Below, one piece after another: positions 1-64,000 of a stretch of 64,000 bases of DNA. The translations under genes were made by a program, and so were the position numbers. Source of the DNA: Streptomyces soli (GTDB lineage: Bacteria > Actinomycetota > Actinomycetes > Streptomycetales > Streptomycetaceae); the NCBI RefSeq assembly GCF_003999195.1, contig NZ_RJVR01000120.1, positions 1 to 64,000 of the forward strand, in the 5' to 3' direction. Position 1 is the first letter of the stretch. Every line of letters begins with the position of its first letter. Below the pieces are notes generated by a model. That model saw nothing but the letters and a program-made list of their open reading frames with translations. It made no database searches and was not told the DNA's origin.

Positions 1-90
1 GTAGACCTTCCGCACGCAGCCGAACGTGCGCGACAGCTCGGCCGCCTGCGCATCGGTCGGATAGAAGCGGTACTTGAACGCCCGCTTCAC
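1..90 (-). mobile_element. tnpB: TnpB (IS200/IS605-type OrfB), N-terminal part, cut by window edge
   Basis: Thirty codons are visible, reading leftwards off the window edge from a GTG at 88-90. The peptide begins VKRAFKYRFYPTDAQAAEL and continues SRTFGCVRKVY, the N-terminal signature of TnpB/OrfB, the RNA-guided nuclease carried by IS200/IS605 and IS1341-type elements. A catalytic core cannot be assessed because the rest is outside the window. The non-coding stretch to the right carries hairpins typical of an IS605-type end, so the element probably terminates within 91-260. Whether the copy is intact is unknown. Confidence 0.85.
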
Positions 91-217
91 GTGAGTGGCC
101 AGCTCACAAACTACCACACCGGCTTGTGACCAACTGCGGGCATCACCCGGAAACACGCCGATCCGCCCTGACGGCGAATCGGCTCCCCCTGCCCCGCTCC
201 GCAGGAGTCCGAATCCT

Positions 218-237
218 CCCCCGCCCAAAGGCGGGGG
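218..237. repeat. Perfect hairpin at presumed IS605-type element end
   Basis: CCCCCGCC (218-225), loop CAAA, GGCGGGGG (230-237) is a perfect 8-bp stem. It lies upstream of the tnpB start, where the left end of an IS200/IS605-type element would carry a subterminal palindrome. A second, imperfect inverted repeat lies near 159-183. The exact cleavage site and element boundary were not determined. Confidence 0.55.
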
Positions 238-299
238 TATCCACGGAGGACCCCGATGAGCGAGGCACTTTCTTCAAGCCTTGACAGAAGGTCCACAGA

Positions 300-1064
300 C
301 TGTTTCGATCTGCTCGTCTCGATGAGGCAGAAGGGGGCAGAGGCGGTTTGATGGCTCGTCATATTCGTGGAAAGCCAACCAAGTTGCGTTGTCCCACGGG
401 TCGGCGTGCTGACCTTTCCATCTGGAAGGAATCCCTTGATGTCCTACGGAGATGCACCGCAGGTCGGCATCGTGGATCTCCGCTGCCTGTCGCCCAGCGC
501 TGCGTTCGCCGTTCATCTGGTGGTGGCATGAATCTGCAAGGCGCGCGACTGCGTGGTCTTCATGCCAGTCGATCACAGCGCCCACTGAGCCGCACCACCG
601 GAAACACGGCCGCGCGCACTCCCCGCGAGGGCCGGCAGAGGGGGCATGCCTTGGCGAACACAGCCGAGTCGGAGCGACCGTACTGATGCCGCCCGCCGAT
701 CTGCGTCCATCTGTGAGGTCGGCGTCAGCGGCAGGGCCGATCCGGCGCAGAAGGCCGCACCTGTCCCCAGGAGACTGCGCCGTGGTCGGTCTTGCCGGCG
801 TCGGCTCCTGCCCATATCTGGCTCCTCGGGTTCCCCCGGGCATCGTGGTGACAGCGGTTCCCGCAGACGACCTCGCAGGCGTTGTCCTGCGCGCAGCGAT
901 CCAAGAAGAGCGATTTTCCATCAGCAGCCGAGTTGTCGCGGGGTGTCGGGCGGCCAGGTCTCCCACAGCCGCTGACGGCAACCCCGTGAAAGCCCCACCG
1001 GACACTCCTGGGTGAGCCAACCCTGCGACTGGCTCGCGCAGCCCGATGCAAGAAGGTAGGACAC
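300..1064. other. Gene-poor stretch, possible IS110 remnant
   Basis: No reading frame here looks like a real gene. Overlapping ORFs occur in most frames, as expected for high-GC non-coding DNA. On the minus strand around 790-830 one frame reads IWAGADAGKTDHGAV, reminiscent of the N-terminus of IS110-family transposases (IWAGIDAGKxxH). It is followed at once by frame changes, so at most a decayed transposase fragment is present. The right end holds the promoter and leader of the downstream glycosidase. Confidence 0.3.
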
Positions 1065-3299
1065 TTGAGACGTTCCATCATTGGGACAGCCGTGGCCGCG
1101 CTCACGACCTTGGTCGTGCTCGTCGGCACAGAACCGGCTGCGCAAGCCAGCAGACCCGAACGCGACTCCATAGTGGCCGGCACGTACTCGACCGGCGCCG
1201 ACCACGCATGGCAGCCCTTGCCGAGCGTCCGCACAAGCGATGCGGCGGGCGCTTCCGCCGATGCGACTGTCGTCATTGATCCCAGTGCGACGCGTCAGAA
1301 GTACTCGGGAATCGGATTCTCCCTCGATGAGACGAGCGTTTCCAATCTGTGGAAGCTCAGCCCGGCCAAGCGCCAGGAAGCCATCCGGCTGCTCGTCGAT
1401 CCGAAAACCGGAGCGGGCCTAAACAGGTTCCGCGTCACGATCGGCAGCCCCGACCTCATCGAGCACCTGCCGTTCTGGTCGGAGGACGACCTCCCCGCCG
1501 GAGTCACCGATGACTTCAAGCTGAAGTACTTCTCCATCCAGCGCGACATCGATCTGCACATCATCGACACCATCAAGCTGATCCAGCACTACAACCCGAA
1601 GGCCACCTTCTTCGCCTCCGCGTGGAGCGCTCCCGCGTGGATGAAGACGAACAACCAGTTCACCGGACAGGTTGCACTCAAGCCCGGCAGTACGACGGAC
1701 TACTACCAGGTCGGCAAGCTGCGCGATGACTGCATCGACGTCTTCGCCCGCTACTACGTCAAGTTCGTGCAGGCGTACGCCAGGCAGGGCATCCACATCG
1801 ACGCCATGACATTGCTGAACGAGCCCGGCATGGACGTGGTCTACCCCGCCATGGACATCAGCGTCCCGCAGCAGCAGAAGCTGGCCATCGCGGTCAAGAG
1901 CGCATTCCGCACCGCCCGGCTGGACACTCAGCTCTACGTACACGATTTCAACTTCTGGGACTGGCACGACCCGAACAGCACCGCGACGAAGAACTACTAC
2001 CGCATCTTCAACGATGCCGCAGACGGATCCGTGACCGGTCGGCAGGTCCTGAACGCGACCGACGCCGTCGCCTTCCATCCCTACTGGGGCGACCCGCAGG
2101 TCATGCGCGACACCTTCGAGCAGACCGGCAAGCCGGTGCACCTGACCGAGACCAGTGACCTTTCGCCGACCACCATCCTGAATGACTTCCGGCTCGACGC
2201 GAGTTCCTACATCCTGTGGGCGCAGACCACCGACCAGGACGGTGGGACGCTGCACTGGACACCCTCCCGGGACAACAACATCGACTGGGAGAAGGTCGCC
2301 GAGACCACGAAGTGGCCGGACCGCCTGGTTAAGGTCAACACCACGACCAAGGACTTCACCGTGCGGAACGCGCTCTACCCGATGGGACAGCTCGCGAAGT
2401 ACCTGACACCCGGCGACGTGCGGGTCGAGTCGAGCGCCGCGAACAACGGTGTCAGCAACGTGGTGTACCGGAGCGGGGCCGACAACTTCGTCGCCGTCCT
2501 CGGCAACAGCAACAGCACCGACAGCACGGTCCGAGTCGTGCTCGCCGGCAAGTCGTTCGTGGTGAAGGTGCCGGCGAACTCCTTCGCCACGTACCGGTGG
2601 AAGCAGCCCGTATCTGGGGACCGCCACAACACGTCACCCGTGCTGGACCACGTGCCCGACGTGGTGGCAGACCAGTACAGCACGGTGCAGGTGCCATTGA
2701 AGGCAACCGATCGCGACGGTGACCGACTTGCTTTCTACGCGTCCGACCTGCCGGAAGGCTTCAGTGTCGACCCCACCACAGGCTTGGTGACGATCAACTC
2801 TACTGTGGCCGGCAATCACGATCTGACATTCGTCGTCACCGACGGCAAGGCGAACGCGCAGGTGACCATGCACGTGACCGTGCGGCCGCACAGTGCACCG
2901 GTCGGTGTGAAGGTCGAAGCCGAGTCGTACGCCGACCAGCACGGCTGGGCTACGGACGGGACCAACTTCGTCGAGAGCAATGCGGCTGCCAGCGGCGGCA
3001 AGGACGTGGGCTGGACGGCCGCCGGCAACTGGCTGAACTACGGCATCGACGTCGCGAAGAGCGGGACGTACGACCTAGAGCTGCGCGTCGCCAACGGCAC
3101 GGGGGCGGTCGTCCCGAACGCGCTGTCCTTCCGTGACAGCAGCGGTACCACGCTGGCTACGGTGTCCGTACCGGACACAGGCGGCTGGGGTTCCTACCAA
3201 TCTGTGCATGTGCCGGTGAGCCTCTCCGAAGGAGACCAGGTGGTCACGCTCTACTGTGAGACCGGCGGCTTCAACATCGACTACCTCCGCTTGTCGTAG
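1065..3299 (+). CDS. Secreted GH30-family glycosidase with Ig-like and CBM6 domains
   Basis: A 744-residue secreted glycoside hydrolase, probably an endo-acting or glucosylceramidase-like O-glycosyl hydrolase. The TTG start at 1065 is favoured by an AAGGTAGG ribosome site (1053-1060). Residues 1-29 form a signal peptide ending near AQA. The GH30 TIM barrel and its beta-sandwich span about 40-510. The acid/base is E253 (LLNEPG) and the nucleophile E362 (HLTETSD). A cadherin/Ig-like domain (about 520-612, with DRDGD) follows, then a CBM6 carbohydrate-binding module (615-744, starting VEAESYAD and ending NIDYLRLS). GH30 enzymes cut beta-linked glucans, xylans or galactans; the substrate cannot be told here. 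It is monocistronic. Confidence 0.9.
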   Translation: MRRSIIGTAVAALTTLVVLVGTEPAAQASRPERDSIVAGTYSTGADHAWQPLPSVRTSDAAGASADATVVIDPSATRQKYSGIGFSLDETSVSNLWKLSPAKRQEAIRLLVDPKTGAGLNRFRVTIGSPDLIEHLPFWSEDDLPAGVTDDFKLKYFSIQRDIDLHIIDTIKLIQHYNPKATFFASAWSAPAWMKTNNQFTGQVALKPGSTTDYYQVGKLRDDCIDVFARYYVKFVQAYARQGIHIDAMTLLNEPGMDVVYPAMDISVPQQQKLAIAVKSAFRTARLDTQLYVHDFNFWDWHDPNSTATKNYYRIFNDAADGSVTGRQVLNATDAVAFHPYWGDPQVMRDTFEQTGKPVHLTETSDLSPTTILNDFRLDASSYILWAQTTDQDGGTLHWTPSRDNNIDWEKVAETTKWPDRLVKVNTTTKDFTVRNALYPMGQLAKYLTPGDVRVESSAANNGVSNVVYRSGADNFVAVLGNSNSTDSTVRVVLAGKSFVVKVPANSFATYRWKQPVSGDRHNTSPVLDHVPDVVADQYSTVQVPLKATDRDGDRLAFYASDLPEGFSVDPTTGLVTINSTVAGNHDLTFVVTDGKANAQVTMHVTVRPHSAPVGVKVEAESYADQHGWATDGTNFVESNAAASGGKDVGWTAAGNWLNYGIDVAKSGTYDLELRVANGTGAVVPNALSFRDSSGTTLATVSVPDTGGWGSYQSVHVPVSLSEGDQVVTLYCETGGFNIDYLRLS

Positions 3300-3607
3300 T
3301 AAATCGCCTGAAGCGCCCCGTCGCCTCCGTGATGGATCCGCAAGCAGCGTGACGGCTTGGGCCTCAGTCACGGCGACGTGTACGAGCAGCGCACGGCTTC
3401 CGTGGACGGCCCTTCATACTCCGGGGCGTACCTAAGGGTCATCCCACCGCCTCCTCGCCCCGGCCTGCGCTGTTGCGGGGCGGTGCCGGCGTCATCCGGG
3501 GGGAAGCTTCGCGGACAACTGCACGGCACTGGGTGAGTGATGGTGCGTCAGCGTAGACTGGGGATGACGGGGCGCCTGTCGACGACGACGGGGGAGGCGG
3601 CGCGCAC
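3300..3607. other. Intergenic, no gene seen
   Basis: This gap lies between the glycosidase and the EACC1 gene. No convincing ORF, RNA gene or strong terminator was seen. It should contain the promoter of the three-gene EACC1/caspase unit. A GGGGGAGG ribosome-binding stretch sits at about 3590-3597, just before the ATG at 3608. Confidence 0.5.
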
Positions 3608-3985
3608 ATGACCACGAACGAGCACGCGGTGACGGTGACACTCGATGGGAGCAAGGACCCGGCCGAGGATCTGCGCAGGCTGGAGCTGTGGCTCCGTACG
3701 GACGAGTCGCTGGCGCCGTTACTGGCGCACCGCGAGCGTCCGGGCGGCGACGCGATGGGCATCGGCTACGACCTCTTGGTCCAGGTGCTCCAGGAGACCC
3801 TTCAGGCGACGGCGCTCAGCCTGCTGCGCTGTGTTTATGACCATCTCCGCAACCGCCCGGCCGACGACCTGAAGGTCATCGTCCGAGCCCGGGACGTGCA
3901 GGTGGTCCTGACCGGCCGGGACACCCTCACCCGTGGCGAACTGGAGGCGATTGCGGCCCGCATCCGCCAGGCCATCGGCGAGTAG
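3608..3985 (+). CDS. Effector-associated constant component 1 (EACC1) protein
   Basis: A 125-residue soluble protein, first gene of a three-gene unit. Its sequence (HAVTVTLDG near the start, ELWLRTDESL at 26-35, a helical middle and VIVRARDVQVVLTGRD near the end) fits the EACC1 family. EACC1 is a small partner gene recurrently placed beside effector genes, such as caspase-like or trypsin-like proteases, in bacterial NTP-dependent conflict systems. Its biochemical role in those systems is not established; it is thought to be a constant component linking sensor and effector. The caspase gene starts 16 bp downstream, which supports cotranscription. No signal peptide or membrane segment is present, so it should be cytosolic, on the caspase side of the membrane. 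Confidence 0.75.
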   Translation: MTTNEHAVTVTLDGSKDPAEDLRRLELWLRTDESLAPLLAHRERPGGDAMGIGYDLLVQVLQETLQATALSLLRCVYDHLRNRPADDLKVIVRARDVQVVLTGRDTLTRGELEAIAARIRQAIGE

Positions 3986-4001
3986 GCCGGGAGGCGCAGG
4001 T

Positions 4002-6449
4002 ATGGCCTACGAGCCTTTCGCGTCCCGTTCGCGGGCGGTGCTGATCGGGGTGGCGAAGTACGAACACACCCAGGACTTCGCCAACATCCCGTCCGCCATC
4101 TCCAACACGGCCCAGCTGCGGGCCGTCCTCACCTCCGGCGCCCTCGGCCGGCTCATCCCGCGCACCGTGGAGACGCTGGCCGAGCCGGCGACCCGGGACC
4201 GGGCGCTGGAGGCGATCCGTACGGCGGTGGCGCAGGCGCAGGACCTGCTGTTCTGCTATTTCAGCGGTCATGGGTACCTCGACCTCGAAGGCGACCGGCC
4301 CGAGCTCTACCTCATGACGCGTGAGTCGACGAAGGCCGGGGCGCGCCTCGACGGCATCCCGTACACCGCGCTGCTCCAACTGCTGGCCTCCTCACGCGCC
4401 GAACGGGTCGTCCTCGTCCTGGACTGCTGCTTCGCGGGGAACGCCGGTCTGCTGCCGCTCCCCGACCGGCCGTTCTCGCTCATCACCTCCTCGCGGGTGG
4501 GCTCGCGCATCCACAAGGGCGACGGCATCGACCCGACCCCCTTCACGGCCGCCATGGTCCGCGTCCTGCGCGAGGGCACCCACACCCCTGACCCCGTCAC
4601 CGTCGGCACGCTGGGCATTCGGCTCGGCGAACTGGCCGCCGAGCAGGGCGAGATGCCGGATGCCGACTACGACCCGTGGCAGCCAACGGAGCGTTCCAGC
4701 GGCGGCGCCGGTGACACCGTGCTGTCCCAGGCCCGCCGGCCCCGCCCCACTCCGGCGTGGCTGCGCGCGCTGGGCCGCGTACGGCTGCGGCTGCGCCGCA
4801 TCGTCGGTTACGCGGCCTTCGGCTGGACCTGGACCGCAGGGCCCGGTCAGCCGCTGTGGCACCGGGCCGTCGGTGGCTGCACCGCGCTCGCCCTGCTGGC
4901 CGGCGGGGTCACGGGCTACACGGCCGCCAACCGCCCGGCGCCGCTGTGCCCGGCGCCGCTGGAGCTGCGGGTGCTGACCTCGCCGGAGACGAGGGGCGCG
5001 GTGGCCTCCGTACTGGACGCCTTCCAGGAGAGCGCCGAGGGCACGACCCCGCTGACCGGCGACGGCAGCCGCCCGGACGGGTGCGGCCAGATCAACACCA
5101 CGGTCTACTCCGCCCCCACCGACAAGGTGGCCGCCGCCTTCCGCGACTCCGCCGCGTGGGCGGAGCCCGAGCGGGCCTGCGCTTCGTCCGAGCCGACAGC
5201 GTGCAACAGCCCGCTCGTGGAGGTCGGCGCCCACCCGGATGTCTGGATCCCCGAGTCCTCGTCCGCGTACACCCGGGTCCGGGAGGCGGCCGAACGCCCG
5301 GAGAGCGTCGTGGACTTCGGCACGCCCCGCACCCTGGCCCGCTCGCCCGCCGTCGTCGCGGCGACGGAGGACCTGCCCGGCGTCGAGCGCAACGGCAGCA
5401 CCCTCGCCCAGCTGGTGAAGGCCGCCGACGACAAGGACATCACCGTACGCAGCGCCGACCCCCGGTCCTCCGACGCGGCCCTGGACCTGCTGCTGCACCT
5501 GCCCGCCACGGCCAGGAGCTTCAGCGCCACCGACGACCGTGAGCTGGTCTGCGAGGCCCGTACCGGCCTCAGCGACTCCCCGCCGCAGCGGCTGGCCCTC
5601 CTCACCGCCGAGTCCACCGTCGCCGCCCTCACGACGGACCTGGACTCCCGCCCGCCGTGCCTGGGCGACTCGACCGACTCGTACGCCGTCTACTACCCGC
5701 GTGACGTGCCCCCTCTGGACCTCACGTACATCCCCGTCACCTGGGAGACCAGTCACGCCGACCGCGCCGACCGCACCGCCGCCGTCCAGCGCCTCGCCGC
5801 CTGGCTCACCTCCCCCGCCGGGCAGCGCGAACTCGCCACCCAGGGCTTCCGTACGACCGCTGCTGCCGCCGGTTCCTGGCGGAACTACCGCTTCGCCGTC
5901 CGCCCCGTCACCGGCAGCGGTTCCGCCTCCGCCGCCCGCATCTCCGCTCTCCTCGCCTCGTACGCCGCCGCGGGCGAGGGGCGCCGAGACGTCCTCTTCG
6001 CCGTCGACGTCTCCAGCTCCGCGTACTCGGGCGGCAACATCCCGGTAATCAACTCCCTCCTGGCCCGTGCCGCGAAGTCCCTGAACCCCAAGGACCGCTA
6101 CGGCATCCTCGCCGTCCCCGGCGGCACGGTGCTGGCCCTCGGAACGCACAGCGGCGGCCAACTCGACGCCGCGCTGCGGGCGCTCAGAGCCGTCAAGCGC
6201 GATGCGCCGATCAGCGCCGCCCTCGCGGACGCGCCCAGCTCTCTGTCCGTCCTCGTTCTCGTCACCGACGACGAGGACAGCGCCCGCGCCACCGCGCCGG
6301 ATCCGCCGCTGAAGATGCCGGTCGTGGTCGTCTCGCTGGAGGACTTCGGCTGCGCGCTCGCCTTCAACAAGAAGCTCACCGCGCACGACGGCACCTGCAT
6401 CGACACCTCCGAGGACATCGCCGACCGCCTGGTGGAGGCCCTCGCATGA
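4002..6449 (+). CDS. Caspase-like (C14) protease fused to TM, solute-binding-like and vWA domains
   Basis: An 815-residue membrane protein. The ATG at 4002 is preceded by GGGAGG; a longer upstream frame merely overlaps EACC1. The N-terminal caspase fold (about 5-215) has catalytic His90 in FSGHGY and Cys143 in LDCCFAG. A basic linker leads to one membrane helix (about 290-308). A Cys-containing solute-binding-like domain follows (about 320-640) and then a von Willebrand A domain (about 660-815) with the metal-site motif DVSSS (D668, S670, S672). Predicted topology puts the protease in the cytosol and the binding and vWA domains outside. It overlaps the next gene by ATGA. The layout suggests a sensor/effector that reports an extracellular cue to an intracellular protease. 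That role is inference; the domains are seen directly. Confidence 0.85.
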   Translation: MAYEPFASRSRAVLIGVAKYEHTQDFANIPSAISNTAQLRAVLTSGALGRLIPRTVETLAEPATRDRALEAIRTAVAQAQDLLFCYFSGHGYLDLEGDRPELYLMTRESTKAGARLDGIPYTALLQLLASSRAERVVLVLDCCFAGNAGLLPLPDRPFSLITSSRVGSRIHKGDGIDPTPFTAAMVRVLREGTHTPDPVTVGTLGIRLGELAAEQGEMPDADYDPWQPTERSSGGAGDTVLSQARRPRPTPAWLRALGRVRLRLRRIVGYAAFGWTWTAGPGQPLWHRAVGGCTALALLAGGVTGYTAANRPAPLCPAPLELRVLTSPETRGAVASVLDAFQESAEGTTPLTGDGSRPDGCGQINTTVYSAPTDKVAAAFRDSAAWAEPERACASSEPTACNSPLVEVGAHPDVWIPESSSAYTRVREAAERPESVVDFGTPRTLARSPAVVAATEDLPGVERNGSTLAQLVKAADDKDITVRSADPRSSDAALDLLLHLPATARSFSATDDRELVCEARTGLSDSPPQRLALLTAESTVAALTTDLDSRPPCLGDSTDSYAVYYPRDVPPLDLTYIPVTWETSHADRADRTAAVQRLAAWLTSPAGQRELATQGFRTTAAAAGSWRNYRFAVRPVTGSGSASAARISALLASYAAAGEGRRDVLFAVDVSSSAYSGGNIPVINSLLARAAKSLNPKDRYGILAVPGGTVLALGTHSGGQLDAALRALRAVKRDAPISAALADAPSSLSVLVLVTDDEDSARATAPDPPLKMPVVVVSLEDFGCALAFNKKLTAHDGTCIDTSEDIADRLVEALA

Positions 6450-7804
6450 GGCCCCTCCGGGTCGTCCTCGGAGCCGTCCTCGCAGCCCTGGCGCTGCTCA
6501 CCGCCTGCGGTAGCGGCGCCGCTCCCGCCCCCGGCCCGGCCCCCGACACCTCCCGCCCGCTCCTGGTCGCCAGCGGCGCCGACCTCACCAGCTCCACGTC
6601 CGCCGGAGTCCGCCGCGAACTCATCGACGAGTGGAACCGACGCAACCCGAAGCGCCCCGCCAAGCTCGTCGAACTGCCCCGTGCCACGGACGATCAGCGC
6701 AGCGAACTCGTCGGCGCCCTCCAGTCCGGCACGGCCGCGTACGACGTTGTCAACCTCGACATCACCTGGATCCCCGAGTTCGCCGACAGCGGCCTCATCC
6801 GGCCGCTCGACCCATCCCTGCTCGGCGGCGACTTCCTCCCGCAGGCCGCCGAAGCGGGCCGCTGGAAGGGCAGGACGTACGCCGTCCCGTTCAACACCGA
6901 CGTCGGCCTGCTCTACTACCGCACCGACGACCTCATCAAGGCGGGCCGCCGCCCCGCCGACCTCGCGTCGTACCCGAGGCTCGGCGATCTACTCGCCGCC
7001 GTACGCCCCACCGGGCACACCACGTACACCACCCAACTGCGCGCCTACGAGGGCCTGACCGTCAACACGCTGGAGGCGTTCTGGACCGCCGGCGTCGACC
7101 TCGTCGACGGCGAAGGCCGCTACATCGGCACCGAGGCGGACCTCCGCAGGGGCCTGGACGAGCTGAACCGCCTCACCACCGCCGACTACCTCAACCCCGA
7201 GTCCCTGGAGGCCGACGAATCCGTCACCCTCGCCGCGTTCGCCCAGGGCGCGAGCGTACTGATGCGCAACTGGCCGTACGCGTACAACCGGCTCGACGCC
7301 GCGCTCGACCCCTCCTCCTCCGCGACCCGCTTCGGCGTCGCCCGGCTGCCCGGCGTCGCCGCCCTGGGCGGACAGAGCCTCGGCGTCACGGCCACCAGCT
7401 CCCGCCCGGACGACGCCGCCGACCTGATCCGCTTCCTCACCGGCAAGGACAGCCAACGCGCCCTGCTCCAGGCCGGGTTCGCCCCGGCCCGGCAATCCGC
7501 GTACGGAACGCGGGACAACGCCTGCACCCCCGGCAACCCGGACGCCTGGTACTACGACCGCCCCGACGGCAAGGGCTCCGAGCCCTCCGCGTCCCCCTCC
7601 GGCAGCGGGCGGCGCCCCGGCTACACCACCCTTCTGTGGTGCGCCCTGCGCGAGGCTCGCGCCCGTCCCGCCACCACCCACTACGTCACCTTTACGCGCC
7701 TGATCCAGCGTGAGGTCCACCGCATGCTCGCCGCCCACGCCGGAGTCGACGTCACCGCCCGCCGTCTGCAGGCGCGGCTGGCCAAAGCCCTGGGCGGCCG
7801 CTGA
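6446..7804 (+). CDS. Solute-binding lipoprotein (ABC-type SBP fold), third gene of EACC1/caspase unit
   Basis: A 452-residue lipoprotein whose ATG overlaps the caspase stop (ATGA), so translation is probably coupled. The signal peptide ends in a lipobox (ALLTACG), giving a lipid-anchored Cys near residue 21. The mature part resembles family-1 extracellular solute-binding proteins (DVVNLDITWIPEF, YAVPFNTDVGLLYY, LMRNWPYAYN, a C-terminal helical end). No permease or ATPase gene is nearby, so it is unlikely to serve a normal importer. Its company suggests a ligand sensor or partner for the related extracellular domain of the caspase fusion. The two binding-protein-like domains in one operon may be paralogous; this needs profile comparison. 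Confidence 0.8.
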   Translation: MRPLRVVLGAVLAALALLTACGSGAAPAPGPAPDTSRPLLVASGADLTSSTSAGVRRELIDEWNRRNPKRPAKLVELPRATDDQRSELVGALQSGTAAYDVVNLDITWIPEFADSGLIRPLDPSLLGGDFLPQAAEAGRWKGRTYAVPFNTDVGLLYYRTDDLIKAGRRPADLASYPRLGDLLAAVRPTGHTTYTTQLRAYEGLTVNTLEAFWTAGVDLVDGEGRYIGTEADLRRGLDELNRLTTADYLNPESLEADESVTLAAFAQGASVLMRNWPYAYNRLDAALDPSSSATRFGVARLPGVAALGGQSLGVTATSSRPDDAADLIRFLTGKDSQRALLQAGFAPARQSAYGTRDNACTPGNPDAWYYDRPDGKGSEPSASPSGSGRRPGYTTLLWCALREARARPATTHYVTFTRLIQREVHRMLAAHAGVDVTARRLQARLAKALGGR

Positions 7805-8001
7805 ATCGTTACGCCTTGTGACCGGGCTTCATCGCGGGCATGACAGCTTCACGAAGTCGCGCAAGCTGTTCATTACCGCAGCAATTGATCAGAGTTCTCA
7901 GCCAAAGCTGCACTTCGACGGGGTCGTCGAACCACTCCCGATGTGCTCCTGGGCCATAATGGCGCCGGCTTCGTTGAGGTACGGCGACGGCGACGGCGCC
8001 G

Positions 8002-8225
8002 TCAGGCGGGTGTGGGGACCGGGATCGCGTTGGTGCGCACCAGATGCAGCGTCTCGCGGGCGATGTCCCCCACGTCGACGGTGCCGCCGCTGTCGACCCA
8101 CTTCTGCACGATCACCTCGATGACGTTCATGGTGGCCGCGGCCGCCAGCGTGGCGACCAGGTCGAGCCTGGTATCGCCGAGCCTGCGCGGCGCATGATCT
8201 CCCGGGCCAGCTCCTGCCTGCCAGA
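8002..8225 (-). pseudogene. TetR/AcrR regulator, C-terminal fragment
   Basis: On the minus strand a frame ending at TGA 8002-8004 reads TLAAAATMNVIEVIVQKW, then VDSGGTVDVGDIARETL and HLVRTNAIPVPTPA, a typical ligand-domain end of TetR/AcrR regulators. Upstream the frame shifts: SGRQELAREIMRRAG is in another frame. The DNA-binding half is missing, and the fragment is cut by a transposon-end sequence at about 8226. It is not functional. The rest of the 7805-8349 gap holds nothing recognisable. Confidence 0.7.
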
Positions 8226-8226
8226 G

Positions 8227-8255
8227 ACCTGAAGGAACTACCCGCGAAGTACGGA
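8227..8255. repeat. Solo terminal repeat of the element found at 44583-44768
   Basis: The 29-bp stretch begins ACCTGAA and ends ACCCGCGAAGTACGGA. It matches the right end of the MITE-like element at 44740-44768 except for a 6-nt interior block. Only one end is present. It abuts the truncated TetR fragment, consistent with an insertion followed by deletion. Confidence 0.6.
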
Positions 8256-8349
8256 ACCAGCCTTCGCACGCCGAGCCCGGGGATGAGCATGCAGATCTCC
8301 CCGGGCCGGGTTGGTTTGTGGTGTGAGGCAGTGCCTCGCAGTCAGCCCC

Positions 8350-9321
8350 TCACACGACGCCTTCGGGGCTGGCGCCCTCGATCGAGACGCCGTCGGCGAC
8401 GATCGTCTCGATCTCCGCGAGGTCATCGGTGCTCAGCTCGATGTCGGCGGCGGCAGCACTCGCCTCGATGTTGGCGCTGCTGCGGGCGCCGACGATGGCC
8501 ACGTGCATGCCGGGCTGAGCGAGGACCCAGGCGATTGCGAGCTGGCTGACGCTGATGTTTCGGGCCTTCGCGAACTTCTCCAGCTTGTGCACCACCGCCA
8601 GATTGCGCTTCAGGAGATCGCCGGTGAAGGCGCTGGCCTTGCCGCGCCAGTCGCTGTCCTCGAAGGTGGTGTTCTCGTCGAAACGGCCGGTGAGCAGCCC
8701 GCTGGCCAGCGGGCTGTATGCCAGCATTCCGATGTTGTGCTCGATGGCGTACGGAAGGATCTCCGCCTCGATGCCGCGGCGGAAGAGGTGGTACGGCGGC
8801 TGCAGAGTGTCCACCGGACGGATGGCGGCGAACTCGGCCATCTGCTTGACGTTGTAGTTAGAAACGCCGACGTACCGGATCTTGCCGGCGTCGACGAGTC
8901 CCTGCAGCGCACCCGCCGTCTCCGCGGCAGGGACGTTCGCATCCGGCCAGTGCACCTGATACAGGTCGATGGTTTCGACATCGAGGGCGCGCAGGCTCTC
9001 CTCAACGCCCTGGCACAGATACGCGGCGGAGGCGTCCCGCCCCTGGCCGCCGGGCAGAATGCCACCCTTGGTGGCAATGACCACGCTGTCCCGGTCTGCG
9101 GTGATTTCCTTGCGGAGTGCCTTGCCCAGCATGCGTTCGGAGGCACCGAAGCCGTAGCCCTGGGCCGTGTCGAAGAAGTTGATGCCCAGGTCACGGGCGT
9201 GTCGAATGGCGGCGATGGCCGCATCCTCGTCGAAGGTCCCCCAGTCCCCGCCCAGCTGCCAGGTGCCGAAGGCGATGCGGGAGACCTGCAAGCCCGTAGC
9301 GCCGAGGGTGATGGTCTTCAT
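8350..9321 (-). CDS. Aldo/keto reductase family oxidoreductase
   Basis: A 323-residue NAD(P)H-dependent cytosolic oxidoreductase of the AKR superfamily (TIM barrel). ATG at 9319-9321 follows a GGAAGGATC ribosome site; longer upstream frames lack support. The catalytic tetrad is present: D51 and Y56 (FFDTAQGYG), K85 (VIATKGG) and H124 (LYQVHWPD). A C-terminal cofactor loop is also seen (IVGARSSANIEAS). The length is normal for the family. It is similar to the AKR pseudogene at 10291 only at family level. It stands alone between pseudogenes and the physiological substrate is unknown. The 317 bp to its right (9322-9638) contain no gene and probably hold its promoter. Confidence 0.9.
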   Translation of the reverse strand: MKTITLGATGLQVSRIAFGTWQLGGDWGTFDEDAAIAAIRHARDLGINFFDTAQGYGFGASERMLGKALRKEITADRDSVVIATKGGILPGGQGRDASAAYLCQGVEESLRALDVETIDLYQVHWPDANVPAAETAGALQGLVDAGKIRYVGVSNYNVKQMAEFAAIRPVDTLQPPYHLFRRGIEAEILPYAIEHNIGMLAYSPLASGLLTGRFDENTTFEDSDWRGKASAFTGDLLKRNLAVVHKLEKFAKARNISVSQLAIAWVLAQPGMHVAIVGARSSANIEASAAAADIELSTDDLAEIETIVADGVSIEGASPEGVV

Positions 9322-9638
9322 GCGTACTGATCCTTCCTGCCGACGGCGCGTAGACCGCCTCGTGTCCATTCGTCGATAGGGCCAGCACCGTCGCAGTACC
9401 CCGCAGCATTCAGCCTGCTGTGCGGCCGGCCAGGCGTCCAATAAAAGAAAACGAACGCACTGAGCGGCTGGACTGCTGAATCGCAGGACTCAACAGCAGG
9501 CACCGTTTACGCCGCGGCGCTGGAGCCTGCTCCGGCCTGGCCTTCGGTCTCGGGTCAGTGCCTCTCCCCTGCTGCCTTGAGTTCTCGCCCCGCGGACGGC
9601 GTACACGCCGCTGGGGCAGCAGCGGGGATTCTGGATCG

Positions 9639-9840
9639 CACGCCGGCATGGCGGACCAGGCGCGCACCAACAAGGCGATGAGGCTGGGCAACCTGCCGCC
9701 TGCCTCGTAAGAGGTCAACCGCAGCTGGATGCTGGCCTCGAACCTCGCCTGCGACCTCGACGCCTGGGTCAGGCTGCTGGGCCCTCCACAACATCGGTGA
9801 CCTGGCCGACGCTGAGCCGGACACCACGCGCTTCCGCCTC
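9639..9840 (+). pseudogene. IS1380-family transposase, C-terminal remnant
   Basis: The frame from 9639 reads HAGMADQARTNKAMRLGNL then PPAS-stop-EVNRSWMLASNL and ACDLDAWVRLLG. After a frameshift it continues LHNIGDLADAEPDTTRF. This matches the conserved C-terminal region of IS1380-type DDE transposases (RIRTGKxTGLxNLP, xAADLxAWxxLLG). An in-frame TAA and the frameshift show it is dead. It stops abruptly at about 9840, where the SDR fragment begins, so the junction is a recombination or deletion scar. Confidence 0.7.
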
Positions 9841-10224
9841 TCTGGATCTGGACGACGTCGACGGCACCCGCCGCCGCTACCGCAGCCAGCGCGCCTGCGG
9901 GGCGGCCAAACTCGCCATTGTCGTGTTCACCCGGGAACTCGCCCAGCGCATGCAGGGCACCGGCGTGACCGCGTCCGTCCTCCACCCCGCTTGATCGCCA
10001 CCGACATCAGCCGGGACAGCGCCGCAACCCGCCTGTTCATGGGCTCACGGCCGGCCAAGGCCATGCTCTCCACCCCCGACAAGGGCGCCGAGCCGCTGCT
10101 CCACCTGGCCACCCATTCCCACGCCCAAGCGATCCGCGGCCACTACTTCCACCGGCTCAAGCCCGAAGAACCGTGGGAACACTCGGTACGCCTGACCGGC
10201 CTGCCGGCCACTGACTCCCACTGA
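9841..10224 (+). pseudogene. Short-chain dehydrogenase, C-terminal fragment with frameshift
   Basis: The fragment starts LDLDDVDGTRRRYRSQRACG and contains the catalytic-helix relic (YRSQRACGAAKLA, where an active enzyme has YxxSK). It continues FTRELAQRMQGTGVTASVLHP. A 1-nt deletion near 9990 shifts the frame, after which LIATDISRDSAATRLFMG leads to GHYFHRLKPEEPW and a stop at 10222-10224. The Rossmann half is absent, replaced by the IS1380 remnant. It cannot encode an active enzyme. Confidence 0.7.
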
Positions 10225-10290
10225 ACGCCCCGCCCGGCTCCCCCATGGGACAATCTGGGACGATAGGGCGACCCACTAGGAGCGTGCGCC

Positions 10291-10689
10291 ATGACCAATC
10301 TTCGTAAACTGGGCAACTCCGACCCTCCAGGTCTCCCCGCTCTGCCTCTGCGGCAACGTCTTCGGCTGGACCGCGGACGAGGCGGAGTCCGTCGCCATGC
10401 TCGCCGCCTACGCCAGCGCAGGCGGCAATTTCAGCGACACCGCCGACGCCTACTCGGGCGGTGAGTCGGAGACGATCATCGGCAAGTGGATGGCCGATCA
10501 CGGCAACCGCTCAGACATCGTGCCGTCGCCACCAAGGTGGGCACTCACCCGCAGTACAAGGGCCTCACCCCGGCTACCATCAAGGCCTATGCCGAGGAAA
10601 CGCTGCGCCGGCTGGGCTCACAGGAACGCGGTCACCGAGTCGGTGCGTTGCGGTGCCGGCCCCCGTGCCCGGAGGAACCCCGGATGAAC
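10291..10689 (+). pseudogene. Aldo/keto reductase, frameshifted N-terminal part
   Basis: A good start (ATG 10291) begins MTNLRKLGNSD. A one-base insertion near 10325 shifts the frame to LQVSPLCLCGNVFGWTADEA and then GNFSDTADAYSGGESETIIG. A second shift near 10522 leads to ATKVGTHPQYKGLTPATIKA and YAEETLRRLG, before the protein degenerates to a stop. It holds the AKR active-site Asp/Tyr region but lacks the C-terminal half. Confidence 0.7.
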
Positions 10690-10889
10690 TGAGCTGGACG
10701 CGCTGGAGGCGATGCTCGACCGGGCGATGGCCCGAGGTGAGGCCGAGCCGGATGCGCCAGCTCACGAATTCTTCCCGCACATACTGACCGGCGTCCTGTC
10801 ACCCGCTGATCGAGCGGTGCGAGACGGACGCCGCCTACCTCAAGCGCTATCTGGACGCCGTAGTCCTTCCGGTGCTGGTGCGGAACTAA
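10690..10889 (+). pseudogene. TetR/AcrR regulator, C-terminal fragment
   Basis: The frame ELDALEAMLDRAMARGEAEP continues APAHEFFPHILTGVL. After a one-base shift near 10802 it reads PLIERCETDAAYLKRYLDAV and VLPVLVRN, with TAA at 10887-10889. This is a TetR-type C-terminal dimerisation/ligand domain. No N-terminal HTH precedes it. Such regulators often sit beside MFS exporters, so it may be the lost regulator of the exporter that starts at 10928. Confidence 0.65.
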
Positions 10890-10927
10890 CAGCAGAACTG
10901 ACCAAGAGCCACCCGGAGGACCCCTTT

Positions 10928-13351
10928 ATGTCATCCCCCGCTGTCGACGTGCCCGTCGCCGCCCCCGGCCCGGCACACGCAAGGCCCCCCATAGAGGCGG
11001 AGCACCACGTTCCGCACCGCTGGTGGGTACTGGCCGTGATCGGCCTGGCCCAGCTGATGGTGGTGCTGGACGCGACCGTCGTGAACATCGCCCTGCCGGC
11101 CGCGCAGAAGGACCTGGGCTTCTCAAACAACGGCAGGCAGTGGATCGTCACCGCGTACGCGCTTGCCTTCGGCAGCCTGCTGCTGCTCGGCGGGCGCCTT
11201 TCCGACCTGCTCGGCCGCCGGACGACCTTCCTGATCGGCCTGGTCGGCTTCGGCGCAGCCTCAGCACTGGGTGGCGCGTCCAACGGCTTCACCATGCTGG
11301 TGATCGCTCGCGCGGTGCAAGGCCTGTTCGGCGCGCTGCTGGCGCCGTCCGCGATGTCCCTGCTGACCACCACATTCACCGATGTCAAGGAGCGCGCCAG
11401 GGCGTTCGGCATCTTCGGTGCGATCGCCGGTTCCGGCGGTGCCATAGGGCTGCTGCTCGGTGGTTTGCTCACCGAACACCTCAACTGGCGCTGGACGCTG
11501 TACGTCAACGTCGTGATCGCCGTCTTCGCGGTGGCCGGCGCGTTCGTCTTCGTCCGCCGCCAGGCGCCCGCCGTGCGGCCCAAGCTCGACCTCTTGGGAG
11601 TCGTGCTGGTAGCGGCCGGGCTCTTCGGCCTGGTCTACGGTTTCTCCAACGCCGAGACGCACGGCTGGAGCAACTGGATGTGCTGGGCGTTCCTGGCCGC
11701 CGGCGGGGTCCTGATAGCGTCCTTCGTGCTCTGGGAGACCCGGGCCCAGCACCCACTGCTGCCACTGCGCGTGCTGGGCGATCGGAACCGGGCGGCGGCC
11801 TACCTCAGCGTATTCGTCGCCGGCTCAGGCATGTTCGGCGTGTTCCTCTTCCTCACCTACTACCTGGAGGTGACCCTCGCATATTCGCCGGTGAAGACGG
11901 GTCTGGCCTTTCTGCCGATGATCGGCGCGCTGATGGTCACCGCGCAGCTCGCCATCAACCTGCTGATCCCGCGGATCGGCCCCAAGGCAGTCGTGCCGGT
12001 CGGTATGGGACTCGCGGCGGGCGGCTTGGCCTGGCTCACCGCGCTCAGCCTGAACAGCGGATATGTCGCGCATATCCTGCCGCCGCTGCTGATGCTCGGC
12101 GCCGGCATCGGCCTGGTGATGCCTCCGGCCATGAGCCTGGCCACGCTCGGCGTAGCACCCGCCGACCAAGGCGTGGCCTCGGCCATGGTCAACACCATGC
12201 AGCAAGTCGGTGGTTCGATCGGCACCGCGCTGTTCAACACCATTGCGGCCACCGCGGCGACCAGCTACGCCAAGAGCCACCTAGGCATCCCGAACCTTGC
12301 CGCGCATGCCAGCCTGCACAGCTACGCGGTCGCCTACTGGACGGCGGGCGGGTTCTTCGCAGCCGGTCTGGTCATCTCGCTGCTGCTGTACCGGCGGGGC
12401 CGTCCGATGGCCCAGGTGGCCGCCCACTCGGATGCAGCGTCGGTAGCCGCGGCGACCGAGCTCCCGGAGCCCGTCTTTGTCCCGGAGCCGGTGCTGGTCG
12501 GTGCGAGTGCCGTCAACGGGACGCAGGCGCAGCCGCTGGCCGGCTTCACCTCGGTGGGTGGCAGCGGCGACGTCCTGGCGGGTGGCCGGTCCGTCGTGCG
12601 CGGTCAGGTGCGGGGTTCGGAGGGGGCCGGGGTGGCGCATGCCACCCTCACCCTGATCTCGCTGACCGGACAGCAGCTGGGCCGGGCCACCGCTCAGGCG
12701 GCAGGTGCCTATGAGCTGGCCGCCCCGGGTGCGGGTTCGTATGTACTGATCGCAGCCGCCGACGGTCACCAGCCGCAGGCCTCCACGGTGGTGATCGGCG
12801 ACGAGCCGGTCTCCCACGACGTGGTGCTGGCCGGGGCCAGCGGGCTGGCCGGCGTGGTCACCGGGGCGGCGGACGCTCTCCCGGTGGAGGGCGCGATGGT
12901 CGTGGTCACCGATGTCCGCGGCGAGGTACTGGCCACCGGCAAGTCCGGCGACGGCGGAGGCTTCGCCTTCGCCGAACTTCCGGCGGGTGACTTCACCATC
13001 GCGGTGAACGCCTCCGGCTACCGGCCGGCCGCGCAGCTGGTGCAGGTCGGCAGCACCGGGACCACCAGGCTGGAGATCGCCCTGCGGGCCGGCTCTCAGC
13101 TGCAGGGCGTCGTACGGGCCGGCACGGACCGGTGGCCGCTGGTGGATGCCAGGGTGACGCTGGTGGACGGTGCCGGGAACGTGGTGGGCACTGCCACCAC
13201 CAGCCCGGACGGCGCGTACGCCTTCACCGACCTGGACGCCGGGGAGTACTCCCTGATCGCCAGCGGCTACCCACCGGTGGCCACCGCGCTGAGCGTGCAG
13301 GGCCGCGGGCTCGACGGCTTCGACCTGCACCTCGCCCACCCCGAGGGATAA
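10928..13351 (+). CDS. DHA2-type MFS drug exporter fused to three carboxypeptidase-regulatory-like repeats
   Basis: An 807-residue protein. ATG 10928 follows GGAGGACCCCTTT. Residues about 30-500 are a 14-helix EmrB/QacA-type proton antiporter with VVLDATVVNIALPA in helix 1 and GRLSDLLGRR in the first cytosolic loop. The last 250 residues (about 557-807) are unusual for the family: three beta-sandwich repeats of carboxypeptidase-regulatory/CNA-B type, each with an ASG(L/Y) or PDGAY-like motif (GAYELAAPGAGSY; GGGFAFAELPAGDF; DGAYAFTDLDAGEY). With 14 helices the tail should be cytosolic, odd for a domain usually found outside. The next gene carries the same domain. It probably exports a small molecule or antibiotic; the tail's role is unknown. 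Confidence 0.88.
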   Translation: MSSPAVDVPVAAPGPAHARPPIEAEHHVPHRWWVLAVIGLAQLMVVLDATVVNIALPAAQKDLGFSNNGRQWIVTAYALAFGSLLLLGGRLSDLLGRRTTFLIGLVGFGAASALGGASNGFTMLVIARAVQGLFGALLAPSAMSLLTTTFTDVKERARAFGIFGAIAGSGGAIGLLLGGLLTEHLNWRWTLYVNVVIAVFAVAGAFVFVRRQAPAVRPKLDLLGVVLVAAGLFGLVYGFSNAETHGWSNWMCWAFLAAGGVLIASFVLWETRAQHPLLPLRVLGDRNRAAAYLSVFVAGSGMFGVFLFLTYYLEVTLAYSPVKTGLAFLPMIGALMVTAQLAINLLIPRIGPKAVVPVGMGLAAGGLAWLTALSLNSGYVAHILPPLLMLGAGIGLVMPPAMSLATLGVAPADQGVASAMVNTMQQVGGSIGTALFNTIAATAATSYAKSHLGIPNLAAHASLHSYAVAYWTAGGFFAAGLVISLLLYRRGRPMAQVAAHSDAASVAAATELPEPVFVPEPVLVGASAVNGTQAQPLAGFTSVGGSGDVLAGGRSVVRGQVRGSEGAGVAHATLTLISLTGQQLGRATAQAAGAYELAAPGAGSYVLIAAADGHQPQASTVVIGDEPVSHDVVLAGASGLAGVVTGAADALPVEGAMVVVTDVRGEVLATGKSGDGGGFAFAELPAGDFTIAVNASGYRPAAQLVQVGSTGTTRLEIALRAGSQLQGVVRAGTDRWPLVDARVTLVDGAGNVVGTATTSPDGAYAFTDLDAGEYSLIASGYPPVATALSVQGRGLDGFDLHLAHPEG

Positions 13352-13524
13352 AGGCTCTGGGACAGCCCGGCCGGTGCGCCAGTGGAGACACACCGGTCGG
13401 CTCCCGAGGAACACGGGCCCGGCCGCCGGCCGGAGCAGGGGACGGCCCAGGCCGCCCGGCCGGGACCCGAACATCACCAGCCCGCCGTGCAGGCGCGGCG
13501 CAGCCAACGGAAAGCGTGAGGACC

Positions 13525-14355
13525 ATGACCACCGCAACCACCGGCCTTCGGGCCCGCATCCGGACCAGGGACGGTTGGGCCCTCCCGCACGCCGTACTGA
13601 CCGTCACCGACATGACCGGGCAGCAGATGCTGCGGGAAGCCGCGGACGGCGAGGGAATGGTAAGGACCGGTGCCCTGGCGCCCGCGGCCTACACCGTGAT
13701 CATCACCGCGATCGGATACCGCCCGACCGCCTCCACCGCCATCGTGACCCCCTCCGGCACCGCCGACCTCGGAACCCTGGTACTCGCCAGGGCCGGCGGC
13801 GTGGAACTGCCCCCGCCCGGCCCCTGGAGCATCGACCCCGCCCACTCACGCGTCAGCGCGGTCGCCCAGCACCTCGGCCTGTCCAGCGTCCACGGCCACT
13901 TCCGGGAGTTCAGCGGCCGCATCGACATCGCCGACAACCCCCTCGAATCCTCCGTCTACGCCGTCATCGAAGCCGCCTCCATCGACACCGACAACACCAT
14001 GCGCGACACCCACCTGCGCTCCCCGGACTTCCTCGACGCCGACACCCACCCCAAACTCACCTACCGCAGCACGGCCCTGGAACCGGCCGGTGAGGACCGC
14101 TGGACCGTCCACGGCGAACTGGCGATACACGGCATCACCCGCCCGGTCGACCTGGACCTCTCCTACCTCGGCACCGGCGCCTGGGTCGGGGTCGGCACCC
14201 GAGCCGCGTTCCGCGCGAGCGCGGAACTGCACCGCCAGGACTTCGCCATGAACTACAACCAGGTTGTCCAGGCAGGCATCGCCATCGTCGGCACCACCCT
14301 CAAAATCGAAATCGCCATCGAAGCCGTCCAGGGCGAACAGCTCCCCATGCCGTGA
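13525..14355 (+). CDS. YceI family protein with N-terminal carboxypeptidase-regulatory-like domain
   Basis: A 276-residue protein; ATG at 13525 with GTGAGGACC upstream. Residues about 5-90 are one beta-sandwich repeat (HAVLTVTDMTGQQMLREAA, GALAPAAYTVIITAIGY). It is clearly related to the tail repeats of the preceding MFS protein, which carry LTLISLTGQQLGRA. Residues about 95-270 form a YceI lipocalin-like barrel, starting WSIDPAHSRVSAVAQHLGLS and including FSGRIDI and GELAIHGITRPVDL. YceI proteins bind long hydrophobic or isoprenoid molecules. No signal peptide is apparent. It lies 173 bp downstream of the exporter on the same strand. The shared domain and order suggest a functional pair. Confidence 0.85.
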   Translation: MTTATTGLRARIRTRDGWALPHAVLTVTDMTGQQMLREAADGEGMVRTGALAPAAYTVIITAIGYRPTASTAIVTPSGTADLGTLVLARAGGVELPPPGPWSIDPAHSRVSAVAQHLGLSSVHGHFREFSGRIDIADNPLESSVYAVIEAASIDTDNTMRDTHLRSPDFLDADTHPKLTYRSTALEPAGEDRWTVHGELAIHGITRPVDLDLSYLGTGAWVGVGTRAAFRASAELHRQDFAMNYNQVVQAGIAIVGTTLKIEIAIEAVQGEQLPMP

Positions 14356-14703
14356 GCCGCCCGAACCGCGCTCCGGCTCATCACCGGGGCCGGCAGCCAC
14401 CCGGCGCCGGCCGACGCCCACCCGGCCGAACACTCCCCTCCCGGTGCTGCACCACCCCGACCCCGAGGGACATGACCCGTCACTGCGTCACGAAAATCTT
14501 GCAAGTGCCAATTTCTACTGGCCGCTGACACAGGGGGATCGCCCGCGCCTGTTGACCTTGTTCGTCCAGATGAGCGCTGGTGCCGCTGCTCCCTCCCCTC
14601 ATCTGGCACGTACGTGGCACGTGGACGGAAGATCGCTGTCTCCTGTACTCGGTCCCGCCGAGGACCCAACGGCGTTTCGTTCGCATCCTTGGCGAGCCGG
14701 CCG
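14356..14703. other. Intergenic between convergent genes
   Basis: No gene is supported in this gap between the ends of the YceI gene and the minus-strand FUSC gene. A short palindromic patch, CACGTACGTG, lies at about 14607-14616. No clear intrinsic terminator was identified. Confidence 0.45.
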
Positions 14704-16713
14704 TCATCCGGTGGTTGTGCGGATGCGCTGAAGTTCAGTCACGACATCCGTCAGCGGGACGCATCCGAGCGGGCCCTGCTGTTCGGGACGTTGTCCGTTA
14801 CGGGGGCGCAACCTACTTCGACCGTGGTGCGGGCGGTCGATGCCATCGACGACCGACCGCATCAAAGTGGTCACATAATAGGCATCCCGGGTGTCGAGCG
14901 TCTCGGCGCCCTGTACCGTCCGGACGGCGCACGCCGTAGTGGCATCCACGATCCGCTCTGCCGCGGCCAGCACCGCCATCCAATCGATCACCGTGTCGGA
15001 CCGGTGGGAAAGCTCCGCTGCCGCGATCTCGGCCGCGCTCTTGGCCTCACCGAGCGCGCTATAGGCGGCCCTGCGCAGCGCCCTGCGCTCGGCGACCCGC
15101 TCTCCAGGCGGAACCGTCAGTACGTGGTGGACATACGCTTCGGTGCTGCGTAGGGCGACCACGACCCGGTGGCGGATGCGGGCCGCCTGACCGGCGAGGC
15201 GGGGAAGGTGACCGACCAGCAGGACGATGCCGCAAGCCATCGTGGTATCGGTGAGGCGGGTCCAGTCCGCCTGTCTGTCACCCGCGGCCGTCAAGAGGGC
15301 AAGCACCATCACGGCTAGTACGGCGGTCGACAGCGCGAAGTGTCGTGTCGACATGGGGATCAGGGCGCCGGCCAATCCGGCCATCACCACAAACCACCAC
15401 GTTCCCCCACCTGCCGCGGCGGACACCCCGGCGAACACCAGCACCCCTGCCACCGTCCCGACGAAGCGGCTCACGATCCGCGAGAACAAGGGTCCCATGT
15501 CGGGCTTGACCAGGAACGCGGCCGTCAGGGGCAGCCAGTACCAATGCGCGGCGTGCAGCGTCAACGCTATGGCCGAGCCGGCAGCGACGCACACCGCGAC
15601 CTGCCCTCCGTAGCCCCAGCCCGCCGCGCCCAGCGCGTGTCGCCACAGCCCCGGCCTCAGCCGGGCACCGGGAGCCTGGTGAGCGGCCACCCCCGAAGCT
15701 TCCTCGCCGCGGCCGAAGGCAACTGCGGCGTCCCGCAACGCACCGTCGAAAGCCGCAAGGGCCGCAGTGCCGCCGCCGGAAAGCGGCAGCGGCCCCGTCT
15801 GGGATCCGCTGCGGACCGCCGCGGCCATGCAGCGTACCCCTTCGATGCTGCCGGGCGGCAGCGGGCGAGCCTCCCACAACAGCGCCACCGTTGCCTCACA
15901 CAGCGCCGCCACCGCCTCGAAACGGTCGCGGGTCCGCTGCGTTTCCCCGGCGCCGGCCACCCGGCGCGAGCCAAACGCCTCGTCCGCCGTGTCCAGCACG
16001 GACGTCAACCTTCGCCTGGCCGACAACGCCTCCGGGCCGCCCACCGCGCCGAGAGCATCGGCTAGGGCGTCGCACGCCCCTGCGACGACAGCTCGCTCGC
16101 TGCCGGCTGCCCGTGCGCCGAAGGCCCAGGGCGCCAGCAGCCGCAACAGCAACAGCCAGCCACCCCCGAGCAGAAAGCACCCCGCCTCTATCCAGGGCGA
16201 ACCGGCCAGCGGAACACCGGCGCCCAGGACAGCGGCGACCAAAAGCTGCATCCCCGCTGCCGACCAGACCGGACCCAGAACGCTCACCGCGCCGGATACC
16301 AAGCCGACGGCGAAGAGCACGGAAACGATCAGCCATCGAGAGGCGGCCTCCGCCGTCGCGGCACCCATCAGCAGCCCGCAGGCCCCCGTCAGTGCCGGGA
16401 TTCCGATACGCCGAACGCCAGTGCGACGCGTTCCGGAACCATCGTTCAGTCCGGCGAGCATCGCCCCCAGGCCGGCCATGACTCCCGCCCACGGCACACC
16501 AACGACAAGGCTCACGCCCAGCAGCGGGCCGCCGGCAAGGGCTCCGCGCACCACCGCGGCCCACGGCACTGACGATCGCTGCCAGCGCAATGGATGGACC
16601 AGCCACAGGGGCACAGACCCCTTCGGCGCGGACCCCGGGCGACCCGCACGGCTGAAGTAGGGCCACCGCAACGCAGCCGGAGCCGTACGTTCAGGACGGT
16701 GGGCGCGACTCAC
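14704..16713 (-). CDS. FUSC-family membrane protein
   Basis: A 669-residue integral membrane protein. I chose GTG 16711-16713 because GAAGGAGACC precedes it; the frame extends upstream without another good ribosome site. It has two clusters of about six helices (about 55-200 and about 370-500), e.g. GVSLVVGVPWAGVMAGLGAM and YWLPLTAAFLVKPDMG. These are separated and followed by cytosolic helical domains. This is the FUSC/aromatic-acid-exporter (YccS/AaeB-like) layout. The conserved P-D-x-G-P-L motif after the first helix of the second half is present (KPDMGPLFSR). Substrates are unknown; related proteins efflux aromatic acids. It is divergent from a second FUSC gene 1 kb away. Confidence 0.85.
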   Translation of the reverse strand: MSRAHRPERTAPAALRWPYFSRAGRPGSAPKGSVPLWLVHPLRWQRSSVPWAAVVRGALAGGPLLGVSLVVGVPWAGVMAGLGAMLAGLNDGSGTRRTGVRRIGIPALTGACGLLMGAATAEAASRWLIVSVLFAVGLVSGAVSVLGPVWSAAGMQLLVAAVLGAGVPLAGSPWIEAGCFLLGGGWLLLLRLLAPWAFGARAAGSERAVVAGACDALADALGAVGGPEALSARRRLTSVLDTADEAFGSRRVAGAGETQRTRDRFEAVAALCEATVALLWEARPLPPGSIEGVRCMAAAVRSGSQTGPLPLSGGGTAALAAFDGALRDAAVAFGRGEEASGVAAHQAPGARLRPGLWRHALGAAGWGYGGQVAVCVAAGSAIALTLHAAHWYWLPLTAAFLVKPDMGPLFSRIVSRFVGTVAGVLVFAGVSAAAGGGTWWFVVMAGLAGALIPMSTRHFALSTAVLAVMVLALLTAAGDRQADWTRLTDTTMACGIVLLVGHLPRLAGQAARIRHRVVVALRSTEAYVHHVLTVPPGERVAERRALRRAAYSALGEAKSAAEIAAAELSHRSDTVIDWMAVLAAAERIVDATTACAVRTVQGAETLDTRDAYYVTTLMRSVVDGIDRPHHGRSRLRPRNGQRPEQQGPLGCVPLTDVVTELQRIRTTTG

Positions 16714-17715
16714 ACGGTCTCCTTCGGCACGGTGGCGGCTTGACTGCCAACTGAGCGCCGTCGACCTGGAGGCTTCACAGCCAGTGTACGTGTCGCTCGC
16801 CGCGGCCATTCGGAGGAGACTGCGGCGGGAGCGAGGTGACCGGACAACGAGCAGCCGCACCTAGCCAGCCGGCGGCCGCCCGGGCGCATGGTCTCAGCAC
16901 TGACGGGAAGGCTCACGCGAACTGCCTCGGCTGGGCCGCGGCCCGGCTCCCGGCCCGCCCACACATCGACGGTGCCACAAACACCCAGCGCGCAGGGCCC
17001 CGGCACGCCACAGCGCCTTCGGCACGCCCCCGCAGCCCGCTCGCCTCAGCTGGTGGGAAGCGGCCGGACAAGAGGCTGCTCGCGCTGAGGCAGCATGCGA
17101 GGCGTTTCGAGGCAAGGGGCACGGCCCGGGACAGCGTCGTAATCGGCTCTGCCTCCGGTTCGCAGGCGCTTCCCACGTGCGCCAAGCGAACCGAACGAGT
17201 CGGGGCTCGAACCGTCGCCCAGCACCACGCCACGACGTCGGACGCGTCCTCGCCACCGGCGAGGCCTACACCCGCCCCACCCATCACAAGAAAGACACCA
17301 CACCACGGCGCACACGGGCTGATGGACACACCGATCACCGAGCACACTGATGCCATGCGCGTGGACGAGACCGCCAAGCTGACCGCTGCCAGGGCCGGAG
17401 TCGCCTTGGCAGCCGTCATCGCCTCCCCCGTCCTCATCGTGGCCGGGGCCCACCTTCGCAGCCGCTGCCTTGGCTACACCTTCCGCGACGGCGCACCGGC
17501 CCCAGTGGAGAAGGAGCACGGGTGGGTCAACATCCAGTACATCGCTGTGACTAGCACGATCGTGGATTGGCTCTGCACACCCTCCCAAGCCCTGACATCT
17601 CGCCTTAGACGCTGGCACTGTCGATGAGACACAGAACGGCGGGACCGGAAACTTAGACCACAAGGTGAGTACCTGATCCTGACATGCCAAGTCTGTTTCT
17701 GTTCAGTGGCGCCCG
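16714..17715. other. 1-kb region without a convincing gene
   Basis: This gap separates two divergent FUSC genes. Open frames exist on both strands but lack codon-position bias, ribosome sites or recognisable motifs. The only faintly protein-like piece is a short plus-strand stretch from about 17355, MRVDETAKLTAARAGVALAA followed by a hydrophobic run. It could be a degraded membrane-protein start. The promoters of both FUSC genes should be here. Confidence 0.4.
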
Positions 17716-20103
17716 GTGCGGTCACCGCGGCGACTCCTTGGTGGGACCATCAGAATTTTGGTGGACGCCCTCGGCTCGATGGCATTGGTGGTGCAGATGA
17801 TCTGGCGGATCCCCGTTTCGAAGATCAAGGAGACGTGCACTGATCTTTGGGACCGCTTCGTCGCCTCTGACCCAGGACTGCTGCGCCTGAGCGCGGGCCT
17901 GCGCACGGTCTCCGCGATCGCGCTGACGCTCGCCGTCCTCGCCGCGTTCGGCGCCGGCGGCAGCCTGCTGGTCGCCGGGGCGGTGTCGGCCCTGTCGGCG
18001 ACCTTCGCGATCACCGAGCCGCGCCCGCGCGACCAGGCCGTCACCCTCGCCCTCGGCTTGCCGGCCGCGCTGCTCGCGGTCACGCACGCCGCGCTGCTCG
18101 CCCCGTACGTCGTCGCGGGCGACTTGACCTTCCTCCTCCTGATCTTCATCGCGGTCTATGCGCGCCGCTTCGGCGACCGGGTCGCCTCCGTCGGGCTGAT
18201 CGGCTTCCAGATCTACTACGTCTCGGTCTTCGTCCATGCGCGGACCGCCCAGCTGCCGCAGCTGTACGCGACAACGGCCGCTGCCTTCTGCGTCGCCGCC
18301 GTGGCCCGCTTCGTCCTCGTCCCATCCACGCCCGAGCGCACCCTGCGGCAGTTGCGCCGCGCCTTCCGGGCCCGACTGGCGCAGGTGATCGCGACCGAGG
18401 AGGAGCTGGTCGGCGAGCCGACGGACAACGGCAGCGAGAAGACGGTCGACACGCTCCGCCGCAACACCGCGCGGCTGCACGAGTGCGCGCTGATGATCCA
18501 GGGCCGCCTGGAGGACGGCACCCGCGACCCCGTCACCGCCGCTGTCCTCCAACGGCGCATCGCCGACGCCGAGATCGCCGCCGAACGGCTCGGCCTGCTG
18601 TTGCTCAAGGCCCGCCACCGCGACATTGCCGACACCACCCTCACCCTCCACCTGCCGGATGTGCCTCCACTCGCCGCGCCCGCCCATCCCGATGCGGAGG
18701 ACGAGACGACGCGCCTGACCCGCCGCGAGCTGCGGGCGCTCCACCTCCTCGTCACCCGCGCCACGACCGCCGACCGCAGGACCGGCATCGCCCTGCTGCG
18801 CAACCGGCTGCTCGGCTACCAGGACGACGAGAACCTGCCGGCCGGCCCGCTCGCCGTCCAGGACGTCTTCCGGGCGATCGGCGAGGCCGCCCGCGCCGTG
18901 CTCGGTCTGAGCATCGCGCTCGACCCCCGGCACGAGGCGTCCGAGGACGACAGCCCCGAGACCATCCGCTCGCGTGAAGAGCTGGACGCCGAGGACATCT
19001 CCATGGCCAGCCGAAAGGAGGAGGACGCCCAAGCGGATCGAGAGCCGTCCGGCCTCAACCGGCCGACGACGCGGACTGCCTTCCAAGTGACCACCGGCTC
19101 AGCACTGGCCATCACGGGCGGCGAGCTCTTGTCCCCCCAACGCTGGTACTGGGCAGTGCTCACCTGCTGGGTGGTCTTCCTCAACAGCCGTACCACCGGC
19201 GAAATCCTCGTCAAGGGCTACCAGCGGCTGCTCGGCACCGTCGGCGGCGCGCTCGCCGGCGGCGCGCTCGCGGTCCTCGTCGGCCACCACACCCGGACCG
19301 CGTTCACGCTCGTCCTGATATGCGTCTTCGGTGCCTACTTCACCGCGCCACTCTCCTACGTGCTGACGTCGTTCTTCCTCGCAGCGACACTCGCCCTGCT
19401 CTACACCCTGCTGGGCACCCTCAACCCGGCCGTGCTGGAGGTGCGCATCGAGGAGACGGCACTAGGCGCGGCGTCCGGCATTATCGCGGCGCTGTGCGTG
19501 CTTCCGGTACGCACGCACCACCAAATTGACCAGCAACTGCGTACCGTGCTGCTGCGGCTGGGCGAGGTCAGCAAGGCCTCGGTCGAACAGCTCAGCGGCG
19601 GCCCGGAGTCCGATCTCCTCGACATCGCACGGAAGCTGGACACCGCCCTGGACGATCTGGAGCACTCCACGCAGCCGCTGACCCACCCGATCACGCCACT
19701 GCGCGTACAGCGGCGCACCATCCGCTATGCCGTGGCGCTGCTGGAGACCTGCGCCTACCACGCCCGCAGCCTGGCCGCGACAGCCGAGCTGGTGCCCAGC
19801 AGTACGCGGATCGCGGCCGATCCGCAGCTCGCCCAGGTGGGGGAACGGATCGACCGCAATCTGCGGGCCCTCATCGCGCACCTCGACGGCGAGCGCGGCG
19901 GTGAGGCACCCGCCGTCGAAGCGGGCGCGAGCGTGGCCTCAATGCTGGAGAACACCACGCAAAACACCGTCACCGACCGCGTGCTGCGGCACCTGCAACG
20001 GCTCGACTTGAGCGTGGCCGGCCTGGCCCGCCCGATCGGCGTGGCCCTCGCCGATGAAGGCGACCAAGCGCACACGCGGCAACGCAGCAGAGGCGCCGCC
20101 TGA
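17716..20103 (+). CDS. FUSC-family membrane protein (second copy)
   Basis: Up to 795 residues from GTG 17716. The start is uncertain: no strong ribosome site is visible, and TTG 17758, GTG 17761 or ATG 17779 are alternatives. It has an N-terminal helix bundle (about 60-200: GLRTVSAIALTLAVLAAFG, TFAITEPRPRDQ) and a long soluble helical middle (about 200-455). The second bundle (about 455-600) has YWAVLTCWVVFLNSRTTGE, GYQRLLGTVGGALAGG and VRIEETALGA, diagnostic for FUSC/YccS-type proteins. A cytosolic helical tail follows. It is probably an efflux or envelope-stress transporter of aromatic or lipid-like compounds. It differs clearly from the 14704-16713 protein, so it is not a recent duplicate. 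Confidence 0.85.
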   Translation: MRSPRRLLGGTIRILVDALGSMALVVQMIWRIPVSKIKETCTDLWDRFVASDPGLLRLSAGLRTVSAIALTLAVLAAFGAGGSLLVAGAVSALSATFAITEPRPRDQAVTLALGLPAALLAVTHAALLAPYVVAGDLTFLLLIFIAVYARRFGDRVASVGLIGFQIYYVSVFVHARTAQLPQLYATTAAAFCVAAVARFVLVPSTPERTLRQLRRAFRARLAQVIATEEELVGEPTDNGSEKTVDTLRRNTARLHECALMIQGRLEDGTRDPVTAAVLQRRIADAEIAAERLGLLLLKARHRDIADTTLTLHLPDVPPLAAPAHPDAEDETTRLTRRELRALHLLVTRATTADRRTGIALLRNRLLGYQDDENLPAGPLAVQDVFRAIGEAARAVLGLSIALDPRHEASEDDSPETIRSREELDAEDISMASRKEEDAQADREPSGLNRPTTRTAFQVTTGSALAITGGELLSPQRWYWAVLTCWVVFLNSRTTGEILVKGYQRLLGTVGGALAGGALAVLVGHHTRTAFTLVLICVFGAYFTAPLSYVLTSFFLAATLALLYTLLGTLNPAVLEVRIEETALGAASGIIAALCVLPVRTHHQIDQQLRTVLLRLGEVSKASVEQLSGGPESDLLDIARKLDTALDDLEHSTQPLTHPITPLRVQRRTIRYAVALLETCAYHARSLAATAELVPSSTRIAADPQLAQVGERIDRNLRALIAHLDGERGGEAPAVEAGASVASMLENTTQNTVTDRVLRHLQRLDLSVAGLARPIGVALADEGDQAHTRQRSRGAA

Positions 20104-20268
20104 GCCCGGACGTCTCCAGGACGCCGTTCGTTCCAGCTTGAGGCAACGCTGGCTCTGCGAACGGACCAAGGACCTCCGAGCCGTTGCCGTCCTCCCGAGC
20201 CGTTGCCGTACAGCGGTGAAGTACAGCAACTACTTCGACCGCAGGTGACCGTCGCCGGCCCCAGGCGA

Positions 20269-20298
20269 CCGGCTGACTGGCTGACTGGCTGACTGGCT
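20269..20298. repeat. Tandem 8-mer repeat (GGCTGACT)
   Basis: Three and a half direct copies of GGCTGACT run from 20271 to about 20298 in the otherwise gene-free gap 20104-20446. The rest of that gap contains no recognisable gene. The repeat could arise by slippage and has no evident function. Confidence 0.7.
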
Positions 20299-20446
20299 CA
20301 AGCAGACTCATCGACCGCGCCGCCCGTAGTTCGCATCGAGGGGATCGAGGAGGCAGGAGGCTACCCCGTGGGACGTTCGGCGCGCGCTGGCTCCCGTGCT
20401 CGTCCGTTGCAACGGGCTCTGCCTGCGCACCCCGTGGCCCGTTTGT

Positions 20447-20893
20447 TCAGCGCGTGACCGGCAGGGCCTCGGTGAGCGTGCGTCCCTCGGCGCGGGTGGC
20501 GGGCGGGAACGAGAGCTTGAGGCCGGTCTCCTGTTCGACAACGGAGAGGTGGGTGACCAGGGCGAGGCCAAGGAGGCCTTTCTTGGGTTCTGCGGCGGAG
20601 ACGTAGGGGCGCGGCAGGTTCATCAGCAGTTTGCCGGGCTTGCCGCTGGCGGTGGCGGCGTCGAAGAAGAGCAGGCGCTGGTCGGTCAGGAGGATGTACA
20701 TCTGGCGGGGCCGTACCGTTCCTATCACCGTTCCGGCGCTGAGCACTCCGACCACGGCGGTGGTGAGGATCTGCTTGCGCACCGAGACCGAGCCGACGTT
20801 GGCGAGGGTGGGGAGTTCGACCACCTCGCCCTCGATGAGCAGTGGGCCGGCGGTCTCCAGCAACTGTCGGCGGCGGCGTCCGTTGAGGGCCAC
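20447..20893 (-). CDS. Hypothetical protein, PH-like beta fold with hydrophobic segment
   Basis: A 148-residue protein; GTG 20891-20893 is chosen because CAGGAG lies 7 nt before it, while upstream extensions have no support. It begins VALNGRRRRQLLETAGPLLI and has a moderately hydrophobic stretch (TTAVVGVLSAGTVIGTV). It then has beta-strand-rich sequence (QMYILLTDQRLLFFDAATA, PKKGLLGLALVTHLSVV) resembling bacterial PH-like domains. No catalytic motif is seen and I do not recognise a named family. It is divergent from the 21073 gene, with 179 bp between starts, so the two may share regulation. Confidence 0.7.
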   Translation of the reverse strand: MALNGRRRRQLLETAGPLLIEGEVVELPTLANVGSVSVRKQILTTAVVGVLSAGTVIGTVRPRQMYILLTDQRLLFFDAATASGKPGKLLMNLPRPYVSAAEPKKGLLGLALVTHLSVVEQETGLKLSFPPATRAEGRTLTEALPVTR

Positions 20894-21072
20894 GGTGGTG
20901 CTCCTGGGGCTGAGGGGGTGGATGGCCCTGCGGAGTCTAGGGACGAGCCTCGGCGCCATTCGTGCATATTCTGTGAATGTGCAATGAACACATGCCATGT
21001 ACGGCAATGGCATGGCAAAGGACTATTAAACAGTCGGTGACGTGATCCAAAGGAACCGCTTAGGATCCGCAC

Positions 21073-22020
21073 ATGTCAGCCGCCACGCCCCTGCCACCAC
21101 CCGACTTCGAGGTCGCCTCGGCCTACCCCGAGGCCCGCTGGCTGAGGCAAGCCGCCGCGGCGCACGACTGGAGGGCGATCCGGGAGTACGCCCACAGGCT
21201 CCCGCAGGATACGGACCGGACGTTCGTGGCGACATCGGTGGGTGACGTCCCGGGAGTAGAACACCCGCTGCGGGAGCTGGTCGCCGCCGCCCCCGACGAC
21301 GTCCTGGCCGCGACCCTGCTCGCGGCACGCGAGGTGAACCTCGGCTGGGAGGCCAGGACCGCATCGCGGGCCGAACGTGTCAGCCGCGAGCGGTTCACGG
21401 TCTTCCAGGAGCATCTGCGGCGGGCCGAGCAACTGCTCATCCGGGTCACCGCCCTCGACCCCGCACAGGACGCCGCGTGGTCGGAGCGCCTCAACACCGC
21501 CAGGGGACTTCAGCTCGGCCAGAACGAGGCGCGACGCCGGTACGACCGGCTGGCCGCGTACCGCCCTCACCACTTCACCGGGCAGGCGCGGCTGCTGCAG
21601 CAGCTGTGCCCCAAGTGGGGCGGGAACTGGGAGGCCGCCCACGGCTTCGCCCTGGAATGCATGCGGGCGGCCCCCGCCGGGGCGCTGAACGGCGGCCTGG
21701 TGGCGGAGGCTCACTTGGAGCACTGGGCCGACCTCGCCAAGGACCGGCGGCCCGAGTACCTGCGGCAGTCGTACGTCCACCGGGAACTCGTCGAGGCAGC
21801 CGAACGCTCCGTCCTGCACCCGGAGTTCCGGCGCCCCTTCGGCTGGGTCACCGTCCAGGGGACGTTCGCCGCGCTCTTCGGCCTGATCGGGGACCAGGAA
21901 CGGGCAGCCGCGCACTTCCGCGCGCTGGGCAACCTGGCCTCCAGCTATCCCTGGAGCTACCTCGGCGATCCGGCCGACGCCTTCGTCACGTACCGCGCCG
22001 CCGCGCTCGCAAGGGGCTGA
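21073..22020 (+). CDS. Hypothetical helical-repeat protein, paired with M16 peptidase
   Basis: A 315-residue soluble, Ala/Arg/Leu-rich helical protein (ARWLRQAAAAHDWRAIREYA; RRAEQLLIRVTALDPAQDAA; CPKWGGNWEAAHGFALECM; LIGDQERAAAHFRALGNL). The spacing of the helices resembles TPR/SEL1-like arrays, although no standard consensus is exact. The conserved-looking CPKWGGNWE segment (about 179-187) and a C-terminal WSYLGDP are distinctive. It has no signal peptide. The M16 peptidase gene begins 3 bp after its stop, so they are almost certainly cotranscribed. It may be a substrate adaptor or regulator of that peptidase; no function is known. Confidence 0.75.
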   Translation: MSAATPLPPPDFEVASAYPEARWLRQAAAAHDWRAIREYAHRLPQDTDRTFVATSVGDVPGVEHPLRELVAAAPDDVLAATLLAAREVNLGWEARTASRAERVSRERFTVFQEHLRRAEQLLIRVTALDPAQDAAWSERLNTARGLQLGQNEARRRYDRLAAYRPHHFTGQARLLQQLCPKWGGNWEAAHGFALECMRAAPAGALNGGLVAEAHLEHWADLAKDRRPEYLRQSYVHRELVEAAERSVLHPEFRRPFGWVTVQGTFAALFGLIGDQERAAAHFRALGNLASSYPWSYLGDPADAFVTYRAAALARG

Positions 22021-22023
22021 ACC

Positions 22024-23751
22024 ATGAGCCAGGTCATTCACCACACCCAGGTCGACGGCATACCCGCCCTCTTCGCGCACACCACCGGGCCGATGCTCGC
22101 CGGGCTGGTGTTCCGGGTCGGCATGGCCGACGAGACGCTGGGCCAGGCCGGGATCACGCACCTGGTCGAGCACTTGGCGCTGCACCGCCAGGGACTGGCC
22201 GACTACCACTTCAACGGCACGACCAAGGCCGCGTTCACGCACTTCCACGTCAAGGGCACCGACCAGGAGATCGTCGCGTACCTCAACGGCGTGTGCGCCT
22301 CGCTGACCGATCTGCCGATGGACCGCCTGGAGACGGAGAAGGAGATCCTCCGCACGGAGGAAGCCGGGCGCAGCACCGGTCAGTTGCCGCTCTGGCGTTA
22401 CGGGGCGCAGGGTTACGGCCTGGTCAGTTACCCCGAGTGGGGCCTGACGCAGTTGCGCCCCCAGGATGTACTGCACTGGGCCGAAAGGTCGTTCACCAGG
22501 GAGAACGCGGTGCTGTGGATCGCCGGCGAGGGGATTCCGGCCGGTCTGTCGCTGAAGCTCGCGTCCAGTGCCCGGCATCCGATGCCGCCTGTCACGTCGG
22601 CGCTGCCCGCCGCTCCCGCGTACTTCTCCGGCGGGAAGGGCGGCGTGCTGCTGGACTCCGTCGTCCGGGAGGGCGTCGCCGCCCAGCTGTACGCGGCAGT
22701 GCTGGAGCGCGAGCTGTTCCGCAGCCTGCGGCAGGAGAGCGGCTTTTCGTACACGGCCGCCACCGACTGCGAGGCACGCGGGGACGGCTTCGCGGTCATC
22801 ACCGCCTTCGCCGACGCCCTGCCCGACAAGCAGGACGCCGTGCTCGGCGGCTTCGTCGACGTCCTGGCGAAGCTTCAGGTGGGCCGGTTCGAGCAGGCGG
22901 ACCTCGACGCAGTGCGCGCCCGTGCCGACGAGGCACTGATCGCCCCGCATGCCGCGGCGCAGCTGCTGTCCTCGGCCGCTGAGAAGGTGCTCGCCGGCCG
23001 CCCGGTGTACGGACCCCAGGAGTTGCGGGCAGAACTGTGGGCGGTGACACCGACCGATCTGCACGCAGTCGCCCTGGAGGCCTCGGGAACGGCACTGATG
23101 CAGGTACCCGCAGGTCACCGGGCCGACTGGGCCGGATACGCGCCGGCCCCGACCCGTTCCTCATACACCGTCACCGGACGGCGGTTCGCCTCGGCGGGCA
23201 ACGACGGTACGTCGCTGCTGATCGGCGCCGAGGGCGTCAGCCTGACCGGGGACGGCGAGTCGGTCACCGTCCTGTACCGCGCATGCGCCGCCAAGCTCAC
23301 CTGGCCCGACGGCGGCCGTCGGCTCGTCGGCAACGACGGCCTCACCGTGGACGTGGAGCCGGGCTTCTATGGCATCGACCCGCAGACGATGGCCACCATC
23401 GACGCCGCCGTGCACCCCTCCGCCACGGTGTGGCTGCCGCCCCGCCAGCACCAGCCCCGGCCCGCCTCGGAACGGAAGGCCACCGCCGCGCCGACGACCA
23501 CGGCCACAACCGGCGGGCAGGGGGAGAATCCGCCGACCCGGCGCACCGGCGGACAGACGGCCGTACTGATCGTCTTCGGCCTGGCCGCCGGACTGTGGTC
23601 CTGCATGGCCCTCCTGCTCACCCTCTTCGGCGCCACCGATCCGCAGACCACCACCGGCGAGTGGATCGCGATGAGCCTCTTCTTCTGGGTCGTCGCCGCC
23701 CTGCTGGCATGGCCCGCGATTCGGATCCTGCGGCGGACCCGACGGACGTGA
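22024..23751 (+). CDS. M16-family zinc metallopeptidase with C-terminal membrane helices
   Basis: A 575-residue protein, ATG 22024. The N-terminal M16 domain carries the inverted zinc motif HLVEH (H46, E49, H50). A glutamate-rich helix at about 103-113 (ETEKEILRTEE) can supply the third ligand. A second M16-like lobe (about 195-380) includes ELFRSLRQESGFSYTAATDC, the R/Y substrate-clamp region. After a region of unknown fold and a Thr/Pro linker (about 470-510) come two membrane helices (512-536 and 546-568). The catalytic part is predicted on one side of the membrane, probably cytosolic because no signal peptide is present. Anchored single-chain M16 proteins of this kind are uncharacterised in actinobacteria. 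It is translationally linked to the 21073 gene. Confidence 0.85.
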   Translation: MSQVIHHTQVDGIPALFAHTTGPMLAGLVFRVGMADETLGQAGITHLVEHLALHRQGLADYHFNGTTKAAFTHFHVKGTDQEIVAYLNGVCASLTDLPMDRLETEKEILRTEEAGRSTGQLPLWRYGAQGYGLVSYPEWGLTQLRPQDVLHWAERSFTRENAVLWIAGEGIPAGLSLKLASSARHPMPPVTSALPAAPAYFSGGKGGVLLDSVVREGVAAQLYAAVLERELFRSLRQESGFSYTAATDCEARGDGFAVITAFADALPDKQDAVLGGFVDVLAKLQVGRFEQADLDAVRARADEALIAPHAAAQLLSSAAEKVLAGRPVYGPQELRAELWAVTPTDLHAVALEASGTALMQVPAGHRADWAGYAPAPTRSSYTVTGRRFASAGNDGTSLLIGAEGVSLTGDGESVTVLYRACAAKLTWPDGGRRLVGNDGLTVDVEPGFYGIDPQTMATIDAAVHPSATVWLPPRQHQPRPASERKATAAPTTTATTGGQGENPPTRRTGGQTAVLIVFGLAAGLWSCMALLLTLFGATDPQTTTGEWIAMSLFFWVVAALLAWPAIRILRRTRRT

Positions 23752-23952
23752 GCGGCCCCGGCCTCGGTGACCCCACTCAAACACGCTCACAAGAGCCCCC
23801 CCCCGCTTGCGCACCACTTGGCCGCATCGTTGTACAGGGCCTGGTCTGGGCACTCAGGTCGGGCCACCGGCCAGGACACCGCGACCGCCACCCTCGGCCA
23901 GGCCTTCCAGGACAGCTGCCAGCGGTGAAAGAAGGCTGGAGAGAATCAGGGC

Positions 23953-24033
23953 ATGGTTGCTGCTGAAGAGATCTCCCGCGATGCCCTGTTCCGCCGCGGC
24001 TTCGCCCTGGAGTAAACCACGCTCGCCTGGACG
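23953..24033 (+). pseudogene. Cation-transporter N-terminal fragment
   Basis: From ATG 23953 the frame reads MVAAEEISRDALFRRGFALE, an in-frame TAA, then TTLAWTG. Cation-efflux-type transporters commonly start with a similar segment (LFRRAFALEWTTLAWNV), so the TAA replaces a Trp codon. Nothing more of the gene remains. The surrounding gap 23752-24176 holds no other recognisable feature. Confidence 0.45.
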
Positions 24034-24176
24034 GGCCGCCGTCGATGTCCGGCGTGATCCCGGAGAGGTCCCCGCCAGGACCGGCCGTCCCATGCGGTCG
24101 GTCGTTTCGCGGCCATCGACCCGCAAAAGCGGGCGAAGCGCACGGGACATTCCTTTCGTGGAGTCCGCAAGCCGCC

Positions 24177-25697
24177 TCACGCGGCCGTGCCGGCGTGGAT
24201 CATGCTCATGACGGCCTGGCTGGTTGCCTGGTAGTCGTGGTCGTTGTCCAGCTCACCGACGATCCGGTACTCGCTCATCACCGTGATGCGGTCGGCGAGT
24301 GTGATCATCTCCGGCAAGTCGGAAGAGATCAGCAGAATGGCGATCCTGGTATCGGCCAGGCCGAGGATGAGCTCGTGAAAAGCCGCCTTGGTGCGGACGT
24401 CGATGCCGACGGTGGGTTCGTCGATCACCAGAATGTCACAGTCGGCAGCCAGCCATTTGGCCAAGCTCACCTTCTGCTGATTGCCGCCGGACAATTGGCC
24501 CGCGAGCTGACCAGGGGCGGCGATGCGCATGCCCAGCCGTTCTCGGTAGATCTCGACCAGTGATCGCTCGTCGCGGTCACGGACCACACCGGCACGCGCG
24601 ATGCGCTGCCACACGGTGACCGCCACATTGCGGCTGATCGGCTGGTCGAGGAAGACACCCTCCTCCTTGCGGTTCTCCGTCACGTAGCCCATGCGGTAAC
24701 GACGCAGGGCGTCCCCGACGTTACGGATCCGGGCTGGCTTGCCATGGACACGTATAACACCGGAAGTGATCGTCTCCAGCCCGAGCACGGCACGCACCAG
24801 TTCACTCCGGCCCGCGCCGACCAGTCCGTACAGCCCGAGGATCGCGCCCGGCTGGACCCGCAGCGACACGTCCCGGTGGCCCATCGCGGTGGAGACCTCC
24901 TGCAGCTCCAGCGCCGGGGTTGCGTCAGTGTCTACGCGCCGGGATTGGAGCGCGAGATCCGCATGCGCCCGACCGACCATCAGGTTGACAATCTCTTGGC
25001 GGGAGTAGTCGGCCAGCGGATGAGCCTCGGCGACGCTGCGTCCGTCGCGCAGGATGGTCACCGTGTCGGCGACCGCGAAGACTTCCTCGAGCTTGTGGCT
25101 GACGAGCACAACGGAGTGACCTTGGTCGCGCAGTCGGCGCACGACGGTGAACAGCCGGTCGGCTTCGTCACCGGTCAGTGACGCGGTGGGTTCGTCGAGC
25201 AGGAGGACGGTGCTGTCCACGGCGAGGGCCTTGGCGATCTCCACGAGTTGCATCTGTGCGACCGACAGCGACCCGACCGCCTGGTCGACATCGAGCCGCA
25301 CGTCGAGCTGGTCGAGGCATCGACGCGCCAGCGCCCGCATCGCGGCACGGTCGACGAATCCGCGACGCGTTGGCACGGCCTGCAGGGCGATGTTCTCGGC
25401 GACCGAGAACTCGGGGATCAGGTTGCGCTCCTGGTGCACGACGCCGATCCCCGCACGCTGCGCGTCCTGCGGCCTGGCGAAGCGGGTCTCTGTCAGGCCG
25501 CCCGCGCCGTCGTCGACGAGCAGGCGACCGCCGTCGGGCTGGTACACGCCCGTGACGATCTTGATCAGCGTGCTCTTGCCGGCCCCGTTCTCCCCCAGCA
25601 TCGCGTGGACGCTGCCCGGTTCCAGGACCAGTGACGCTCCGTCGAGGGCGCGGACGCCGGGGAAGGTCTTGACCAGTTTTTCGGCGACAAATTTCAT
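24177..25697 (-). CDS. Sugar ABC transporter ATP-binding protein (RbsA/XylG type)
   Basis: A 506-residue duplicated ATPase that powers import with the two permeases upstream. The ATG at 25695-25697 overlaps the permease stop (ATGA). The first nucleotide-binding domain has Walker A GENGAGKST (35-43), signature LSVAQ and Walker B LLLDEPTASL. The second has a degenerate Walker A (GLVGAGRSE), an intact LSGGNQQKVSLAKWL signature and ILVIDEPTVGID. This asymmetry is normal for the carbohydrate-uptake CUT2 class. It is the last gene of a minus-strand operon that also encodes two enolase-superfamily enzymes and a binding lipoprotein, so the cargo is likely a sugar or sugar acid. Confidence 0.92.
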   Translation of the reverse strand: MKFVAEKLVKTFPGVRALDGASLVLEPGSVHAMLGENGAGKSTLIKIVTGVYQPDGGRLLVDDGAGGLTETRFARPQDAQRAGIGVVHQERNLIPEFSVAENIALQAVPTRRGFVDRAAMRALARRCLDQLDVRLDVDQAVGSLSVAQMQLVEIAKALAVDSTVLLLDEPTASLTGDEADRLFTVVRRLRDQGHSVVLVSHKLEEVFAVADTVTILRDGRSVAEAHPLADYSRQEIVNLMVGRAHADLALQSRRVDTDATPALELQEVSTAMGHRDVSLRVQPGAILGLYGLVGAGRSELVRAVLGLETITSGVIRVHGKPARIRNVGDALRRYRMGYVTENRKEEGVFLDQPISRNVAVTVWQRIARAGVVRDRDERSLVEIYRERLGMRIAAPGQLAGQLSGGNQQKVSLAKWLAADCDILVIDEPTVGIDVRTKAAFHELILGLADTRIAILLISSDLPEMITLADRITVMSEYRIVGELDNDHDYQATSQAVMSMIHAGTAA

Positions 25698-26698
25698 CGT
25701 CGGCTTCCCCTTTGCCGCACACGGATCTGAGTCAGGAGGACGGCGCCGAGAACGACGGCGCCCACGATCAGGTTGACCCAGCTGGGGTCGATGGAGTACT
25801 GGGCCTGCGCGACGTCGACCAACCGGACGATCAAGGCGGCCAGGCAGGTGCCGACCACGCTGACGACACCACCGGCCAGTGCGACGCCCCCGATGATGGG
25901 CGCGGCGAAGCTCGGCAGAAGCAGGTCGTCGCCGATAGAGGCGTTCACGGAACCGGACAGGGCCACCTCGACCACACCGGCGACGCCCGCGAGCAGCCCG
26001 GAGAGCATGTGCGCGAGGACTATCGAGCGGTCGTTGGAGATGCCGGACAGCCGTGCCGAGAGCGGGTTGCCTCCGGTGGCGAGCAGTTGGCGCCCGAGCG
26101 CGGCCCGGCGGAAGAACACCGCCACCAGCGCGGCGACGACCACAGCGGCCAGGAACGCGTTCGGCACCCCCAGGGTCGACCCCTGCCCGAGACTCACCAG
26201 GCCGTGCGAGTAGCCCTGGTACGTGGCGGTCCCGTGCACGCCGTAGCGCAACCCGTCGATGATCGTCATGCTCGCCAGGGTCACGATGAAGCCGTTGATG
26301 CGGGTCACCACCGCAACGACCCCGTTGACCAAGCCCACCGCCGCGCCGGTCAGCATACCGGCGATGATCGCCAGCCAAGCCGGCAGTCCGGCCTGGACCA
26401 TAAGCCACGCCGCGACCATCGAACAGAAGCCGGTGAGCACCCCGACGCTGAGGTTCATCTGCCCGACACCGAGTACCACCATCTGAGCCAGCCCGACCAG
26501 GATCGGCACGGCCAGGTACTGGAAGACCGCTGTGAGCGTGGCGCCGTGAAGCAGATTGCCGTGAGTGGTAGCGGCCAGCACGACGAAACCTGCGACGGCA
26601 ACAAGGACGAGCGTGAACTCGGAGGTCCGCACGACTTCTTGGAAGCGCCGTCGCCGAGCGGTGCCCGCCGTTGCTGTACTGCTGGTTGTCGCGGTCAT
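25694..26698 (-). CDS. Sugar ABC transporter permease (RbsC-like)
   Basis: A 334-residue inner-membrane permease of the BPD_transp_2 (CUT2) class with about ten hydrophobic segments, including VGLAQMVVLGVGQMNLSVGV and the loop GIDGLRYG-type region (TIIDGLRYGVHGTATYQGY). The family's cytosolic motif is GRQLLATGGNPLSARLSGI, the docking site for the ATPase. It overlaps both neighbours by ATGA junctions and forms a heterodimer candidate with the next permease. The N-terminus is Thr/Ser-rich and cytosolic. Confidence 0.92.
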   Translation of the reverse strand: MTATTSSTATAGTARRRRFQEVVRTSEFTLVLVAVAGFVVLAATTHGNLLHGATLTAVFQYLAVPILVGLAQMVVLGVGQMNLSVGVLTGFCSMVAAWLMVQAGLPAWLAIIAGMLTGAAVGLVNGVVAVVTRINGFIVTLASMTIIDGLRYGVHGTATYQGYSHGLVSLGQGSTLGVPNAFLAAVVVAALVAVFFRRAALGRQLLATGGNPLSARLSGISNDRSIVLAHMLSGLLAGVAGVVEVALSGSVNASIGDDLLLPSFAAPIIGGVALAGGVVSVVGTCLAALIVRLVDVAQAQYSIDPSWVNLIVGAVVLGAVLLTQIRVRQRGSRR

Positions 26699-27783
26699 GA
26701 GCGGCTCCCTCGGCGCTCGGCGACGACCTGGCGGACTCGGTCCAGCGACAGGGCGACGACCAGGACAACGCCGATGTAGATGTTGAGTTGCTGGACCGAG
26801 AACTGCAGCAGGTTCAGCCCGGTCCGGATGACCTCCGTGAGCGCGGCACCGAGCACCGTCCCCAGCACGCTGACGGCTCCGCCGCTCAACAGCGTTCCGC
26901 CGAGCACCGGTCCGAGGAAGGACGGCAGCATGAAGGAGCTGCCGATATCGGCGGAGAACGCGCCACTGTTGATGGCGAGCAGGAACCCGGCAAGCGCGGA
27001 CAGCAGGCCTGACAGCGCGTGCGCCTGGATGATGCGCCGCGACGTCGGGATGCCCGAAAGCTCCGCCGCCCTCAGGTTCGAGCCGGTCATCAGAATTTCC
27101 CGGCCCACGCGGGACACCCGGAAGAGCAGCCCGACGACTATAGCCGCGAGGACGGCGATCGGGACGATCAGTGGTACGGGCGGTCCGCAGAGATTTCCCA
27201 TGCAGTAGTCGCTGAAGGTGTCTGTCCGCAGCGAGTCCATGCCGGCCGGGTGGACGTTGAATGCGACGCCGTCACCGACGCCGCTGTAGAGCAGGGAGAC
27301 GAGACCGACGAGCGCGAAGTCCAGGGCCAGGGTGACGACGAACGAGTTGACGCGGGTCGTGGTGATGATCCAGCCCGCGGCCGCACCGACGGTCGCACCC
27401 ACGGCGAGGCCGATCAGCAATCCGGGCCATAGCGGTACGGAAAGGTGCTGGTAGCACCAGCCCATCACGAAGGCGGAGATCGCCGCCATGCGCGGGACGG
27501 CGAGATTCATGTGGCCGAGTGAGAGCACCGCGAGCTGGGCGAGGCCGACGACGAGGAACACGCTGAGGTCGGCCTGCATCGGCACGATTGTGAGGTCGAC
27601 GTTGAGGAAGGAAGACCGCAGTGAGGAGAACACCACGACGAGCACGGCGATCACTATGAGCAGACCGAAGCGCGGGTTGGCCCAGAATGGCAGGGTGCGC
27701 ACCGCGCGAGGCTGTGCCACCTGCTGGTCACTCGTCGGGCCGGTCGCGATCGTGGGATCGGGCTGCGGCAGGGGCGCGGACAT
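26695..27783 (-). CDS. Sugar ABC transporter permease (RbsC-like), second subunit
   Basis: A 362-residue CUT2-class permease. The ATG at 27781-27783 lies three bases from the end of the enolase-superfamily gene. It has an N-terminal cytosolic segment of about 35 residues and then about ten membrane segments (LAQLAVLSLGHMNLAVPRMA; TTTRVNSFVVTLALDF). The coupling loop is REILMTGSNLRAAELSGI. An extracellular loop with two cysteines (FSDYCMGNLCGPP) is unusual and could form a disulfide. It is partner to the permease at 25694; different permeases in one operon suggest an asymmetric channel. Confidence 0.92.
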   Translation of the reverse strand: MSAPLPQPDPTIATGPTSDQQVAQPRAVRTLPFWANPRFGLLIVIAVLVVVFSSLRSSFLNVDLTIVPMQADLSVFLVVGLAQLAVLSLGHMNLAVPRMAAISAFVMGWCYQHLSVPLWPGLLIGLAVGATVGAAAGWIITTTRVNSFVVTLALDFALVGLVSLLYSGVGDGVAFNVHPAGMDSLRTDTFSDYCMGNLCGPPVPLIVPIAVLAAIVVGLLFRVSRVGREILMTGSNLRAAELSGIPTSRRIIQAHALSGLLSALAGFLLAINSGAFSADIGSSFMLPSFLGPVLGGTLLSGGAVSVLGTVLGAALTEVIRTGLNLLQFSVQQLNIYIGVVLVVALSLDRVRQVVAERRGSRS

Positions 27784-27786
27784 GGC

Positions 27787-28875
27787 TCACGCCACCCGAT
27801 GGTCGTCGATGGCGTCGAGGTCCCAGTCGATGCCCAGCCCCGGTGTGTCCGGGGCGAGCGCCGCGCCGTCCTCGATGGCGAGCCGCGAAGACGTGATCGC
27901 CGTGAGTTGCGGGATGTATTCGACGTAGCGGCTGTTCGGCACCGCAGCGCACAGGCTGACGTGCAGTTCCATCAGGAAGTGCGGGCAGACCGAGATGTTG
28001 TGCGCCTCGGCGAGATGCGCCACCTTCAGCCACGGAGTGATGCCGCCGATCCGCGCGACATCAGCCTGCACGATCCCCACGGCGCCCTGCTGGATGTACT
28101 CGGCGAACTGGCCGATCGAGTACAAGGATTCCCCGACGGCCACCGGAATAGTGGTCGACCTGGCAAGACGTGCGTGGCCGGCGATGTCGTCGGCGGGCAG
28201 CGGCTCCTCCACCCAGTAGATGTCGACAGGTTCGAGCAGGCGGGCACGCCGGACGGCGTCCGCCGCGGTCAGCGACTGATTGGCGTCAACCATCAGGTCG
28301 ATCCCGGGCCCGAGCGCGCCGCGCACGGCGGCGAGACGTTCGACGTCCTCTGCCGGGTCCGGCTTGCCAATCTTGATCTTGACGCCGCCGCGTCCGGAGT
28401 CGAGTGCCGCCTTGGCACCGCTGATGAGCTCGTCGATCGACAGGTGCAGCCAGCCGACCTCGGTGTCGTACAGCGGGACGCGGTCCGACGCTCCGCCGGC
28501 GGCGATCCAAAGCGGCTGATCCGTCCGGCGGCAGCGCCAGTCCCACAGCGCGGTGTCCACGGCGGCCAGGGCCAGGGAGGTGATGGCGCCGACCGCCGTG
28601 GCTCGTGTCGAGGCGAACAGGTCACGCCAGATCGCCTCGGTATGGCGTGCGTCGCGATGTATGAGCTTGGGAAGCAGGTAGTCACTCAGCATCGCGAGGA
28701 TCGCGGTGCCTCCCGTGCCGATGGTGTAGCTGTAGCCACGCCCCAATAGGCCGTCACTGGTCGTGATCTCGACGAAGATGGTTTCCTGTTTGAGAAAGGA
28801 CTGCACTGCATCGGTGCGCACCGCCTCGACGGGCAGATCGACGAGATACGCCCGGGCATCGGTGATAATGGACAA
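27787..28875 (-). CDS. Enolase-superfamily sugar-acid dehydratase/racemase (mandelate racemase-like)
   Basis: The probable TTG start at 28873-28875 (CAGGAGAAAC upstream) gives 362 residues; a GTG at 28920 in the same frame would overlap the upstream gene and has no ribosome site. The barrel carries KxK (VKIKIGKPD, catalytic Lys), metal ligands D (VDANQS), E (WVEEPLP) and E (AVGESLY), and a His/Asp dyad (QADVARIGG, CPHFLMELH). This is the mandelate-racemase subgroup, whose members dehydrate or racemise aldonic/aldaric acids such as galactarate, talarate or galactonate. It lies between the binding-protein and permease genes of an ABC operon. The exact substrate cannot be assigned by eye. Confidence 0.88.
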   Translation of the reverse strand: MSIITDARAYLVDLPVEAVRTDAVQSFLKQETIFVEITTSDGLLGRGYSYTIGTGGTAILAMLSDYLLPKLIHRDARHTEAIWRDLFASTRATAVGAITSLALAAVDTALWDWRCRRTDQPLWIAAGGASDRVPLYDTEVGWLHLSIDELISGAKAALDSGRGGVKIKIGKPDPAEDVERLAAVRGALGPGIDLMVDANQSLTAADAVRRARLLEPVDIYWVEEPLPADDIAGHARLARSTTIPVAVGESLYSIGQFAEYIQQGAVGIVQADVARIGGITPWLKVAHLAEAHNISVCPHFLMELHVSLCAAVPNSRYVEYIPQLTAITSSRLAIEDGAALAPDTPGLGIDWDLDAIDDHRVA

Positions 28876-28899
28876 AGTTTCTCCTGGAACTGCCTCGGT

Positions 28900-28913
28900 C
28901 GAAAGCGCTTTCG
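28900..28913. promoter_or_regulatory. Perfect 14-bp palindrome, LacI-type operator candidate
   Basis: CGAAAGCGCTTTCG is a perfect palindrome with the central CG typical of LacI/GalR-family operators. It is 25 bp upstream of the TTG start of the enolase-superfamily gene and just past the binding-protein stop. No LacI regulator is encoded in the window, so a regulator elsewhere would act here. A related half-site (CGAAAGCGCTA) occurs near 29923, inside the start of the binding-protein gene. Confidence 0.55.
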
Positions 28914-28916
28914 CCC

Positions 28917-29981
28917 TCACTTACAGGAAAGGTATTTGCTGTCGAAGTCGGCTTTCAGTTGCGTGGTCTTGGCCTCCCGCTGGGTGTCGTAGGTGGCGAC
29001 GTTGGTCTTGGTGACGACGAACGAGCCCGAGTCGATGTCCACGCCTGGCGTCGTCATGGTGCAGCCACCGGCGAGCTTCATCAGGCCGTAGGCGCCGACG
29101 TAGGCCTGACCGACCGGGTTCTGCACAACGGTCGCGGCCACCGAGCCGTCTTTGATTCCGGCGATGATGGTCGGGTCGTCGTCGATTGCGATGACCTTGA
29201 TCGGCAGATGAGACTGCTTGACCGCGGACGCTGAAGCGACGGCGGGGTTGTAGGCGGTGTTCACGATCGCCTTGATCTGTGTGCCCTTCGCGGCGAGCAG
29301 ATCGGTCACGGCCTTCTGGGCGGTCTGCAGGTCCGTGTCGATGTCGGTCACGGTCTGGAGCAGCTTGACCTTGCCGTTGGTCTCCGCCACGGCTTTCTGG
29401 ACACCGGCGATGCGGCGCTGGGTGTTGGAGTCGGTCTTGTTCCCTGTGAGGTGGACCAGGTTTCCGGATCCGCCCATCTGCTGAATGGCCGTCTTGGCCG
29501 CCTGGTACGCCGCGGTCTCAACGTCGGTGGCCAGGCAGAAAGAGGCCGCATCGGTGGTGCCGGCCGGGCAGGAGCCGAGGGAGGCGACGAGCAGGTGCTT
29601 GGCCGCCAGGTCGCTGAAGGTGGAGTTGATGTTGTCCGGGGACACCCCGAAGACACCGAAGGCGTTGTAGCCCTGGGCGGCCAGCGACTGCAGAAGGTTG
29701 TTCTGCTTGGTCTGGTCCCAGCCGGCGGTCTCGTTGTACGTCACCCCGCCCAGTCCGAAGTCGGTTTTGGCCTGTTGCGCCGCGTTCTTCCAAGGCTGGA
29801 AGTACGGGTGAGCGCCGCCGGGCACGAACGCGATCTTGACCTTGGCCGGGGAAAGCGTGTTGCTCTGTGCGGCGCCCGTACCGGCGTCGCTCTTCTTGGC
29901 GCAGCCGGCTGCGGCCAGCGTTACCGAAAGCGCTATTGCGACCAGTGCCATACTTCTGGTTGAGGATTTGCAAATACGCAT
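28917..29981 (-). CDS. Sugar ABC transporter substrate-binding lipoprotein (RbsB-like)
   Basis: A 354-residue lipoprotein. ATG 29979-29981 follows AGATAGG. The lipobox LAAAGC places the lipidated Cys at 27. The mature part is a periplasmic-binding fold of the peripla_BP_4 class: KVKIAFVPGGAHPYFQPW (strand 1 and ligand loop), QSLAAQGYNAFGVFGVSPDN, LVHLTGNKTDSNTQRR and VIAIDDDPTIIAGIKDGSVAAT. Its two extra cysteine pairs (SCPAGTTDAASFC; the C-terminal SCK) may form disulfides. It should deliver the cargo to the downstream permeases. Abundant expression is expected; the palindrome behind it may uncouple it from the downstream genes. Confidence 0.92.
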   Translation of the reverse strand: MRICKSSTRSMALVAIALSVTLAAAGCAKKSDAGTGAAQSNTLSPAKVKIAFVPGGAHPYFQPWKNAAQQAKTDFGLGGVTYNETAGWDQTKQNNLLQSLAAQGYNAFGVFGVSPDNINSTFSDLAAKHLLVASLGSCPAGTTDAASFCLATDVETAAYQAAKTAIQQMGGSGNLVHLTGNKTDSNTQRRIAGVQKAVAETNGKVKLLQTVTDIDTDLQTAQKAVTDLLAAKGTQIKAIVNTAYNPAVASASAVKQSHLPIKVIAIDDDPTIIAGIKDGSVAATVVQNPVGQAYVGAYGLMKLAGGCTMTTPGVDIDSGSFVVTKTNVATYDTQREAKTTQLKADFDSKYLSCK

Positions 29982-30025
29982 GGCATTACCTATCTGTAGT
30001 GACTTGCGCTGGGTGGGAAAGGTCT

Positions 30026-31123
30026 TCAGATGTTGCTCTCGACGTAGGCGTGCAGCGCCGCCGGATAGTCCAGGGCGGCGGGTAGCGCAATCCCCGGGTC
30101 GAGAGGCGCGTGCAGGTAACCGTCGCTGCCGATCTCGGGTTTTTTCACGACGGGATTGGCAGTGATGAGCGACTCGAAGAAGGTTGTGTTCGGGATCGCC
30201 ATGGACAGGTGCTGACTGGGGATCTCGTCACCGAGAACCTCCGCGCGGGTGCGAAACGCCTCGGCGAGATGGGCGGTGCGGAGCGCTCCCGTGATCCCGC
30301 CGCGGGTCGACGCGCTGGCTCGAACGCCAAAGGTGGCGACGCCCGCAACGATGAAGTCGGCTGTGTTCATGTGTGCGCCGTCGGACGTCTCAGCCACAAG
30401 GAGCGGGATGTCGACGGTCTGCGCGAGCCGTTGGTAGGCGTTCACGTTGAACTCGCGCATCGGCTCCTCGTACCAGAGGAATCCGGCGTCGGCGAGCGCG
30501 TGACCGACACGGATCGCATCGGGGAGGTCGAAACCGGCCGAGCCGTCGTACATCAGCGGAACGTCGTCACCGACATGGGCGCGTAGGCGGTGCGCGAGCT
30601 CGGTGTCCGCACGGACATCCCCCCACGCGTGCACCTTGATCGCCTGGTAGCCGAGCTCGAGGCACTGGGTCGCCACGTCGAGGTACTCGGCGACATCCCG
30701 AAACGTCACGGTGGAGGCATAGGCGGCGATCTTGTCGCGGAATCCCCCGAGCAGCTGCCAGGTCGGCCGGCCGTGCAGCCGCCCGGCGAGATCCCACAGT
30801 GCGATGTCGACCAGGCCCAACGCCGGCAGGGGCAGTTCCTCGGTCCGGTCGATCTCCCAGATCCGGTGCCAGAGGTACTCGCGCTGCAGCGGATCGGTGC
30901 CGACCAGTTCCTCGCGCAGCACCCGGTCGACGAGGTCCTCGACGACGACCGCCATCCCGGGCCGCGTCGCGAGCGCGACACCACTCACGCCCTCGTCGGT
31001 GCCGATCCGCAACACTGCCGCCTCGCCGTCGGGTGCGGAGCCGAGCAGACCACGCCGCCAGACGAACGGTGGACGAGGACCGGGCAGCGGGACCCGGAAG
31101 CTCTCGACATGCGTGATGCGCAC
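30026..31123 (-). CDS. Second enolase-superfamily enzyme (sugar-acid dehydratase-like)
   Basis: 365 residues from GTG 31121-31123, chosen for the AAAGGATC ribosome site; an upstream ATG (31153) and GTG (31162) lack one. Barrel motifs are a KxH (AIKVHAWGD) instead of the KxK of the first enzyme, D (MYDGSAGF), E (WYEEPMRE) and E (VAETSDG). The C-terminal lid includes GEIPSQHLSM-like DEIPSQHLSMAIPN. The different base set implies a different substrate or stereochemistry from the 27787 enzyme. It is the promoter-proximal member of the operon, with the binding-protein gene 44 bp downstream. It is likely to act sequentially or on epimers of the transported sugar acid. The substrate is unassigned. 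Confidence 0.85.
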   Translation of the reverse strand: MRITHVESFRVPLPGPRPPFVWRRGLLGSAPDGEAAVLRIGTDEGVSGVALATRPGMAVVVEDLVDRVLREELVGTDPLQREYLWHRIWEIDRTEELPLPALGLVDIALWDLAGRLHGRPTWQLLGGFRDKIAAYASTVTFRDVAEYLDVATQCLELGYQAIKVHAWGDVRADTELAHRLRAHVGDDVPLMYDGSAGFDLPDAIRVGHALADAGFLWYEEPMREFNVNAYQRLAQTVDIPLLVAETSDGAHMNTADFIVAGVATFGVRASASTRGGITGALRTAHLAEAFRTRAEVLGDEIPSQHLSMAIPNTTFFESLITANPVVKKPEIGSDGYLHAPLDPGIALPAALDYPAALHAYVESNI

Positions 31124-31227
31124 TGGTTGATCCTTTCGCGATGTTGTCGTCATGGGCACCACAGCGGCGCGACATAACGTGTCATCAGAAACAGCCGGTC
31201 GGATCGGTTCCGGGCGGCCCCGTCCGG

Positions 31228-31289
31228 CGCGAGGCGTGTGCCTCGCGTCGATTCGGGGCGGCCCCGTCCGGCGCGAGGCGTGTGCCTCG
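31228..31289. terminator. Tandem hairpins within a 34-bp direct repeat
   Basis: Two near-identical 34-bp units (31212-31245 and 31256-31289, period 44) each contain a stem-loop: CGCGAGGC-GTGT-GCCTCGCG (31228-31247) and CGAGGC-GTGT-GCCTCG (31274-31289). They lie directly after the stop codon of the minus-strand beta-helix gene (31292), so they probably terminate it. The stems have no U-tract, as is common in Streptomyces. They also insulate the enolase/ABC operon promoter at about 31124-31210. Confidence 0.65.
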
Positions 31290-31291
31290 AC

Positions 31292-34200
31292 TTACGGCAT
31301 CCGGAACACTTGGACCTCCGCCAGCGCCAGATAGTTGGTGCCTGCCAGCTGCACCATCACGTATCGACCGGTGGTCGATGCGGGCAGCCTGGTCGGCCGG
31401 CCCATCGTTGTGGTTTGGTGGCTCGACCACATTCCGGGCTGGGCCGCCTGCTGCGCGGGCGTCAGTGAGTGGTCGAACGGCGTGTCGGACACGAACACCC
31501 AGTAGTCGGAGGCCCGGTCACTGCAGCAGTCCGAGCGGTTCCACAGGTTGATGCTGCTCAGGGACTGCGACGAGCCGAGGTCGACCTGCCACCAGGCGTA
31601 CTGGTTGTAATCGGTGTGCGAGAGGGAGCCGGCCCCGTACCCACCATTCGTGTCCCCATCCACCGCGTGCGACGCAGGGCTGTCGAATGCCGTTGAGGAC
31701 TGCGTCGCCGGCTTGCCCTGCGCGACGTTGTTCGATGCGTCGTAGGTGTAGCTGGTGTCGCCGACCGCGCTCGTGCCCGCCGCGGTGGTGACGCTGACGT
31801 TGCCGTCGTAGACGCCGGTGGGGAGCGTGGCCGTGATCTGATTCGGACCGATGTAGTTCACCTGAGTCGCCGCTGTGCCGTTGATCTTCACGCTGGACGT
31901 CGGCGTGAAGCCGTGGCCGGAGATCATCACCTGGTGGTTGACGATCGGGCTGACGACCAGGACACCCGGGGCCTGGGCGGTGGTCAGCCGCTGGAACGCC
32001 GGCTGTAGGCCCGCTCCGGCGAGGGTGCTGCTCGGGACGGTGCCGGGTGTCGGGTTGGACGGGATGAGTGTGTTGCCGCCGCCGTCGACGAAGTCGGTGC
32101 CGACGTTGTCGCAGAAGTAGTTGTTCAGGCGTCCGACGCGGTAGGAATTCTTGACGATGATGTGGCCTGTGGTCGAGCAGCCGCCGTTGAAGTAGCCGCC
32201 GTCGGCGTACTGCACGCCGCCGTCGATGGTGATGTAGGCGCTGCCTTCATCGTTGTAGTTGGCGAAGCTGGTCTGCTTGTTCGCGAAGGTGACGTTGCCC
32301 TGCAGCGTCAGGCCGTGTGCCAGGCTCTGTCCCTGGGGGCCGTTGGTGTAGATGGGTCCGCCGTCCTGCCGGGTCCCCATCACGTTGTAGATCACATTGT
32401 CGGAGATGACGTTGTCGGCTTGGATGTTCGGGTTGGTGTCCGGGGTCGTCGCGTTGGTGTGCCAGCCCGCCCAGCCGAAGCTGATGCCGGTGTAGGGCAG
32501 GTCGCCGATCTCGTTGTGGCTGATCGTGGTCTTGCGGGCGTATCCGCCCCAGATACCCACTGCCCCGGTGTACTCGACGCCGACGTTGTGGATGTAGTTG
32601 TTGGTGATGGTATTGCCGACCGAGATCTCGGCTCCCGAGCCGACGGCGACCTGAGCCAGGGCCAGTGAGTGCACGCCGGCCTGCTGGATCATGACGTAAC
32701 GGCTGGCGGTGTCGGTCGGCACGACGATCTGGCCGTTGGGGGCGCTGGCCTGGTGCCTGGACCAGACCCCGGGCTGGGCGGCCTGTTGCTGTGGCGTCAA
32801 CCGGGTGTCGAACGGGGTTTTGGAGGCGAACACCCAGAAGTCGCTCAGGTCGGAGCCGGTCGAGGCGGTTATGCCCGTCTGCCACAGCCGCTTCACGCTG
32901 CCGAGGTCGACCTGCCACCAGGGGTTGTCCTGCTGCTGCGTGCTGCTGCCCGACGTACGTGTCGTGTCGCCGTCGACGGCGAGTCGAGCGTCGGAGCCGC
33001 CCTGGGTCGACGACTGCGTCGCCCGCCGGCCCTGGGAGAGGTTCGTGGCGAACGTGGTCGGCTGAGGGTCGTCGGTGGTGCCGAACTGGAGCCCGTTGCC
33101 TGAGACGTCAGTTATCTCGTTCGCGGAGATGAGATCCTTGCTGGCACCGTGGTACGTCCCCAGACCGGCGGCACCGAGGTGCTCGAAGACATTGCCGGTG
33201 ATCGAGACATTCCTCGTGCCCACCAGATCGACTGCGGCCGGCGGGCGGCTCCACGCGGCGAACGGGCAGGTGCCGGCCGGAGACACGTACTGGCACAGGC
33301 CCTGCGTCGTGGAGCCGTTGGGACCCTCGATGTACATGGTGCCCTGCATGTCGGGGAAGCCGTCGTTGCTGCTCGGCTGGCGCCAGGTGGTGTAGGCGAA
33401 CGTGATGCCGCTGAAGGTGACGTCGTGCAGCGGGTTGTCGGCCGTCGAGGAAGTCGTGACCAGTTGCTCGAGCACGGGCGCGACGAAGCTCATGGCCGCG
33501 GGGTCCTCCCCGGGCCGCGGGTCGTAGTAGAGGACGTGGCGCGTCTGGTCGAGGTACCAAGTGCCGGGGCTGAGCAGCTCGTAGGCGTTCTCGATGGTCG
33601 TCGGCGTAGCCGACTTGTCGAGTGCTGGAAACCCGCCCGACGGGTTGTCGCCGTCCGGAGCAAGCGGTGTGCTTGGCAGATCCATGTTCGACCAGCATGG
33701 CTGGCGCATGGTGATGACCTTGCCGGCGATGGACGCGACGTCGCAGCGAGGCTGCGTCCACGCGCCGTGGCCGCCGTCGAAGACGAACTCGATGTTGGAC
33801 GGGTTCCGCCAGGACGCAAGCGTGTCGTTGGCCGCCACGAATCCGTCCGCAGTCTGGGTCAGCGCCACCGGACTGGTGCCGGAGCTTCGCGGTATACGTC
33901 TGCCGTCTGCGTACAGCTGACGGGTGGTCAGGTCGGCGGGGACAGAGGCCGACCACAGCTTCGGGTTACCAGCATCCGGCTGCCATCCGCCGATGGGGAC
34001 GCCTCCGCTGAGGACCGGCTGCGCGCCGGGAGCGGCTTGCCAGACGATGCGGTTGCCGTTCTGCCCGGAGTCCTTCGGGCCGAAGTTCAGCGGGGCGTTG
34101 AGCCGGTAGGTTCCGCCGGCCAGCTCGACGTGGACGTCACCCTGGCTGTGTGCGGCGAGCCGTGCGGCCGAGGTTTTGGCCTGCTCGACGGAGCAGGGCT

Positions 34201-34366
34201 GCCGAACGGAGCACGATTGGCCATGCCCGTCAGGAGCGACATAGATCCCATCGATTTGGGCTTGCGCGGGGCTTGACACGGCGACCAGTGCGGCGGCCGA
34301 TATCCCGATGACGCCGGTGACGCCTGCGAGAGCACGCAGCGCCCGCTTTAGAAGACGACGTGGCAT
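31292..34366 (-). CDS. Secreted parallel beta-helix protein with two F5/8C-type domains and an IPT/TIG domain
   Basis: 1024 residues; ATG 34364-34366 with AAAGGAG upstream. The signal peptide ends SPAQA (about 36). A right-handed beta-helix of the pectate-lyase/polysaccharide-degrading type starts at about 40 (IYVAPDGHGQ, HVELAGGTYRLNAPLNF). It is interrupted at about 442-575 by an F5/8-type C carbohydrate-binding module (RRATQSSTQGGSDARLAVDG, WWQVDLGSV), and resumes to about 780 (NTITNNYIHNVG). An IPT/TIG Ig-like domain (about 800-868, SGHGFTPTSSVKI) and a second, similar F5/8C module (about 879-1024, KPATQSSTAFDSPASHAVDG) follow. It likely degrades or binds an extracellular polysaccharide. 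Its neighbour is the sugar-acid uptake operon, a plausible consumer of the products. Confidence 0.85.
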   Translation of the reverse strand: MPRRLLKRALRALAGVTGVIGISAAALVAVSSPAQAQIDGIYVAPDGHGQSCSVRQPCSVEQAKTSAARLAAHSQGDVHVELAGGTYRLNAPLNFGPKDSGQNGNRIVWQAAPGAQPVLSGGVPIGGWQPDAGNPKLWSASVPADLTTRQLYADGRRIPRSSGTSPVALTQTADGFVAANDTLASWRNPSNIEFVFDGGHGAWTQPRCDVASIAGKVITMRQPCWSNMDLPSTPLAPDGDNPSGGFPALDKSATPTTIENAYELLSPGTWYLDQTRHVLYYDPRPGEDPAAMSFVAPVLEQLVTTSSTADNPLHDVTFSGITFAYTTWRQPSSNDGFPDMQGTMYIEGPNGSTTQGLCQYVSPAGTCPFAAWSRPPAAVDLVGTRNVSITGNVFEHLGAAGLGTYHGASKDLISANEITDVSGNGLQFGTTDDPQPTTFATNLSQGRRATQSSTQGGSDARLAVDGDTTRTSGSSTQQQDNPWWQVDLGSVKRLWQTGITASTGSDLSDFWVFASKTPFDTRLTPQQQAAQPGVWSRHQASAPNGQIVVPTDTASRYVMIQQAGVHSLALAQVAVGSGAEISVGNTITNNYIHNVGVEYTGAVGIWGGYARKTTISHNEIGDLPYTGISFGWAGWHTNATTPDTNPNIQADNVISDNVIYNVMGTRQDGGPIYTNGPQGQSLAHGLTLQGNVTFANKQTSFANYNDEGSAYITIDGGVQYADGGYFNGGCSTTGHIIVKNSYRVGRLNNYFCDNVGTDFVDGGGNTLIPSNPTPGTVPSSTLAGAGLQPAFQRLTTAQAPGVLVVSPIVNHQVMISGHGFTPTSSVKINGTAATQVNYIGPNQITATLPTGVYDGNVSVTTAAGTSAVGDTSYTYDASNNVAQGKPATQSSTAFDSPASHAVDGDTNGGYGAGSLSHTDYNQYAWWQVDLGSSQSLSSINLWNRSDCCSDRASDYWVFVSDTPFDHSLTPAQQAAQPGMWSSHQTTTMGRPTRLPASTTGRYVMVQLAGTNYLALAEVQVFRMP

Positions 34367-34970
34367 GCGGTTTCCACTCCTTTGGGGACTCCCGGCACGG
34401 GCGACGGGCAGGAAGGATGCCCCGAAATCCAATAGGATATTTGCAGCGTGATGCTGCGTCATCCTCAGCGCCGCGTCAAGGCATCGTGCACGTAAAGCTC
34501 TAGTCACAGCCCAACTTCGTGGCCCGCGGGGCACTCCGGCCCACCTCAGAACCCTCGTCGCACCCCTTGACACTTCATGATCAGCTTGCAAATCATATAG
34601 AATCGCATCTCCGTGGGAGGTAGACATGCGTCAGTAGGCGTGGACGCGGCCCGCGGACAACTAAACGTCCCCTCCGGCACTTCGACACCCTCACCCCCCT
34701 TCTCTGTGGAGACCGCGCACGGTCGTCGCCAACAGTGACCGCAGCGGCAGCGAACCTTCGATACCAACCGCTCCGAGTTCCACACCACCAGCACCGGTGC
34801 CCCGCGCCCGGCCGACGAAATCGTCGACGACCTCCATAGGGTCAACGCCGGCAACGCCCTCTCTGCCGAACCTCGGGGCCGACACCACCGACCACGTCCC
34901 CGACCTGCACGAACGTCCGGTTCGCTAGAGTGAAGCCCAACGAATAACCCTTCTCCCCACAGGAGGCCGG
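34367..34970. other. Divergent intergenic region (beta-helix gene / GntR gene)
   Basis: This region should hold promoters for both flanking genes. AT-rich islands occur at about 34430-34445 (ATCCAATAGGAT, a small palindrome) and 34585-34600 (CAAATCATATAGAATC); both are candidate GntR operator or promoter elements. Between 34680 and 34930 the sequence is coding-like in composition but interrupted by stops. One plus-strand frame (FDTNRSEFHTTSTG, PADEIVDDLHRVN) may be an unidentified gene relic. No complete gene is supported. Confidence 0.4.
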
Positions 34971-35717
34971 ATGCTGGCGGAGACCCCGTCCGGTTCCGAT
35001 CAAAGAGTGAGCGACGCGGCCGATGGGCCACAGAACGTTCACCCTTTGGCGCCGCAGCGGCAAGTGCTGGCAGACAGCGTCTATGAGGCCATCAAGGCAA
35101 TGATCATGGATCATGCGATCACGCCAGGGGCCCGCGTAGGTATAGACGCCCTCTCGCGCCACCTCGAGGTCTCACCCACCCCCGTACGTGAGGCTCTGGC
35201 ACGACTGGAGTCCGACGGTCTGGTGGTGAAGCGGTCCCGGGCCGGCTACCGCGCCACCGAACTCCTGACTGCGCAGGGTCTGGAGGAACTGTACGAGATG
35301 CGGCTCCTGCTGGAACCGACCGCCGCCGCTCTCGCCGCGAGCAACGCCGACGAGCGACAGCTCGACCGGCTTGAACAGCTCGTGGAAGCCATGCGCAGCC
35401 AACCGGGAGCGGACGGCCCCTACGCCGCGTACCGCGAATTCGCGGCCCTCGACCAGCGCTTCCACGATCTCCTAGCCGAAGCCGCCCGGCGCCCCATGCT
35501 TGCGGACGCGGTCGAGCGGCTCCACTCCCACCTGCACATCTTCCGGCTCAGCAGCATTCCGGGGATCGGCGAACCGACCCTCGCCGAGCACGAACGGATA
35601 GTCCGCGCTGTTCTTCGCCGCAGCCCGGACAAGGCCTCTGAGGCGATGGCGGAACACCTGAAACGCAGTCTGGAACGACAGCGCAGCCAGAATCGTGGCG
35701 GGAATATCATGAATTAG
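34971..35717 (+). CDS. GntR-family regulator, FCD subfamily
   Basis: A 248-residue DNA-binding regulator; ATG 34971 with CACAGGAGG upstream. The winged helix-turn-helix (about 33-98) includes DSVYEAIKAMIMDHAITPG and VSPTPVREALARLESDGLV, the GntR signature. The FCD effector domain (about 105-230) has the helices and His/Asp metal-ligand pattern (ALDQRFHDLLAEAARRP, LHIFRLSS, EHERIVRAVLRR). FCD regulators usually sense organic or sugar acids. It is divergent from the beta-helix gene and beside the sugar-acid ABC/enolase operon, so it is the likely local regulator of that set. It is probably a repressor released by the sugar acid. Confidence 0.9.
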   Translation: MLAETPSGSDQRVSDAADGPQNVHPLAPQRQVLADSVYEAIKAMIMDHAITPGARVGIDALSRHLEVSPTPVREALARLESDGLVVKRSRAGYRATELLTAQGLEELYEMRLLLEPTAAALAASNADERQLDRLEQLVEAMRSQPGADGPYAAYREFAALDQRFHDLLAEAARRPMLADAVERLHSHLHIFRLSSIPGIGEPTLAEHERIVRAVLRRSPDKASEAMAEHLKRSLERQRSQNRGGNIMN

Positions 35718-35764
35718 GCCCCGGCATGAATGCGGCGGTAACGTAGCGTTGTCTACGAGAGCGG

Positions 35765-35850
35765 TATTCGCCGCGGAGTAGGAGGAAGCCGGCTCGGCCG
35801 TACATCTGCCGCTTCATGACTTGGACCTAGGTGTTCGCGCCCTCAATGGC
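35765..35850 (-). pseudogene. ISL3-family transposase, C-terminal remnant
   Basis: On the minus strand the frame reads AIEGANT-stop-VQVMKRQMYGRAGFLLLR, matching the conserved end of ISL3-type transposases (VEGxNTxVKxxKRQMYGRAxFxLLR). An in-frame stop and the loss of all upstream sequence show it is dead. The rest of 35718-36079 has no recognisable gene. Confidence 0.65.
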
Positions 35851-36079
35851 AGGCCGTCGGCATGCGCGCCGCGCCCTAGCAGAGCCGCCAGCCGCCCGTA
35901 CCGGTTCTCGATGCGCGCGGCCAGGATCGGCAAGAAGGGACATGAACGCAGACGACAGGAACCGTCTGGCCCGGGCACGCGTGGCAACCAGGCTTCCAGC
36001 CCAGAACCAGGGCGGCCGTAGGGGCGTCGGAGTGCGGGGTGGGCGACGTCGGGCGGCGCGGCTCTGATAGAACCGTCAG

Positions 36080-38152
36080 GTGGTGATAAAGGCGGAGGGC
36101 CCGAGGAACCGGCTTGGCGAGCGTCTGGGCAGGGTGTCCCCGCTGACCGCCGTGGGCATCGCAGGGCTGCCGCTCGCGCTGCTCGGGCTGTTTGTGGCCG
36201 CGGTGCTGCCGAATGGGTGGGCGTTCGCCGCGTTCGCGGCGGCGAGCTACCTCGCAGAGCCCCCCGCGCTGCGCCGGATCGTCGGCTCGATGGACCCCCT
36301 GGGCCGGGTGTGCGTGAGCGTCACGGCTGGTTCGGTGGTCCGGGGCGCGTCAGCGCTCGTGCTGCTGGCCCGCCTGGGGGAGGCCGGGACAGACACGTTT
36401 GTCGTCGTCGTCTTCGGCTTCCTCGCGCTGCAGGTGCTCCGGGTGGGTTTCGCGGCGCTTCTGCTGTTCGTCTGGTGGTGTCGACGACTGCCTGTGGTGA
36501 CCCGCAATGTGGACTTGTCCGTGCTGCGGATCCCGAACGCACCGCCACGCAACCTGATGGATCTGCACCGCGGGCCACTTGCGCTCGTAGACCTGCCGGT
36601 GATCGCGGGCGTGGCGGTCGCCGCGGTGGCGGACCTGCGGTGGGCGGTGGTCGGCGCCGGGATCGCGGTGCTTGCCGGCCTCGTCACGGCCGGGTGGCTG
36701 GCCTGGCACGCGTGGCGCGCGAGACATCTGGCCAACAAGGGCGCCGTGCTGCGGGCAGTGAACGAACAGCTGCGGGCCTACGCGCCCGAGGTCCTCGTGT
36801 ACTTCTCCGGGGCAATGGAATCGGCCTACCAGCTCAACGGATGGCTGCCGACGCTGGACCGGCTGGACCGGCGGGTAGTCATCGTGTTGCGCGAACGCGG
36901 GATGCTCCCCAGGCTTGATCCGACGTCCCGGCCTGTGGTGTGCCTGCCGCTGGGGAACGATCTGACGGCCTTCCGGCTGCCGAGCGCGCACGTCGCACTG
37001 TTCGTGGCCAACGCCGCCAACAACACCCACCTGCTACGCCAGCCCGGCTTCCGGACGGCGTACCTCGGTCACGGGGACAGTGACAAACCCACCAGCTTCA
37101 ACCCCTTCACCAAGGTGTACGACGAGGTGTGGGTCGCCGGGCCGGCGGGGCGTGAGCGCTATGCGCGATCACGGGTCGGCGTGGCCGACGCGGACGTCGT
37201 CGAGGTCGGCCGCCCCCCGTTGTGGCCGGTAGACACCCTGGGCGCCGGTCCCGTCTCCCCGATGCCGACGGTGCTGTACGCGCCGACCTGGGAGGGCTTC
37301 CACGGCGATCCGGGCGCGGCGACGTCCCTGATCGGCATGGGACCGGAGATCGTCCGGAGGCTGATGGAGCGAATACCGCGGGTCCGCCTGATCTACCGGC
37401 CGCACCCGCTGACCGGCACCTTGAACCGGCGGGCGCGCGCGGCGCATGCCGAGATCCTCACGATGATCGACCAGGCGAACGTCGCCCGGGACGCGCTACC
37501 CGAATTCCAGCGCCGGGCCGAGGACGAGCAGAGGGAGAGAGCCGCGAAGGCGGTCCAGATCCCGCTCCTCGCACGCCGCCTGGAGGAGTTGCGACAGCCG
37601 AGCAGCGGGCGGGGAGACGAGGCGCAGGCCGCGCGCGACGCAGGATCGCCTGCCCTGCCGCCGGGCGCCGCCTGGGACTCGGCAATGGCTGCCTGGCAGG
37701 ACGCCTACTGGGAGGGCGAGGGCTGGTGGCGGCACCGCGTCGCCAGTGGGTCCTCCCCCAGCCTGTACGACTGTTTCAACCACGCCGAACTGCTCATCGG
37801 TGACGTGTCCGGGGTCGTGACGGACTTCCTTGTCACCGACAAGCCGTACGCCGTCACCAATCCGGCCGGCCTCGGCGCCGAGCAGTTCCGCGAGCGCTAT
37901 CCGGCGGCAGCGGCCGGCTACCTGCTGGGCGCGGATCCCGCCGAACTCGACGAGATCCTGGACCATCTGGGCACGGACGGGGCCGATCCGCTGGCCGACG
38001 AACGCCGACGGGTGCGGAGCCACCTACTGGGCCCGTTCGAATCGGACACTCTCGCCCTCTTCGAACGGGCCCTGGACAGGCTCCTGGCTCGCGCCGCAGC
38101 CGAGACGGGTCACGAGGCCCCGGTAGTCCCCTCCGACAAACCAAAGCGCTGA
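36080..38152 (+). CDS. CDP-glycerol glycerophosphotransferase-like membrane protein (teichoic acid type)
   Basis: 690 residues from GTG 36080 (a second GTG follows at 36083; the ribosome site is weak). The N-terminus is membrane-embedded: about five hydrophobic helices to residue 210 (GIAGLPLALLGLFVAAVLPN; TFVVVVFGFLALQVLRVGFA). A CDP-glycerol transferase-like GT-B domain follows (about 240-660): YLGHGDSDKPTSFNPFTKVYD, TVLYAPTWEGFHGD, RLIYRPHPLTG, FNHAELLIGDVSGVVTDFLV, KPYAVTNP. These match the TagB/TagF family; the GHGDSDK and RPHP segments carry the catalytic/phosphate-binding His residues. It likely builds or modifies a polyol-phosphate wall polymer. It is convergent with the related fusion gene at 38189. 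Its N-terminal membrane domain is not part of classic TagF. Confidence 0.82.
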   Translation: MVIKAEGPRNRLGERLGRVSPLTAVGIAGLPLALLGLFVAAVLPNGWAFAAFAAASYLAEPPALRRIVGSMDPLGRVCVSVTAGSVVRGASALVLLARLGEAGTDTFVVVVFGFLALQVLRVGFAALLLFVWWCRRLPVVTRNVDLSVLRIPNAPPRNLMDLHRGPLALVDLPVIAGVAVAAVADLRWAVVGAGIAVLAGLVTAGWLAWHAWRARHLANKGAVLRAVNEQLRAYAPEVLVYFSGAMESAYQLNGWLPTLDRLDRRVVIVLRERGMLPRLDPTSRPVVCLPLGNDLTAFRLPSAHVALFVANAANNTHLLRQPGFRTAYLGHGDSDKPTSFNPFTKVYDEVWVAGPAGRERYARSRVGVADADVVEVGRPPLWPVDTLGAGPVSPMPTVLYAPTWEGFHGDPGAATSLIGMGPEIVRRLMERIPRVRLIYRPHPLTGTLNRRARAAHAEILTMIDQANVARDALPEFQRRAEDEQRERAAKAVQIPLLARRLEELRQPSSGRGDEAQAARDAGSPALPPGAAWDSAMAAWQDAYWEGEGWWRHRVASGSSPSLYDCFNHAELLIGDVSGVVTDFLVTDKPYAVTNPAGLGAEQFRERYPAAAAGYLLGADPAELDEILDHLGTDGADPLADERRRVRSHLLGPFESDTLALFERALDRLLARAAAETGHEAPVVPSDKPKR

Positions 38153-38162
38153 GACCGTCGTC

Positions 38163-38189
38163 GGTGGCGGTGGCGGTGGCGGTGGCGGT
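38163..38189. repeat. GGTGGC tandem repeat between convergent genes
   Basis: Four perfect copies of GGTGGC plus GGT fill the 36-bp gap between two convergent transferase genes and run into the minus-strand stop codon at 38189. The repeat is flanked by GAGAC (38151-38155) and GTCTC (38197-38201). It is probably slippage-prone and may form part of a bidirectional termination region. Confidence 0.75.
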
Positions 38190-40411
38190 CAGACCGTCTC
38201 GCCGAGGAAAACCCGCCGCACCACCCGTTCCGCCGCGTGGCCATCGTCGAACACGCAGAACCGGCGACGGAATTCGGCTCGCACCTTGGCCGCCGCGCCT
38301 GCGCCGGCCTCGCCGGAGCGGAACGCCTTGACGAGTTGGTCCTCCGTCGTGGCGACGACTCCTGGCGGCTGCTCCATCAGGTCGAAGGTAACGCCGCGGG
38401 TGCGTCGGTAAGTCTCCCAGTCCGGCGCGTAGATGACGATCGGCCTGTCGAGGTTGGCATAGTCGAACATGATCGATGAATAGTCGGTCACCAACACATC
38501 AGCTGCCAGGCACAGGTCCTCGACGACGGGGTACGCCGACACATCGATCACCCGTGCCTTGCCGTTGCCGCCCTGCTCGGCGGCCGCGCCCGTGCCGTCG
38601 ACGTCGTAGTAGTGGGCACGGAGAAGGAGCACATATTCCGGCCCAAGCTCGGCTGCCAGTCGGGACGGATCCAGCAGCGGCTCGGAGCCTGCCGCGTACT
38701 CCCGGTGAGTCGGCGCGTACAGGACCGCAGTCTGCCCAGACGCGATGCCGAGGTCGGCGCGGATGCCGGCGATCTCCTCCGGGCCGGCGCGGAAGAAGCG
38801 ATCGTTACGCGGATATCCGGTTTCCAGCAACTCGTATTGGCCAGGGTAGACGCGCTGCCACACCTCGGAGGAGAGCGGGTTGGCCGAGACGGTGAAGTCC
38901 CAGCGCGAGGAGTGCTCGCGCAGCCGCGCGAAGTTCATGTCCTGCGCGCCGACCGGGTATCGCTGCTGGTCCAGCCCCATGGCCTTGAGCGGGGTACCGT
39001 GCAGCGTCTGCACGTGCACCGACTGGCGGCGCTTGGAGACCGAGTGCGGGAAGTTGACGTTGTTGACCAGATACTTCGCGCGAGCCAGCGCGCGCAGGGA
39101 GCGCAACGACCCGGCCACCACGTGGTCCACCCCGGCGGGCAGCGAGTCGACCGCGTCTTTCCGCACCACCCACACCCCGTGAACCTCCGGGACCAGTTCC
39201 CGCGCCGCCTCGAAAATGGCCCGCGGATTGCACGCGTAGCCGCGGTACCAGTAGGCGGCGTAGACGGCCAGCCTGTCATCGAGGGGAAGACGCTTGTGCA
39301 TGTGGTAGTAGAGCAGCGACGGTACCGTGCGCGCTCGGCGGCCCGTCTTCCGTCCGGCGCCGACCGCCCGAGCCACTGCCTGACGTGACGTCAGGCGTAT
39401 TCGGTTCACCGGAAGCAGCGCGGAGAACAGCCGGAAGGCATCGCGCTCCACCAGACGGAACTTCGTGCCGCGGGCGCCCGGCGGATAGGAGTACTGCGGG
39501 GGACGGAACCGGGCGAAGTGCTCGGCCATCCGGCTGAAGAACTCCCGCCGCCGGGCTGCCGGCACTCGGCCGGCGTCCTCGATGATGGTGGTGTAGTGCC
39601 AGATCGCCCGGTCGAACATCTGCGCGCGGAAATCCTCGACCGCCGCGCCCCGGTCGTCCAGAAAGCCGAAGATCTTCTCGTACTGCCCGAACACATCGAA
39701 GTGCCGGTCGCTGACGGTGGCGGTTATCGCGCCCTCGCGCCGCTCGCGGTAGAAATAGCAGACCTGGTCAAGCAGCGCGATCCGCTGGGCGGCCATCAGA
39801 ATCGGATAGGTGACCGGAAGGTCCTCGTAGAGTCCGCGCCCGAAACGCAGGCCCAGGTCGGCGAGGAAGTCGCGGCGGATCACCTTGTTCCAAGCGGTCA
39901 TCATCAGCTGGAGCACGCTCGGCCGGGAACGCAGATCCAACACATCCGGCGGCGGTGGTTCGCTCAGCAGGTGCCTGCGCGGATTGGACTCGACACGGCC
40001 CGACGGAAGCACCCGTGCATGGTCGACGAAGAGCACGTCGGGGCGGCTCGAAGCCAGCCTGCCGGCGATCGCAGCCAGTGCTTCGTCGGCTATCCAATCG
40101 TCACTGTCGAGGAACCAGACGTACTCGCCACGTGTGCGCTCGAACCCTGCGTTGCGCGCCTCACCGAGGCCGACGTTGCGCTCCAGGTGCACCACCCGGA
40201 TCCGCGGATCGCTCTGCGCGTACTCGTCCAGGATCGCCCCGCACCCGTCCGGCGAGCCGTCGTCCACAGCGACGACCTCGAAGTCGGAAAACGACTGCCC
40301 GGCGATCGCGTCCAGGCACGGCCGCAAGTAGTCCTCCACCTGGTACACGGGGAGGACGATGCTGATCATCACCTCGGCCGTCTGTGCTGCGGCTCTGGGT
40401 TCCGAGGTCAT
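38189..40411 (-). CDS. GT2 glycosyltransferase fused to CDP-glycerol glycerophosphotransferase
   Basis: A 740-residue cytosolic/peripheral wall-polymer enzyme; ATG at 40409-40411. Residues about 15-330 are a GT-A glycosyltransferase family 2 domain: SIVLPVYQVEDYLRPCLDAI, VVAVDDGSPDG (nucleotide-binding DD), WFLDSDDWI (DxD) and EDLPVTYPI (catalytic region). Residues about 375-735 are a TagB/TagF-like domain: YLVNNVNFPHSVSKRRQSVH, TLHGTPLKAMG, YPRNDRFF, VLYAPTHREY, LLLRAHYY, VTDYSSIMFDYANLDRPIVI. The fusion is typical of actinobacterial teichoic-acid or teichulosonic-type polymer synthesis, where one protein adds a sugar and a polyol phosphate. It is convergent with the 36080 protein; together they suggest a small wall-polymer locus. 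Confidence 0.88.
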   Translation of the reverse strand: MTSEPRAAAQTAEVMISIVLPVYQVEDYLRPCLDAIAGQSFSDFEVVAVDDGSPDGCGAILDEYAQSDPRIRVVHLERNVGLGEARNAGFERTRGEYVWFLDSDDWIADEALAAIAGRLASSRPDVLFVDHARVLPSGRVESNPRRHLLSEPPPPDVLDLRSRPSVLQLMMTAWNKVIRRDFLADLGLRFGRGLYEDLPVTYPILMAAQRIALLDQVCYFYRERREGAITATVSDRHFDVFGQYEKIFGFLDDRGAAVEDFRAQMFDRAIWHYTTIIEDAGRVPAARRREFFSRMAEHFARFRPPQYSYPPGARGTKFRLVERDAFRLFSALLPVNRIRLTSRQAVARAVGAGRKTGRRARTVPSLLYYHMHKRLPLDDRLAVYAAYWYRGYACNPRAIFEAARELVPEVHGVWVVRKDAVDSLPAGVDHVVAGSLRSLRALARAKYLVNNVNFPHSVSKRRQSVHVQTLHGTPLKAMGLDQQRYPVGAQDMNFARLREHSSRWDFTVSANPLSSEVWQRVYPGQYELLETGYPRNDRFFRAGPEEIAGIRADLGIASGQTAVLYAPTHREYAAGSEPLLDPSRLAAELGPEYVLLLRAHYYDVDGTGAAAEQGGNGKARVIDVSAYPVVEDLCLAADVLVTDYSSIMFDYANLDRPIVIYAPDWETYRRTRGVTFDLMEQPPGVVATTEDQLVKAFRSGEAGAGAAAKVRAEFRRRFCVFDDGHAAERVVRRVFLGETV

Positions 40412-40779
40412 GCAGGTTCTCCGATCGAGTCAAGGCCGTTTGCGGCGCCGACGCTGGGACTTGGATGCCACGCGAGCACGGTCTCTGGCGTCACCGGGGA
40501 GACGCGCGCCCAGCGCCGCCGGGGTGAACGATCCCTTTCGAGCGAGAGCGGCCGCCGTCCCGGCCGAGGCCGGGACGGGCAGGCACCCTGGCGAACCGGT
40601 GATGCTCTGGCAGCGCCGGGCGAGCAGAGCGGGGCGGCGGCCATTGGGAGGGGGAGCGTTCGATGACCAGGAGGGCGGCGTCGTCGGCAGGGTGCTTGCC
40701 GACCTGAGTCCTCTCGACGGAGATCCATATGCTTGCGCCACGTCCTGTGGGATGCATATCCGGTAGTAATGGTTCCATC
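40412..40779. other. Intergenic, no intact gene
   Basis: No functional gene is seen. A minus-strand frame around 40660-40720 reads VGKHPADDAALLVIERSP, like the last strand of SpoIIE/PP2C-type phosphatases (xxHPTDDAALLLLxR), but nothing upstream continues it. It may be a tiny relic. Confidence 0.35.
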
Positions 40780-40994
40780 GAGAGCCCCGCGGCTTGCGAG
40801 CTCGGTTCAGGCGAGCCTGACTGGCACAACCATCTTCACCTGCTGTGCCGGAGCTGCGGAGCGGTCAAGGATCTCGACTGCGTCGTGGTGCATCCGACCT
40901 GCCTGGATCCGGTGGACGACGCCGGTTGCCTGGTCGCAAGGCCGATGTCACGTTCTGGGGACTGTGCCCGCGGTGCCGTCCGGAGGCCGGCTAG
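40780..40994 (+). pseudogene. Fur-family regulator, C-terminal fragment
   Basis: The frame reads SPAACELGSGEPDWHNHLHL then LCRSCGAVKDLDCVVVH and PTCLDPVDDAGCLV. After a frameshift near 40945 it continues KADVTFWGLCPRCRPEAG with TAG at 40992-40994. It keeps the HNHLHL metal-site region and both CxxC pairs of Fur/FurA proteins but has no DNA-binding half. Its stop codon supplies the TA target of the MITE-like element that follows. It faces the end of katG and is separate from the broken furA upstream of katG. Confidence 0.75.
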
Positions 40995-41208
40995 GGCCTG
41001 TCCGGCCGATCTCCGTGGGAGAAGGAGCGGGGTCTGGCGCCTGCGATCGCAAGGTGGTGGGGGCACTCTCCCCCAGACTCCGTCCGGGGGGACCCCCACC
41101 AGCCTTCGGCCGGTGGGGGTGCCCCCGGCGAAGCCAGGGGGAGGACCCCCACCCAGCCGCCAGGCTGGGGGAGGCACGCGACGCCGCGGAGATCGACCGG
41201 ACAGGCCC
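40994..41208. mobile_element. MITE-like element with GGGCCTGTCCGG terminal repeats and TA duplication
   Basis: A 215-bp element with no gene. The left end GGGCCTGTCCGGCCGATCTC and the right end (revcomp GGGCCTGTCCGGTCGATCTC) match over about 22 bp with one mismatch. TA flanks both sides (40992-40993 and 41209-41210), as expected for IS630/Tc1-type transposition. The interior is made of nested GC-rich palindromes, such as CCCCCACC...GGTGGGGG around 41093-41120. The element sits in the TAG stop of the fur fragment. Confidence 0.65.
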
Positions 41209-41349
41209 TAAACGCGCGGGCACGCTCACCGGCTCACCCCCTGCATCGACCGCGGCCCTCTCGACGTCGCGCTGGAGGCGGACGATGTCGGGATCCTTGG
41301 GACTGAGGACGTCCAGGTCGGCCGGCGCGGGCCGACCTGGACGTCATGA

Positions 41350-43605
<2,256 letters not shown>

Positions 43606-43614
43606 TCACGGTGC

Positions 43615-44003
43615 TCAGGAACTGCGGGCGGTGGAACAGTCAGGACACAGGCTCCAGTAGATGACCTCGGCCTCGTCGATCGAGAAGCCATGGTCGTCGG
43701 ACGTGGTCAGGCAGGGGCCTCGCCGACCGCGCAGTCGACGTCAGTGACGACACGACGCGTCCCTCGAACCGGGCCGGGCGGCCGGCCGGTTCGATACGGC
43801 GGTCGAGTCCCGCCGCGATGCGCGCGTGAAGGGCCTCACACACGACTTGAAGGGAGATATGGCCCACGCGATCGCGCACCCGGAGGCGATCGCCTCGACG
43901 CCGAGGTGGTCACCGTCCCGGACGGTCTCCGAGCAGCACGACGCGGGCGGCCGTCACCCACAGGCCGTCACCGCGCAACTCCTCGGCGGTGGTGGTCCCG
44001 TCA
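43615..44003 (-). pseudogene. furA: furA, broken by frameshifts and an internal deletion
   Basis: Reading minus from GTG 44001-44003, pieces of a FurA are found in alternating frames: AEELRGDGLWVTAARVVLL; DGDHLGVEAIASG; VRDRVGHISLQVVCEALHAR then [32 protein letters not shown]; and [20 protein letters not shown] then [12 protein letters not shown] ending at TGA 43615-43617. The segment with the HHHxxCxxC metal site is deleted and several one-base shifts occur. It lies 33 bp before katG, the normal place for furA. It cannot encode a working repressor, so katG is probably deregulated or under another Fur protein. Confidence 0.85.
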
Positions 44004-44043
44004 CGTCTCTGTCTCTCCTGCCGTACTGGAGTCTTCCTGTCCC

Positions 44044-44090
44044 TTGGCCATCGCCGGAACTGATCCTACGATGGACTGAGTCCAAGTCAA
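44044..44090. promoter_or_regulatory. Divergent promoters around a 13-bp palindrome (Fur-type operator candidate)
   Basis: TGGACTGAGTCCA (44072-44084) is a near-perfect palindrome. On the minus strand it fills the 16-bp spacer of a promoter towards furA/katG: TTGACT (-35, 44085-44090) and TAGGAT (-10, 44063-44068). On the plus strand TTGGCC (44044-44049), 17 bp and TACGAT (44067-44072) form a promoter towards the intact fur gene that touches the palindrome. A repressor bound here could block both genes. Confidence 0.6.
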
Positions 44091-44171
44091 GAAGTGCGCC
44101 AAACCCATATCCAATCCCGGACGTCCACTGGGACTTCGGGTATCCCACCGAACCTGAATAGGTGAACCGAT

Positions 44172-44582
44172 TTGAGTGACCTGCTGGAGCGACTGCGAGG
44201 GCGTGGCTGGCGAATGACCTCCCAGCGGCGTGTCGTTGCGGAGGTCCTCGACGGCGACCACGTGCATCTCACGGCCGACGAGGTGCACGCCCGCGCGGCA
44301 CATCGTCTGCCCGAGATCTCCCGGGCGACCGTCTACAACACCCTGGGCGAGCTGGTCTCCCTCGGTGAGGTCATAGAGGTCTCCACCGACGGCCGCGCCA
44401 AGCGCTACGACCCCAACGCACACCACCCGCACCAGCACCTGGTGTGCTCCAACTGCGGCACCATCCGCGATGTCCACCCGACCGGCAATCCGCTGGCCGA
44501 CCTCCCTGCGGAGGAACGGTTCGGCTTCACGGTGTCCGAGGTCGAGGTCACCTACCGCGGGTTGTGCCCATCCTGCGTCTAG
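44172..44582 (+). CDS. Fur-family regulator (PerR/CatR-like)
   Basis: A 136-residue metal-dependent repressor. The TTG start at 44172 follows AGGTGAACC. The winged helix occupies about 10-75 (GWRMTSQRRVVAEVLDGDH, EISRATVYNTLGELVSLGEV). The regulatory His/Asp site is in KRYDPNAHHPHQH (D80, H84, H85, H87, H89). Structural zinc is bound by C92/C95 (CSNCG) and C132/C135 (CPSC). This pattern is that of peroxide-sensing PerR/CatR proteins. It is divergent from the furA-katG transcript with an operator between them, so it probably controls katG and itself. Its TAG stop is part of the CTAG duplicated by a MITE-like insertion; the last residues may therefore be normal or altered. Confidence 0.88.
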   Translation: MSDLLERLRGRGWRMTSQRRVVAEVLDGDHVHLTADEVHARAAHRLPEISRATVYNTLGELVSLGEVIEVSTDGRAKRYDPNAHHPHQHLVCSNCGTIRDVHPTGNPLADLPAEERFGFTVSEVEVTYRGLCPSCV

Positions 44583-44768
44583 CTCCGTACTTCGCGGGTC
44601 ACCCGTTCAGTTGGCTCCCCTGGGAGTGCACGACCGAGTGTGACCGGTCGGGTGATCGACGTGTATCGAGTCGGCGCGAGGAAGCATGAATGTCGATCGA
44701 ATCCGATCGCGCCGCAGCTTCGGGGAGCGGCCCGGTTCACCTGAATCAGCCACCCGCGAAGTACGGAT
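44583..44768. mobile_element. MITE-like element with CCGTACTTCGCGGGT ends and CTAG duplication
   Basis: A 186-bp gene-free element. The left end CTCCGTACTTCGCGGGT and the right end (revcomp ATCCGTACTTCGCGGGT) share a 16-bp perfect inverted repeat after the first base. Similarity continues more weakly inward (TTCAG in both). The 4-bp CTAG is repeated on both sides (44579-44582 and 44769-44772); a YTAR four-base target is typical of IS5-type transposases. One end also exists alone at 8227-8255, so the family has more than one copy. The interior shows no ORF. Confidence 0.75.
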
Positions 44769-45074
44769 CTAGCGCAGCACCGCATTGAGTGCCGGCGGCG
44801 GCGTGCAGGATGGTGCCGACGTGAACCTGGCTGCCCTCGCCGTCGCCGGATCCGCCGCCACCGCGCAAACTGGGTCGAGCCGGGCGGCCTGGAAGCGCCA
44901 TGGGGTGGTGTCGGTGCACTGCGTACCACGCGGCACGGTTGGACTGGGCGGGCGGGCCGCGCCGGATACCGGACGGTGCCGATGACGGCGCCGTGGCTGG
45001 CTGTCGAGATTGGGGCACGGCCGCCTGCGCCGCGCCACGGAGGGGCGGAGTGCAGGCGGCCGTCGGGGGCGGAT
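44769..45074. other. Intergenic, no gene seen
   Basis: This 306-bp gap lies between the MITE-like element and the end of the amidase gene. Short open frames on both strands have no recognisable content. No clear terminator was found. Confidence 0.4.
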
Positions 45075-47579
45075 TCAGCTGATGGTCGCGATGCCGTCGG
45101 TGGTGATGGTCGGGCGGCCGGAGGTGCCGACCACAACTATCTTCAGAGTGTGTTTGGCGGAACCGGACCAGGTCTTGGTCCAGATCGCCTGCCGGTAGAG
45201 GGTGGTGGAGGACTTGAGGTCCACCGTAGTGATCTTGGTGCCGTCGACGTAGATGTACGCCTGACCGGACGACGAGGAGCGGGAGACGATCCAGGACACC
45301 GAGCGGCCGGTGAAGGCCCAGCTGATCGAGGCCTTGGCGGCGGAGGAGCTGTAGGAGTAGCCGCCCAGGTAGTTGGTGCTGCTGCGCCTGGTCCAGGTGC
45401 CGGTCCTGGTCGTGGAGGTCTCCTGGACGATGTGCGGGGTGCGGTACACCGAGGTGCCGGCGGTGTTGCCGGCGACGTCGTAGGCCTTGAGCGCGAACAG
45501 GTCAGAGGTGGCCGGCTTGGCGCTGGTCGACCAGGAGGTGGTGGTCGGGCCGAAGGTGGCCGTGCTCGGCGAGGTCGCCGTGACCTTGGACAGCGCCGCG
45601 TTGTCGGCGGCCTTCCAGCCCACGGTGACCGGGACCACGGTGGAGCTCACCGTGCCGGTGCGCAGCCGGACACTGGGGGTTGCCGGGAAGGTGGGCGCGG
45701 TGGTGTCGCCCACCAGGGTGAGCGCGGTGGACGTGGTGGTCGAGCCGGTGATGTGGGTGGCTCGCACCTGGACGGTGTGCTGACCGGCGGTGACGGAGAT
45801 TGCCGCGGAGAAGGTGCTGCCGGAAGTGTGCTTGACAGCCTTTCCGTCGACCAGGACGTCGAACCCGGAGATCACCGCGGACGGTGTCGCGGCGGACCAG
45901 GCCACGTTGGCCGCGCCCTTGGTGTAGTAGCCGGTGCCGGACTTGGTCGCCCCGCCGGACATTCCGGTGATGCTGAGCCCGCTCACCGGGCCGGCCGCGT
46001 AGGAGCGGATGGTGCCCAACTGGGCGTAGAGCTGGTTGCCGGGGCAGTCGGTGGCGAAGCCGTTGCGGTGCCCGGAGACGGCGTGGAAGGAGTAGCTCGT
46101 GCCCTGGGTAAAGCCGTGACTGTCGGAGGCTCCCTCGGTCAGGGAACCGGTGCCGGTGCTCGGATTCTCCCCGTACATGCCGAACTTCCAGGCGGCGATG
46201 CGGGCGATGGAGCCCAGCATGGCCTTGCTGGGAGCGGCTCCGGGGAACGTGCTGGCGGTGGAGTCGCCGCCGCTGAAATCGGTGTAGGTGCCGATAGCGG
46301 CCACACCCATGCTGTTGGTGTTGAATCCGTAGGTCTGGGCGCCGACGATCGGCAGCGCCATGCCGCCGAAGCGGCCCTCGAAGATGGTGCCGCACTTGTC
46401 GACCAGGAAGTTGTAGCCGATGTCACGCCAGGCCTGGCGCAGGTGCTCGGCGTAGATGCCGCGCACGATCGCGGGCGAGTCGGAGCAGGAGTAGCTGTTG
46501 GTGGTGTCCGTGTGGTGGACGAACATCACCTTCACGGCCGTGCCGTACGTCGGGTAACCGGATTCGCGGGCGCATTCGTTGGCGCCCCAGCCGGCCCGGG
46601 TGACGACGGTGGGTGCGGCGATCGTCGAGGTGGTGGGGGCCGGTAGTGGGCTCGGCTGGGTCTGCGTGGCCGACGCGGAAGGGCTGCCAGATGCGGCGGG
46701 GCAGGACGGGTACGCCTGGGCCAGTGTCGGGAGCTGCCCCGGCCACGGGCTCGCCGACGCTGTGGGCGAGGCGGACGTGGATGCCGGGGCCGGGGCGGAG
46801 GTGGTGGGCGTGCTCGCCGGTGCCGAGACCGTGGCGTCCGAGGGGGAGACCGGGGCCGTCGCGGCCGTGGTGTCCGAGGGAGTGACGTTGTTGGACGGCG
46901 TGGTGGTGCCGGTCGGGCTGCCGCTGTCCGACGGAGTGATGGAGGTGGTGCCGCTCGCCGTTCCGGACGGCGGGGGACTGTCGGTCGTGGTCGCGGCCAT
47001 AGCGTATCCGGCCAGCCCCAGGCCGGGCGTAGTGGCTCCGGTGGTGCGAGCCTTGCCCGGGTCGATGAGGTCAACGGTGAGACCGGCCGGCAGCGTGGCC
47101 TCGCCGCGTGCGGCGACCACCCGGACCTGCACTCCGTTTGAGGCGCCGGCCCACATGGGCGACATACCGCCGCGTACCCCGGGGCGGTCCAGTTCGGCGG
47201 GATCCGGTATCTCGTCGGGCTGCGCCATGGCCAGCCACCGCGTCCAGGTGCCGCTCGCGGCGGACCGGGTGCGCACCTCCACCGTGCCGCGCAGTTGGGC
47301 GTGCGCGCCGGGCCAGGTGACGCCGACCATGCTGAACGGGGCCGTGGACCGGGCCGCCAGCGACTTCACCGATGCCGTCGCCCCGGTGAGGGCGAGGGAA
47401 TGCACGGACGTCTTGATCGGTGCCGTCCCGGCCGATGCGGCAGCCACGCCGCCGTCCGATGTGCTCGACACGAGGGCCGCCACTCCGGCCCCGCCCAGTA
47501 CGACGGCCCCCAGCGCCATCCAGGTACGGGCTCTCAGCCCCTTCCGCCGTCTGGCTCCGTCAGTCCGCTGTGAATCCAT
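45075..47579 (-). CDS. Secreted PGRP-type N-acetylmuramoyl-L-alanine amidase with C-terminal Ig-like repeats
   Basis: 834 residues; ATG 47577-47579 chosen because GGAGG lies upstream, although the frame extends to 47672. A twin-Arg-poor signal-anchor (ARTWMALGAVVLGGAGVAALV, about 17-37) starts the protein. A beta-rich domain (about 70-190, seen in actinobacterial PGRP amidases), a Ser/Thr/Pro-rich linker (about 200-320) and the amidase_2/PGRP domain (about 325-505) follow. Zinc and catalytic residues are in VMFVHHTDT, IGYNFLVDKCGTIFEGR, SGHRN and TDCPG. C-terminal Ig-like modules (about 520-834) end in a conserved beta-domain with FTGRSVSWIVSR. It should cleave the peptide from glycan strands in peptidoglycan, for turnover, lysis of rivals or development. 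Confidence 0.9.
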   Translation of the reverse strand: MDSQRTDGARRRKGLRARTWMALGAVVLGGAGVAALVSSTSDGGVAAASAGTAPIKTSVHSLALTGATASVKSLAARSTAPFSMVGVTWPGAHAQLRGTVEVRTRSAASGTWTRWLAMAQPDEIPDPAELDRPGVRGGMSPMWAGASNGVQVRVVAARGEATLPAGLTVDLIDPGKARTTGATTPGLGLAGYAMAATTTDSPPPSGTASGTTSITPSDSGSPTGTTTPSNNVTPSDTTAATAPVSPSDATVSAPASTPTTSAPAPASTSASPTASASPWPGQLPTLAQAYPSCPAASGSPSASATQTQPSPLPAPTTSTIAAPTVVTRAGWGANECARESGYPTYGTAVKVMFVHHTDTTNSYSCSDSPAIVRGIYAEHLRQAWRDIGYNFLVDKCGTIFEGRFGGMALPIVGAQTYGFNTNSMGVAAIGTYTDFSGGDSTASTFPGAAPSKAMLGSIARIAAWKFGMYGENPSTGTGSLTEGASDSHGFTQGTSYSFHAVSGHRNGFATDCPGNQLYAQLGTIRSYAAGPVSGLSITGMSGGATKSGTGYYTKGAANVAWSAATPSAVISGFDVLVDGKAVKHTSGSTFSAAISVTAGQHTVQVRATHITGSTTTSTALTLVGDTTAPTFPATPSVRLRTGTVSSTVVPVTVGWKAADNAALSKVTATSPSTATFGPTTTSWSTSAKPATSDLFALKAYDVAGNTAGTSVYRTPHIVQETSTTRTGTWTRRSSTNYLGGYSYSSSAAKASISWAFTGRSVSWIVSRSSSSGQAYIYVDGTKITTVDLKSSTTLYRQAIWTKTWSGSAKHTLKIVVVGTSGRPTITTDGIATIS

Positions 47580-48072
47580 TGCCCAGCCTCCGAACAGGGA
47601 TTTCCGGCCACATGCCGAAAGCGGGGGGATCATATGACTCGCAACCTCACGCGTACGCCGAGGTTCATCCACGATGTGGTTGGTCGCGGACCGGCGTGCG
47701 GCCGGCCGGTGTGCTCCCCGCAGAAGGCCGCTGACCAGCCAACCGCTTGGCCCTGGGTGACACGGCGACGCACAGTACCCCCCGCTCGGCGGCCCGGATA
47801 ACGCGTACGAAATGCTTACGGAACGTTCACAAGACGCGTACGACCAGCCCCGCTCTCGCCCCTCCTACCTACCGGGCTACGGGCCCGCCCGTGCCTGTAA
47901 CAAGCCGGAGCGCCACGTGGGACCCACGCCGCCCGCTGGGCGGCATCGATCGCCGACAGTCACTGACCGGCCGTCAGGTCCGCGGCTCGGGCGTTGCACG
48001 CGCCGCCGGGGCCGACGCCGGCCCACATGACCCGGAGGAGGCCGTTGGCCGGGATGGCGCATGATGTCGTGA
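47580..48072. other. Divergent promoter region of amidase and sigma-factor genes
   Basis: No gene is seen. The region must contain the amidase promoter (minus) and the ECF sigma promoter (plus). TACGAAATGCTTACGGAACG near 47805-47824 has A/T-containing direct repeats (TACGAA, TACGGAA) that could be promoter or regulator elements, but no clear consensus was found. Confidence 0.35.
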
Positions 48073-48807
48073 GTGCAAAGACCACAGGGGTATGGCATAG
48101 ACGACGGTGAAGCGGGTGCGGGGGTGGGCGCCACGCCCCCGGATTCCGATCGCAGGGCGGAACCGGCGGGCATGTCGGCCGTAGTGCGCGCGGCCCAGGG
48201 CGGGGACGAGGAAGCGTTCCAGGTGGTGTTCCGAGCTCTCCAGCCTTGGCTGTTGCGCTACCTGTACGTGCTGGTCGGCGACGACGCCGAGGACGTGGCG
48301 TCCGAGACGTGGCTCCAGGTCGTCCGCGACCTCGACGCTTTCCGGGGCGACTTCGACGGTTTCCGCGGCTGGGTCGTGACGATGAGCCGCAACCGCGCCC
48401 TTGACCACCTGCGTAGCCGTCGCCGCCGTCCCCGCGGCGACGTACCCGTCGAGTATCTGACCGACCTGCCTGCCGGCGAGGACACGGCCGGGGCCGCCCT
48501 GTCCTCAGCGGGCATCAGCACTGCGCTCGGCCTGGTCGCACGGCTTCCCCGTGACCAGGCCGAGGCGGTGCTGCTGCGCGTGGTCATGGACCTTGACGCC
48601 GACACCGCGGCACAGGTGCTGGGAAAACGTCCCGGAGCCGTACGCATGGCTGCGCACCGGGGCCTGAAAATGCTCGCCAAGCTGCTGGAACAGTCCGCGG
48701 CAGGGCCGGCGGAGCCTGCGACACCGCCGCCGCGAAAACCCGGGCAGAAAAGTTCCCGCGAGGGTGTGACACGGACGAAGTCGCCGACGCTGAAGGACAT
48801 GAGATGA
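48073..48807 (+). CDS. ECF RNA polymerase sigma factor
   Basis: Up to 244 residues from GTG 48073; the conserved part begins at about residue 35 (ATG 48172: MSAVVRAAQGGDEEAF), so the true start may be later. Sigma-70 region 2 (about 45-105) includes LLRYLYVLVGDDAEDVASET, WLQVVRDLDAFRGD and RGWVVTMSRNRALDHLRSR. Region 4 (about 135-195) includes LVARLPRDQAEAVLLRVVM and LGKRPGAVRMAAHRGL. A basic Pro-rich tail (PPPRKPGQKS) follows. The ATGA overlap with the next gene, a membrane protein, suggests a sigma/anti-sigma pair. The targets are unknown; the downstream MatA/MatB-like genes are candidates. Confidence 0.9.
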   Translation: MQRPQGYGIDDGEAGAGVGATPPDSDRRAEPAGMSAVVRAAQGGDEEAFQVVFRALQPWLLRYLYVLVGDDAEDVASETWLQVVRDLDAFRGDFDGFRGWVVTMSRNRALDHLRSRRRRPRGDVPVEYLTDLPAGEDTAGAALSSAGISTALGLVARLPRDQAEAVLLRVVMDLDADTAAQVLGKRPGAVRMAAHRGLKMLAKLLEQSAAGPAEPATPPPRKPGQKSSREGVTRTKSPTLKDMR

Positions 48808-49577
48808 GGATCCACCGGTTCATGCGGATGGACCGGGCCACCGTCGAGAAGCTGCTCGACGGCCGCCCGCTCGGTCCGGACGCCGGTCATGACGCGCTCG
48901 TCGACCTGCTTGCCACGCTCGCGGCCCCTCCGGCCGACGGCGAACAGGCGGGCGAGAGCGCGGCTATGGACGCGTTCCGGAAGACACGTCTCAACCCTGT
49001 CCAGCACTCCCGGAGTAGGCCCATGACCACCGCAGCACAGGCGCGGCGCCGCAGCGTGAAGGCGCTCGTCGCCGCACTCGCTGTCACCGCCGTGAGCGGT
49101 GTGGCCGTCGCGGCGGGTACGGGCCACCTGCCTGGTGTCAAGGGCGGCAACTCCGCCGTCGCCTCGCCGACTCCGGGCCGCACCACCGGCGCGCCGAACG
49201 CCGGCGGGGCGACCGCCACGGCGGACGCCGACCCGGCCACCACCGCCCTGTGCGAGGCCTACGCCGCGAGCACCGGGGCCGACCGTGCCAAGAAGCTGGC
49301 CGGCCCCGCGTTCTCGGGCCTGGTCCGCGTGGCGGGCGGTAAAGGCAAGGTCGCGGCCTACTGCGCCGCCGTCCTGCACGGTAAACACCACGCCGCCAAG
49401 GACACCAAGACCCCGGGCCACGCGGGAAGTTCCGCGAAAACCAGCAAGGCCGCCAAGCCGACCCACGGCCCCGCGACCGCTCACCCGAGCCATTCCCCGA
49501 AGGCCACGAAGACCAGCGGCGCCGCGGCCAAGCAGGCCAGCGCCGCCGCGACCGGTCACCCGAGCGGTACCGGGTGA
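48804..49577 (+). CDS. Membrane protein overlapping sigma gene, probable anti-sigma partner
   Basis: 257 residues, ATG 48804 inside the sigma stop (ATGA). The cytosolic N-terminus (1-85) has a helical, acidic pattern (MDRATVEKLLDGRP, HDALVDLLATLAAPP) able to hold a sigma factor. One membrane helix (about 92-110: ALVAALAVTAVSGVAVAAG) leads to an external part with two Cys (LCEAYAASTGADRAKK and VAAYCAAVLHG). A Lys/Ala/Thr/His-rich low-complexity tail follows. It lacks the zinc-binding HxxxCxxC of ZAS anti-sigmas, so membrane anti-sigma function is inferred from the position only. Confidence 0.7.
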   Translation: MRIHRFMRMDRATVEKLLDGRPLGPDAGHDALVDLLATLAAPPADGEQAGESAAMDAFRKTRLNPVQHSRSRPMTTAAQARRRSVKALVAALAVTAVSGVAVAAGTGHLPGVKGGNSAVASPTPGRTTGAPNAGGATATADADPATTALCEAYAASTGADRAKKLAGPAFSGLVRVAGGKGKVAAYCAAVLHGKHHAAKDTKTPGHAGSSAKTSKAAKPTHGPATAHPSHSPKATKTSGAAAKQASAAATGHPSGTG

Positions 49578-49830
49578 CCGCCCTGATCCCGGACGGGCGG
49601 TGGGCCTACTCCCCCGGTAGCCACCGCCCGTCCGGTCCCCGCCGCGCCGAACCGGCGACCGGCCGCGGGCCCGTACAAGCTCCGGACCGGCAGAAAGCGT
49701 CCCTCCAAGGGCTTCCTCTCGTCCGGACCTGCGCACCGGAGCACGACGGCAGCCCGCCCTCTTCCGCACCCGATCCGGCCCGCCGCAGCGAACCCCACAC
49801 GTTCGCGCCCCGCCTGCTGGGACCACGCCT

Positions 49831-50463
49831 GTGAGCGACGACACGATCAGCATCCTCCCGCCCGCCGACAGCACCGACAGCACGCTTGTGTTCCCGGTGC
49901 CCACCACAGGCCCGGGATCCGAGGAGACAGGGAGCGCGCCAACCGCGACAGGGAGCGCGCCGACGGCTGGACCGGTCTTCGTGGACGCTACGGGGCGGCG
50001 CCGGCGCCGGGTCCGCCGCGTTGGCCTGACCCTGCTGGTCCTCGCCGCCGGGTACCTCACCCTGGTGGTCAGTACCGCGCTGGGCGGCCCCACCGTGGAT
50101 GCGCCGTTTCTGCCGCTTCCCGCCCCGCCAGACGGCACCGAGCGGCATGCCTCCGGGCATGCCCCGTCCGTGAAACACCGGACGGCCCCGCGCTCCGGCG
50201 GCAAGGCCGGGTCCGGAAGCCGACTGCCGGACAGTGCTGTGAACGCCACACAGTCCGGTTCCGCCGCCTCGTCCGCCTCATCCGTTTCGGCGTCGCCCTC
50301 ATCGGTGTCCTCGGCTTCGACGAGCGCCTCACCGACCGGATCCGCTTCTGCCGGCCCCTCGGCCTCACCGAGCCCAGGGCAGACCACAGCCGCACCGACC
50401 GCCAACGGCAAGAGCCACGCCAGCACGGCCCCGGGCGCTTCCCACCGGCCCGTCAAGTCCTGA
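49831..50463 (+). CDS. Single-pass membrane protein upstream of deacetylase/GT2 gene (MatA-like position)
   Basis: 210 residues from GTG 49831; no clear ribosome site. A 55-residue acidic cytosolic head (SDDTISILPPADSTDS) is followed by RRRRRVRR and one helix (RVGLTLLVLAAGYLTLVV, about 62-80). The outside part is low-complexity, Ser/Ala/Pro/Thr-rich (SVSASPSSVSSASTSASP). It lies 45 bp before the bifunctional glycan synthase. In Streptomyces the matA-matB pair has a small membrane protein before the synthase. The call is by position, since the sequence itself gives little. The 253 bp before it hold no gene. Confidence 0.65.
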   Translation: MSDDTISILPPADSTDSTLVFPVPTTGPGSEETGSAPTATGSAPTAGPVFVDATGRRRRRVRRVGLTLLVLAAGYLTLVVSTALGGPTVDAPFLPLPAPPDGTERHASGHAPSVKHRTAPRSGGKAGSGSRLPDSAVNATQSGSAASSASSVSASPSSVSSASTSASPTGSASAGPSASPSPGQTTAAPTANGKSHASTAPGASHRPVKS

Positions 50464-50508
50464 TCGAGCCCGCCACGTTCTGACAGGACGGAAGAGGAAG
50501 ACCTACCC

Positions 50509-52740
50509 GTGAGCCGCGATCGCAGCCGCACACCCGCCCGCCGGGCCAACGCCCGCGACGTACCGCTGCGCACCCACTGGCTGGTGCTCTGCACACTCGT
50601 GGTGACCCTGGCTGTCGCCTTGGTGCTGCAGGGCTACAGCCGGCACATGTTCAACGACGCCGCCGACGGGACGGCAGCCCCGCCCGGCCCCTCCGCTTCG
50701 GTGCCCGCCACCGTGGCCCACGGCGGCCCCGTGGTGGCCGCAGCCGGCGACCGGCCGCACACCGCCCGCCCCAAGGCCCGTACCATTGCGCTCACCTTCG
50801 ACGACGGCCCCGACCCGAAGTGGACACCGCAGGTCCTCGACGTCCTCCGGCGCAACCACGTGCACGCCACCTTCTTCGTCGTCGGCACCCTGGCCGCCCA
50901 GCACCCCGAATTGCTGCGGCGGATCGTCGCCGAGGGCCACCAGGTGGGTATCCACACCTTCACCCACGCCGAGCTGGCCACCCTCCCACCCTGGTACCAG
51001 TCGCTGGAACTGCGGCAGGCACAGCTGGCGGTAGCCGGCGCCGCCGGGGTCACCACCTCACTGCTGCGGCCGCCCTATTCCTCGGGCAACGACGCCGTGG
51101 ACGACGCTGCCTGGCGCAGCATGCAACGCGCCGGACAGCAGGGCTACCTCACCGTACTCACCACCCAGGACAGCGAGGACTGGCAGCGCCCTGGAGTGAC
51201 CCGCATCATCGCCAACGCCACCCCGCACGGCACGGCCGGCCAGATCCTGCTCATGCACGACGCCGGCGGCGACCGCTCCCAGACCATCGCCGCCCTGCGC
51301 ATTCTGCTGCCCGAACTCAAAGCGCGCGGCTATCACTTCGCAACCGTCAGCGCCGCGGTCGGCATGGCCGACCCGGTCAAGCCCGCGGCGACCGGCGACC
51401 ACTGGCAGGGGCTCGGCCTGATCTGGGTGCTGCGCAGCGGCGACCTGGTACTGACCGTCCTGGACTGGCTGATGCTCGCGGCCGGCGCCCTGAGCGTGTT
51501 GCGCGCGGTCGCGGTGCTGGTGGCGGCCCGCAGGCACAGCCGAGCCCGCCGTAGCCCGTGGGGCCCGCCGGTCACCGCGCCCGCGTCGGTCATCGTGCCC
51601 GCGTACAACGAAAGCGCCGGTATCGAGGCCGCGGTCCGATCGCTGGTCGCCTCCGACCACCCGGTGGAGGTCATCGTGGTGGACGACGGCTCCACCGACA
51701 GCACGGCCGACCTGGTGGAGTCACTCGGACTGCCCGGTGTCCGCGTGATCCGGCAGCGCAACGCCGGGAAACCGGCCGCCCTCAACACCGGTATCGCGGC
51801 CGCCTCGCACGACCTGCTGGTGATGGTGGACGGCGACACGGTCTTCGAACCCGACGCCGTACGAATGCTGCTGCAGCCGTTCGCCGATGCCCGTGTGGGC
51901 GCGGTCTCCGGAAACGCCAAGGTCGTCAACCGGGGCGGGCTGCTGGGCCGCTGGCAGCACATCGAGTACGTCGTCGGCTTCAATCTGGACCGCCGGCTGT
52001 TCGACCTCGGCCAGTGCATGCCCACTGTGCCAGGCGCAGTGGGCGGCTTCCGCCGCAAGGCAGTGCTGCGGATCGGCGGGGTCAGCGACGACACCCTGGC
52101 CGAGGACACCGACCTGACGATGGCCCTGTGCCGGGCCGGCTGGCGAGTCGTCTACGAGGAGCGCGCCAAGGCGTGGACCGAAGCCCCGGCCTCCCTCGGC
52201 GCCCTGTGGAAACAGCGCTACCGCTGGTGCTACGGCACCTTGCAGGCCATGTGGAAACACCGCGGCGCCCTGCTGCAGCGCGGACCAGCCGGCCGGCTCG
52301 GCCGCCGCGGCCTGGGCTATCTGCTGCTCTTCCAGGCGCTGCTGCCGCTGCTCGGCCCGGTGGTGGACGTCTTCACGGTATATGGACTGATCTTCCTCGA
52401 CCCGGTGCGCATCATCGGACTCTGGCTGGCCTTCGTGCTGGTACAGGTGGTGATGGGCCTCTACGCCTTCCGGCTGGACCACGAACGGCCCGGCCCGCTG
52501 TGGAGCCTGCCGCTGCAGCAGTTCGTGTACCGGCAGCTGATGTACCTGGTAGTGGTCCAGTCGGTGTTCACCGCCCTGGCGGGCACGCGGCTGCGCTGGC
52601 AGCGAATGGAACGCTACGGCAGCCTCCAGGTCCCCACCGGCCCGACTCCGCCGCCCGCGGTTCCGGTACCGGCCGTGCCCACCGCCCTCGCCGACACCCG
52701 GCTGCACGAGGCACACACCGCCCCCCAAGCCAGCGAATGA
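50509..52740 (+). CDS. Bifunctional polysaccharide deacetylase / family 2 glycosyltransferase (MatB-like)
   Basis: A 743-residue membrane enzyme from GTG 50509 with GAGGAAG upstream. After an N-terminal helix (25-41) the NodB deacetylase domain (about 90-285) shows LTFDDGPDP (D98, D99) and zinc ligands H149 and H153 (HTFTHAEL), then RPPYSSGND and LMHDAGG. A linker with membrane helices (about 310-340) leads to the GT2 synthase (about 360-600): VVDDGSTDS (D392-D393), DGD (441-443), EDTD (D533) and QRYRW (569-573). Four or so C-terminal membrane helices form the export channel. Streptomyces MatB has this order and makes a PNAG-type hyphal-aggregation polymer. The assignment to that product is inference. 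Confidence 0.88.
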   Translation: MSRDRSRTPARRANARDVPLRTHWLVLCTLVVTLAVALVLQGYSRHMFNDAADGTAAPPGPSASVPATVAHGGPVVAAAGDRPHTARPKARTIALTFDDGPDPKWTPQVLDVLRRNHVHATFFVVGTLAAQHPELLRRIVAEGHQVGIHTFTHAELATLPPWYQSLELRQAQLAVAGAAGVTTSLLRPPYSSGNDAVDDAAWRSMQRAGQQGYLTVLTTQDSEDWQRPGVTRIIANATPHGTAGQILLMHDAGGDRSQTIAALRILLPELKARGYHFATVSAAVGMADPVKPAATGDHWQGLGLIWVLRSGDLVLTVLDWLMLAAGALSVLRAVAVLVAARRHSRARRSPWGPPVTAPASVIVPAYNESAGIEAAVRSLVASDHPVEVIVVDDGSTDSTADLVESLGLPGVRVIRQRNAGKPAALNTGIAAASHDLLVMVDGDTVFEPDAVRMLLQPFADARVGAVSGNAKVVNRGGLLGRWQHIEYVVGFNLDRRLFDLGQCMPTVPGAVGGFRRKAVLRIGGVSDDTLAEDTDLTMALCRAGWRVVYEERAKAWTEAPASLGALWKQRYRWCYGTLQAMWKHRGALLQRGPAGRLGRRGLGYLLLFQALLPLLGPVVDVFTVYGLIFLDPVRIIGLWLAFVLVQVVMGLYAFRLDHERPGPLWSLPLQQFVYRQLMYLVVVQSVFTALAGTRLRWQRMERYGSLQVPTGPTPPPAVPVPAVPTALADTRLHEAHTAPQASE

Positions 52741-53282
52741 CCGCCGGCGTCGGCCACCTGACCGGAGGAGATCCAGATCATGCTCAGCTCCGGCGACCTG
52801 GTCCTTGCGGATCTCGAATGCCATCGCCCCCCTTGAGCTGGGGTGTTGCAACGACCACTAGAACCTGAGTGCGCCTACGCTGCCAACCCCCGCAAGCCGC
52901 TTGTCAGGCGTGCGGCCGCTAACGCGGCAGCCCGAGCACGACAGCCCCGCCGGGGCCCACCAGCCCAGGGCCCCGGCACTCACTCCGGTGTGGCCGGGCT
53001 GCGCCGGTGGCTTCCCGCTGTCGCGGCGGGAGGAGCGTGGTGCGGACCGGCGGCCGGTGACCCGCAGGTGTGCGGTCAGCTCGGGCCGGAGCAGTCGACC
53101 TTGTGGAGGGGGGCCGGGGGCCGCTCCCTTGAAGGAGCACCGCCGCCATGCGTCTGGACCCCCGCCGCCCCGCCCTGTGTGTCGTACAGGCCACCATCAC
53201 CAACGGCTCCGCGCTCAAGCGGGCCGGTCGAAGCCGAGACAACGAGGCCGAAACGGACCGGCTCCGGGCGATCTTCCAGCAG
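52741..53282. other. Intergenic, no gene seen
   Basis: This 542-bp gap follows the MatB-like gene and lies after the minus-strand SDR. Only short, low-content frames are present. One (ATG 52780, 18 codons, MLSSGDLVLADLE) recalls the SGDLVL segment of the preceding synthase but is too short to judge. Confidence 0.4.
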
Positions 53283-54074
53283 CTACTCACCCAGGAGCGG
53301 TCGTTCCTCGGCAAGGGAGTTCGCGCCGTCGATGACGAGCACTTGGCCGGTGATGAAGCCGGCCAAGGGAGAGGCCAGGTGGGCGACGAGAGCGGCGACC
53401 TCGTCCGGGCGGCCGGGACGGCCGACCGGCGTCGCCCGGCCCATGGCGATCTCGTGGAGGCTGGAGGACTCGGTGGCGATCCACCCCGGTGCGACGGCGT
53501 TGGCCGTGATGCCCTGGCCGGCGACTTCAAGGGCGACGGATCTGGTGAGGCCGGTCATCCCCGCTTTGGCGGAGTGGTAGGCGGTGTCTCCTCGGTAGGC
53601 CTGCAGTACTCCCGATACGGAGGCGATGTTGACGATCCGACCGTAGCCCGCCTCCAGCATGGGGTGCAGGCCGGCCCGGGTGACGAAGAAGGCGGTGTCG
53701 AGGTTACGGGCCAGCGACGCGTGCCATTGCTCATCGCTGAGTCCGGTGATCCCCTCGGGTTCGGCAGAGTCGGTTACCGAAGTCATCCCCGCGTTGTTGA
53801 TCAGGATGTCCAGCCTGCCGAAGCGGCTCAGAGCGCAGTCAATCAGCCGGTTCGCCTCAGCCGCGATGGTCAGGTCGGCGACCGTTGCGCACGCCTCGAC
53901 ACCCAGCGTCGCGAGTTCGGCGACCCGCTGGTGAATGCGGTCGCTCGTCGACGTCATGACCACGCGGGCACCCATGGCACCCAAGCGCGCCGCACATGCG
54001 AAGCCTATGCCGGAGGCGCTGCCGGCACCCGTGACCACCGCGACCTGTCCACTGAGCTCATTGCCTGGCGTCAT
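53283..54074 (-). CDS. Short-chain dehydrogenase/reductase (FabG-like)
   Basis: A 263-residue NAD(P)-dependent oxidoreductase with complete motifs: TGAGSASGIG (14-23, nucleotide loop), NNAG (93-96), S152 (NIASVSG), Y166 and K170 (YHSAK). DGANSL lies near the end. Its ATG (54072-54074) overlaps the stop of the broken aminotransferase upstream (ATGA), so it was once translationally coupled to it. It reads with the FAH hydrolase, transporter and dehydrogenase genes in the same direction and probably oxidises a hydroxy-acid or alcohol intermediate of that pathway. The start is supported by the overlap; a GATCC-rich leader gives only a weak ribosome site. Confidence 0.88.
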   Translation of the reverse strand: MTPGNELSGQVAVVTGAGSASGIGFACAARLGAMGARVVMTSTSDRIHQRVAELATLGVEACATVADLTIAAEANRLIDCALSRFGRLDILINNAGMTSVTDSAEPEGITGLSDEQWHASLARNLDTAFFVTRAGLHPMLEAGYGRIVNIASVSGVLQAYRGDTAYHSAKAGMTGLTRSVALEVAGQGITANAVAPGWIATESSSLHEIAMGRATPVGRPGRPDEVAALVAHLASPLAGFITGQVLVIDGANSLAEERPLLGE

Positions 54075-54690
54075 CGGATCTCCTGGAGTGCGGTGTCGAA
54101 CATGTCCACGAAGAAGTTAGCGCTGTCGCGGGTCAGGCACAGCGGCGGCTTGATCTTCAGCACGCAGAGGCGGTCGGAGGTCGGCTGGACGATGACCCCC
54201 AGTTCGCGCAGGTGCTCGCACACCGCTGCCGTCCCCTCTGGCGCAGGGGTGAGCTGCTCGCGATCGCGTACGAGCCCGACTCCGACGTAGAGACCGGTGC
54301 CGTGCACCGCGCCTATGAGTTCATGCCGGTCCGCCAGTTCGAGCAGCCGGTACCGCAGGTGGGCGCCTACCATGCGCGCATTCCCCTGGAGTTTCTCGTC
54401 GCGCGCGATGTACCAGCACAGTGAGGCCGACCACCGCGCTGACCGGGCTGCCTCCAGCGCAGGAGAAGAAGTAGCCCTGGGAAGCGGTAGCGCTCGGCGA
54501 TGTCGCGGCGGATGATGACGGCTCCCAGTGGGTGTCCGTTGCCCATCGTCTTGACGACAGTCACGATGCCCGGGAGAACGGAGAGGTCACCGACGTGGAT
54601 CGTTGCCGGAAACGTCCTCGAAGCCTGATCGTCCGACGCTCCTCCCATGCCGTCAAGCTTCTCATGAGGAGCCGTGCGCTGGTCCAAGGT
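54071..54690 (-). pseudogene. Class III (PLP) aminotransferase, frameshifted C-terminal half
   Basis: Minus-strand frames read PGIVTVVKTMGNGHPLGAVI and RRDIAERYRFPG (the catalytic Lys in KTMGNGHP is kept). After frame changes near 54470 and 54380 they read MVGAHLRYRLLELADRHELI, GAVHGTGLYVGVGLVRDRE and VLKIKPPLCLTRDSANFFVD. This is the end of a class III aminotransferase. The N-terminal half is missing; about 54690-54800 has only scrambled sequence. The mutations look recent, because similarity is still high. Confidence 0.75.
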
Positions 54691-54801
54691 GTGGTCACGC
54701 TGCCGGCGCGTTTCAATCGGCTTTCCGCCATGGCAGGAGCTCGACTTGAAGATGCCGTCGGCTACGCCCTGCGCGACTTCTGGGGCGCCTGCCGCGCCTC
54801 C

Positions 54802-55575
54802 TCACACTTCGGGGGACCGCGGTCCCAGCACCGGGTTGGAGAGCGTGCCCACGCCCTCGATCCGGATCTCCACCCGGTCGCCGGGGACCAGCGGTCCGAC
54901 ACCCGCGGGGCTGCCGGTGAGCAGCACGTCACCCGGTTGCAGGGTGATCCAGCGGGTGACGAAAGCCAGCAGTTCCCCCACGCCGAAGACCATTTCCGCG
55001 GTGGAGCCGTCCTGGACCGTCCGGCCGTTGACCAGGGTGCTCAGCCGCAGTGATGCCGGGTCGGCGATCTCGGTCTCGATCCACGGCCCGAGCGGGCAGA
55101 AGGTGTCCGCGCTCTTGGCCCGGGTCCACTGTCCGTCCGCGCGCCAGTCGTCCGCGGTGATGTCGTTGGCGCAGGTGTAGCCGAGTACGTAGTCGGCGAA
55201 CGACGCCGCGGGGACCTCGCGGGCGGTGCGGCCGATCACTACCGCCAATTCGCCCTCGTACTCCAGCCGCCGCAGCCCCGCGGGGTGGATCACCGCCGCA
55301 CCCGGCCCGACGACGGCGTTGGGCGCCTTGAGGAACAACGGCGGCTGGGTCGGCCACGGCCGCTGTTTCTCGGCTATCTGGCCTGCGTAGTTGCTCCCCG
55401 CGCACACGATCACTCGTGGGTCGCTCGGCGCGAGCAACTCGACCTCGTCCAGGGCCGCGACCCTGGGGCCGGGTTTCGTTCGGCCCAGCGGGCCGTCCCC
55501 CACGTCATGGACGTAGTCGCCCACCAGTACACCGAGCCCGGTGTGCTCTCCCTTGCGATACCTGACCAACCGCAC
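54802..55575 (-). CDS. Fumarylacetoacetate hydrolase (FAH) family protein
   Basis: 257 residues; GTG 55573-55575 with AGGAGAG upstream. The FAH catalytic domain (about 55-255) has VIVCAGSNYAGQIAEKQ, PLFLKAPNAVVG, the metal-binding LEYEGELAVVIGR and CANDITADDW, and GDVLLTGSPAGVGPLVPGD. Members hydrolyse, decarboxylate or hydrate 2-oxo-diacids or acylpyruvates (fumarylpyruvate, oxaloacetate, 2-hydroxyhepta-dienedioate) using Mg2+. In this cluster it probably acts on a 2-oxo acid made by the neighbouring dehydrogenases. The MFS gene lies 104 bp upstream. Confidence 0.9.
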   Translation of the reverse strand: MRLVRYRKGEHTGLGVLVGDYVHDVGDGPLGRTKPGPRVAALDEVELLAPSDPRVIVCAGSNYAGQIAEKQRPWPTQPPLFLKAPNAVVGPGAAVIHPAGLRRLEYEGELAVVIGRTAREVPAASFADYVLGYTCANDITADDWRADGQWTRAKSADTFCPLGPWIETEIADPASLRLSTLVNGRTVQDGSTAEMVFGVGELLAFVTRWITLQPGDVLLTGSPAGVGPLVPGDRVEIRIEGVGTLSNPVLGPRSPEV

Positions 55576-55679
55576 CGGTCATCTCTCCTATCTGAGCCCT
55601 CCTGGGCCCTTGAAACCGTGGACGCCGCGGTACCAGGCCGTCAGGAACCGACGGCCTGGTACCGCGGGATCTGGAACCG

Positions 55680-57017
55680 TCAGGCGGAGGTGACGGCGGG
55701 CGCTCCCTCCGTCCCCGCCGTTCCGGTACCGACTGGCGGGGCGCTCGTGGCCTCGCGCAACTTCTTTCGCAGCGTGAGGACGAGCAGCGCCGCCACACCG
55801 AAGACCAGGCCGAAGAAGACCTGAGTGAGTGCGTATCCACCGCCGCTGATGTCGCTGAGCCATCCGCCGATGTACGGCCCGAAAAATCCACCGAGGTTGC
55901 CGACGCCGTTGATGATGCCAATGCCGGCGCCTGCGGCGGCCACCGGCGTGAGCTTGGTGACTGTCGCCCAGAAGGGTCCGTACCAGGCAATCGACGCCGC
56001 CGTGCCCAGAATCATCGCCCCCAGAACGAGCCATTTCTGTTGAGCCGAGATCAGACCCGCACCGGCGAGAACCACGGCTCCGACGCCGAGGACGGCGCAC
56101 ATATGGGTGATGTGCCTGCCATGACGGTCCGCCGACCGACCGATCAGAATGATCGCGACGCCGGCGGCAATCTGCGGCAGGATTGCGACGAGACCGACCT
56201 TCATATCGGTGTGGAAGGCCGTCTTCAGCACGCTCGGCAACCACATCGAGAGTCCGAGCAGACCCAGCTGGGTCAACGTGTAGATGAGAGCGAACAGCCA
56301 CACGATCGGGCTTCCGAACGCAGCCTTGAAACTTCCACGATGCTTGAGCGGCTCGCCTTCATCGGTACGAGATTTCTCGATGTAGTTACGCTCATTGTCC
56401 GACAGCCACTCCGCTTTCGCCGGCGTGTCGCGGATGATGTAGAGCCACACGGCGAGCCCGACGATGAGTGGGGCGCCGCCCATGATAATGAACATCCAGC
56501 GCCAGTCCGCATAGGTCAGGAGCATACCTGCGGACGGCGCGGCGATGATTGCCGCGATCGGTGTGTACAGCTTGAAGATCGCATAGGCCCGGCTGCGTTC
56601 GGCGAACGGGAACCAGGACCGGATGGTGGCCATCAGCGCGGGCTGCACGCCACCCTCGGCCACCCCGAGCAGGAAACGGGCGAGCACGAGTTCGGTGAGG
56701 TTGTGCGTAAACCCTGACGCGACCGCGGCCGCACTCCACAGCACCATCAGAATCGCGACCCACCGCTTTGCGCTCCACCGCTCGGCCATGTAGCCGCCGG
56801 GGACCTGTAGCAGTAGATAGCCCCAGAAGAAGATGCCGGTCGCGAAGCCCGCTTGAGCCCCGCTGAGGTGCATGTCCTTCTGGAGGTTGGGCAGAGCGAA
56901 AGCGATGTTCGAGCGGTCGATGTAGCAGATCACGTAGATGATGACGATGACCGGAAGAATTCTGGTCCATCGCTTCATTTCGGACCGGCGCCGGACAATG
57001 GATGTCTGCGTGGCCAA
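55680..57017 (-). CDS. MFS transporter, anion:cation symporter (ACS) family
   Basis: A 445-residue organic-acid importer with 12 helices. The TTG start (57015-57017) is preceded by AAGGAGGTAGG. ACS-family marks include VICYIDRSNIAFALPN in helix 1, GYLLLQVPGGYMAERWSAKR, the loop ARFLLGVAEGGVQPALM and a long central loop with AEWLSDNERNYIEK. Related carriers take up tartrate, glucarate, phthalate, allantoate or 4-hydroxyphenylacetate. Grouped with hydroxy-acid dehydrogenase, FAH hydrolase and aminotransferase genes, it likely imports the cluster's acid substrate. A stem-loop overlaps its ribosome site, and a 15-bp palindrome lies at 57168-57182. Confidence 0.9.
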   Translation of the reverse strand: MATQTSIVRRRSEMKRWTRILPVIVIIYVICYIDRSNIAFALPNLQKDMHLSGAQAGFATGIFFWGYLLLQVPGGYMAERWSAKRWVAILMVLWSAAAVASGFTHNLTELVLARFLLGVAEGGVQPALMATIRSWFPFAERSRAYAIFKLYTPIAAIIAAPSAGMLLTYADWRWMFIIMGGAPLIVGLAVWLYIIRDTPAKAEWLSDNERNYIEKSRTDEGEPLKHRGSFKAAFGSPIVWLFALIYTLTQLGLLGLSMWLPSVLKTAFHTDMKVGLVAILPQIAAGVAIILIGRSADRHGRHITHMCAVLGVGAVVLAGAGLISAQQKWLVLGAMILGTAASIAWYGPFWATVTKLTPVAAAGAGIGIINGVGNLGGFFGPYIGGWLSDISGGGYALTQVFFGLVFGVAALLVLTLRKKLREATSAPPVGTGTAGTEGAPAVTSA

Positions 57018-57041
57018 CGACCTACCTCCTTGTAGGTTGTT
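57016..57041 (-). promoter_or_regulatory. Stem-loop presenting the MFS ribosome-binding site
   Basis: In the mRNA sense AACAACCTAC and GTAGGTCGTT pair over 9 of 10 positions, leaving the loop AAGGAG. The loop is exactly the Shine-Dalgarno core of the MFS gene, and the TTG start codon overlaps the 3' arm. The structure could expose or sequester initiation; alternatively it is a DNA operator. Confidence 0.45.
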
Positions 57042-57362
57042 TTCTCACGGTGGCTGCTCGACTCTGCGCCGAGCGCCGATTGAAGAGGTCTCCGATGGAA
57101 TGAGACTCCTATGTGGCGGGCAATCGTTCTTTCTTGAGATTCCCGCTCGATGGTCTTCCGGTGGGATCGAATACCGCATTCGGAAGATAGGCAGCGTGTA
57201 GAGCGAAGTCAATACTCCGGCCACGAGCGGCCGGGATATCTTCAGCGTGCCGCCGCAGCCGGGCGGACAATGAAATGGCAAGCGGGCGTGCCGGCCCGAC
57301 GAGGGTGCTTATCATCGTGCGCACCTTCGTTGACGTGGCGGAATCAAGCCGGGACAGCCGGG
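57042..57362. other. Intergenic with palindrome
   Basis: No gene is seen. CGAAT-ACCGC-ATTCG (57168-57182) is a palindrome within the larger repeat TCTTCCG...CGGAAGA, about 150 bp upstream of the MFS start. It may be an operator of the cluster. The rest of the stretch is featureless. Confidence 0.4.
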
Positions 57363-60296
57363 CTAATCAGGCGACTCGAGCGCGGAGCGAATGAGTTCTA
57401 CCGGGTGGCTGGCACCACGTCCGCCGCCGTGGGCAATTTGCTGTCGGCAGGACACGCCGGTGGCCACCAGGACGGTGTCTTCGGAGGCCGCTTTGACGGC
57501 TGGGAAGAGGCGGTCATTCCCTACTGTCATCGACACGTCGTAGTGTTCGGATTCAAATCCGAAAGATCCGGCCATGCCGCAACATCCGGCGTCGAGTTCG
57601 TCAACCTGGACCCCCGGGATCCGCTTGAGCAGTGCAACGGTCGCGGCGGTGCCGACCTCCGCCTTCTGGTGGCAGTGGCCGTGATAAAGCAGCCTGCGCC
57701 CGGCGAGCCAGGAATCCGCGCGCAGCCGCAGCCGGCCGTCATCAATGGCCTCGCCCAGCAGCTCTTCCACCTGCCGTACCCGGCCCGCGACGTCCTTGAC
57801 CGCCACGTCGTCGGGCAGCAGTGCCAGGTGCTCGTCCCGCAGGGTCATCAGGCAGGACGGTTCGCAGCCCACGATCGGTGAGCCGGGTTCCCCCGTCGCG
57901 CTCAGTGAATGGGCGAGCTTGCGTGCCTTGTCCTTGGCGTCGTCGACAAGCCCCTTGGACAGGCTGGACCTGCCGCAGCAGCCACCGCTCTCCAGTTGGA
58001 CCTGCCACCCGGCCCGTTCCAGCAATTCGATGGCCGCCCGGCCGATGCCGGGCTCGGTGAACGTGGTGAAGGAGTCGGCGAGGAAGGTGACCGTTCCCTG
58101 GGTGACGGGGTGCGCCGGACTCGTGCGCCGACGGAACCAGCGCAGCAGGTTGATCCGCGCGAACTTCGGCAGCGGCCTCGCCGGCGTGATGCCGACCAGC
58201 CGGTCCATCAGCCGGCGTAGTAGCCGGCTGCGCCCGGGCAGGTTGGACAGCGGTGCTGTCGCCGAGCCCAGCCGGTTCAGCGACCGGATCGCGCCGAAGA
58301 TCCGGGACCGCAGCGGAGTCCCGTGCAGGTCGTGATGGTGCGACAGCGTCTCGCTCTTGAGCGCGGCCATGTCCACGCCGAGCGGGCACTCACTCTTGCA
58401 TGCCTTGCACCCGAGGCACAGATCCAGGATCTCGTGCAGCCGCTCGTCGCCGAGGGCCTCCCGTGGGTCGGGCTGGGACAGCGCTTTGACCAGGGCGTTG
58501 GCGCGTCCGCGGGTGGAGTGCTCCTCCTGGCGGGTGGCCATGTACGACGGGCACATGGCGCCGGTGGTGCTTTTGCGGCACAACCCGATGTTCATGCAGC
58601 GGTCCGCGGCGCCGCGCATGCCGCCGACCACCTCGAAGTCCAGCCGCGTCCGGAACGGCGTTGCCGGTGGCAGCGCCGGGTCACGCAGGTTCTCCGTCAT
58701 CGACGGGGCGTCCACGATCTTACCGGGGTTCATCCGGTCGTCCGGGTCGAAGACGTGCTTGACCTGGCGCATGGCCTCGTAGAGCGTGTCGCCGAAGAGC
58801 TCCCGGTTGAACTCGCTTCTGGCCAGCCCGTCGCCGTGCTCGCTGGAATTGACGCCGCCGTACTCCCTGACCAGGTCCTTGATCTCCTCCGCGACGGCGC
58901 GCATCTTCTGCACCTCCGCCGGATCGGTGAGGTCGACGAAGGGGCGGATATGCAGGCAGCCGACCGAACAGTGCCCGTAGAAGCCGGCCGTCATGTCGTG
59001 CCGGTCCAGGACCGCCTTGAAGCGCTGGGTGTAGTCGGCGAGGTGCGCGGGGTCGACCGCGGTGTCCTCCACAAACGCCAGGGGACGGCGTGCGCCCACG
59101 CTGGCGGCCATCAACAGGCCCAGGCTTGACTTGCGGACCTTGAGCAGGGCCGACTGCTGGTCGGCCGTGACGGCCTGCAGCGTGTGGTATCCGTGGCCGT
59201 GGCGTTGCCACAGCGCGGTCACCCGCTGGAGCTGGCCGAGGAGTTGCTGCTCGTCGTCCCCGGAGAAGGTTACGAAGAGCAATGCCTCGGGGTCGCCTTC
59301 GAGGATCGCGCCCAGCGAGGCGTACTCGATTTTCCGCCGGGACAGATCCAGGATCGTACGGTCCATCAGCTCGACGGCGGCCGGATCGCAGGACAGCGCG
59401 TCCTCGGTGGCCGCGATGGCGGCGGGCGTCGAGGCGAAGTGCCCGACGGCGATAACCGTCCGACGCGGCTTGGGCACGAGGTCGACCAGGGCCTCGGTGG
59501 CGACCACGAGCGTGCCCTCGGAGCCGACGACGAACTTCGCCAGGTCGAACGGGCCCTCCCCGAGGAGCCGGTCAAGCCGGTAGCCGCCGGCCCGGCGCCA
59601 GAACTTGGGGAATCCCCCGGCGATGGCGGCGGAGTTCGCTCGCACGATCTCCGGCAGCTGTCGGTAGATGCGGCCCTCAAGCGTGGCCGCCTGTGCCCGG
59701 CGCGCCCGTTCGGTCTCGTCCACCGGTGCCAGGTGGGCGTAGCCGGCGTCGGAGAGCACCACGTCGAGTTCACGCACGTGATCGATGGTCATGCCGTAGC
59801 GGACCGATCCGCTGCCGGCCGAGTTATTGCCGATCATCCCGCCGATCGTGGCGCGGTTGCTGGTCGAGGTGTCCGGGCCGAACATCAGCCCGTGCGGTGC
59901 CGCGGCCTGATTGAGCTGGTCCTGCACCACGCCCATCTCGACCCGGGCGGTGCGGTTCTCGGGGTCGATCTCCAGGATGCGGTTCATGTGCCGGGACAGG
60001 TCCAGCACCAGGCCCGGCCCGATGGTCTGGCCGGCGAGGCTGGTGCCGGCGCCCCGGGGCACCAGCGGCACGCCGAACTCGGCAGCCGCCGCCACCGCGG
60101 CCGCCACATCCCCGGCGTGGCGCGGAAACGCCACGCCCACCGGAGTTATCGAGTACATGCTCGCGTCCCGCGCGAACAGGTGCCGGGTGTAGTCGTCGAA
60201 GGCGACCTCGCCTTCGAGTTCCTGCCGGAGCCTGCGGGCCAGATCCTGACTGGCAACGTCTTCGGTGGTAGGCACGGAATTGCTGACCGTGGTCAC
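57363..60296 (-). CDS. FAD-linked 2-hydroxyacid dehydrogenase with 4Fe-4S and CCG domains (GlcD/D-LDH type)
   Basis: A 977-residue fused enzyme; GTG 60294-60296 with GGAAGGAGG upstream. The FAD-binding type 4 domain (about 40-265) has VPRGAGTSLAGQTIGPGLVL and GMIGNNSAGSGSVRYG. The FAD-oxidase C domain (about 270-530) has GSEGTLVVATEA and NSSEHGDGL. Ferredoxin-like cysteines follow (CMNIGLCRKSTTGAMC; CLGCKACKSECPLG), then two CCG motifs (GCCGRSSLSKG; GCCGMAGSFGFES). This is the layout of large D-2-hydroxyacid:quinone-type dehydrogenases (D-lactate, glycolate, 2-hydroxyglutarate). It probably oxidises a D-2-hydroxy acid to the 2-oxo acid and passes electrons to the respiratory chain. It lies 37 bp after the class V aminotransferase in the same operon. 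Confidence 0.9.
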   Translation of the reverse strand: MTTVSNSVPTTEDVASQDLARRLRQELEGEVAFDDYTRHLFARDASMYSITPVGVAFPRHAGDVAAAVAAAAEFGVPLVPRGAGTSLAGQTIGPGLVLDLSRHMNRILEIDPENRTARVEMGVVQDQLNQAAAPHGLMFGPDTSTSNRATIGGMIGNNSAGSGSVRYGMTIDHVRELDVVLSDAGYAHLAPVDETERARRAQAATLEGRIYRQLPEIVRANSAAIAGGFPKFWRRAGGYRLDRLLGEGPFDLAKFVVGSEGTLVVATEALVDLVPKPRRTVIAVGHFASTPAAIAATEDALSCDPAAVELMDRTILDLSRRKIEYASLGAILEGDPEALLFVTFSGDDEQQLLGQLQRVTALWQRHGHGYHTLQAVTADQQSALLKVRKSSLGLLMAASVGARRPLAFVEDTAVDPAHLADYTQRFKAVLDRHDMTAGFYGHCSVGCLHIRPFVDLTDPAEVQKMRAVAEEIKDLVREYGGVNSSEHGDGLARSEFNRELFGDTLYEAMRQVKHVFDPDDRMNPGKIVDAPSMTENLRDPALPPATPFRTRLDFEVVGGMRGAADRCMNIGLCRKSTTGAMCPSYMATRQEEHSTRGRANALVKALSQPDPREALGDERLHEILDLCLGCKACKSECPLGVDMAALKSETLSHHHDLHGTPLRSRIFGAIRSLNRLGSATAPLSNLPGRSRLLRRLMDRLVGITPARPLPKFARINLLRWFRRRTSPAHPVTQGTVTFLADSFTTFTEPGIGRAAIELLERAGWQVQLESGGCCGRSSLSKGLVDDAKDKARKLAHSLSATGEPGSPIVGCEPSCLMTLRDEHLALLPDDVAVKDVAGRVRQVEELLGEAIDDGRLRLRADSWLAGRRLLYHGHCHQKAEVGTAATVALLKRIPGVQVDELDAGCCGMAGSFGFESEHYDVSMTVGNDRLFPAVKAASEDTVLVATGVSCRQQIAHGGGRGASHPVELIRSALESPD

Positions 60297-60333
60297 TGTT
60301 CGCTTCCTCCTTCCGATCGTCGCTCCGGGCGAT

Positions 60334-61500
60334 TCACTCGGCGCGCAACAGCTCCAGTGCGGCACTCAGGCCGCCCGGGTCGATTGCCACCCCGGCCAGT
60401 TCGAGCCCCATCTGCACGCCGGCGAGGGTTCCGGCCAGGGTCAGGTCGTTGAAGTGACCGAGGTGGCCGATCCGGAAGACCCGCCCCGCGAGCTTGCTCA
60501 GGCCGGTACCGAGCGACATGTCGAAGCGGTCCAGGATAATTTGTCGGATTTTGTCCGCGTCGTGCTCCTCGCCCAGCAGCACCGCGGTCAGAACACTGGA
60601 GTACTCCCGCTCGTCGGCGCACAGCACCTCCAGGCCCCAGCCCCGGACGGCGGCGCGGGTGGCCTCGGCATGGCGGTCATGCCGTGCGAACACGTTGGGC
60701 AGGCCCTCCTCTTCGAGCATGAGCAGGGCCTCCTTCAGCCCGTAGAGCATGTTGGTGGCCGGGGTATAGGGCCAGTAGCCGCGCTCGTTGGCCTCGAGGA
60801 TGGGCGTCCAGTCCCAGTAGGACCGCGGTAGCCGCGCCCGCTCGGTCGCGGCCAGTGCCTTCTCGCTGACCGCGTTGAAGCCGAGGCCCGGGGGCAGCAT
60901 CAGGCCTTTCTGTGAGCAGCTGATGGTGACGTCGACGCCCCACTCCTCGTGCCGGTAGTCGATCGACCCCAGCGAGGAGATCGTGTCGACAAAGAGCAGG
61001 GCGGGATGGCCCGCCTGGTCGATGGCCGCCCGGATCTCCGGCACGCGGCTGGTGACACCGGTGGAGGTCTCGTTGTGGACAACCATCACCGCCGCGATGG
61101 AGTGGGTCGTGTCCTCGGCCAGCCGTTCGGCGACAACGTTCGGGTCCACACCGCGCCGCCAGTCTCCGGCAACGAAGTCGACTTCCAGCCCGAGGCCCTC
61201 GGCCATGGCGCGCCACAGGGTGGCAAAATGGCCGGTCTCGAACGCCAACACACGGTCGCCGGGGCTCAAAGTGTTGACCAGCGCCGCTTCCCACGCCCCG
61301 GTCCCGGAGGAGGGAAAAATGATGACGGGACCGCTGGTGCCGAACACCGGCTTGACTCGTTCCAGGACGTCCAGTCCCAGCTCCGCGAAGTCCGGCCCGC
61401 GGTGGTCGATGGTGGGTTGCGCGATGGCCCGCAGCACCCGGTCGGGGACGCTGGTCGGTCCAGGGATCTGAAGGAAATGCCGTCCACTGCGAGTGGTCAC
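60334..61500 (-). CDS. Class V aminotransferase (alanine/serine-glyoxylate aminotransferase family)
   Basis: A 388-residue PLP enzyme; GTG 61498-61500 with GGGATGAG upstream. It starts LQIPGPTSVPDRVLRAI, has the phosphate-binding loop FPSSGTGAWEAALVN, VDTISSLGSIDYRHEEWGVD and the catalytic lysine K198 in SCSQKGLMLPPG. It ends with the Arg pocket FRIGHLGHFNDL. The family transfers amino groups to glyoxylate or related 2-oxo acids from alanine, serine or aspartate. As first gene after the divergent operators it heads the minus operon. Coupled with the D-hydroxyacid dehydrogenase, it suggests that glyoxylate or another 2-oxo acid is produced and aminated. Confidence 0.92.
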   Translation of the reverse strand: MTTRSGRHFLQIPGPTSVPDRVLRAIAQPTIDHRGPDFAELGLDVLERVKPVFGTSGPVIIFPSSGTGAWEAALVNTLSPGDRVLAFETGHFATLWRAMAEGLGLEVDFVAGDWRRGVDPNVVAERLAEDTTHSIAAVMVVHNETSTGVTSRVPEIRAAIDQAGHPALLFVDTISSLGSIDYRHEEWGVDVTISCSQKGLMLPPGLGFNAVSEKALAATERARLPRSYWDWTPILEANERGYWPYTPATNMLYGLKEALLMLEEEGLPNVFARHDRHAEATRAAVRGWGLEVLCADEREYSSVLTAVLLGEEHDADKIRQIILDRFDMSLGTGLSKLAGRVFRIGHLGHFNDLTLAGTLAGVQMGLELAGVAIDPGGLSAALELLRAE

Positions 61501-61520
61501 TGATACTCATCCCATCTATC

Positions 61521-61561
61521 GTGCCGTTATACGGCACACCGTGCCGTAAAAAGGTACGGTG
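61521..61561. promoter_or_regulatory. Two adjacent palindromes, probable IclR operators
   Basis: GTGCCGT-TAT-ACGGCAC (61521-61537) has perfect 7-bp arms. CACCGTGCC-GTAAAAA-GGTACGGTG (61537-61561) pairs in 8 of 9 positions. Both lie in the 93-bp gap between the aminotransferase (minus) and iclR (plus). They are direct copies of a GTGCCGT half-site, the kind of site an autoregulated IclR would use. A TAGGAT -10-like hexamer for iclR is at about 61566. Confidence 0.65.
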
Positions 61562-61593
61562 ATGCTAGGATCGACCAACCGAGGAGTCAATGG

Positions 61594-62364
61594 ATGCGCG
61601 CTGTTTTGAACACTCTGCGGGTGCTGGAGGAGGTCGCGACGCGGCAGCCGATCGGCGTGGGCGAACTGGCGCGAGTGCTGGAGATGCCCAAGAGTTCCGT
61701 GCAGCGCTCTCTGCACACCCTCAACGAGGCGGGGTGGATCCGCCCTGCGCGGGGCGAGATCACTCGGTGGGTAGTGACCACCAAGGCGCTTGACGTGGGC
61801 CGGCATGCCAGTGGGGATCTCGGCCTGCGCGACGCCGCCGTACCTGTCATGGAAGACCTGCGCCGGCGCACCGAGGAGACGATTCACCTGACGGTTCCCG
61901 AGGGGGACAAGATGGTGTTGATCGAGCGACTGGAGACGGCCAAGCCGGTACGGACCAGCATGGCCCTCGGCCATGCCCTTCCGCTTCATGCCTCCGCCAA
62001 CGGCAAGGCGGTACTCGCGAACAGCTCTCCCGAGGTGATCGAACGGCTGCTTGCCGAGGGACTGCCGCGCTACACCGACACCACAATCACCGATCCGGAC
62101 CGGCTGCTCGCCGAACTGGACAAAGCACGGGCACAGGGGTACGCGACCAACGGTGGAGAGTGGCGCTCCGACGTCGGCTCGGTCGCGGCGGCCGTCATGG
62201 GCGGCGTCGGTGAACCCGTCGCGAGCCTCAGTGTCAACATTCCGATGAGTCGCCTGACCGACGAATCCCAAGCCTTTTTCGGCGCCGTGGTGAGTGAGGC
62301 GGCGAAAACCCTCTCGGCACGACTTGGGTACATTCCCGACCCCGCCCCGCAGGCATCGGCGTAG
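61594..62364 (+). CDS. IclR-family transcriptional regulator
   Basis: A 256-residue regulator, ATG 61594. The N-terminal winged helix (about 1-60: VLRVLEEVATRQPIGVGELA, MPKSSVQRSLHTLNEAGWI) is followed by the GAF-like ligand domain (about 80-245), e.g. ALPLHASANGKAVLA and GYATNGGEWRSDVGSVAAA. IclR proteins bind small organic acids such as glyoxylate, pyruvate or aromatic acids and act as repressors or activators of the adjacent operon. It is divergent from the aminotransferase/dehydrogenase operon and precedes the CoA-transferase gene on the plus strand. With the two palindromes before it, it is the probable regulator of both arms. Confidence 0.92.
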   Translation: MRAVLNTLRVLEEVATRQPIGVGELARVLEMPKSSVQRSLHTLNEAGWIRPARGEITRWVVTTKALDVGRHASGDLGLRDAAVPVMEDLRRRTEETIHLTVPEGDKMVLIERLETAKPVRTSMALGHALPLHASANGKAVLANSSPEVIERLLAEGLPRYTDTTITDPDRLLAELDKARAQGYATNGGEWRSDVGSVAAAVMGGVGEPVASLSVNIPMSRLTDESQAFFGAVVSEAAKTLSARLGYIPDPAPQASA

Positions 62365-62447
62365 AGGAGTCGATGCCCGTACCGAGCCCGTTCGGATGCC
62401 GTATGCAATCACTCAGTCCGTCGCTGCTGCCAGGGGAGTAACCGCAG

Positions 62448-63728
62448 ATGAACGCTACCGCCGATCGTACACCCGGGCCCGTCGCCCCGCTCTCCGGAAT
62501 CCGTGTGCTGGAGATCGGGGCGTTTATGGCGGCGCCCTTCGGCACAATGCAGCTTGCCGACCTCGGGGCCGATGTGATCAAGGTGGAGAATCCGGACGGT
62601 GGAGATCCGGTCCGCTTGATAGGCCCCTACGTTGCCGGACAGAGTTCACCGTTCGCCCGCCTCAACCGCAATAAGCGCTCGATCGCGCTGGATATCAAAG
62701 CAGAGCGGGGAAAGCAGGTGCTGCGTCGCCTACTGGCCACTGCCGACGTCCTCGTCGAGAACCTGCGGCCGGGGGCTCTCTCGCGCCTGGGTTACGACTA
62801 CGAGACGGTCCACGAGATCAATCCGCGGATCATCTACGTCTCCGCGTCCGGCTGGGGTCAAGACGGTCCGCTCGCCACCCTCCCGGGGCTGGACATCATG
62901 GCGCAGGCCCGCTCGGGGCTGATGAGTATCACGGGCCCCCCGCAAGGTGATCCGGTCAAGGTCGGTGTGCCGATCTGCGACCTCGTGAGCGGGTTGTACG
63001 TGGCCATGGCGGTGCTCGGCGCGTTGCGAGTCCGCGACTCGGCCGGCACCGGCCAGTACGTCGACGTTTCACTGTTCGAATCGGGTGTTTCGTTCGCGAT
63101 CTGGGAGGCCGGCCGCTACTTCGCCACCGGCGAGGTCGCGAGGCCGCTCGGGTCGGCGCACCAGTCGACCGCTCCGTACCAGGCGATCCGCACTGCCGAC
63201 GGCTGGGTGACGCTGGGCGCGGTCACGCCCACGACGTGGGCCGGCCTGTGCCAGGCGCTGGATCTCATCGAGTTGCTGGACGAACCGCGTTATCAGGACG
63301 CCCACGAACGGCACAGTCACCGCGAAGCGTTGATCCCCGTCATCGAGGCGGTGACGTCACAGCGGAATACCGACGACGTGATCGCCGCGCTCGAATCCGC
63401 CGGTGTTCCGTGCGCGCCCATCGCCGACACCGCGCAGGTCTTCAACGATCAACACCTGAACCAGCGCGGGTTCTTCTGGGATGCCCCACACCCGGTCATG
63501 GGCGAGGTGCGCCAGATCGGGTCACCGATGCGGTTCTCAGCGACGCCCGCGGTACGTGGCGCCGCGGGGCCGCTGCTCGGCGCGGACACCGAAGCCGTGC
63601 TCGCCGAGTGCGGCTTCGCCCCGGCCACCATAGACGAGCTGATCAGTGCGGGCGTGGTCGCCGTCCCACCCGGTTCCGGCTCAGCCGCGGACGGGACGGA
63701 CGCGACCGCCGGCGACACGCCCGCCTGA
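62448..63728 (+). CDS. Class III (CaiB/BaiF) CoA-transferase
   Basis: A 426-residue enzyme; ATG 62448. It begins with LSGIRVLEIGAFMAAPFGTM, then LGADVIKVENPDGGDPVR and NKRSIALDIKAERGK. The catalytic aspartate is D149 (LPGLDIMAQARSG), which forms the acyl-CoA intermediate. GTGQYVDVSLFESGV and APIADTAQVFNDQHLNQRGF are conserved later. Such enzymes move CoA between two carboxylic acids (formyl, succinyl, bile acid, carnitine, mesaconate types). It is followed by an enoyl-CoA hydratase gene, so it likely activates an unsaturated or hydroxy acid of the pathway. The iclR gene ends 83 bp upstream. Confidence 0.92.
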   Translation: MNATADRTPGPVAPLSGIRVLEIGAFMAAPFGTMQLADLGADVIKVENPDGGDPVRLIGPYVAGQSSPFARLNRNKRSIALDIKAERGKQVLRRLLATADVLVENLRPGALSRLGYDYETVHEINPRIIYVSASGWGQDGPLATLPGLDIMAQARSGLMSITGPPQGDPVKVGVPICDLVSGLYVAMAVLGALRVRDSAGTGQYVDVSLFESGVSFAIWEAGRYFATGEVARPLGSAHQSTAPYQAIRTADGWVTLGAVTPTTWAGLCQALDLIELLDEPRYQDAHERHSHREALIPVIEAVTSQRNTDDVIAALESAGVPCAPIADTAQVFNDQHLNQRGFFWDAPHPVMGEVRQIGSPMRFSATPAVRGAAGPLLGADTEAVLAECGFAPATIDELISAGVVAVPPGSGSAADGTDATAGDTPA

Positions 63729-63773
63729 CCCCGACGCCGACCCTGACCCCGACACCGATGGAGAAGTGACACA

Positions 63774-64000
63774 TGTCAGATGACCTGCTCGTCTCTCGTG
63801 ACGGCCCCGTGTTGCGGGTGACCTTCAACCGGCCCGAGCAACGCAACGCCCTGACCTGGCAGATGTACGCGGACCTCGTCGGGGCGTGCGAGCTCGCCGA
63901 CACCGATGCGGAGGTACGGGTGATGGTGCTCCGCGGCGCCGGTGACGCCGCTTTCGTCGCCGGCACCGACATCAGCCAGTTCTCCGAGTTCCGCACCGGC
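63774..64000 (+). CDS. Enoyl-CoA hydratase/isomerase family protein, cut at right edge
   Basis: Seventy-five codons from ATG 63774, truncated by the window end. It starts MSDDLLVSRDGPVLRVTFNR, then PEQRNALTWQMY, VRVMVLRGAGDAAFVAGTD and ISQFSEF. That is the crotonase fold N-terminal half with the first oxyanion-hole loop (FVAGTDISQF, where typical members have FSAGxDL). A direct CTGACCCCGAC repeat (63726 and 63744) fills the gap after the CoA-transferase stop. It is probably coexpressed with that enzyme and hydrates or isomerises the CoA ester. The active-site glutamates cannot be checked. Confidence 0.88.

Follow-up and report, generated by a model that had tools for sequence, protein, structure and literature searches.

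The stretch of Streptomyces soli DNA analysed here (64,000 nucleotides, hereafter the window) holds a locus in which the membrane core of a putative DHA2-family exporter (gene A) was exchanged while its C-terminal tail of three beta-sandwich repeats stayed with the next gene (gene B), which encodes a protein joining the same type of domain to a YceI lipocalin-like barrel (CpD-YceI). From the relatives of the locus and from this swap, the tail seems to accompany its lipocalin partner rather than the pump. We tentatively propose, as a reading that could well be right, that the locus couples a multidrug exporter to a lipocalin-like carrier in the cytosol through the transthyretin-like (CarboxypepD_reg) domain that both possess. 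Exporters are generally assumed to take up their substrates from the membrane or the cytosol with no assistance from inside the cell. If the proposal is true, a lipocalin attached to a pump in the cytosol by a shared domain, and a tail passed between MFS and MMPL pumps, would together amount to an intracellular equivalent of the adaptors that serve Gram-negative pumps in the periplasm.

Table 1. Features of the exporter-lipocalin locus and its upstream flank in the window.
Feature	Coordinates	Strand	Remarks
Aldo/keto reductase gene, broken 5' part	10291..10619	+	in L011 and L031, a gene of this kind precedes the standard operon
TetR regulator C-terminus remnant, two frames	10691..10886	+	82-83% identical to the TetR before the L042 pump
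Gene A, DHA2-type MFS exporter with three-sandwich C-terminal tail (predicted)	10928..13351	+	807 aa
14-helix pump core of gene A, X type	11012..12397	+	residues ~29-490; nearest models TIGR00711, tcmA, LmrA
Disordered linker	12410..12583	+	residues 495-552; pLDDT <50; similarity to the donor-type pump L042 ends inside
Tail repeat 1, CarboxypepD_reg, with TGQQ	12596..12829	+	43.8 bits
Tail repeat 2, CarboxypepD_reg	12845..13087	+	51.1 bits
Tail repeat 3, CarboxypepD_reg, with GYPP motif	13100..13300	+	42.5 bits
Gene B, CarboxypepD_reg fused to YceI lipocalin-like barrel	13525..14355	+	276 aa; without signal peptide
CarboxypepD_reg domain of gene B, with TGQQ	13546..13770	+	PF13620, residues 8-82; 32.8-33.6 bits, cut-off 32.3
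YceI barrel of gene B	13825..14325	+	residues 101-267; 149.5 bits, cut-off 23.7

The coordinates that the initial annotation gave for the two genes (10928-14355) are exact, and a frame artefact or a wrong start is ruled out by the GGAGGA that precedes the start at 10928 and the GAGG that precedes the one at 13525. No promoter or terminator patterns were found in 10200-14800, in a pattern search that says little for this organism. Gene A matched MFS_1 with 179.6 bits in the Pfam profile search and scored above the curated DHA2 threshold (TIGR00711 efflux_EmrB: 251.1 bits, cut-off 230.2), and among solved structures its core resembled EfpA (Z 45.8), QacA (Z 42.3) and EmrB (Z 41.7). The 14 helices first counted in the exporter were recovered by hydropathy (14 segments of at least 1.42, the next best, at 1.18, lying within the tail) and in the AlphaFold2 model, which has 14 long helices, a disordered region at residues 495-552 and three beta-sandwiches (mean pLDDT 82.7; pTM 0.61, which is too low to fix the position of the tail relative to the pump). 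Lysine and arginine number 21 in the even-numbered loops and 6 in the odd-numbered loops, a bias that predicts both ends of the protein to be cytosolic and that, with the helix count, agrees with the cytosolic tail proposed earlier. These predictions indicate that gene A is probably a DHA2-family exporter with both termini in the cytosol, for which drug/proton antiport is the predicted activity. This location, remarked on as contrary to the usual extracellular home of the domain, is less odd than it seems, since an export signal is lacking in both partners.

The tail matched PF13620 (CarboxypepD_reg) in three stretches with a summed score of 110.7 bits, and these matches and the three modelled sandwiches bear out the fused repeats of the initial annotation. 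Its claim that they are rare on MFS exporters is false in this family, where 156 of 249 genomes carry such a tail (E ≤ 1e-30). The GYPP of repeat 3 is invariant across 17 tails, and repeat 3 is the best conserved between tails of Y-type and W-type cores (0.58, against 0.55 and 0.46 for the other repeats). The next gene was correctly described as a YceI protein with the same domain type, as its PF13620 and YceI matches indicate. No export signal was found in the gene B sequence, in which the CarboxypepD_reg domain begins at residue 8, and 30 aligned relatives likewise start at this domain; E. coli YceI and BcnA carry one. In the structure comparison, where rows with Z below 10 were left uninterpreted, the sandwich of gene B resembled carboxypeptidase D (Z 12.4 over 79 residues) and the barrel was best matched by 7bwl (Z 22.7), 1y0g (22.3) and BcnA 5ixh (21.4), its nearest solved folds being the Pseudomonas 'antibiotic sequester' 7bwl, YceI, BcnA and the polyisoprenoid-binding TT1927b. 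Both score and barrel fold place gene B in the YceI family (PF04264), with predicted binding of a hydrophobic ligand.

The two domains had been called closely related on account of a shared TGQQ. The motif is indeed kept, as TGxQ with invariant G and Q in the 17 tails and in 30 CpD-YceI proteins, but the sandwiches of tail and gene B are ~34% identical over residues 8-92, for which the wording is too strong. Within this genome (the comparison covered the window and loci L001, L002 and L009-L014), the domain of gene B scored 18-41 bits against the repeats of three-repeat tails, with 41 for the window's own repeat 1, and 23 bits against the genome's second CpD-YceI protein, which came behind all but 2 of the 12 pump-tail repeats shown; L001 and L002 were absent from the best 25 rows, and L014 was present with chance-level scores only. 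By these sequence scores, none of the other CarboxypepD_reg proteins compared from this genome comes as close to the gene B domain as the pump-tail repeats do.

Comparison with two other loci revealed how the window was assembled. Positions 10691-12461 are 91.8% identical in DNA to L042 (the BLAST match ends at 12461), and from 12440 on the identity profile drops from 33-39 of 40 to 26 of 38; at the protein level, the tails of the L042 pump and of the window share 49% identity. Positions 12582-14303 are colinear at 74% with L011, the genome's other pair. The window is a mosaic of an L042-type core joined to the tail and YceI gene of the standard operon, with the junction in the disordered linker. 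In a tail tree of 93 of the 104 frames (score at least 200, length at least 220), the window tail grouped with the Y and Z tails from the same genome in a clade of 16 rows (97), apart from the X tails (99). Gene B identity correlated with tail identity at 0.86 and with core identity at 0.65 over 42 MFS pairs (the set comprised 43 of the 52 paired frames, 42 of them MFS), and for the gene B of the window the values were 0.83 and 0.14. At L158, another core exchange, gene B tracked neither tail (-0.07) nor core (0.21), and with the exchanged loci removed the advantage of the tail was small (0.82 against 0.77). A tail and a gene B inherited together beside an exchanged core form the pattern expected of a coupled pair.

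The initial annotation had named a lack of co-occurrence of the two genes as evidence against it. Of the 109 close gene B relatives, 107 are placed directly downstream of such a tail, and chance adjacency was rejected on this count. Matches to gene B at E ≤ 1e-80 numbered 110 in 107 of the 249 family genomes, all of them within the 156 tail-bearing genomes; 100 of these matches lie 82-478 bases downstream of a tail among the tail matches listed, and 7 of the other ten, inspected one by one, also follow a tail. Four tails were found in this genome by the family search. Among the tailed frames, typed by their best match to six core queries, some of these matches being weak, those with no CpD-YceI neighbour were distributed over the W type (21-22 of 23), X type (9 of 10), Z type (5 of 7), V type (4 of 4), MMPL (3 of 4) and Y type (5 of 50); these shares are not frequencies, since the 80 stretches were hand-picked from the listed matches and more loci were added because they held gene B, and L032 (on the same contig as L016) was left out. 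So many tailed pumps without this neighbour mean that the tail cannot serve only to dock the gene B product. One genome (G130, locus L189) has a MarR gene, a Y-type pump without tail and a CpD-YceI gene, a second CpD-YceI family (8 loci) had no tailed pump in the stretches examined, and G099, which holds two pairs (L126, L130), is marked as 10% contaminated.

Three PF13620 stretches were also present in each of four MMPL proteins, and the tail, which occurs on unrelated cores of several DHA2 types as well as of MMPL pumps, is a swappable module. Hydropathy gave 13 or 14 segments for the MMPL cores, a method too coarse for their topology; MmpL proteins have both ends inside. One scan of viral contigs found no relatives of the tail, and 5 plasmid records contain tails; an S. 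anthocyanicus plasmid record has the order TetR-MarR-pump, with no CpD-YceI neighbour in the table shown.

The usual arrangement in relatives is MarR-exporter-tail-YceI. The operator TTGCCYKHRSCAA occurs within one mismatch upstream of MarR in all 37 Y-type operons tested (17 of 740 random stretches in the control), and a SCO4033-like gene is found at 32 of 50 Y-type loci. Judged by operator, SCO4033-like neighbour and gene length, the first two genes of this standard operon are very probably SAV4189-SAV4190 of S. avermitilis and SCO4032-SCO4031 of S. coelicolor. SCO4121/SCO4122, considered as the characterised relative, was dropped, the standard operon having the SCO4033-like neighbour and the SAV4189 operator instead. 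In the window, no MarR gene was matched directly upstream and the best operator site in 10200-10928 has 3 mismatches, while at L011 a MarR gene is present, with two sites (10227 and 10256) of one mismatch each; the window does have the tailed exporter followed by a CpD-YceI gene of the SAV4189-SAV4190 type operon. According to the accessible part of the S. avermitilis report, SAV4189 is a MarR regulator and SAV4190 an MFS efflux protein, hygromycin B and thiostrepton induce the pair ~70-fold or more, and deletion of sav_4190, with flanks reaching +2446, raises avermectin output (PMC6036246). By the position of these flanks, sav_4190 is longer than a plain DHA2 pump, and the same part of the report contained no mention that we found of a tail or a third gene. 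We found no published study of the third gene and none of this pump-tail/CpD-YceI architecture, in a literature search that left most subscription journals outside.

Under coupling, the cytosolic cargo held by the gene B barrel would be a hydrophobic drug or intermediate, the gene B sandwich would dock on the pump tail, and the load would pass to the inward-facing cavity of the pump, with the tail as an adaptor that could fit different pumps; in this way the gene B partner may bring drugs to the pump. Alternatively, the tail could have its own job in the pump, such as cytosolic gating, oligomerisation or substrate sensing, and gene B would be a separate detoxifying lipocalin of the same operon that acquired a copy of the domain. 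The lack of a CpD-YceI neighbour in the majority of tailed pumps of the W, X, Z and V types fits this account, as do the 49 of 156 tail-bearing genomes without a CpD-YceI match at E ≤ 1e-80 and the conservation of repeat 3, which is that of a function common to all tails. It nevertheless leaves unexplained why a Y-type tail was kept beside gene B despite the core exchange in the window and why every close relative of gene B has the domain, and we consider it unlikely, though a serious contender.

Tail and gene B sandwich might also both bind a third party, either another CarboxypepD_reg protein or a scaffold of the cytoskeleton or membrane, which brings pump and lipocalin together. Such a partner would still be required by tailed pumps that have no gene B, and several tailed-pump types coexist in one genome, as the four tails here illustrate, but no candidate emerged from a search that was not made genome by genome, and this arrangement seems improbable. 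The YceI fold of gene B would further allow a role in handling oxidised lipids or quinones, like that of BcnA with the cytochrome LcoA in Burkholderia, the link to the pump being drug co-regulation only. A role of BcnA in lipid-peroxyl detoxification has been reported (PMC9113575). However, an unsystematic look recognised no cytochrome gene beside gene B, which has no signal peptide where BcnA is secreted, and the domain tag would go unexplained, making such a role very improbable. A broader and more doubtful version of the coupling of pump and carrier would be that actinomycete DHA2 and MMPL pumps, which belong to unrelated superfamilies, have in common a plug-in tail in the cytosol onto which a lipocalin-like shuttle with the same domain docks. 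This general inner adaptor would feed hydrophobic drugs to interchangeable exporters, their cores being swapped through recombination within the linker. Since the standard operon very probably corresponds to SAV4189-SAV4190 / SCO4032-SCO4031, for which a regulator, inducers and deletion strains already exist, the idea is directly testable in harmless model Streptomyces, and it may bear on antibiotic yield, given the effect of the sav_4190 deletion on avermectin (PMC6036246).

Compared to SAV4189-SAV4190, very probably the standard form with a MarR gene and a tailed Y-type pump, the window copy has an X-type core and neither MarR nor operator. The core of gene A is like those of the DHA2/EmrB-type exporters EfpA, QacA and EmrB in structure and TIGR00711 score, to which gene A adds a tail of 250 residues and three sandwiches, predicted to be cytosolic; the neighbour of EmrB is EmrA, a membrane fusion protein outside, whereas that of gene A is a predicted cytosolic lipocalin-like protein. 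E. coli YceI, BcnA, TT1927b and 7bwl have the same fold as the gene B barrel (Z 20.8-22.7 over 159-166 residues), and gene B differs from these YceI proteins and bacterial lipocalins in lacking a signal peptide, in its N-terminal transthyretin-like domain and in being encoded beside an exporter. In mycobacteria, LprG-P55 (Rv1411c-Rv1410c) likewise unites an MFS pump with a lipid-binding carrier encoded with it, and a P55 homologue structure, 8pnl, was among the structural matches of the gene A core. LprG, however, is a lipoprotein outside the membrane, whereas gene B is predicted to act inside and has a domain in common with its pump.

The core of gene A, the tailed exporter, passed the DHA2/EmrB model (251.1 bits against a cut-off of 230.2), and hydropathy gave 14 membrane segments. 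Its even loops carry 21 Lys and Arg residues and its odd loops 6, so that under the charge rule both ends are predicted to lie inside the cell. In the AlphaFold2 model, built from a 29-row alignment, 14 long helices are followed by a disordered linker (495-552) and then by three sandwiches; the pump core matched EfpA, QacA and EmrB. Gene B, which fuses one sandwich to a YceI barrel (CpD-YceI), follows after 173 bases and is preceded by GAGG; since its sandwich begins at residue 8, it lacks a signal peptide. The gene B model (mean pLDDT 84.4, 30-row alignment) matched YceI-fold structures with Z scores of 20.8 to 22.7, among them 7bwl (a Pseudomonas "antibiotic sequester"), YceI, BcnA and TT1927b, and its first domain matched carboxypeptidase D (Z 12.4). 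Where 29 of the 30 aligned CpD-YceI proteins have a WGG loop, the window has AWVGVGT, perhaps through a pair of compensating frameshifts.

Features of the window and of related loci (L numbers), with their coordinates
Feature	Location	Strand	Description
Gene A	10928-13351	+	807 residues; MFS core, then three CarboxypepD_reg stretches
Gene B	13525-14355	+	276 residues; one CarboxypepD_reg and one YceI domain
Gene B loop	14160-14200		AWVGVGT in place of WGG
Broken genes	9860-10886		before the pump; dehydrogenase-like piece (by eye), aldo/keto reductase piece, TetR end
Large frame	14704-16860	-	beside the gene A-gene B pair; resembles a membrane protein whose hydrophobic halves repeat; perhaps FUSC-like, judged by eye alone
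Large frame	17716-20103	+	as the preceding frame
Second CpD-YceI family	L013:9189-10100		window's genome; family also in L035-L041; 38-41% identical to gene B
Tailless operon	L189:4265-6397		MarR, Y-type pump, CpD-YceI; natural tail deletion
Single-domain pump	L010:9867-11870		window's genome; V-type MFS pump, one C-terminal CarboxypepD_reg domain

Of 249 family genomes, 156 carry the tail (E <= 1e-30); among 394 genomes sampled across the class, 53 do (E 1e-25), 20 of which lie outside the family. The gene B family gave 110 matches in 107 of the 249 genomes, all among the 156 with a tail. A listed tail in the same orientation ends 82-478 bases before 100 of these matches, and seven of the remaining ten likewise lie behind a tail; the others stand at a contig end (G213), behind a MarR-pump pair without a tail (G130), and in the second CpD-YceI family (G230:C73). 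Among close gene B relatives, 107 of 109 thus lie behind a tail. Outside the family, a YceI partner occurred at 7 of 21 fetched tail loci, in three further families.

A profile made from 45 gene B sandwiches was run against the fetched CarboxypepD_reg proteins of the window's genome. Gene B proteins aside, its best matches were pump-tail repeats (41 bits for repeat 1 of the window); the second CpD-YceI protein reached 23 bits, below the best tail repeats, and 2 of 12 listed repeats of three-repeat tails scored lower still. The G and Q of TGxQ are invariant in the aligned tails and CpD-YceI proteins alike, and partner sandwiches are about a third identical. No tailed pump stood beside the second CpD-YceI family in the fetched stretches.

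The tail is carried by several pump cores. With cores typed by best match among six queries, some of these matches being weak, the fetched loci hold 104 tailed frames, made up of 50 Y-type cores (YceI adjoining 45), 23 W (1), 10 X (1, the window), 7 Z (2), 4 V (0), 4 MMPL (1) and 6 unrecognised (2). The MMPL cores were confirmed with Pfam (L015, L122, L123, L165), and the L015 locus of S. scabichelini has, directly downstream of its TetR-MMPL-tail gene, a CpD-YceI gene 75% identical to gene B. In a quick tree of 93 tails (SH-aLRT support only), a 16-row clade (97) holds L015 with three tails of the window's genome, on X (window), Y (L011) and Z (L012) cores. The two genomes with the MMPL tails L122 and L123 also hold the Y tails L114 and L108, and these group together (96). 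L126 groups with L130, from the same genome (98), and the V-type tails L139 and L145 are nested in a Y-tail clade (95); W tails form a separate clade (99), as do three X tails (99). Different pumps of a single genome or genus thus carry tails that cluster, and tails have therefore moved between pumps; fusion and gene conversion fit the tree alike.

The window is itself a mosaic. Positions 10691-12461 (TetR end and X-type core) are 91.8% identical in DNA to L042, an X-type pump with a different tail, and this identity fades from about 12440, within the disordered linker. Positions 12582-14303 (tail and CpD-YceI) are colinear with L011 at 74%, and 10312-10617 match, at 75%, the aldo/keto reductase gene preceding the standard operon (MarR, Y-type tailed exporter, CpD-YceI) in L011. 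At the protein level the window tail is 49% identical to that of L042 and 75% to that of L011. The pattern is most simply explained if MarR and the Y-type core gave way to an X-type core bringing part of its TetR gene, with the tail and gene B left in place; the broken genes before the pump are scars of rearrangement. Over 42 MFS pairs, gene B identity correlated at 0.86 with tail identity versus 0.65 with core identity (window-specific, 0.83 versus 0.14). The difference was small once exchanged loci were removed (0.82 versus 0.77), and at L158 gene B identity tracks neither.

The best reading of this architecture, adjacency, module exchange and predicted topology is a drug-induced exporter whose tail would serve as an adaptor on the inner side. 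A cytosolic, lipocalin-like carrier would dock on it through the same fold and may pass hydrophobic substrates to the exporter. The main evidence against this carrier-exporter reading is the many partnerless tailed pumps, because of which the tail must also function without CpD-YceI, together with the tailless operon L189 and the modest identity between partner sandwiches.

Every component is of a known family. Our literature search found nothing on the tail, its spread to MMPL pumps or the CpD-YceI partner, and NCBI labels the tailed protein on an S. anthocyanicus plasmid merely "MFS transporter". The MarR-pump pair of the standard operon is very probably already in print as SAV4189-SAV4190. 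Each of the 37 Y-type operons whose MarR gene matched clearly has the SAV4189 operator TTGCCYKHRSCAA close to the start of MarR (31 without mismatch, 6 with one), against 10 and 7, respectively, among 740 stretches drawn at random from those loci, and an SCO4033-like gene is present at 32 of 50 Y-type loci. MarR and operator are both absent at the window's own copy; the second pair of the same genome (L011) has MarR and two one-mismatch sites. As described in PMC6036246, SAV4189 and sav_4190 form a co-transcribed MarR-MFS operon with named homologues SCO4032 and SCO4031; the regulator is released by hygromycin B and by thiostrepton, which induce sav_4190 about 75- and 71-fold, and strains lacking sav_4190 yield more avermectin.
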